Origin: Streptosporangiaceae bacterium
Lineage (GTDB): Bacteria > Actinomycetota > Actinomycetes > Streptosporangiales > Streptosporangiaceae
NCBI GenBank assembly: GCA_030040155.1
Contig: JASHUG010000116.1
Location: forward strand, 1-33,766
Reading direction: 5' to 3'
Length of the DNA: 33,766 nt
The first letter of the stretch is position 1; each line of letters begins with the position of its first letter. Shown in pieces: positions 1 to 33,766 of this stretch. A program made the position numbers and the translations under genes. Under the pieces are notes generated by a model. That model did not search any database. It was given only the letters and a program-made list of their open reading frames with translations, and was not told the origin of the DNA.

Positions 1-2406
1 GATTACGCCGAGACCCGCCCACAGACCCGGGACGTTCTTGGGCAGCTCATCGCGTCCAGCGGGGCCGCGAAGATCCGCGTGCTGCTGCTGGCGCGCGCCG
101 CAGGCGAGTGGTGGCAGCAGATGATCACCGGTGCGCCGCTGGTGGTCAGCGAGACGCTGGCGGCGATCCGGCCGCTGACGCTGGGTCCCCTGACCGGCGC
201 GGCTGAACAGGACGATGTCTACCGGCAGGCGCTGCGGGCGTTCGCCGCCCGTCGGGGTGTCGCCTGCCCGGATGCGCCGATGCCGCCGACGGTCGGTCCC
301 AGCGCGCCGGTCCTGGTCGTGCATGCCGCCGCGCTGGTGGCAGTGCTCGATCACGAGCACGGGGTGACCGGCGGCGCGGCAGCAGGCCGGGCCGGGCTGA
401 TCGACGTCCTGCTGCGCCATGAGGAACGGTACTGGCAGCAGACGCAGGCCCAGTACAGTCTGGTGCTTGGACCGGCCCTGGCCCGCCGGGTTATCGCTGC
501 GGGCACGCTTCTGGGCGCCGACGACGAGGCATCGGCCGACCTGCTGCTCAGCAGCATCGGCGAGCTGGCCGAGGCGCAGACCCGCGCGCGGGCAGCGCGG
601 TGGCTGCATGATTTGTACCCGCCGGATCAGGGTACGGCCGGGCAGCGCGAGTGGATCGGCGCACTGCGCCCTGATCTCGTCGCCGAGCATCTTGTGGTCG
701 CGGTGCTGACCGGGCAACCGCGGCTGGCGTCGCGGCTGCTGGACGGGCAGGACACTCGCCGGGTCGGCCGAGCGCTGACCGTCATGGGCCGTGCGGCGCT
801 GACCGACCCGGCCGCCTGGGACCTAATGGGATCGCTTCTGGCCGCCGGCTCCGGCCAGCTGACCATGGCGGCGCTCGCGGTCGCTACGGAAACCAACCCA
901 CATGTGGGAGATCTTCTCGCCGACCTCCTGGAAACTCGTGAGTGGCCGCCGGAAGTCCTGGCTCAAATAGCCGCTGCGCTGCCGGCTACCACCGTGGCAC
1001 TGGCTCAAACGGGAGCAGTCACCTACCAGCGTCTGGCTGACGCGTCCGTCCCTGGCAGCGAAGATCAGGCTCGCAACTTGGTCGAACTGAGCAGCTATGC
1101 GGCGCAGATGGGCCGCCGCGAGGACGCGCTGGCCGCCATCGACGATGCCGTCACCGCCTACCGGCAGCTGGCCGACGGCCGCCCCGACGCGTTCTTGCCC
1201 GACCTGGCCATGGCGCTGAGCAACCAGTCCAACCGCCTATCGGACTTGGGCCGCCGCGAGGACGCCCTGGCCGCCATCAACGAAGCCACCACCGCCTACC
1301 GGCAGCTGGCCGAAGCCCGCCCCGACGTGTTCCTGCCCGACCTCGCCGCAGCGCTGAACAACCAGGCCCGCTGCCTGTCAGGCTTGGGCCGCCGCGAAGA
1401 CGCCCAGGCCATCATCGACGAAGCCGTCGCGATCCGTCGGCAGCTGGCCGCCGCCCGCCCCGACGCGTTCCTGCCCGACCTGGCCATGGCGCTGAACAAC
1501 CAGTCCAACTCCCTGTCGGGCCTGGGCCGCCGCGAGGACGCCCTGGCCGCCATCAACGAAGCCACCACCGCCTACCGGCAGCTGGCCGAAGCCCGCCCCG
1601 ACGCGTTCCTGCCCGACCTCGCCGCAGCGCTCAACAACCAGTCTTTGCGCCTGTCGGACCTGGGCCGGCGCGAGGACGGCCTGGCCGCCATCGACGAAGC
1701 CGTCACTATCCGTCGGCAGCTGGCCGCCGCCCAGCCCGAAGCGTTCTTGCCCGACCTCGCCGCGGCGCTGACCAACCAGACAATGCTCCTGTTCGGCCTG
1801 GGCCACGGTGAAGACGCCCAGGCCGCCATCGACGAAGCCGTCACCATCCACCGCGAGCTCGCCGCCGCCCGCCCCGACGCGTTCCTGCCCAACCTGGCCA
1901 CGGCGCTGAACAACCAGTCCAACTGCCTGTCGGACCTGGGCCGCCGCGAAGATGCCCTGGCCGCCATCGACGAAGCCGTCGCCATCCGTCGGCAGCTGGC
2001 CGCTGCCCGTCCGGACGCGTTCGTGGCCGAGCTGGCCATGGCGCTGACTAACCAGTCGGGCTGCTTGTCGGGCCTGGGCCGCCGCGAGGACGGCCTGGCC
2101 GCCATCGACGAAGCCGTCACCGCCTACCGGCAGCTGGCCGCTGCCCGCCCCGACGCGTTCCTGCCCGCCCTGGCCATGTCGCTCAACAATCAGTCGGTGC
2201 TCCTGTTCGGGCTGGGAAGCAGCGAAGACGCCCTGACCGCCATCGATGAGGCCGTCAAACTCCGTCGGCAGCTAGCCGCCGCGCGACCACAAGTCTTCTC
2301 CGGAGACCTCGAAATATCACTACGTGTGCGCGCGAGCATCCTTGACAGCCTCGACCCCAGTATCGAAGCCGCCCAGCTCAGAGCCGAGGCGGACAGACGC
2401 GAGTGA
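1..2406 (+). CDS. C-terminal part of an ATPase (STAND-like)/tetratricopeptide repeat protein, 5' truncated by window edge
   Basis: Frame 1 is open from base 1 (DYAETRPQTRDVLGQLIASSGAAKIRVLLLARAAGEWW, Walker-B/sensor-like 'DYAETR...VLLLAR'); then TPR-type repeats GRREDALAAIDEAVTAYRQLAAARPDAFLPDLAMALNNQS; stop TGA at 2404-2406. Confidence 0.8.
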   Translation, partial: DYAETRPQTRDVLGQLIASSGAAKIRVLLLARAAGEWWQQMITGAPLVVSETLAAIRPLTLGPLTGAAEQDDVYRQALRAFAARRGVACPDAPMPPTVGPSAPVLVVHAAALVAVLDHEHGVTGGAAAGRAGLIDVLLRHEERYWQQTQAQYSLVLGPALARRVIAAGTLLGADDEASADLLLSSIGELAEAQTRARAARWLHDLYPPDQGTAGQREWIGALRPDLVAEHLVVAVLTGQPRLASRLLDGQDTRRVGRALTVMGRAALTDPAAWDLMGSLLAAGSGQLTMAALAVATETNPHVGDLLADLLETREWPPEVLAQIAAALPATTVALAQTGAVTYQRLADASVPGSEDQARNLVELSSYAAQMGRREDALAAIDDAVTAYRQLADGRPDAFLPDLAMALSNQSNRLSDLGRREDALAAINEATTAYRQLAEARPDVFLPDLAAALNNQARCLSGLGRREDAQAIIDEAVAIRRQLAAARPDAFLPDLAMALNNQSNSLSGLGRREDALAAINEATTAYRQLAEARPDAFLPDLAAALNNQSLRLSDLGRREDGLAAIDEAVTIRRQLAAAQPEAFLPDLAAALTNQTMLLFGLGHGEDAQAAIDEAVTIHRELAAARPDAFLPNLATALNNQSNCLSDLGRREDALAAIDEAVAIRRQLAAARPDAFVAELAMALTNQSGCLSGLGRREDGLAAIDEAVTAYRQLAAARPDAFLPALAMSLNNQSVLLFGLGSSEDALTAIDEAVKLRRQLAAARPQVFSGDLEISLRVRASILDSLDPSIEAAQLRAEADRRE
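1111..2340 (+). repeat. Nine in-frame tandem 138-bp (46-aa) TPR-like units, last one diverged/partial
   Basis: GGCCGCCGCGAGGACGCC-type unit starts recur at 1111, 1249, 1387, 1525, 1663, 1801, 1939, 2077, 2215 with an exact 138-bp period. Confidence 0.9.
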
Positions 2407-2901
2407 ATCTCACGCCAGCGTCCGGCTCCAGGCACACATGGCCCGACGAGGCTTCGCTTCTCAGGCGACCGGTCTGGTGGTCTCTGATCAGGCGCGAGTC
2501 CGGCGGATGATCGTCGCTTCGGCGCGTATCGGGCGTGCTTGGGCGACCCCCAAAAGGCGGATCAAGCCCTGAATGCCGCAAGACGGCCTCATGATCGCCG
2601 CTGAGAGAGCTTGACCCGCTTACCTCGAAGGCTGGAGCCCTTCCGGCCCCGACTAAAACCAACGGTGGTAACCCGGTCGGGCCCGTGTCCAACGTGCCAC
2701 TCGAGCCCGAAGGCCTTCCCACCGTTCGTGCCGGCCTAACCGATTCACTCATGCCTCTGCCGGTCGGCCAAGCCGACCGGATGCGCGCAGCTTCCGTACA
2801 AAGCGGCACCAGATACGCCTGGAGCGGTCCGACTCCAGTAACTCAGATGCCTCTCAGCAAACAGACATTTACCGACACCTGGAGGGTTTAGCCCGCGGTG
2901 C

Positions 2902-3786
2902 TTACCCGGTGGACAGCCTCATGGTGCCGCTGCCGACAATCGCGGCGCTTCCGCTTACTACGACCTCGGTGATCTCGCCGCCCTCCTTGCGGGCAGTCGC
3001 GGCCAGCTGGCTGGGGCGGCCCATCAGCACGCCCTGGTCGATCTGGATCCGGTAGGTACCGTCACGTTCTCCTGACCGGTTGGCCACACTGGCGGCAAGC
3101 GCCGCACTGGCCGAGCCGGTAGCAGGATCCTCGTCGACACCCGCAGCGGGGGCGAAGAACCGGGCATGCAGCCGGGCCCCATCACGCCAGTCACCGGCGA
3201 AGCAATACAGCTGCGACGACCAGCCTCCTGCGATTCCGGCGGCCCAGGCGGCCCTGTCCAGCACAATCCGGTCGACCAACTCCGGGCTGAGCAGGCGGAC
3301 AAAGCAGAATCGCAGTCCGACGCCGGCGTACCAGCTCTCGGCGATCGCGTCGGGCGCGAGCCCCAGGGCTCTGGCGATCGCAGGGGCGGGCGGTAGCTCA
3401 TCGGTGGTTTCGAAGCTGGGCGGCCGCAGGCGGAACTGGATTCCCGCGCCCTGGACCGTGACCGCGACGGGACCGATCCCCTCCTCGAAGACATAGTTGC
3501 GCGGGGTTGGCTCCGCTGTATCCATGCTGGCTAGCACGGCTGCGGTGCCGATGGTCGGGTGACCAGCGAACGGCAGTTCCTCACGCGGGGTGAAGATCCG
3601 GACCCGGTGCGAGCAGGCGGGGTCGTCTGGCGGTAGCACGAATGTGGTCTCGGAGAAGTTGAACTCGCGGGCGAGCCGCTGCATGTCCGCGTCGGTGATC
3701 CCGGCCGCATCGGGGAACACGGCCAGCTGGTTCCCGCCGAAGGGCTCTTCGGTAAACACGTCGGCCAGCGTGAAGTCGAGGCTCAT
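2902..3786 (-). CDS. PhzF family phenazine biosynthesis-like isomerase
   Basis: 294 aa; [27 protein letters not shown]...[40 protein letters not shown] motifs of the PhzF family. Confidence 0.92.
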
Positions 3787-3789
3787 GGC

Positions 3790-4167
3790 TCAGGCCACCA
3801 CGACGTCCATCTCGACCGAGGCACCCAGCGGCAGGGCGGCGACGCCGATCGCGGTCCTGGCTGGGTACGGGTCACTGAAATGCTCGCGGTACGCCTCATT
3901 CATGGCCGCGAAGTCGGCCATGTCCGTCAGGTAGACGCCCACTCGGATCACGTCGTCCAGGTCCTTGCCTGCGGCCTTAAGTGTCGCGGCAAGGTTGCGC
4001 AGGATCTGATGGGTCTGGCCGGCGATGTCACCGTCGACCAGCTTCCCGGTGGCTGGGTCCTGGGCCACCTGCCCGCTGAGGAAGAGCAAGCCTCCGCCTC
4101 GCACGCCCGGAGAGAACGGCCCCACTGGTGGTGCCAGCGTCTCACCGCTGATGGCGCTTCGCGTCAT
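3790..4167 (-). CDS. RidA family (YjgF/YER057c/UK114) reactive intermediate deaminase
   Basis: [28 protein letters not shown]...[22 protein letters not shown]; start reassigned to ATG at 4167 preceded by AAAGGAG. Confidence 0.92.
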
Positions 4168-4192
4168 CGTCAATGCTCCTTTCAGTTTCCGG

Positions 4193-5320
4193 TCAGGACT
4201 CGTCGGCACTGTCTTGCAGCGCCGCGCCGATCACCGCCAGCGCTTTCTCCAGCTTGTCTGGCGGTTCGTAAGCGATGCCGAGCCGGACGATGCTCGCCGC
4301 GTCCGCGAACCACGGCCCTCGGGCGACGACGATCCGCTCCTGCGCCAGGCGAGCGTCGAAGCGGTCAAGCTCGGTCGGCCCGAAGATGCCAGGCTCGAGC
4401 TGGACGCTGCAGAACGCACCTGCTTCCGGCCGCAGCCAGCGCAGCAGGCCCTCATGTGCCTGCACCCACTCGCCGGTGATGTCCCTGGCCGTAGCCATGA
4501 TCGCGCCGCGACCCGCGAGCACCTGATCGGCCTGCCCTAGCACCGAAGCGGCCAGGAACTCATCGAGGGAACCGCAGGACACGCAGGAGTTGAACTTCGC
4601 GAGCCGGAGCTGGTCGTAGACCGCGGGATCCGACACGGTCAGCCAGCCGATGCGCAGGCCGGGCACGCCGTAGGCCTTCGACAGCGAGGCGCATGTCAGC
4701 AGCCGCGGGTCGCGGCCCGCGAAACTGGCGGCGGGACGGGCATCCCCGTAGCTGGCTTCCCTGAACGTCTCGTCAATCAGCAGCATTGCCTTGGGGCACC
4801 GGCGCGACATTGCCGCGAGGATCTGCTCGACCTCGCCCTCGGTCAGCGAGACCGCCGAGGGATTCTGGGGGGAGGCGAACATGACCAGCCGCGTCTGGGC
4901 AGTCAGCTTGGCCTCGAACGCCGCCAGGTCGAGGCGGTACCCGTCTTCGAATCTCGAGCGCACAGTTTCGACCCGCGCGCCGATCCCCCGCAGCGTATCG
5001 AGCACGGGCGGGAAGCAGGGCACCCCCACGAGGATCTCGCCGTCGCCGTAGATCAGCCCAAGTACGAACAGCGCGCCGGCGGCGCCGCTGGTGATCAGCA
5101 CCTGACCGGCCGGGATCCCGTGCCGCGCGGCGATCAGCGAGCGCAGCTGCTGCCCCCCGGCGGACGTGCCATATTCCAGGGCCACGCCGCCAAGACCGGC
5201 GAGCGTTTCGGGATCCAGTACGTCGGCCACGGTCAGGTCCGGGCCGACGCTCTCGCCCAGGTTGAACAACGGCTTCTCGTCGATCACGGCCGTGATCGGG
5301 CTGGCCGGGAATTGCCGCAT
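4193..5320 (-). CDS. PLP-dependent aminotransferase class I/II (fold type I; capreomycidine-synthase/VioD-like)
   Basis: ITSGAAGALFVLGL, LLIDETFREASYGD, SLSKAYGVPGLRIGWL (PLP lysine). Start reassigned to ATG at 5320 with AAAAGGA upstream; subfamily assignment tentative. Confidence 0.88.
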   Translation of the reverse strand: MRQFPASPITAVIDEKPLFNLGESVGPDLTVADVLDPETLAGLGGVALEYGTSAGGQQLRSLIAARHGIPAGQVLITSGAAGALFVLGLIYGDGEILVGVPCFPPVLDTLRGIGARVETVRSRFEDGYRLDLAAFEAKLTAQTRLVMFASPQNPSAVSLTEGEVEQILAAMSRRCPKAMLLIDETFREASYGDARPAASFAGRDPRLLTCASLSKAYGVPGLRIGWLTVSDPAVYDQLRLAKFNSCVSCGSLDEFLAASVLGQADQVLAGRGAIMATARDITGEWVQAHEGLLRWLRPEAGAFCSVQLEPGIFGPTELDRFDARLAQERIVVARGPWFADAASIVRLGIAYEPPDKLEKALAVIGAALQDSADES

Positions 5321-5391
5321 CGGCGCCGTCCTTTTCAGCTTACGAAGGGGTACCTCGTCATGCTTGCGGTCCGGGGCTGGCCATCCCAGAG

Positions 5392-5428
5392 CCAATCCGG
5401 CAGAATTGGTTTGCATATGAATCCAATT
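5392..5428. promoter_or_regulatory. Candidate MocR operator: CCAAT-N8-ATTGG inverted repeat plus a third CCAATT
   Basis: CCAATCCGGCAGAATTGG at 5392-5409 and CCAATT at 5423-5428 in the divergent intergenic region/start of the MocR gene. Confidence 0.35.
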
Positions 5429-6841
5429 GAGCTGAGCGATCGCCTGGGTCGCTGGTCGTCGGGCCGTGGTCCACTGCCTGCGCTGCTCGCAGCCCGGCTG
5501 CGGCGGCTCATCGATGAAGGCGAGCTGCCGCCGGGTGAGGTGTTGCCGCCTGACCGCGCGCTCGCCTCAGCCCTGGCAGTCGGGCGGACGACGGTCGTGG
5601 CCGCCTACGACCTGCTGCGACAGGACGGCCGGCTCGTGCGCCGGCAAGGCAGCGGCACGCGGGTAGCCGGCCGAGAGCCGACCGGGCCGCGGCCCACCAC
5701 CAGCGCTCCGATCTTCCTGCACCTGCTCGAGCCGCACGATGGCGTGATCCCGCTCGCCTGCGCCGCCCCCGATACACCGCCGCCGGAGCTGGCCGAGGCA
5801 TTCGCTGGCATCCTCCCGGCGCTCGCCGCGACCACGGGCGATATCGGCTACTACCCGGCGGGCCACCCGGCGCTGCTGCGGGCGATCGCCGACCATTACG
5901 AGCGGCGGGGCGTGCCCACCCGGCCCGGCCAGGTCCTCGTGACCAACGGCGGCCAGCAAGCGCTGTCAGTACTGGCCCGGGCCCTGCTGGCGGCCGGGGA
6001 CCAGGTGGCCGTTGAGGGGCCTACTTACCCGGGCGCGCTGGAGGCATTCAGGGAGCAGGCGGCGAGGCCGCGCTGCCTGCCGGTCGGGCTTGCCGGCCTG
6101 ACTGCCGCCGCGCGCCGGCACCCGATTGCGCTGGCCTACGTGGTCTCAACGTTCCACAATCCGACCGGTGCCGTGCTCCCCGCGCTCGCCCGGCGCGAGC
6201 TGGCGGAGGCCGCGTCGGCCTCCGCCATCCCCCTGATTGACGACGAGGTGATGAGCGACCTGGCGTTCCCCGGTGTGGTCGTGCCGCCGCCGATGGCCGC
6301 TTACGCGGACGACGTTATTTCCATCGGCTCGCTGAGCAAGAGCGTCTGGGGCGGATGGCGGATCGGCTGGGTACGGGGTCCGGCACCGCTGATCGCCCGG
6401 CTCGCCCGGCTGCTCGCCGTGCACGACCTCGGCGGCAATGTCGTGGCCCAGATGGCGGCGGCCGAGCTGCTGCCCCGGCTCGACGCGATCGTCTGCCGTC
6501 AGGCCGCGACCCGGCAAGCGCAACACGACCTTCTGCGACGCAGCCTGGCCCGTCAGCTTCCCGACTGGGAGGTTCCGGCAGTGCCCGGTGGGCAGACCCT
6601 GTGGGTGCGGCTGCCCTACGGGGACGGAACTTCGTTCGCGCAGGCGGCACTGCGCTGCGGCGTTGCCGTGCTGCCGGGGAGCGGGCTTGATGCCTCCGGG
6701 GCCAGCCAGGCCTGCGTGCGGCTGCACTTCCTGGCCCGGCCGGAGGTCCTGACCGAGGCTGTCCGCCGGCTCGCGGATGCCTGGCTCTCCTACCGGCCGC
6801 CGTCGGCTCCGGCGACCGCACCGCCGGCGATGTCGGTATGA
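5417..6841 (+). CDS. MocR/PdxR-type GntR-family transcriptional regulator with aminotransferase domain
   Basis: N-terminal wHTH (LPALLAARLRRLIDEGELPPGEVLPPDRALASALAVGRTTVVAAYDLLRQDGRLVRRQGSGTRV) fused to aminotransferase domain (FHNPTGAVLP, SIGSLSKSVWGGWRIGW). Start ATG at 5417, adjacent to the divergent promoter. Confidence 0.92.
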   Translation: MNPIELSDRLGRWSSGRGPLPALLAARLRRLIDEGELPPGEVLPPDRALASALAVGRTTVVAAYDLLRQDGRLVRRQGSGTRVAGREPTGPRPTTSAPIFLHLLEPHDGVIPLACAAPDTPPPELAEAFAGILPALAATTGDIGYYPAGHPALLRAIADHYERRGVPTRPGQVLVTNGGQQALSVLARALLAAGDQVAVEGPTYPGALEAFREQAARPRCLPVGLAGLTAAARRHPIALAYVVSTFHNPTGAVLPALARRELAEAASASAIPLIDDEVMSDLAFPGVVVPPPMAAYADDVISIGSLSKSVWGGWRIGWVRGPAPLIARLARLLAVHDLGGNVVAQMAAAELLPRLDAIVCRQAATRQAQHDLLRRSLARQLPDWEVPAVPGGQTLWVRLPYGDGTSFAQAALRCGVAVLPGSGLDASGASQACVRLHFLARPEVLTEAVRRLADAWLSYRPPSAPATAPPAMSV

Positions 6842-6856
6842 GTGGAGTACGCCGCC

Positions 6857-7456
6857 TCAGAGCTGGCTGAGGACTCCCTCGAGCGGACGCGGCACCCGGC
6901 TCAGGTCGAGCGCGTTCACGAGTAGCCGGGCGTACTGGCTCTTGCGGCCGGACCGAGTACCCATGAAGCGGCGGAGCTGGCGCTCAGGGTCGCGGCCCTG
7001 CTGCGCCGGCTGCATCTGGAAGGTGCGCAGCGATCCGAGGTCACCCGCGGCCTCGGCAACCTGCTCGACGGAGGCGACGCCGAGCGCGCGGATCAGCTCG
7101 TCCTCAAGATCGACGTTGCAGGCGTAGAAGCCCAGCGCCTCCATCGCCTGCCCGGACGGGCCGGAGCCGAGTCCGCCGCGCTCAAGGGCTCGCCGGAAGT
7201 GCCGCTCCTCGGCCGCGTCATACAAGCCCGCGAGCCGGACTCCCAGACCGTGCGGTCCGAGCCTCTCCACGAACCTGGCCGCGTTCGTCGCGCCGCCCAT
7301 CGCGAGGATCGCAATGCCCTCGTCGCTGAGCGCCCGGCCCAGACGGCCCGCCAGCGTCTCAAGCGCGGTCCGGTCGCTCATCCCCTCCACCAGCACGACC
7401 GTCTGCGCCGTCATGGCGGCGGGCAGGCGCGGGCTCTGCGGCGCGGAGAGCACCAT
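6857..7456 (-). CDS. Stand-alone TOPRIM domain protein, OLD-family-like
   Basis: QTVVLVEGMSDRTALETLAGRLGRAL...GIAILAMGGATNAARFVERLG...GLYDAAEE: TOPRIM Glu and D-x-(A/D) motifs; no ATPase domain in the ORF. Confidence 0.8.
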   Translation of the reverse strand: MVLSAPQSPRLPAAMTAQTVVLVEGMSDRTALETLAGRLGRALSDEGIAILAMGGATNAARFVERLGPHGLGVRLAGLYDAAEERHFRRALERGGLGSGPSGQAMEALGFYACNVDLEDELIRALGVASVEQVAEAAGDLGSLRTFQMQPAQQGRDPERQLRRFMGTRSGRKSQYARLLVNALDLSRVPRPLEGVLSQL

Positions 7457-7610
7457 CGACGTGACTACCTTTCCGAGGTCCTTCGGATAGCGGCAAGTAT
7501 CCAGGACGCGCAGCTCCGGCGCTAAAGCCTGAGAGTTTCCTCCTTCGGCTAAGCGACAACGGGTGCCCAGCCGTTACTTGAGGCCCGCCCACGGGTGGCC
7601 TGCCACTCCC

Positions 7611-8663
7611 TCAGTTGGCCGCCCGTACGGCCGGAGCTACCTCCTCGCCGAACCTGACCAACGAGGAGCGGGCCTCGGCGTAGCCGAGCGAGCCGAACGA
7701 GAACGCCCCCGCGAAGTGGTTCGCGCCGGACGCGTGCAGCATTTCCGTCAGCTGCACTCGCACCGAGCCCGCCGAGCCCGCAATCACCAGCCCTTCGTCG
7801 AGCGCGCGGGCGAAGTCCTGGGGTGCGCCGAACCGGTCATCGCCATGACGGCGCCATACCGCGGTGAACTGCTGGTAGAACACGTCCATTGCCTCGAGCA
7901 CTCGCTCGCGGGCGGCAGCATCGGACTCGCCCACATAGATGTTGCGCATGATCCCGAACCGGGGTGCTGGCGCGCCTGCTCCTCCTGTCGGGGTTCCCGC
8001 CGGGATATCGCTCACGCCCCCGAAGTACTCGTCCCGGCGACGCCGCGTCTCCTCGACAGTCGGAGACCTGAAGCTGAAACCGAGGATTGTGTTGATCCCC
8101 TTCTTGCCGAGTTCCGGGATGCTCTCGGGGTTGCTGCTCGGATACCACACGGGCGGATGGGGAGTCTGCCGGACCCTGACCGGGATCTCGGTGCCGACAC
8201 CGCTGCCGCCGGCGTCGGCGAGCCCGGTCGTCAGCGCGCGCATGACGGCCGCGAAGTTCTCGTCGTAGAGGCGCTGGGCATCCGCTCGCTCGATGCCGTA
8301 GGCCAGCAGCTCGTACGGGTTGCCGCCCTTGCCGAACCCGATCTCCAGCCGCCCGCCGCTGAGCTGATCAAGCATCGCGATCTCCTCTGCCAGCCGCGTC
8401 GGCTGATAGAGGGGCAGCACGTACACCAGCGGGCACAGCCGGATCCGAGTGGTCCGCATCGCCGCCGCGGCCAGGAAGACGCTCGGCGACGGCGCGAGGC
8501 CGAGCGGAGTGCCGTGATGCTCGGCCAGGTGGTAGATGTCGAATCCCTGGGCCTCGGCGTCGGCGAGCAGGTCAAGCCGCTCCCGGTAGAGCTGGCCGGT
8601 GTCGCGGACGCCGTCGGAGTCGACCCAGTCGAACAACCCGATGGTGACCGCGCGCTGGCTCAC
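7611..8663 (-). CDS. LLM class (luciferase-like) flavin-dependent oxidoreductase
   Basis: 350 aa; LADAEAQGFDIYHLAEHHGTPLGLAPSPSVFLAAAAMRTTRIRLCPLVYVLPLYQPTRLAEEIAMLDQLSGGRLEIGFGKG. Confidence 0.92.
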   Translation of the reverse strand: MSQRAVTIGLFDWVDSDGVRDTGQLYRERLDLLADAEAQGFDIYHLAEHHGTPLGLAPSPSVFLAAAAMRTTRIRLCPLVYVLPLYQPTRLAEEIAMLDQLSGGRLEIGFGKGGNPYELLAYGIERADAQRLYDENFAAVMRALTTGLADAGGSGVGTEIPVRVRQTPHPPVWYPSSNPESIPELGKKGINTILGFSFRSPTVEETRRRRDEYFGGVSDIPAGTPTGGAGAPAPRFGIMRNIYVGESDAAARERVLEAMDVFYQQFTAVWRRHGDDRFGAPQDFARALDEGLVIAGSAGSVRVQLTEMLHASGANHFAGAFSFGSLGYAEARSSLVRFGEEVAPAVRAAN

Positions 8664-8890
8664 TGGCCCAACGTAAAGGCGCCCAGCGCGGTGCGTCCAG
8701 TCGCCGGCAGGGCCGCCGTGCGAGTCGTAACCAAGTGGCCATCACCATGCTGACCGGGAGGAACAGCCCCAGACGGTCTCGATTCGGCAACATCCGCGTG
8801 CTGACTTCTTATTGAAGCTTCCACGTCGGCGATGCCAGGACTACCCTTCGGGCAATCCCGGGGGGGAGATCCGGGACGGCTTGAGCCCCA

Positions 8891-8945
8891 GCCGGCGGGG
8901 CATGCGCATATACGCCGGCGGTCCTTCGGGCGGCCTTGGCCGCCC
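8891..8945 (+). promoter_or_regulatory. Structured 5' leader: two tandem GC-rich hairpins just upstream of the RBS
   Basis: GCCGGCG (8891-8897)/CGCCGGC (8913-8919), and GGGCGGC-CTTG-GCCGCCC within 8928-8945; GAGGAGGT RBS at 8951-8958. Confidence 0.5.
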
Positions 8946-8962
8946 CCGCAGAGGAGGTATCC

Positions 8963-10081
8963 GTGAGACGCACATTGAGGGCCGTCGTCGCACTAAGTGC
9001 GGTCGCTCTGCTCGCGGCCGCATGTAGTAGCGCGCCGAAGAGCACTCCGTCGGGCAGTTCGACGACGAGTTCGACCGCTAGCGCCAAGTTCCTGGGCTGC
9101 ATGGTCACCGACACCGGCGGCATCGACGACAAGTCGTTCAACCAATCCTCGTGGGCAGGCATGCATGCCGCCCAGGCCGCCGAGCCGTCCAAGATCCAGA
9201 TCACTTACCTGCCGTCTACGACCTCGGCCGACTACGCCTCCAACATCAGCACGTTCATCGGCCGCAAGTGCGGCATCATCGTCACCGTCGGCTATCTGAT
9301 GGCGGACGCCACCGAGGCCGCTGCCAAGGCGAACCCGAACCAGAAGTTCGCAATCGTCGACTGCTCGTACGCGTCTGAATGCCTGCCCTCTCCGAAGCTA
9401 GGCAATATCGACCAGCTGGTCTTCAACACGGTCCAGGATGGTTTCCTCGGCGGCTACCTCGCAGCCGGCATGACCAAGACGGGCATCGTCGCCACGTACG
9501 GGGGTGAGGACTTCGGCACGGTCACCATCTACGAGGACGGCTTCTGGGACGGCGTCGAGTACTACAACTCCCAGCATCACACCAACGTGAAGGTGCTCGG
9601 CTGGAGCGAGAAGTCCCAGCACGGCAGCTTCATCGGCAACTTCACCGACCTCGCCGCCGGCCAGGCGCTGACCAACACGTTCATCGGCGAGGGCGCTGAC
9701 ATCATCTTCCCGGTGGCCGGCGGCGTCGGCCTCGGCACCGCGAAGGCGATCCAGATCGCGGACTCATCCGGCAAGCACGTGCTGATGGAGTGGGTCGACA
9801 CCGACGGCTGCATCAGCGCGGCGCAGTACTGCAAGTACATGCTCACCAGCGTGACTAAGGGCATCGTCGCGGCGGTGAAGAACGCGGTCCTGTCGGCGGC
9901 GAACAACACCTGGGTCGCCGGTAACACCTACATCGGAACCCTGGCCAACGGCGGCGCCGTGATGTCCCCGTACCACGACCTGTCGTCGCAGGTGCCCGCT
10001 TCGCTAAAGGCTGAGATCTTGTCGCTGGAGCAGCAGATCGAGAACGGGACGATCAAGCCGGCCACCAAGAGCCCGGTCTGA
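8963..10081 (+). CDS. BMP family ABC transporter substrate-binding lipoprotein (nucleoside-type)
   Basis: GTG start with GAGGAGGT RBS; MRRTLRAVVALSAVALLAAACSS lipobox; GCMVTDTGGIDDKSFNQSSWAGM...GEGADIIFPVAGGVGLGTAKAI typical of the Bmp family. Confidence 0.93.
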   Translation: MRRTLRAVVALSAVALLAAACSSAPKSTPSGSSTTSSTASAKFLGCMVTDTGGIDDKSFNQSSWAGMHAAQAAEPSKIQITYLPSTTSADYASNISTFIGRKCGIIVTVGYLMADATEAAAKANPNQKFAIVDCSYASECLPSPKLGNIDQLVFNTVQDGFLGGYLAAGMTKTGIVATYGGEDFGTVTIYEDGFWDGVEYYNSQHHTNVKVLGWSEKSQHGSFIGNFTDLAAGQALTNTFIGEGADIIFPVAGGVGLGTAKAIQIADSSGKHVLMEWVDTDGCISAAQYCKYMLTSVTKGIVAAVKNAVLSAANNTWVAGNTYIGTLANGGAVMSPYHDLSSQVPASLKAEILSLEQQIENGTIKPATKSPV

Positions 10082-10119
10082 TCCTGATTTCTCCTAGTCA
10101 GAAGTCGGAACAGAGCCGT

Positions 10120-10149
10120 CCGGCGGCCCGGTCGTGACCGGGCCGCCGG
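10120..10149 (+). other. Intercistronic 14-bp perfect stem hairpin without U-tract
   Basis: CCGGCGGCCCGGTC-GT-GACCGGGCCGCCGG between the substrate-binding protein and ATPase genes. Confidence 0.75.
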
Positions 10150-10176
10150 GCGGCCGGGTGCATCTGGAGACAGTCG

Positions 10177-11871
10177 GTGAAGCTTGAACTGCGTGGTATT
10201 ACCAAGCGATTCGGCAGTCTCGTCGCCAACGACCACATCGACCTGGTCGTCCAGCCGGGCGAGATCCGGGCGCTGCTGGGTGAGAACGGCGCCGGCAAGA
10301 CCACGCTGATGAACGTCCTGTACGGGCTGTACCAGCCTGACGAGGGCGAGATTCTCATCGACGACCAGCCCGTACGGATCCGGTCGCCGAAGGACGCGAT
10401 CGGCGCCGGGATCGGCATGGTGCACCAGCACTTCATGCTGGTGCCGGTGTTCACCGTGGCCGAGAACGTGACGCTCGGCGCGGAGCCGACCCGGCGGCTC
10501 ACGCTGAAGCTGGGAAGCCGGAACGTCAGCATGCCGTCGCTCGGCCTGCTCGACCGGCGCCGGGCCCGGGCGTCAGTGCGCGACTTGTCGCAGCGCTTCG
10601 GGCTGCGCGTCGATCCCGACGCCTACGTCGAAGACCTGCCCGTGGGCGTGCAGCAGCGCGTCGAGATCATCAAGGCGCTGCTGCGGGATGCCAGCATCCT
10701 GGTCCTGGACGAGCCAACGGCGGTGCTGACCCCGAGCGAAACCGAGGACCTGTTCCAGATCATGCGCCAGCTCCGCGAGAGCGGCCGGTCGATCATCTTC
10801 ATCTCGCACAAGCTGCGTGAGGTCCAGGCCATCGCCGATAACATCACGGTCATCCGGCGCGGCAAGGTCGTGGCCGAGCGCCCGCCCTCGACCAGCGATG
10901 CAGAGCTGGCCGCGCTCATGGTCGGCCGGTCGGTGCAGCTGCGGGTGAGCAAGGAGGCGGCCAGGCCGGCCGGCGTGGTGCTCGACGTCCAGGATCTCAG
11001 CGTGCCGGCCGAGCACGGCGGCCTGGCGGTCGACTCTCTCTCCTTTGAGGTGCGCGGCGGCGAGATCCTCGGGATCGCGGGCGTGCAGGGCAACGGGCAG
11101 ACCGAGCTCTGCGAGGCGCTGATGGGCCTGCGCCCGGCCACCGGTTCGGTGGTGCTCGACGGCGCGGACATCGGCAGCGCCAGCACCCACGACCGGCTCC
11201 GGGCGGGCATCGGCTACATCCCGGAGGACCGGCAGGAGGACGGCCTGGTCGGGAGCTTCCCGGTCGCGGAAAACCTGATCCTGGATGTCTATGACCGGCC
11301 GCCGTATGCGGGCCGCCTCGCAATGAATCCCGAGGCGGTCAGGAAGTCGGCGCAGCACCTGGTCGAGGAGTATGACGTCCGCACCTCGTCGGTGCAGGCG
11401 AGGGCCGGGACGCTGTCCGGCGGCAATCAGCAGAAAGTTGTGGTCGCCAGGGAGCTCAGCCGGCCGAACAAGCTGCTGCTGGCCAGCCAGCCAACCAGGG
11501 GCCTGGATGTCGGCTCGATCGAGTTCGTGCACTCCGAGATCGTCAAGCAGCGCGATCAGGGGATCGCGGTGGTCATCATCTCGTCCGAGCTGGACGAGAT
11601 CTATGCCCTGTCGGACCGGATTGCGGTCATGTACGAGGGCAAGATCGTCGGCGTTCGCGCACCAGACGTCCCCGAGCAGGAGCTGGGTCTGCTGATGGCC
11701 GGGGCTGGCGCCGACGGGCAGGCGACCGGCGCGGAGGCGGCTGGCGCGCACGCGACCGGTGCCGAAGCGACTGTGGGCACCGCGCCCGGGCTCGACGCTG
11801 ACGAGGCCCTGGAGCTGCCGCAGGCGTCGGCCGGCCATACCGAGCCGCTAGCTGAGGAGGGCAAGCCGTGA
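10177..11871 (+). CDS. ABC transporter ATP-binding protein, two ABC domains (nucleoside/sugar importer type)
   Basis: [39 protein letters not shown]; second domain [35 protein letters not shown] start. Confidence 0.95.
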
Positions 11872-13202
11872 GCGAGATCCCGGCCACCGGGCCCGATCCG
11901 GCGCCGGCCGCGACCGAGCCGGCTGCGGCCGAGCTAGGCCCGCCGGGCGACTCGGCTGGCCCGCGGCGCTCGCGGGCCTGGCTGACTACGGGTGTCCTCA
12001 TCCAGGCCGTCACGCAGGGCAGCTCGGCGGTCGTCACGATCCTTGCGATCTTCCTGGCGCTCGTCGTAGGCGGCGTGCTGATCGTCTTCAGCGACCCCGT
12101 CGTGACGCGGGCCTGGAGCTCGCTGTTCGTTGATCCCGGATACACGTTCGGGCAGACCTGGGACTCGGTGTCGTTCGCCTACTCGCAGATGTTCGAGGGC
12201 GCGATCCTCAATCCGTCCACGGTGAGCGCGGCCATCCACGGCGGGTCGATCGCGGCGATCTTCTATCCGCTGTCATCGACTTGCGCCCAGGCCACGCCGC
12301 TGATCCTCACCGGCCTATCGGTCGCGGTCGCGTTCCGGTGCGGCCTGTTCAACATCGGCGCCGCCGGGCAGTGGGTGGGCGGCGCGGTCGTCGCGACCTG
12401 GCTCGGCTTCGGCGTGAGCCTGCCGCCGTTTATCCACGTCGTCGTCTGCGTGGCCGGCGGCTTCGTCGGCGGCGCCGTGATCGGCTGGTTCGTCGGCCTG
12501 CTCAAGGCCAAGACAGGCGCGCACGAGGTCATCGTCACGATCATGCTGAACTACGTCATGTATGACCTCCTGTCCTACCTGCTGTCGCATCCGGCGATGC
12601 TCCAGCAGCCGGGCCAGACCAATGAGATCGCGCCGTTCGTCGACAACGACGCCAACCTTGCCCACGTCGGCGGGCCGCCGCCGCAGGTCGGGATCGGCTT
12701 CCTGATCGCCGTGGCGGCCGCAATCGCTTGCGCGTGGCTGCTGACGCGCACCACCACGGGCTTCCAGTTCCGCACGGTCGGCGCCAGCCCGAGCGCCGCC
12801 CGCACGGCCGGCATCAACGTCGAGCGGTCCTGGACGCTGGTGATGCTGCTCGCGGGCGGCCTGGCCGGGCTCTCCGCGGCGGCCATTGTCCTCGGCACCA
12901 ACACGCAGCTGACTTACAACAGTTACGGCACCTACGGCTCTGACGGCATCACGGTCGCGCTGCTCGGGCGGGCCAAGCCGATCGGCGTGATCTGGGCCGG
13001 GCTGCTGTTCGGCGCCCTGCACGTGGGCGGAACCTACGTGGAGGCGGCCACGCTCGGTAACGTCCCGGCCGACATCGTCCAGGTACTCGAGGGGTTGATC
13101 GTGCTGTTCGTGGCCGCACCCGCGCTGATCCGGGCCGTGTTCCGGCTGCGGTCCACATCTGGTACCGGCATGGAGGCCGTCGCGAAGGGATGGAACGGGT
13201 GA
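11868..13202 (+). CDS. ABC transporter permease (BPD_transp_2 type)
   Basis: 444 aa multi-[42 protein letters not shown] overlap with the upstream gene. Confidence 0.93.
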
Positions 13203-14467
13203 CCACACTGGCTGCCGCGGTACGCGCCGCCCCGCTGAGCACCGAACGCCGGCACGTCGCGGCGGTCACCTTTGCCGCGCTCGGGCTCATCAACATCCTG
13301 GTCTTCGGCATGCTCGCGCACCACGGCGACGCGGGATTTGCGCTGTCCGAGTCCGGGCTCGGGATGAGGATCCCGATCATCAGCGTCCCGGCGGCTCCGG
13401 CGTGCTACGTGCTGGGCGCGATCTGCCTCGGGCTCGGCGTCGTCCGGGAGACGGTGCCGGTCGGCGTCCGCGGCAAGCGGATCGCGATCGCCGTCGTGCT
13501 GCTCTGCTTCCTGCTGGCGCTGCTGTGCTGGGCCGACGCCGGAGCCATCCCGCTCAACGTGATCATCATCATGCAGGGCACCTGGGTCGCCTCCATCCCG
13601 CTGATCCTGGGCGCGCTCTCCGGTTGCCTGTGCGAACGATCCGGCGTGATTAACATCGCGATCGAGGGCCAGCTGCTGTTCGGCGCGTTCAGCGCCGCGA
13701 TCGTGGCCAGCGCGTTCGGCGGGGTGTGGGTGGGCTTGATCGCCGGATCGCTGACCGGCGGACTGGTCGGCCTGATGCTCGCGGTGTTCGCGATCACGTT
13801 CCTGATGGACCAGATCATCCTCGGCGTGGTCCTGAACGTCCTCGCGCTGGGGATGACCGACTACTTCTTCGACCGGCTGATGTCGACGAACCCTAACTAC
13901 AACACCGGGAACACATTCGCCATCCTCAAGATCCCCGGGCTGGCCGAGATCCCGGTGATCGGTCCGATCTTCTTCGACTCGAACGTCTTCCTCTACATCA
14001 CCTACGCCGCGATCATCGTGATCCAGATCGCCCTGTTCAGCAGCCGGTGGGGGCTGCGGGTGCGAGCCGTCGGCGAGCACCCGACCGCGGCCGACACGGT
14101 CGGCATCCCGGTGCTGTGGACGCGCTACCGCAACGTCATCCTCGGCGGCCTGGTCGCCGGCATCGGCGGCGCGTTCCTCACGGTCGGGTCGGTCGGCAGC
14201 TTCAGCCCGGATATGAGCTCGGGATTCGGGTATATCGCGCTGGCGGCACTCATCTTCGGCCGGTGGACGCCGCTCGGCGCGCTTGCCGCCTCGCTGCTGT
14301 TTGGTTTCTGCCTGGAACTGGCGCTCGTGCTGCCCACGGTGAACCCGGCGCTGCCAGCGCCGATCATGAACATGGCGCCGTACGTGGCCACGATCATCGC
14401 CGTGGCCGGCCTGGTCGGCAAGGTCAGGGCGCCCAAAGCCGACGGCCAGCCGTACATCAAGTCCTGA
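13190..14467 (+). CDS. ABC transporter permease (BPD_transp_2 type)
   Basis: 425 aa multi-TM; CERSGVINIAIEGQLLFGAFSAA, TFLMDQIILGVVLNVLALGMTDYFF; overlaps the preceding permease (start may be GTG at 13199). Confidence 0.93.
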   Translation: MERVTTLAAAVRAAPLSTERRHVAAVTFAALGLINILVFGMLAHHGDAGFALSESGLGMRIPIISVPAAPACYVLGAICLGLGVVRETVPVGVRGKRIAIAVVLLCFLLALLCWADAGAIPLNVIIIMQGTWVASIPLILGALSGCLCERSGVINIAIEGQLLFGAFSAAIVASAFGGVWVGLIAGSLTGGLVGLMLAVFAITFLMDQIILGVVLNVLALGMTDYFFDRLMSTNPNYNTGNTFAILKIPGLAEIPVIGPIFFDSNVFLYITYAAIIVIQIALFSSRWGLRVRAVGEHPTAADTVGIPVLWTRYRNVILGGLVAGIGGAFLTVGSVGSFSPDMSSGFGYIALAALIFGRWTPLGALAASLLFGFCLELALVLPTVNPALPAPIMNMAPYVATIIAVAGLVGKVRAPKADGQPYIKS

Positions 14468-14479
14468 CGGGAAGCCGAG

Positions 14480-14912
14480 ATGGACGTCGACTGGGCAGCA
14501 CTGCGCGCTGCGGCCGCCGCGGCGGCCAGCCGCGCGTACGCCCCGTACTCGGGCCTGCGCGTCGGAGCCGCCGGCCAGGACGACACTGGCACGGTCGTGA
14601 CGGGCTGCAACGTCGAGAACGCGTCCTACGGGCTGACCCTGTGCGCCGAGTGCGGCCTGGTCAGCGCGCGGCACGCGACCGGCCTCGGGCGGCTGGTGGC
14701 GGTCAGCGTGGTCGCCGGCGACGGCGCCCCGCTTGTCCCGTGCGGTCGCTGCCGTCAGCTGCTGCTGGAGGCCGGCGGACCTGAGCTGCTGCTGGACGCC
14801 GACGACGGCCCCGTCCGCCTCGGCGACCTGTTGCCGGGCGCCTTCACGGCCGGTGACCTGACGGCCCGGTCGGCGGGGGGTCTCGGGAGGTCGTCCCCCC
14901 AGGCCAGCACGG

Positions 14913-14929
<17 letters not shown>
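14480..14929 (+). CDS. cdd: Cytidine deaminase
   Basis: SRAYAPYSGLRVGAA, GCNVENASYGLTLCAECG, PCGRCRQLLLE zinc motifs; overlaps the next ORF. Confidence 0.94.
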
Positions 14930-16223
<1,294 letters not shown>

Positions 16224-16242
16224 GGCAAGGTAACGTCGGACG

Positions 16243-17220
16243 GTGGGCATCGAATCTCTTGACCGGCTTGCCCCTGGCCGGGCCGAATTCGACGTCGCCG
16301 AGGTCGCGACGTCCGATGCGGGACTGCGCCAGGTCCTGCACGGTCTCCCCGGCGTGGACCAGGTCGGCGTGCAGGAACGAGTCGCGGGGCTGGCCACTCG
16401 TTCCGTCAAGAAGGATTCCAAGCTGAGGGCGCTTGACCTGGCGATCAGGATGGTTGACCTGACCACGCTCGAGGGAGCAGATACGCCGGGCAAGGTGACG
16501 GCGATGTGCGCGAAGGCGCGGCATCCCGATCTTGCTGACCCGCCCGCGCCGCCCGTGGCCGCGGTCTGCGTCTACCCCGACCTCGTGCCGGTCGCCCGGG
16601 CCGGGGTGGCCGGCAGCGACGTCGCCGTCGCGTCGGTCGCGACCGCATTCCCGTCGGGCCGCGCGTCGCTGGCCGTGAAACTGGCCGACGTCCGGGACGC
16701 CGTGTCCGCCGGAGCGGACGAGGTCGACATGGTGATCGACCGCGGCGCGTTCCTGGCCGGCCGGTACGGCCAGGTGTACGCGGAGATCAGGGCCGTGCGC
16801 GAGGCCTGCGGCCCGGCGCACCTGAAGGTGATCCTGGAGACCGGCGAACTCGCCACGCTCGACAACGTGTCCCGCGCTTCCTGGCTGGCCATGATGGCGG
16901 GCGCCGATTTCATCAAGACGTCCACCGGGAAGGTCACTCCCGCCGCAACGCCGGCCGTTGCGCTGGTGATGCTGGCGGCAGTCAGGGACTTCGAGCTGAC
17001 CGCCGGCCGCCGGGTCGGCGTCAAGGTGGCCGGCGGGATCCGCACGGCCAAGGACGCCATCCGGTACCTGGTGCTGGTGAACGAGACCGCGGGCCCGGCC
17101 TGGCTGACCCCGCGACTGTTCAGGATTGGCGCGTCCACCTTGCTCAACGACCTGCTCATGCAGCGCACCAAGCAGCGGACCGGCCGGTACTCGGGCCCCG
17201 ACTATTTCACCGTGGACTGA
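16243..17220 (+). CDS. deoC: Deoxyribose-phosphate aldolase
   Basis: AVCVYPDLVPVAR, VASVATAFPSG, ADEVDMVIDRGAFL, LKVILETGEL, GADFIKTSTGKV, VGVKVAGGIRT; GTG start. Confidence 0.95.
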   Translation: MGIESLDRLAPGRAEFDVAEVATSDAGLRQVLHGLPGVDQVGVQERVAGLATRSVKKDSKLRALDLAIRMVDLTTLEGADTPGKVTAMCAKARHPDLADPPAPPVAAVCVYPDLVPVARAGVAGSDVAVASVATAFPSGRASLAVKLADVRDAVSAGADEVDMVIDRGAFLAGRYGQVYAEIRAVREACGPAHLKVILETGELATLDNVSRASWLAMMAGADFIKTSTGKVTPAATPAVALVMLAAVRDFELTAGRRVGVKVAGGIRTAKDAIRYLVLVNETAGPAWLTPRLFRIGASTLLNDLLMQRTKQRTGRYSGPDYFTVD

Positions 17221-17221
17221 C

Positions 17222-18703
17222 ATGAGCGCGATCGAGCCGACGCAGGCCGCCCCTGCGGACCAGGACGCGCTGGCATGGGAGTACGCGCCCGCGCCTGAAT
17301 CGCGCGACATCGTCACGATCGCGCCGCAGTACGGGCTGTTCATCGACGGGGAGTTCCGGCCGGCCGCCGAGGGTGCGACGTTTGCGACTTTGAACCCGGC
17401 CAGCGAGGAGAAGCTGGCCGAGGTCGCGAAGGCCGGCCCCGCGGACGTCGATGCCGCGGTCACGGCGGCCCGCCACGCCTACGACCGGGTCTGGGGTCCG
17501 ATGCCGGGCGCCGAGCGGGCCAAGTACCTGTACCGGATCGCGCGGGTGCTGCAGGAGCGCGCCCGCGAGTTCGCCGTGCTGGAGAGCCTGGACAACGGCA
17601 AGCCGATCCGCGAGACGCGGGATGTCGACATCCCCCTGGCCGCCGCGCACTTCTTCTACTACGCGGGCTGGGCCGACAAGCTGGAGTACGCCGGGTTCGG
17701 TCTCGACCCGCGTCCGCTCGGCGTCGCGGGCCAGGTGATCCCGTGGAACTTCCCGCTGCTGATGGCAGCGTGGAAGCTCGCCCCGGCGCTGGCCGCCGGC
17801 AACACGTGCGTGCTCAAGCCCGCGGAGACGACGCCGCTGACCGCCTTGCTGCTCGCCGAGGTCTGCCAGCAAGTCGGCCTGCCGCCGGGCGTCGTCAACG
17901 TGCTGACCGGCGCCGGCGAGACCGGCGCCGCGGTGGTCACGCACCCGGACATCGACAAGATCGCCTTCACCGGGTCCACCGAGGTGGGCAAGCAGATCGC
18001 CGCGGCGGCGGCCGGGACGAGCAAGAAGGTCACGCTGGAACTGGGCGGCAAGGCGGCGAACGTCGTTTTCGATGACGCCCCGGTTGAGCAGGCGGTCGAG
18101 GGCATCGTCAACGGCATCTTCTTCAACCAGGGGCACGTCTGCTGCGCCGGCTCCCGGCTGCTGGTGCAGGAGTCCGTCGCCGACATCGTCGTGGAACGGC
18201 TGCAGCGACGGCTCACCACGCTGCGGCTCGGCGACCCGCTGGACAAGAACACCGACATCGGCGCGATCAACTCGCGTGAGCAGCTCGATAAGATCACCGA
18301 GCTGTCGGCGGCCGGTGATGCCGAGGGCGCGCGGCGCTGGTCGCCACCGTGCCCGCTGCCCGGCCGCGGGTACTGGTTCCCGCCAACGGTGTTCACCGGG
18401 GTGAGCCAGTCGCATCGCATCGCGCGGGAAGAGATCTTCGGCCCGGTGCTATCAGTCCTCACGTTCCGCACTCCGGAGGAGGCCGTGGCCAAGGCGAACA
18501 ACACACCGTACGGGCTGTCGGCCGGCATCTGGACCGACAAGGGCAGCCGGATCCTCTGGATGGCGCAGCGCTTGCGGGCCGGGGTGGTGTGGGCCAACAC
18601 CTACAACCGGTTCGACCCGGCGAGCCCGTTCGGCGGCTACCAGGAGTCCGGTTACGGACGGGAGGGCGGCAGGCACGGCCTGGCCGCGTACCTCGATGCC
18701 TGA
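17222..18703 (+). CDS. Aldehyde dehydrogenase family protein (catalytically complete)
   Basis: IPWNFPLLMAAWKLAPALAAGNTCVLKPAE, FTGSTEVGKQI, ELGGKAANVVFDDA, FFNQGHVCCAGSRL (catalytic Cys), EEIFGPVLSV. Start ATG at 17222. Confidence 0.94.
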   Translation: MSAIEPTQAAPADQDALAWEYAPAPESRDIVTIAPQYGLFIDGEFRPAAEGATFATLNPASEEKLAEVAKAGPADVDAAVTAARHAYDRVWGPMPGAERAKYLYRIARVLQERAREFAVLESLDNGKPIRETRDVDIPLAAAHFFYYAGWADKLEYAGFGLDPRPLGVAGQVIPWNFPLLMAAWKLAPALAAGNTCVLKPAETTPLTALLLAEVCQQVGLPPGVVNVLTGAGETGAAVVTHPDIDKIAFTGSTEVGKQIAAAAAGTSKKVTLELGGKAANVVFDDAPVEQAVEGIVNGIFFNQGHVCCAGSRLLVQESVADIVVERLQRRLTTLRLGDPLDKNTDIGAINSREQLDKITELSAAGDAEGARRWSPPCPLPGRGYWFPPTVFTGVSQSHRIAREEIFGPVLSVLTFRTPEEAVAKANNTPYGLSAGIWTDKGSRILWMAQRLRAGVVWANTYNRFDPASPFGGYQESGYGREGGRHGLAAYLDA

Positions 18704-19580
18704 CCGCGCGAACGGAGACCGCCCGCAGACCCGGCTCGGCGTCCGCAAGACCTACAAGCTGTTCATCGGCGGTGCCTTCCCGCGCTCGGAGTCGGGACGG
18801 TCGTACCCGGTGCACTCGCCCGGTGGCGACCTGCTGGCTTTCGCCGCGAAGGCATCCCGCAAGGACCTGCGGGACGCGGTCGTGGCCGCGCGGGGCGCGT
18901 TCGCGGGCTGGTCAGGTGCCACCGCTTATAACCGCGGCCAGGTGCTCTACCGCGTCGCCGAGCTGATGGAAGGCCGCGCGGCCCAGTTTGCCGCCGAGGT
19001 CAAGGCGGCCGAAGGCCTGCGCCGCGGCCCGGCTGATGCCGTCGTCGCGGCGGCGATCGACCGCTGGGTGTGGTACGCGGGCTGGAGCGACAAGGTGGCG
19101 CAGGTGGCAGGCGCCGCCAATCCGGTGGCCGGCCCGTACTTCAATTTCAGCGTGCCCGAACCGACCGGCGTCGTCGCCGTGCTCGCGCCGGCCGAGTCGA
19201 GCCTGCTCGGGCTGGTCAGCGTGCTCGCGCCGGCGATCGTCACGGGCAACACCGCCGTCGTCGTGGCCAGCGAGCACCGCCCGCTGCCGTCGGTCACGCT
19301 GGCGGAGGTGCTGGCTACCTCGGACGTGCCGCCTGGCGTGGTCAACGTGCTCACGGGCATCCGGGCTGAGCTCGCGCCGGTCGCCGCCGCGCACATGGAC
19401 GTGAACGCTCTCGATGTCACCGGCGCTCCGCTGGGGGAACGAGGGGCGCTCCAGGTTGCCGCCGCCTGCAACCTCAAGCGCGTCTACGCCGATCACGAGC
19501 GGTGGGACGAACCGCCCGGCACCCGGCGGCTGCTGTCACCGCTGGAGATCAAGACCGTCTGGCATCCGGCTGGTATCTGA
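18696..19580 (+). CDS. Aldehyde dehydrogenase-like protein lacking the catalytic domain
   Basis: 294 aa aligned by eye to the ALDH N-terminal nucleotide-binding region (GVVAVLAPAESSLLGLVSVLAPAIVTGNTAVVVASEHRPLPSVTLAEVL, PPGVVNVLTG); ends without the ELGGK and catalytic Cys blocks; 8-bp overlap (ATGCCTGA) with the upstream ALDH. Confidence 0.88.
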   Translation: MPDRANGDRPQTRLGVRKTYKLFIGGAFPRSESGRSYPVHSPGGDLLAFAAKASRKDLRDAVVAARGAFAGWSGATAYNRGQVLYRVAELMEGRAAQFAAEVKAAEGLRRGPADAVVAAAIDRWVWYAGWSDKVAQVAGAANPVAGPYFNFSVPEPTGVVAVLAPAESSLLGLVSVLAPAIVTGNTAVVVASEHRPLPSVTLAEVLATSDVPPGVVNVLTGIRAELAPVAAAHMDVNALDVTGAPLGERGALQVAAACNLKRVYADHERWDEPPGTRRLLSPLEIKTVWHPAGI

Positions 19581-19590
19581 GCGTCGCCCG

Positions 19591-20517
19591 TCACCCCGCG
19601 CGCCGGCGCGCGTCGATCTGCCGCTCCGCCTGCGCCAGGATCCCGGTCACCTCGCGGCCGAAATGCACGTCGCAGGGGTGCGAGAGCCGGCCCGACCGCA
19701 CGTTGTCGGCCAGTTCGGTTAGCGCGGTCCGCAGCGCCGCGGCCGGCTCGGCGGTCTCGCCCGGCGCGGCCGACCGACCCGACCGACCCCACACGGACAG
19801 CTCGAGGCCATCAGCGGAAGGCGGGCCGTTGACCGTGACGGTCACGGTGCTGGTCGGCCCGCCGGAATGGTGCAGGACGAGGTGCGACACGTCGGCCGGA
19901 CCGGCGTCGGCGGTGACGCCTGCAACCGGGCCGAGACTGGCCGACAGCAGCGAGACCGCGTGCGGCCCTAGATCCCACAGGCCGCCCTTCTCGTGTCGCC
20001 ACGGCGTATCGAACGGGCTGGACTCTGCCAGCGCCGACCCGAGCCAGACCGCGTATCCGCCGGTCCAGGTCTTGCCCGCGACCTCGGCCAGCCAGGCCCT
20101 GACGTCAGGCTGGAACCGGGCGGTGAAGAACACGACCGATGCCACCTGCGCGTCGTCGACCGCCTGCGCCAGCGCGGCGGCCGCGCCGTCGCTGGTCGCG
20201 ACCGGCTTCTCCAGGAGCAGGTGCCGCCCGGCGTTGGCCGCCCGGAGCGCGAGATCGCTCTGGACGTCCGGCGGCACGCAGAAGGCCACCGCGTCCACGT
20301 CGGCCAGCAACGTCCCCACGTCGCTGTGCGCCGTCGCGCCGAACGCGTCGGCGATGGCGCCCGCCGCCAGCGGGTTCCGCCCCCAGACAGCGGTGAACTC
20401 GATGCCCGGAGTGGACGCGAGGGCCGGCCCGTGCACTGTCTGCGCCCAGTAGCCAGTGCCGACCAGGCCGAATCGGAGCGAGCGTCCAGGCGAGCCCGCG
20501 AAGGACCTATCCGTCAT
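19591..20517 (-). CDS. Gfo/Idh/MocA family oxidoreductase
   Basis: LRFGLVGTGYWAQTVHGPAL, DAVAFCVPPDVQSDLALRAANAGRHLLLEKPVATS (EKP motif). Confidence 0.93.
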   Translation of the reverse strand: MTDRSFAGSPGRSLRFGLVGTGYWAQTVHGPALASTPGIEFTAVWGRNPLAAGAIADAFGATAHSDVGTLLADVDAVAFCVPPDVQSDLALRAANAGRHLLLEKPVATSDGAAAALAQAVDDAQVASVVFFTARFQPDVRAWLAEVAGKTWTGGYAVWLGSALAESSPFDTPWRHEKGGLWDLGPHAVSLLSASLGPVAGVTADAGPADVSHLVLHHSGGPTSTVTVTVNGPPSADGLELSVWGRSGRSAAPGETAEPAAALRTALTELADNVRSGRLSHPCDVHFGREVTGILAQAERQIDARRRAG

Positions 20518-20582
20518 CCGGGCAAGGATGCCAGAGCATCACCTGGACGGTCCAGCCCGCGGCCGCGCTCACGCTGACGGGT

Positions 20583-21347
20583 CTACGCTGAGCTGCTCCG
20601 GCGCTGCTCGACGGCCTTGTGATGGTCGTACAGCTGAGCCGGCGGCTGCTGCTGGCGGAGTTCGCCGACAAGGCCGGCGATCGCGTGCATGATGTCGGTC
20701 GTGGCCGCGTGCAGCGTGTCGGCGGTGAGGGGCTGACCCTGATAGCCGGACAGGTCGACCGCCGGGCCGGCGATGACGTGCATCTTCTTGCGCGGCAACG
20801 GGTGGAATCCGGGCTTCAGGGTCCCGGCCAGGCCGTCCTGCTCGCCCTTGCGGTAGGGCAGCAGTTCGTGTGCGCCCCATGACGCCAGCGGAATCACCGG
20901 GCTGCCCGTGGCCAGCGCGAGCCGGGCCGCCCCGGTCTGGCCGGTCATCGGCCAGAGGTTCGGGTCGCGGGTGCAGGTGCCCTCGGGATAGATCACCAGG
21001 CACTGCCCGGCCGTCAGCGCGTCCGCTGCCTCGGTCAGGGACGTGGCCGCGCCGGCCGTGTCTCGGCGGACCGGGATCTGGCCGGTGCCGCGCATCACCC
21101 GCCCCACGAATCCGCTGCCGAAGAGGGTCGACTTGGCCAGGAAGACCGGATAGCGCCCGCACTTCCACAGGTAGTAGGAGATCGCGAGCGGATCGGCCTC
21201 GGAGATGTGGTTGGCCGCGATAATCAGGCCGCCGTGCCGCGGCACATTCTCACTCCCCCGCCAGTCCCGTCCGAGCAGCGCCGTGATGGTCGGCGGTACT
21301 ACTACCATCGTCAGGCCCCGCCAGGCGGGCGAGAAGGTATAGGGCAT
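20583..21347 (-). CDS. Lysophospholipid acyltransferase family protein (PlsC-like)
   Basis: GGLIIAANHISEADPLAISYYL (NHxxxxD), LVIYPEGTCTRDPNLWPMTGQTGAARLAL (PEGT), SPVIPLASWG. Start ATG at 21347 (MPYTFSPAW) with GGAG upstream. Confidence 0.93.
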   Translation of the reverse strand: MPYTFSPAWRGLTMVVVPPTITALLGRDWRGSENVPRHGGLIIAANHISEADPLAISYYLWKCGRYPVFLAKSTLFGSGFVGRVMRGTGQIPVRRDTAGAATSLTEAADALTAGQCLVIYPEGTCTRDPNLWPMTGQTGAARLALATGSPVIPLASWGAHELLPYRKGEQDGLAGTLKPGFHPLPRKKMHVIAGPAVDLSGYQGQPLTADTLHAATTDIMHAIAGLVGELRQQQPPAQLYDHHKAVEQRRSSSA

Positions 21348-21373
21348 GGACTCATTCTCCCTGCTGGCGTGGC

Positions 21374-22021
21374 CTATCCCCAGATGGCCAGGTCGACCTC
21401 GTTGCCCTCGGCGTCGGCGAGCGTCCACCAGAGCGGGGCGTGCTCGTCGCTGACGACGTGACCGCCGGCCGCGAGGGCGGCGGCTAGACGCGCTTCCGCT
21501 TGGTCGCGCGGCACGTACACGTCGATGTGGATGCGGTTGCGCTCCGGGCGCTCGGCGTCCATCTGCTGGAACCAGAACGAAGGCTGGGAGCGATGCGGAT
21601 CGAGCAGGTCCGCGTCGTCCACCTCCTCGAATCCGAGGACTGCCTGCCAGAATGGCCGCACCCCCGGGATGTCGAGCGCGTCGATTGCGACCTGGACATG
21701 CAGCACGGCTGACGGGTCGGCCGTCAGGCCGAGGCCGCGGGCCGCCGCGGAGATCTCGCGGGCTATCTCGACGTCCTTGTTGCTCAGCCCGCCGGGTTCG
21801 CGCGTGAAGACCCGCACGATGACGCCCTCGGGTCGCAGGTCGACGTCGACGTGGTGGCTGGCGACGGACGGAAGCTCGTTGATCGCCTGAATCAGCGCGG
21901 CGCCCGCCCCGAAGGATCCGGTCCTGAAGTACGCGCAGGCCCGTCCGCCACCCCACACCGCACGCCAGTCTTCCGCCCCGGCTGACTCGTCGAACTGCTG
22001 GCCCGTGATCTGGTCGGTCAT
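21374..22021 (-). CDS. Fusion of N-terminal pterin-4a-carbinolamine dehydratase-like domain with C-terminal VOC (glyoxalase-like) domain
   Basis: LIQAINELPSVASHHVDVDLRPEGVIVRVFTREPGGLSNKDVEIAREISAAAR (PCD-like) followed by VLHVQVAIDALDIPGVRPFWQAVLGFEEVDDADLLDPHRSQPSFWFQQMD...GGHVVSDEHAPLWWTLADAEGNEVDLA (VOC). Confidence 0.82.
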   Translation of the reverse strand: MTDQITGQQFDESAGAEDWRAVWGGGRACAYFRTGSFGAGAALIQAINELPSVASHHVDVDLRPEGVIVRVFTREPGGLSNKDVEIAREISAAARGLGLTADPSAVLHVQVAIDALDIPGVRPFWQAVLGFEEVDDADLLDPHRSQPSFWFQQMDAERPERNRIHIDVYVPRDQAEARLAAALAAGGHVVSDEHAPLWWTLADAEGNEVDLAIWG

Positions 22022-22065
22022 ACCCGCACCTTACCGGCGGTTCGAATGGCCTGGCCGGAGTCGGC

Positions 22066-22566
22066 TCATTGGTCCAGGGACAGGGTGCGCTCAACCGCAT
22101 AGGAGATCGCGTCGGCGGACTTCGCCAGCGAGACCGCCGCCACGCCGATGCCCAGCAGCAGGATGATCGTGCCCGCTAGGACGAGCGCGAGCGCCACCCG
22201 CCCGGCGATATCGTCGTGTTCGACCACGGCTATGGCGATGGTCACGATGCTGAGCCCGAGCACGGCGATGGCCACGTAGATGGTGAGCACGGCCAGGCGC
22301 GTCAGCTTGTGGCGGCGAAATATCAGCGGCATCTGAATCTTGATCTCATTGAGCCGCTCGCGGCTCATTGCCGGCACGCTGGCTAGCTCGAGCCGCTCGC
22401 CCGCCGGGCCGGTGAGGATGTCGATGCGCTCGCGCGTCATCTCGCGCAACCGGTCGTTCACCGAGCCGTACACCGTGAGCAGCCCGTTGGACAGCAGGAC
22501 GCCCATGGTCAGCAGCACGACCGGGGCGACCATCGCGGAGATCGCGTCCACTGCAATCAGCGTCAT
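22066..22566 (-). CDS. DUF2721-like membrane protein
   Basis: 166 aa with three predicted TM segments (DAISAMVAPVVLLTMGVLLSNGLLTVY; RLAVLTIYVAIAVLGLSIVTIAIAV; VALALVLAGTIILLLGIGVAAVSL). Confidence 0.7.
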   Translation of the reverse strand: MTLIAVDAISAMVAPVVLLTMGVLLSNGLLTVYGSVNDRLREMTRERIDILTGPAGERLELASVPAMSRERLNEIKIQMPLIFRRHKLTRLAVLTIYVAIAVLGLSIVTIAIAVVEHDDIAGRVALALVLAGTIILLLGIGVAAVSLAKSADAISYAVERTLSLDQ

Positions 22567-22643
22567 GGTCCTGTCTTGCCCGCGCCCTGGCCAGCCCAGT
22601 CATCTGCCCGGCGCGGACTCCGCGCAACTCGGCATGCACCGGG

Positions 22644-23852
22644 TCAGAACCGGACGGGCATGTGCTTGATGCCATTGATGAAGTTGGAGCGGAGCCGGCT
22701 GGGCTGGCCGTCGAGCCGGATGCTCGGCATCCGCTCGGTCAGCGCCTGCAGCAACACGCGAAGTTCCAGCGCGGCCAAGTGCCTGCCGAGGCAGAAATGG
22801 GGTCCGCCGCCGCCGAATCCCACGTGCGGGTTGACCGCGCGGCCGACGTCAAAGCGCTGGGCCTCGGCGAAGATGCCGTCGTCCCGGTTGGCCGACGCGT
22901 AGAACACGACGACCTTGTCGCCTTCCCTGATCTCCCGGCCGCGCAGGTCGGTGTCGGCGGTTGCGGTGCGGCGGAACAAGTTCACCGGGCTGACCCACCG
23001 GACGATCTCCTCGACTGCGGTCGGGATCAGTGCGGGATCTTCAAGCAGACGTTGCCACTGGTCCGGGTGCTCAAACAAGGCCAGCATCCCGCCGGACGCC
23101 GCGTTCCGCGTCGTCTCATTGCCTGCGACGGTCAGCAGCATGAAGAAGAGGTCGAACTCGTCGGTGGTCAGCGCCTCGCCGTTGTCATTGGGCTGCAGGA
23201 GCTTCGTGACGATGTCGTCGGCCGGCTCCTCCCGGCGTCGAGCGGCCAGTTCCTCGCCATACGCGTAGACCTGCGTGGCGGCGTTCAACTGCGCCTGCTC
23301 CTCGACCTGGAACTCAGGATCTGCCGAGCCAATCAGCAGGTTCGACAGCTCGAAGATCTTCGCGCGGTCCTCGACCGGCGCCCCGACAAGCTCGCAGATG
23401 ACATACAGCGGCAGCGGAGCCGCGATGTCGGTGACGAAGTCGGCTTCGCCCTGGCGCTGAACGTCATCGAGGAGCTGGTGGCAGATCTCGATGATGTGCT
23501 TCTCCAGCGCTGCGATCATCCGCGGGGTGAAGCCGCGATTCACGAAGGCCCGCTGGCGGGTGTGCTGCGGCGGGTCCATGTTGAGCATCATCAGCCGCTG
23601 CAGCACGATGTGCTCCTCGGGTACCTCGCCGAATAGCGCCAGCCGCCGCGAGGAGGAAAACAGCTCAGGGCGGCGGGAGATGTGCGCGATGTCCTCGTGC
23701 CTGGTGAGTGCCCAGAACCCCGGCCAGCCGGGCTCGCCCCCGTCGGCGTGCCAGTGGATCGGGTCGTGCTCGCGCAGCCAGGCGAACTGCTCGTGCGGGG
23801 GGCCGCTGCGCTGGTAGACATCGGGGTCGATGAGGTTGATCTGCTGGGCCAC
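22644..23852 (-). CDS. Cytochrome P450, CYP125/CYP142/CYP124-like
   Basis: Heme motif FGGGGPHFCLGRHLA, AGNETTRN, EEIVRW; RLMMLNMDPPQHTRQRAFVNRGFTP and C-terminal RLRSNFINGIKHMPVRF resemble steroid-side-chain CYP125 proteins as remembered. GTG start at 23852. Confidence 0.9.
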   Translation of the reverse strand: MAQQINLIDPDVYQRSGPPHEQFAWLREHDPIHWHADGGEPGWPGFWALTRHEDIAHISRRPELFSSSRRLALFGEVPEEHIVLQRLMMLNMDPPQHTRQRAFVNRGFTPRMIAALEKHIIEICHQLLDDVQRQGEADFVTDIAAPLPLYVICELVGAPVEDRAKIFELSNLLIGSADPEFQVEEQAQLNAATQVYAYGEELAARRREEPADDIVTKLLQPNDNGEALTTDEFDLFFMLLTVAGNETTRNAASGGMLALFEHPDQWQRLLEDPALIPTAVEEIVRWVSPVNLFRRTATADTDLRGREIREGDKVVVFYASANRDDGIFAEAQRFDVGRAVNPHVGFGGGGPHFCLGRHLAALELRVLLQALTERMPSIRLDGQPSRLRSNFINGIKHMPVRF

Positions 23853-23908
23853 CGTCTCCGCCCTTCGCCGTCCCGACAACGCCAACGATACGGTGAACCG
23901 GGGCAAAC

Positions 23909-23922
23909 AAGAACATGTTCTA
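23909..23922 (-). promoter_or_regulatory. KstR-like palindromic operator upstream of the P450 gene
   Basis: - strand TAGAACATGTTCTT; contains perfect 12-bp palindrome AGAACATGTTCT; matches TnnAACnnGTTnnA except one outer base; about 57 bp upstream of the P450 start. Confidence 0.5.
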
Positions 23923-24633
23923 GCGGGCGGCAGGCCCGCCCAGGGCGCCGTGCTCCCAGATGGCGGCGTCCAGTTCCCTGGCTGGCCGGCCCAGGCGGCG
24001 GGCGGCCTCGGTCACCGCCCGCACCACTTCAGCGTCGGTGACGGAGCGGCCCACGACCTCGCCGACGAACCGGTGGACGTGGACATCCGGTTTCACCGTG
24101 TCCACGCCCAGTCGCATCAGGAGCGACTGATAGGCCGCCGGCCCGAGACCGGGCACCCGCCCGGCGAAGTCCTGTCCGTAGTTGCTTCGCTGCGCCCATG
24201 CCCGGAGTTCGTCCTGGGTCCGCAGGTGCTGGCCGGCGAGGAACGCGGCCAGCGCACGCAGTCGCCCGGCTCGCGTCCAGTGGTTGTAGCCCCAGAGGTA
24301 CCTGGCGAGCTGCAGGTTGCCTTCCTTGTCATCGGGATACCGGCGCAGGAGGTGCTCTAGCTGGTCCAGCGTTCGGATCTCACCCCACCGGTGGTCGCGG
24401 TAGTACTGGATCGCGCGCTCGACGGTGACGGTATTCATCTGCAGGTCGAGCACTGCGACCATCAGGTTGGTGATGTAGTCGGGTTCCTCGTGGTCCCACG
24501 AGCTGACCGGGAGGGACCGGCAGGCCTCGGTGAGCCGGCTGATCTCGTCGTCGGTCAGCGCCGACGGACCCGGCCCGGAAGCGCGCGGCCGCCGCGCGGG
24601 ACGGCGGCCGGCCTCAGGGCCGTGCCTGGTCAA
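23920..24633 (-). CDS. HhH-GPD-like DNA glycosylase/endonuclease III-type protein
   Basis: RVPGLGPAAYQSLLMRLGVDTVKPDVHVHRFV: helix-hairpin-helix plus GVDTxxPDxHVxR catalytic-Asp context; no C-terminal Fe-S Cys cluster. Confidence 0.65.
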   Translation of the reverse strand: MTRHGPEAGRRPARRPRASGPGPSALTDDEISRLTEACRSLPVSSWDHEEPDYITNLMVAVLDLQMNTVTVERAIQYYRDHRWGEIRTLDQLEHLLRRYPDDKEGNLQLARYLWGYNHWTRAGRLRALAAFLAGQHLRTQDELRAWAQRSNYGQDFAGRVPGLGPAAYQSLLMRLGVDTVKPDVHVHRFVGEVVGRSVTDAEVVRAVTEAARRLGRPARELDAAIWEHGALGGPAAR

Positions 24634-24844
24634 CGGTGAACCAGGGCATTGCCATGGTTAGGCCGCCGAACTACCGCTGCTGCATGCGGAAACGGTATTG
24701 TCAACCCAGCCTCGCCGCGCGAGATCAATTCATGATCATGTAGCCCTGGCCCGGTTACACGATCGTTTCTATATGATCACCAGGAGCTTAGTGGCCGCGA
24801 GGCTCCAGCGGCACTACCCTCGCCGCGCTGGGAAGGGCGGAGGC

Positions 24845-25426
24845 ATGAAGTTGCTGTCAGCCAGGCAGCGAAGATGGCTGCTGGTGGCGGTGAGCCTGGC
24901 CGTGGTGCTGCCGCTGGTTTACGTGATCTTGTCGGGCGCGCTGGGCGGCGCGAAGACGCCGCAGAGTTACCCGGACGCCGAGCAGTACGGTTTCACCAGC
25001 GAGAATGCTCCGGCGCCGCAATTCCAGCTTCCGCTGCTTGACCAGCACGGGGACCTGCAGCTGAGCTCGCTGAAGGGCCGCCCCATCGTGCTGAACTTCT
25101 GGGCGTCCTACTGCGACATCTGCCGTCAGGAGTCGCCAGCCATCGCCAAGGTCGCCGATGCTGCCGGGAGCAAGGTCCGCTTCCTGGGCGTCGACACCGA
25201 AGACGAGCAAGGCGCAGCGCTGAAGTTCATGAGCCGGTACGGCATCACCTACCAGGTGGTGTCGGACGTCAACGGGGTCGTGGCGGCCAAGTACGGCGTG
25301 CCGGGGCTGCCTGTCACGGTCTTCATCTCGGCCACCGGCAAGAGGATCCTTGGCATCAATATTGGCGCGCTGACCGTTTCCAGCCTCACCTCGATCCTGC
25401 ACAGGCTCTACGGCGCCGCCGCCTAG
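24845..25426 (+). CDS. TlpA-family thiol-disulfide oxidoreductase (thioredoxin-like, membrane anchored)
   Basis: N-terminal TM WLLVAVSLAVVLPLVYVILSGAL; FQLPLLDQHGDLQLSSLKGRPIVLNFWASYCDICRQESPAI (CxxC), YGVPGLPVTVFI. ATG 24845 with GGAGG upstream. Confidence 0.92.
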   Translation: MKLLSARQRRWLLVAVSLAVVLPLVYVILSGALGGAKTPQSYPDAEQYGFTSENAPAPQFQLPLLDQHGDLQLSSLKGRPIVLNFWASYCDICRQESPAIAKVADAAGSKVRFLGVDTEDEQGAALKFMSRYGITYQVVSDVNGVVAAKYGVPGLPVTVFISATGKRILGINIGALTVSSLTSILHRLYGAAA

Positions 25427-25427
25427 G

Positions 25428-26276
25428 TCAGCGCTCGGCAGCGTGACGGTGCGGCTGTGCCGCCAGGGCGGCGTGGGGCACGGTGACCTGCGGCACGGAT
25501 TGGAGCGCGGCCCAGTCCGCGCTGACGGCCCCGGCGGTCTGCAGCAGCATCGGCAGGTACTCTTCGGTCAGTACCTCAACCGGCGTCTCGGCGGCGTGCG
25601 TGTTCACGTTGAGCGACGCGATCACCTGGCCGTCCCCCCCGCGGAGGGGGGCGGCGACCGAGCGAATGCCCAGCGCGAGCTGCTGATCGGTCAGCGCCCA
25701 GCCACGCGCCCGGACCTCGCGGAGCTCCGCTGCCCGTTCTTGCTCGTCAGGCTGCCACCGCGGGGTGATCCCCGAGCGGCTGGGCTCGGCGAGAAGGCGC
25801 TCGGCCGCACCGGGAGGCAGCGCGGCGAGCAGCACCTTCCCCAGGGACGTCTGCATAGCGGGGAACCGCGTTCCGATCGTCACCGCCAGCGCGACGATCT
25901 TCGGCACCGCAACCCGCGCCACGTAGACGATGTCGGACCCGTCCAGCTGGGCGATGGATGACGACTCGTGCGTGCGCGCGACGAGTCGCTCCATATGCGG
26001 CCTGGCCACCTCCCAGAGGCCGCGCGACAGGACGTAGTTTGTGCCGAGCTCGAGCACGCGCGGGGTGAGCTCGAAGCCGCCGCCATTTGCCGGCCGCACA
26101 TAACCGAGCTTCTGCAGCGTGAGCAGCAATCGCCTGGCGGTGGGCCTGGGCAGGCCGGCCGCGCCGGCGACGGCGGTCAGGGACATTACCGGCTGGCCCG
26201 GCTCGAAGACCCGCAGCACGTCGAGACCGCGCGCCAGCGCTTCGATGAAGTCGGGGCTGCTATCTCGCCTCGCCAT
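25428..26276 (-). CDS. IclR family transcriptional regulator
   Basis: ALARGLDVLRVFEPGQPVMSLTAVAGAAGLPRPTARRLLLTLQKLGYVRP wHTH; effector domain (ESSSIAQLDGSDIVYVARV, LGIRSVAAPLR). Confidence 0.94.
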   Translation of the reverse strand: MARRDSSPDFIEALARGLDVLRVFEPGQPVMSLTAVAGAAGLPRPTARRLLLTLQKLGYVRPANGGGFELTPRVLELGTNYVLSRGLWEVARPHMERLVARTHESSSIAQLDGSDIVYVARVAVPKIVALAVTIGTRFPAMQTSLGKVLLAALPPGAAERLLAEPSRSGITPRWQPDEQERAAELREVRARGWALTDQQLALGIRSVAAPLRGGDGQVIASLNVNTHAAETPVEVLTEEYLPMLLQTAGAVSADWAALQSVPQVTVPHAALAAQPHRHAAER

Positions 26277-26498
26277 CGCCCAGCCTCTCTAGCCTGAGGT
26301 CGTCCTGCGGTCGGGTGGCACCGACTGTAGCGTGTGGCTGGTCGCGGCGGCCGCATGGCGGACAAGTTTTCTCAATCCGGAACGAGCTGCGGCCCGCGAT
26401 TGGCTATTCCAGGCAGGCGAATGGGCTGGGGGCAGCGGTCTGTCCTGAGAAACGCCATGGCTGATTGGTCACCCAGATCAGTGAGTGATCGCGTTCAA

Positions 26499-26519
26499 GC
26501 CGTCCGCGGTGCGGACGGC
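26499..26519 (+). other. Perfect 9-bp stem hairpin in intergenic region upstream of S53 peptidase
   Basis: GCCGTCCGC-GGT-GCGGACGGC. Confidence 0.6.
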
Positions 26520-26779
26520 GGTCCGAGACTGGCGTGACCGGTCACCGAGCTCACCCAGCCACACGAAGATCGCAACGCGTACCGGTCAGGGAGCGACCGC
26601 CGCCTGGCCTGCGCCGGCCGGCTGGGCGTCGCCGACAGCTCCGCGGTGCCGCAGCACCAGATGCGCTCTGGCGGGTAGCGGCATTCGCGCGCTATTGCGT
26701 TTCCTAATGGCCGGAGAAAGGATGAGTTATCGCGGGAAGTAGTGAATCTCGCGTAAATGATCCGGACGGAAGGAGCCAT

Positions 26780-28213
26780 ATGTTATCGCTATGGGCAAGG
26801 GCGGCTCCCAGCGCCGTTACCGCAGTTCATTGCCGTAAGGGGAGGGGCCCGCTCCGTCATCTGCGGTTAGCTGGCATCCCAGCGCTAGCCGCATTCAGTC
26901 TGCTCTGGTTCCAGGTGCCGACGGCGCCAGCCGCAGCGGCGCGTGTCGCCCAGCCGCACGTGGTCGCGCCAATCCCGGACGTAGCCGGCCCTGGAAGCAT
27001 CGCTGGTCAGCTGCCCGCTCCCATCTCGACGACCCAGTGCGAGGAGCAACTCGGGATCAGGTGCTACTCCCCGCTGCAATACCACGTCGCCTACGATCTC
27101 AATCGCCTCTACGGACAAGGAATCACGGGCGCGGGCGAGACGATCCTCATTGTCGATTCGTACGGATCGCCGACCATCCGCAATGATGTTGCGACTTTCG
27201 ACGCCGAGTTCGGCCTGCCGCCGGTCAACCTCACCATTGACCAGTTCGGCGCGATCCCGCCTTACGATCCGACGAACTCAACGATGATCGGCTGGGCCAT
27301 CGAGACGACGCTGGACGTGGAGTACGCGCACGCGATCGCGCCCGGTGCGAACATCGTGCTGGCCGAGACCCCGGTTGCCGAAGAAGAGGGAACCAGCGGC
27401 TTCCCGCAGATGATGAGCGCCGAGGAGACGCTGATCAACCGCGGCGTCCCCGATGTGATATCGCAGAGCTTCGGCGCCACCGAGAACACGTTCCCCGGCT
27501 TCAGCTCGGGCAACTACTCGAGCCTGCTTGACCTGCGCTACGCGTTCAAGGACGCTCTCCGGCACCACGTCACAGTGCTGGCTGCCGCGGGCGACTACGG
27601 CGCGACCAACCTTGAGTCGAACGGGTCGACGCTCTATCCGTACCCGGTCAACTCCTGGCCGTCGACCGACCCGCTCGTGACCTCCGTCGGCGGATCGGAG
27701 CTCACGCTTGACAACTACGGCAACCGGCTGGCGCCAGACACTGTCTGGAACGACAGCGCGGGAGCCGGGGGCGGTGGCCTCTCGGCCGTCTTCCAGCGCC
27801 CGTGGTTCCAGAATGGGGTCACGAACGTCGTTGGCGATAGCCGCGGTACCCCGGACATCTCGATGAGTGCGGCGGCAACTGCGGGCTGCTGGATCTACGT
27901 CTCGTTCGCGCCTTTCGGTCCGGTGTGGGGCGTCGAGGGCGGCACGTCAGAGGCGACGCCGATGTTCGCTGGGATCGTCGCGCTCGCCGACCAGCTCGCC
28001 GGGCACCGGCTCGGCGACATCAACCCGGCGCTCTACCTGCTCGGGGCGCTCAGCGAGCGCGGTGACAGGACGGGCATCGTGGACATCACGTCCGGCAACA
28101 ACTCCTTCGGGGGCGTGACTGGCTACACCGCCGGCCCTGGCTATGACCTTGCCAGCGGCTGGGGGACGGTCGACGCCTATCAGTTCGTGCACGCGCTGGC
28201 CAGGATCGGCTAG
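26780..28213 (+). CDS. S53 family peptidase (sedolisin/kumamolisin-like), secreted
   Basis: RBS AAGGAG at 26770-26775; signal-like N-terminus; EtTLDvEYAHAIAPGANIVLAE (Glu/Asp), GGTSEATPMFAG (Ser), DITSG...YTAGPGYDLASGWGT (Ca site). Confidence 0.92.
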   Translation: MLSLWARAAPSAVTAVHCRKGRGPLRHLRLAGIPALAAFSLLWFQVPTAPAAAARVAQPHVVAPIPDVAGPGSIAGQLPAPISTTQCEEQLGIRCYSPLQYHVAYDLNRLYGQGITGAGETILIVDSYGSPTIRNDVATFDAEFGLPPVNLTIDQFGAIPPYDPTNSTMIGWAIETTLDVEYAHAIAPGANIVLAETPVAEEEGTSGFPQMMSAEETLINRGVPDVISQSFGATENTFPGFSSGNYSSLLDLRYAFKDALRHHVTVLAAAGDYGATNLESNGSTLYPYPVNSWPSTDPLVTSVGGSELTLDNYGNRLAPDTVWNDSAGAGGGGLSAVFQRPWFQNGVTNVVGDSRGTPDISMSAAATAGCWIYVSFAPFGPVWGVEGGTSEATPMFAGIVALADQLAGHRLGDINPALYLLGALSERGDRTGIVDITSGNNSFGGVTGYTAGPGYDLASGWGTVDAYQFVHALARIG

Positions 28214-28228
28214 CGCTCGGATCGGCTT

Positions 28229-28263
28229 GGGCGGTGCCGCGGCCCGCGGCCGCGGCACCGCCC
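28229..28263. terminator. Strong inverted repeat between convergent genes (bidirectional terminator candidate)
   Basis: GGGCGGTGCCGCGG-CCCGCGG-CCGCGGCACCGCCC, 14-bp perfect stem, 7-nt loop, 15 bp after the S53 stop. Confidence 0.7.
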
Positions 28264-28297
28264 GCCACGATCAGGCCAGCACCGCCCGCCGCGGTGG

Positions 28298-28888
28298 TCA
28301 GCGGTCCGGTAGGCCTGGGCGGTCCCACGCAGGCGTGACGCCGGGCGGGACCGGCACGTCGAAGCCGTTCAGGACGAACGAGATGAGCGTGTAGTAACCG
28401 CAGAGCGTGATCAGCTCGACCATCCCGGCCTCGCCGAGCAGTTCGCGGGCAGCGGCGTACGTATCGTCGTCGATCCGGCCGGCGCTGATGAGCTGACGGG
28501 CGACCGCGTACACGGTCCGCTCGTCCCCGACGCGGAACGGCGGGTTGTCTCCGCGGCCGATCGCGTCCACGACGGCGTCGGTCACGCCGTGCTCGCGTGC
28601 CATGCGCGCGTGCGCCCACCACTCGAACTCTGCGTGCCAGTGCGCTCCCACGGTGATGATCGCGATCTCGGTCAGCCTGCGCTCAAGCGACGTCCCGAAG
28701 CGGACGGTCGCGCCGAGCTCGGTGAGCGCGCGGCCTGTTGCCGGCGCGTGCACGAACGCATTGAACGGGCCGGCCAGCGCGCCGTTCTGTGTCACGAGCC
28801 GGCTGCCGCGGGTGCCGACGATGGCGTCCCACACGGCTTGCCCGTCGGCGGTCAGCTGATCCCGGCGAAGATCTGGCAGTCTGCTCAT
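28298..28888 (-). CDS. Carboxymuconolactone decarboxylase family (AhpD-like) protein
   Basis: LTEIAIITVGAHWHAEFEWWAHARMAREHGVTDAVVDAI...LITLCGYYTLISFVLNGFDVPVPPG; no CxxC motif. Confidence 0.9.
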   Translation of the reverse strand: MSRLPDLRRDQLTADGQAVWDAIVGTRGSRLVTQNGALAGPFNAFVHAPATGRALTELGATVRFGTSLERRLTEIAIITVGAHWHAEFEWWAHARMAREHGVTDAVVDAIGRGDNPPFRVGDERTVYAVARQLISAGRIDDDTYAAARELLGEAGMVELITLCGYYTLISFVLNGFDVPVPPGVTPAWDRPGLPDR

Positions 28889-28991
28889 GGCCCGACGTTA
28901 TAGCCGGCCATCATGGCAGCATCAGCAGGTCCTCGGAACGCTCCTCATCGACGGTGCTCGCGTCCGTTGACTCCGTGGCGAGGTGACAGGG

Positions 28992-29945
28992 TCAGATGGA
29001 CGCCGGCTCCGGGGCCGGGGCCTGCTCGACCTGAGGCGCGGGAGCCGTGCTGCTCTGGCTGGCCAGGTATTCGGCCATGGTGCGCTCACGGCCGTAGTGC
29101 CGTTTCATCCACAGGTAGGTGAGGAAGGCGGCGGGCCCGAACAGCGACTGCGCGGGGACGAGTTCGTCGAGGTTGGCGTTGGTGAAGTTGAACAAGAACG
29201 GGACGAACGCTGTCGCGAAGCCACCGAAGACCACGGTGACGGCGCCCGCTATCGTGGCTGCCCACTTGCCGTAGGCCTTGTACGCGGCCACGAAGAACAG
29301 CGAGTAGACGAGCAGGTCACCGAGGCCGAGGGCGTAGTCGACTCGGCCGAATCGCATGCCTATCACCGGGGTGAGCGGATGCGTAATGTAGCGCGCGATC
29401 AGCCTGCCGGTCAGCGGATAGTACGAGGCGAAAACGATGTCGTAGCACGCGAGTCCGAGCGACATCCAGGCGACGTGCCGCAGCTTCATCCCGCCCTGCA
29501 AGTACAGGTTGCACACGGCGATCGCGCCGAGCAGCACCACGACGCTCTGCTGGGCGTACCACCAGTCCCATCCGGCGACGGTGCCCATGATGTGATTGCT
29601 CGACCAGATATTCAGGCCGAACAGCACCCCGATCCCCAGCCAGATGCCCACCTGGCCGAGCAGGGGTGCGTAGCCGATGTACAGGGCAGAGGCGAACGTA
29701 ACAAGCAGAATGCAGGTGACCGCCGTATCAGGCAGCCAGCCGTACACGAACGGCAGGACTCCGATGACGATCAGCAGGATCACGACGTCGCGAGTGTTGA
29801 ACGCCCCGACTGGCGGCCGCACCATGCGCACGTACCTGAAATAAGCCAGCGCGCCCGAGCAGACCACGATCACGCCGGTCAGGATCACGCAGAACAGAGT
29901 GAGGCTTTCTTCCCACTGGGGTATCGGGAAAATTACGACCGGCAT
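28992..29945 (-). CDS. Presenilin/signal-peptide-peptidase-like (GxGD) intramembrane aspartyl protease
   Basis: 317 aa from ATG 29945; about nine hydrophobic segments; putative TM6 SLGLACYDIVFASYY (YD), putative TM7 YALGLGDLLVYSLFF (GxGD), putative TM9 LFGPAAFLTYL (PAL-like). Confidence 0.75.
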   Translation of the reverse strand: MPVVIFPIPQWEESLTLFCVILTGVIVVCSGALAYFRYVRMVRPPVGAFNTRDVVILLIVIGVLPFVYGWLPDTAVTCILLVTFASALYIGYAPLLGQVGIWLGIGVLFGLNIWSSNHIMGTVAGWDWWYAQQSVVVLLGAIAVCNLYLQGGMKLRHVAWMSLGLACYDIVFASYYPLTGRLIARYITHPLTPVIGMRFGRVDYALGLGDLLVYSLFFVAAYKAYGKWAATIAGAVTVVFGGFATAFVPFLFNFTNANLDELVPAQSLFGPAAFLTYLWMKRHYGRERTMAEYLASQSSTAPAPQVEQAPAPEPASI

Positions 29946-29946
29946 G

Positions 29947-31380
29947 TCATGCTCCGACGAGTGCGTGAGGGCTGGCGAACGTGGTTTCGAGCATGTCGCT
30001 GCGCGTATGGCGAAGCGAGACCGCCTGGTCGTCGCCGACGATGTCCAGGTCGACGTCCAGTCCGGCCGCCGCGAAGTGGCGGACGGCCTCGGCCTGGCTG
30101 TAACCAGCGATAGCGCTGGCCGGCAGGGTGAGCCGGATCCGGCCGTCACAGGCTGCCGCGCGGTATCGGGCGGGCCAGGGTTCGGCAGGCAGCGACTCGA
30201 TCACCTCGATGAACTGCCGGGACGTGACGATCTCACCACCTGGCATCCGCAGCAGATGGTCGGCCTTGCCGAGGACCAGGCTCGTCGCGGGGACGGTGGC
30301 CAGCTCGCAGTGTAGGGGCTCGTCGGGCAGGCACCGCGCGACGTCACGGGTGTCGTAGCGCAGAACGGGCGTGCAGTCCCGGTACGGGAAGTAGGGGGTG
30401 ATCACGAGGGTGCCGAGCGCCCCCGGCGCGGCAGGCTCGCCGGTGTGCAGGTCGACTAGCTCGGTGAGCCCCAGGTTCGTGTCGTGGTGCATGTGTCCCT
30501 GGCTGCAGGGACGCCCGGTGATCGGGACGATCTCGGTCATGCTGTAGGGGTCCTCGACGTGCGGGACGCCGAACATCCCTGATGCCGCCCGGACCAGGCT
30601 CGGCGAGAGTACCTCACCCCCCGACACGAGGCGGCGCAGACGGAAGTCGCCGGCGCCCATTCCGGCGCGCCGGGCCGCCTTCACGAGTTCGGCAAGATAG
30701 CTGGGGTTGGTCAGCAGGATCGTGGCGCCGCCCTCGGCCAGGCTTTCCAGCGCTGTCTCAGGAGGCACGATGCCGAGCAGACGACACCCGGCTCCGGCCA
30801 GCCGGCAGGCGTTGGCCGCCTGGTGCAGGGCCACGGTGGAGCGCGAGCTCAGGTTCACCTGCATGACATCGCCGGGCCGAAGCTCGCCTCGCAGTACCGA
30901 GGCCAGCGCGCCGAGCGCAGGCCACAGTTCCATCTCGTAGCGCGACAGCCACACCTCCGTGGGGCGCCCCGTGGTGCCGGTGGTGCGGGTGGCCAGGTAG
31001 GCCTGGACGTCGGTGCAGCGGAAGTCTCCTGGCCGTTCGGTCAGGTCCGCCTTGACCGTGACTGGGATCGCCCGCAGCCCGGCTACGTCGAGCTTGGCCG
31101 GGTCGATCTGGGCGGAGCTGAAGAGGCGCGCATAGAACGGTGACTGTGCGCCGAGCCTGACCGCGGTCCGGCGCAGGCTGCCATTCGTGAACTCGAGCCG
31201 GTCCTCCGGGTTGGTCGTCGGTCCTTCGACAAGCTCGGCGGCGTCCGCGCCCGCCTCGCCGAACTCGGCCAGGGTGGCGAGGACGTCGCCGACCAGCCGT
31301 TCGACGTTGCGCGGGTCAAGCCGCCGCCGCAGGGCAATGCCCAGCGCCAGCCGGAACTGCCGTACGCCTGTCTCGAACAT
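29947..31380 (-). CDS. PaaK-like adenylate-forming enzyme (phenylacetate-CoA ligase family)
   Basis: TRTTGTTGRPTEVWLS P-loop, LLTNPSYLAELV, LRRLVSGGEVLSPSL, YSMTEIVPI, LRYDTRDVA, LGKADHLLRMPGGEIV; stop 1 nt upstream of the presenilin-like ATG. Confidence 0.9.
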   Translation of the reverse strand: MFETGVRQFRLALGIALRRRLDPRNVERLVGDVLATLAEFGEAGADAAELVEGPTTNPEDRLEFTNGSLRRTAVRLGAQSPFYARLFSSAQIDPAKLDVAGLRAIPVTVKADLTERPGDFRCTDVQAYLATRTTGTTGRPTEVWLSRYEMELWPALGALASVLRGELRPGDVMQVNLSSRSTVALHQAANACRLAGAGCRLLGIVPPETALESLAEGGATILLTNPSYLAELVKAARRAGMGAGDFRLRRLVSGGEVLSPSLVRAASGMFGVPHVEDPYSMTEIVPITGRPCSQGHMHHDTNLGLTELVDLHTGEPAAPGALGTLVITPYFPYRDCTPVLRYDTRDVARCLPDEPLHCELATVPATSLVLGKADHLLRMPGGEIVTSRQFIEVIESLPAEPWPARYRAAACDGRIRLTLPASAIAGYSQAEAVRHFAAAGLDVDLDIVGDDQAVSLRHTRSDMLETTFASPHALVGA

Positions 31381-31397
31381 CGCTCCGCTCCGTCCAC

Positions 31398-31415
31398 TGC
31401 GATCGCAAGTGCGAT
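31398..31415. promoter_or_regulatory. Overlapping palindromes upstream of PaaK-like gene (operator candidate)
   Basis: TGCGATCGCA (31398-31407, perfect) overlapping ATCGCA-AG-TGCGAT (31402-31415). Confidence 0.45.
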
Positions 31416-31504
31416 TACCTCACTAATGCAGGTCTGGCGTGCGGGCCGACGCCGCCCGTGATCGGAATGCGCCGGCTCGCACGGTACCTCATCGACCTTC
31501 GCGG

Positions 31505-31591
31505 TTAGACGCTCTCGGCCGCGGCGGCGCTGAACAGCACCGCGCTGAGCGAGCCCAGCACGTAACGCAGGTGCTTGACGGAAGAACGCAT
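31505..31591 (-). CDS. Small hydrophobic peptide ORF, 28 aa: MRSSVKHLRYVLGSLSAVLFSAAAAESV
   Basis: Absent from the supplied ORF track (too short). GGAGGG RBS 5 nt before ATG at 31591; TAA stop; basic N-terminus, hydrophobic core, same strand as the flanking genes. Confidence 0.6.
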   Translation of the reverse strand: MRSSVKHLRYVLGSLSAVLFSAAAAESV

Positions 31592-31663
31592 GGTTTCCCT
31601 CCTTCCCGGATACTCGGCCAATGTGTTGTGGGGTTGGTCAGTGGGTTGCGGGACGGGTCACGG

Positions 31664-32065
31664 TCAGGGGAGGACGAGGACCGTGAGGTTCATCTCGGGG
31701 TGGAGCCCGCAGGTCACGTGGAACGTGCCCGGCGTCAGCCACGGGCCGGTCCTGTAGACCTCGTTCATTTGCATCAGGTGGAAGCCTCGCACTGGCTCGC
31801 CGCGCACCGGGGTGGTGATGAGCCCGTTCTGACCTGGCCCGATGTCGTGGATGTTTTTCGAGCTGTCCACGAACGTGAGGTACTGGCCGCGGTGGATGGT
31901 CACGGAGTCCAGCGTGAAGTCCATGAAGGACATGCCCACGGTATTGGGCGGAGCCGGCTTGGGACTCCCGACGAACACGGCGGGCACGAATATTCCCGCC
32001 AGAATGGGAGGAACGACAAGAAGAATGCGGGGGACTCGGGAGAGAATGCTACCTAATCTAGCCAC
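31664..32065 (-). CDS. Membrane-anchored cupredoxin (type 1 copper, amicyanin-like loop)
   Basis: GTG start 32065 with AGAGGAAA upstream; N-terminal TM RILLVVPPILAGIFVPAVFVG; ligands NIHDIG and HVTCGLHPEM (C-x2-H-x2-M). Confidence 0.8.
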   Translation of the reverse strand: MARLGSILSRVPRILLVVPPILAGIFVPAVFVGSPKPAPPNTVGMSFMDFTLDSVTIHRGQYLTFVDSSKNIHDIGPGQNGLITTPVRGEPVRGFHLMQMNEVYRTGPWLTPGTFHVTCGLHPEMNLTVLVLP

Positions 32066-32218
32066 CGGTTTCCTCTCGCCAGCAGCGCTCCTCGGCAGAG
32101 GACGACTGTAGATCCATCGGCCGCTTCCCCTCAGACGTCCTTGTCCTTGTTGCCTCGAACGCGACCAGCCGTCGGCTAGCAAGCGCACTCTACGTCGCCG
32201 TTTTTAGCTCGTAAATAG

Positions 32219-32247
32219 ATAGCTTCTAAAATCGTGACCTCTGTCAA
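32219..32247 (-). promoter_or_regulatory. Candidate sigma70-type promoter for the cupredoxin/peptide/PaaK/presenilin-like locus
   Basis: - strand TTGACA (32242-32247) in an AT-rich tract, followed about 17-20 bp later by AGCTATCTAT. Confidence 0.4.
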
Positions 32248-33429
32248 TTATTGTTGTTATTGTTATCTACTGTTACGGTCATACCGCTTGGCGCACTTGG
32301 CAGCCTGAGGGGACAGCTGCGGCGGTTGCGTGGCATAGGTAACGACAGCCGCAGATTGAGGCGGAGGGCGACGACGCCTTGGGACTGGCACGCCGGCGTT
32401 CTGATTGCGGAGCCGCCAGCGCCCGCCTGCTCCTCCAGCCGGACACGCCGGGCCGAGGGCGACTGAATCAGCGCCTCAGCTGACCGGCCAGAGCGGCTGG
32501 GGCGTTCGGGCCGCTGAAGAGCGGCCGGCGAAATACCGCCGTTGTGGCCTGCTGCGTATTGGCGGGGCGTCGTCAGGTCGGCACCGACCTTCGTCGCTGA
32601 GCGATATGAGCCGGAATTTCGCCGTGCGGCAGGGCCGGGCGCACGTTCCGCAGTTCTGCTGGCCGGTGGACGGCTTTTATTCGGTCGGTCGACGAGCGTT
32701 CAGTTTGTGCTCCCGCCGATCGCCGCGCCGCAGTAGCTGCGCTATATCGCAAGTGTCCGCGCGTCAGCCCCGCATGAGCGCACAAGGCGGCGCGGCGCTT
32801 CAGCGTGTTGACGGCGTAAAGGGTGAACTCGGCCCGCCATCAGATGACGATCTGGACCGAGCCGCGATCGGGCCCGAGGCCGGCCCGGCAGGTTCGCCGG
32901 GATGCCGGGGCCGTGGCCTCGCGCGTGACGACCGATGTCCGTTTTAATGGTAATTAACCGGTAATGCCGTACGCCTCTCGGTGCTGCCGCGTATGCAGCG
33001 CGCATGACTGGCTCACAGCGGTCCTGTCATGCTAATGGCGCTCGGTGTGGAGTTGCTGCACCGGTCTGGTAGGTCACCCGGCGGCTCGCAACAACCTGAA
33101 GAGTATTCGAGCGCGCCGCGCTTAATGTCCTTTACCTGAAAGCGAACTGTGGTCCGGTCGATTTTGTCAACAGAACGGTAAGACATGAACGGAAGCAGCG
33201 CGGCATTCCTCCATTCTTCGAGAGTCTGGCCGGCGTGCGGTTATTCAAGCGACATATCGCGGCGACAGCTTCACCACGCGGTCAGTCGCAACGTTTCGCG
33301 CTCGACAGTCTAGGCTTTGGTGTATAACGCCGATCGATTGCGTCAGCGGTGTCGGGACCGGCGTTTACGGGCGCTCCTTCGATCCGACCATGCATGCCGA
33401 GTACTCCAACCGCACTTCGTGATTCTTCC

Positions 33430-33766
33430 TTAGCGGTAGGGCGTCAGGTCGGCCCTGGGGTAGCGCGTTTGGGTGTCGGCCAAGGTCTGCTCGTCCCAGT
33501 ACGGGTCGCCGGGAGCGGGCCATCCGAACACCGACCGCTCCCGGGGGGTCGCCCGCTCGACGATCTCAAACCAGCCTGGTTGCGTCGCGCGCTCGGCCCA
33601 GGCGACCCTGCCCGTCCAGCGCGGTCCCCACGCGTCGTAGTTGACGAGGAGCGCAAAGCGGGTTGAGCGTTCCCCGGTCATGGCCGACCCACGGTGAAGC
33701 ACGTCGGTCTGACGAACGAGCAGGGTTCCTGCGGGACCTGTCATGGAGACCTCCTCCTCGGCGAAC
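33430..33766 (-). CDS. Phytanoyl-CoA dioxygenase (PhyH) family protein, partial (N-terminus beyond right edge)
   Basis: Frame open to window end (FAEEEVSMTGPAGTLLVRQTDVLHRGSAMTGERSTRFALLVNYDAWGPRW); distal His and Arg context of PhyH dioxygenases. Confidence 0.7.
   Translation of the reverse strand, partial: FAEEEVSMTGPAGTLLVRQTDVLHRGSAMTGERSTRFALLVNYDAWGPRWTGRVAWAERATQPGWFEIVERATPRERSVFGWPAPGDPYWDEQTLADTQTRYPRADLTPYR

Follow-up and report, generated by a model that had tools for sequence, protein, structure and literature searches.

Proteases of the presenilin fold have been described from eukaryotes and from archaea; for one archaeal member, MCMJR1, no natural substrates are known (PMC2947513). 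Those of the SPP/SPPL type (family A22B) need type II segments, with the N-terminus cytosolic, and most of them favour very short ectodomains, tail-anchored proteins included (PMC7366577). Type IV prepilin peptidases and FlaK are also di-aspartyl enzymes with a GxGD-type motif, and their aspartates lie in soluble regions, several transmembrane segments (TMs) apart (PMC2947513).

The bacterial locus considered here lies in a window of 33,766 nts, the whole stretch of DNA that was analysed, which belongs to an assembly of 5.6 Mb in 508 contigs. The locus encodes a putative intramembrane aspartyl protease, a new variant within an established fold class, and the established prokaryotic profile has no matches in the group to which the locus belongs. 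The best fold match of the encoded protein is to SPP/SPPL (human SPPL2a, 9k92 and 9k93), and the YD and GxGD motifs are common to both. However, identity over the structural alignments is just 13–16%, there is no Pfam A22B match, the PAL motif has PAQ, PLL or PVL as its counterpart in the bacterial branch, and the bacterial protease is without a PA domain and comes in genetic linkage with a ligase and a micropeptide. With presenilin-1 (PS1) of gamma-secretase (A22A) it has in common the fold, a TM6a-like helix, strands before TM7 and the LGLGD motif (KLGLGDF in PS1), but it is without the long TM6–TM7 loop, its topology is probably opposite, its score with the Pfam Presenilin profile is low (7.6 bits) and there is no sign of partner subunits for it. 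Archaeal PSH/MCMJR1 (4hyg, 4y6k; PMC2947513) is, like it, a single-polypeptide prokaryotic protein of presenilin fold with a non-canonical PAL. In contrast, PF06550, the profile of that archaeal SPP family, is absent from the window's genome and finds nothing in 248 sampled genomes of the phylum (two archaeal controls were detected). The prepilin peptidases and FlaK have a different fold and are absent among the Foldseek matches.

The protease and its predicted fold

The protease is encoded on the minus strand by an open reading frame of 317 codons (28992–29945, with its ATG at 29945 and its stop at 28992–28994). The initial annotation, which did not state the strand, had read this frame as a presenilin-like protein with nine TMs, and the frame is present where it was placed, as are the three segments on which that reading drew: 'ACYDIVF' (Y168-D169, TM6), YALGLGDLLVYSLF (GLGD207–210, TM7) and 'GPAAFLTYL'. 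Homologues were found at 83, 75, 58, 41 and about 25–31% identity, and Streptomyces and Embleya plasmids carry three further ones. Among 29 aligned homologues, whose lowest pairwise identity is 21%, Y168-D169 is invariant throughout, and G207, G209 and D210 do not vary in any of the 28 that extend so far (the one left out is cut off at a contig end). R43, P44, G47, D53, P65, Y68 and Q150 are likewise invariant. Conservation centred on both aspartates at such divergence fits the prediction of a catalytic dyad, and the gene is genuine and conserved. RefSeq annotates one member as no more than a 'hypothetical protein' and its neighbour as a 'phenylacetate--CoA ligase family protein'. In a divergent clade (L018, L019, L021, L022, L047 and relatives) the protease has an additional C-terminal soluble domain with the motif W-x-A-x-H-E-G-x-V-x-G-x-G-x-S-P-G-x-A-R-R and a weak DUF5678 match (best E 0.001), a domain that the window clade is without.

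At the level of sequence profiles, the assignment to A22 made by the initial annotation falls short of curated standards. The best Pfam match of the window protease is Presenilin, at 7.6 bits against a cut-off of 34.3 bits (E = 1.9), no other A22 profile scores on it, and none of 20 homologues passes the Pfam A22 cut-offs (PF01080 Presenilin, PF06550 SPP and Peptidase_A22B). Pfam, NCBIfam and PHROGs gave nothing above their cut-offs for the protease, and PDB sequence searches with it and with two profiles were empty or returned noise. When the protease was compared with human PS1 by hhalign, just the GLGD patch was aligned (probability 2.6%, P 0.018; an unrelated permease from the window gave P 0.62 as control), and because of this restriction sequence-level homology to PS1 is not claimed.

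Structure prediction gives a different result. An AlphaFold2 model of the window protein was made from eight sequences (pLDDT 78, pTM 0.80) and, when it was compared with the PDB by Foldseek, ranks 1–12 were filled exclusively by chains of SPPL2a or presenilin-1 (best E 1.9e-5, prob 1.00) and were followed by the unrelated P2Y14 receptor (E 0.32, prob 0.20). A second model, of L047, a homologue sharing 25% identity with the window protein, was made from twenty sequences, with plasmid-derived homologues left out of the alignment, and reached a mean pLDDT of 90. Nine TM helices are present in it, with a short TM6a-like helix following TM6 and a pair of strands directly before TM7, and its ranks 1–16 were presenilin-1, SPPL2a and archaeal PSH, with an unrelated protein at rank 17 (prob 0.20). 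The window model has the same core, with TM3 and TM4 fused into one long helix, and it is the higher-confidence homologue model that supports the nine TMs originally claimed. Across both models the A22 matches have Foldseek prob 0.99–1.00 and TM 0.46–0.64, and YD and GxGD fall within or at the start of modelled TM6 and TM7. The comparison with known structures thus extends to PS1 for both models and to PSH for that of L047, and these matches to A22 (clan AD) alone, together with the invariant YD and GxGD, bear out the A22-like reading. As modelled, the protease clearly has the presenilin/SPP fold and, because Pfam and PDB sequence profiles miss it despite the fold match, it is on these predictions a divergent, unannotated bacterial branch of that fold, outside the curated sequence families.

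The position of the PAL element was reconsidered on the window model. Modelled TM9 comprises residues 265–284, and therefore the proline at its start is P264 (in V-P264-A-Q). On this model the PAL counterpart is most likely P264-A265-Q266, and the earlier proposal of a PAL altered to PAA, in GPAA, was probably misplaced. Seven residues past P264 comes another conserved proline, P271 of GPAA, and the divergent clade has P-L-L-T-x-L-G-P, with identical proline spacing. In human SPP a second proline is likewise seven residues on, near the start of TM9, and P-x-x with a second proline would be a further likeness to SPP/SPPL; an SPP TM9 fragment used as a PDB query matched no chain. The proline at the PAL position is kept in most homologues and the triplet is degenerate (PAQ, PLL, PVL or PAM, with AFL in two). 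Archaeal MCMJR1 also does without a canonical PAL and has PPL (PMC2947513).

The ligase, the micropeptide and their linkage

Directly upstream of the protease gene is that of an AMP-forming ligase of the ANL superfamily (477 aa; minus strand, 29947–31380), PaaK/phenylacetate-CoA-ligase-like. In the window 1 nt separates the ligase stop codon from the protease ATG, and in many homologous loci the two genes overlap by 4 nts. The ligase matches Pfam AMP-binding (PF00501) above cut-off (1.4e-10), its closest PDB entries are phenylacetate-CoA ligases (4r1l, E 4e-20) and it carries a family-specific N-terminal extension; the core adenylation motifs TTGT.G, Y..TE and RY.T.D are conserved in 29 sequences. 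It is under every NCBIfam equivalog cut-off, and because of this no specific enzyme name is given to it. One homologue has a weak match to LuxE acyl-protein synthetase, under the cut-off.

Upstream of the ligase is a short, unannotated open reading frame (minus strand, 31505–31591) for a micropeptide of 28 aa, MRSSVKHLRYVLGSLSAVLFSAAAAESV, which is the proposed substrate of the protease. Its ATG is preceded, at a distance of 6 nts, by a near-perfect Shine Dalgarno sequence, AAGGAGG (minus strand, 31598–31604). The window micropeptide has a basic N-terminus, a single short hydrophobic segment and almost no tail. Reading of the region upstream of the ligase, locus by locus, revealed the micropeptides (among the others are MVKHYIKYAFSTLTAAMFASMV, from a Streptomyces plasmid, and MVKTVRRYAKYAISTLSTAVFVLNG), which across loci have 22–31 aa, about 15 hydrophobic residues and a tail of 3–12 residues. 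A profile made from them matches upstream of the ligase in 28 of the 29 intact loci, with the micropeptide ending 56–125 nts ahead of the point where the matched ligase domain begins. Pfam and NCBIfam have no match for the micropeptide. Its core is roughly [KR]-Y-x-x-[SG]-x-[LM]-[STA]-x-[AV]-x-F, the Y and F being invariant in 25 sequences. This core is under purifying selection (pS 0.30 versus pN 0.044 in 8 pairs). At one locus (L043, G690:C25) protease and ligase are intact with no recognisable micropeptide upstream, the micropeptide there being either lost, moved or too divergent.

Wherever both genes are intact (29 loci), the ligase directly precedes the protease, mostly with a gap of 1 nt or an overlap of 4 nts, and the full order of micropeptide, then ligase, then protease recurs in 28 of these loci. 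The initial annotation was right about the protease but overlooked the ligase and the micropeptide adjoining it. Co-occurrence is strict: the identical 8 of 151 genomes of the family are positive for protease, micropeptide and ligase, and the 143 others are negative for all three. (The micropeptide profile was built partly from loci in the genomes searched, and the independent part of this result is the absence from the other 143.) The genome G117 has every gene of the trio twice, in two complete divergent cassettes (L009/L017 and L012/L019), each with its own micropeptide.

The protease is patchily distributed: searches found it in 8 of 151 genomes at family level, 21 of 300 at order level and 1 of 398 at phylum level. 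Phylum- and class-wide searches yielded almost no further members, the class match, in G858, being weak and C-terminal. Genes outside the trio vary between lineages, and therefore the three move together as one block, plasmids of Streptomyces and Embleya included. The patchiness, together with broken copies in Nonomuraea and Geodermatophilaceae, suggests horizontal movement of a self-contained cassette. In Nonomuraea gerenzanensis (L058, NZ_LT559118.1; also L056) the cassette is decayed, with the ligase and protease frames broken and the micropeptide absent. A Geodermatophilaceae MAG (L004, JACCTY010000077.1) has a frame-broken protease homologue with no ligase or micropeptide nearby, which could be due to decay or to an assembly error.

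Upstream of the micropeptide in the window is a gene for a small membrane-anchored protein (minus strand, 31664–32188) with a cupredoxin-like C-G-L-H-P-E-M motif, read by eye, and no Pfam match. It is clade-specific and, because it is present only in the five closest loci, is placed outside the minimal cassette. Comparison of neighbours across loci gave no dedicated exporter or immunity gene conserved beside the cassette. Apparent 'conserved neighbour' clusters opposite the ligase were judged from their coordinates to be antisense ORF artefacts. Also near the cassette in the window is a secreted subtilase-type serine protease (plus strand, 26780–28213; PF00082, E 2e-7), with homologues close to L002 and at the L014 edge. 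At the far end, a large protein running off the window edge (plus strand, 1–2406) has repeated near-identical 'NQS..LS.LGRREDALAAI.EA' units resembling TPR-type tandem repeats.

Proposed function and rival readings

On balance it is fairly probable that the three genes form a mobile peptide-maturation cassette, in which the protease cuts the micropeptide within the membrane and the ligase modifies the peptide. The micropeptide would enter the membrane as little more than a type II or tail-anchored TM segment, its basic N-terminus staying in the cytoplasm, and the protease, oriented N-out/C-in as SPP is, would cleave it inside the membrane by means of D169 and D210. The ligase may adenylate a carboxylate and couple it to the micropeptide, in which case either an acyl or aryl acid would be attached to the peptide, or the peptide's own C-terminus would be joined to a partner. 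The end product might be a small modified peptide, e.g. a signal, an antibiotic or a natural product. Counting against this reading are the lack of any significant sequence-level match to A22, the degenerate PAL triplet, L043 with no recognisable micropeptide and the frame-broken L004, as well as the chance that the conserved micro-ORF is regulatory.

The micropeptide is proposed as a dedicated substrate because its layout, that of a type II or tail-anchored segment with a very short tail, matches the substrate preference of SPP/SPPL, and because the loop charges of the protease are SPP-like. The family-mean loop charge is positive after TM1, TM5 and TM9 and negative before TM9. This is consistent with an SPP-like N-out/C-in topology, the positive-inside argument from sequence being approximate; the TM6–TM7 loop of the window protease also carries arginines, against a simple positive-inside reading.

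Cutting of a small peptide within the membrane has a bacterial counterpart in the enterococcal pheromones, which are released by the intramembrane protease Eep. The present locus resembles peptide-pheromone and RiPP cassettes in having a tiny hydrophobic precursor, an intramembrane protease and a tailoring enzyme. However, the protease here is aspartyl and of presenilin fold, whereas Eep is a site-2 metalloprotease, and the micropeptide is free-standing and not a lipoprotein signal; here, too, the ligase is AMP-forming and no dedicated exporter is seen. The short precursor-like gene linked to enzymes, by which RiPP and peptide-pheromone systems are recognised, is present as linkage, and the processing itself is presumed. 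That the locus represents a new class of ribosomal peptide product or pheromone in actinomycetes, made by a presenilin-fold protease, a dedicated 22–31-residue substrate and a peptide-modifying adenylate-forming ligase, has about even chances of being correct.

The main rival accepts an active protease of presenilin/SPP fold and takes the micropeptide for a regulatory leader, i.e. an upstream ORF or arrest-type membrane-insertion sensor, governing how the ligase and the protease are translated. Among nascent chains, short hydrophobic ones are known to serve as insertion sensors, and the peptide ORF is located as a leader would be, at nearly every locus 56–125 nts upstream of the matched ligase domain. 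It is nevertheless unlikely, since conservation spans the whole hydrophobic segment with its invariant Y and F, and does not end in a stalling motif, and since it tracks the protease and ligase family. Co-occurrence is moreover one-to-one, the duplicated set included, and a peptide with the shape of an SPP substrate is more simply matched to the SPP-like protease next to it. The micropeptide could alternatively be a small membrane-active toxin or bacteriocin that ligase and protease inactivate or mature. Short cationic hydrophobic peptides do look like membrane-active ones and the cassette is patchy, with plasmid-borne copies too, but the lack of a conserved adjoining exporter or immunity gene, and of a PADLOC match for either protease or ligase, makes this quite unlikely.

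Distinctly improbable is a housekeeping role, in which a bacterial signal-peptide peptidase would clear remnant signal peptides, with the ligase and micropeptide incidental. The SPP-like fold and probable topology would suit such an enzyme, but its sparse distribution in family, order and phylum and the near-absolute linkage to ligase and micropeptide do not. The chance that the protein is an unrelated permease or other polytopic protein, with YD and GxGD fortuitous, is very slight indeed. The sub-threshold character of all A22 family sequence matches could be cited for it; against it stand the two motifs, which do not vary among 29 divergent homologues, and the exclusive matching of two models to A22 folds. 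An unrelated-permease identity is effectively refuted by the Foldseek results of both models.

Meaning for presenilins and for actinomycetes

A literature search, with most subscription journals outside its scope, found no such bacterial presenilin-type family and no such cassette. The peptide-maturation reading points to a bacterial presenilin-fold branch that standard profiles miss and that is encoded beside its apparent own substrate. The protease is distantly related to the enzyme that cuts within membranes and has a part in Alzheimer's disease. If the reading is true, this protease would be a bacterial presenilin reduced to a single subunit, whose natural substrate is known, and a simple model of how presenilins choose and cut helices; the two cassettes of G117 would be handy material for enzyme–peptide specificity. 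It would also bring to light a class of actinomycete ribosomal peptides so short, at 22–31 codons per gene, that annotation pipelines overlook them.
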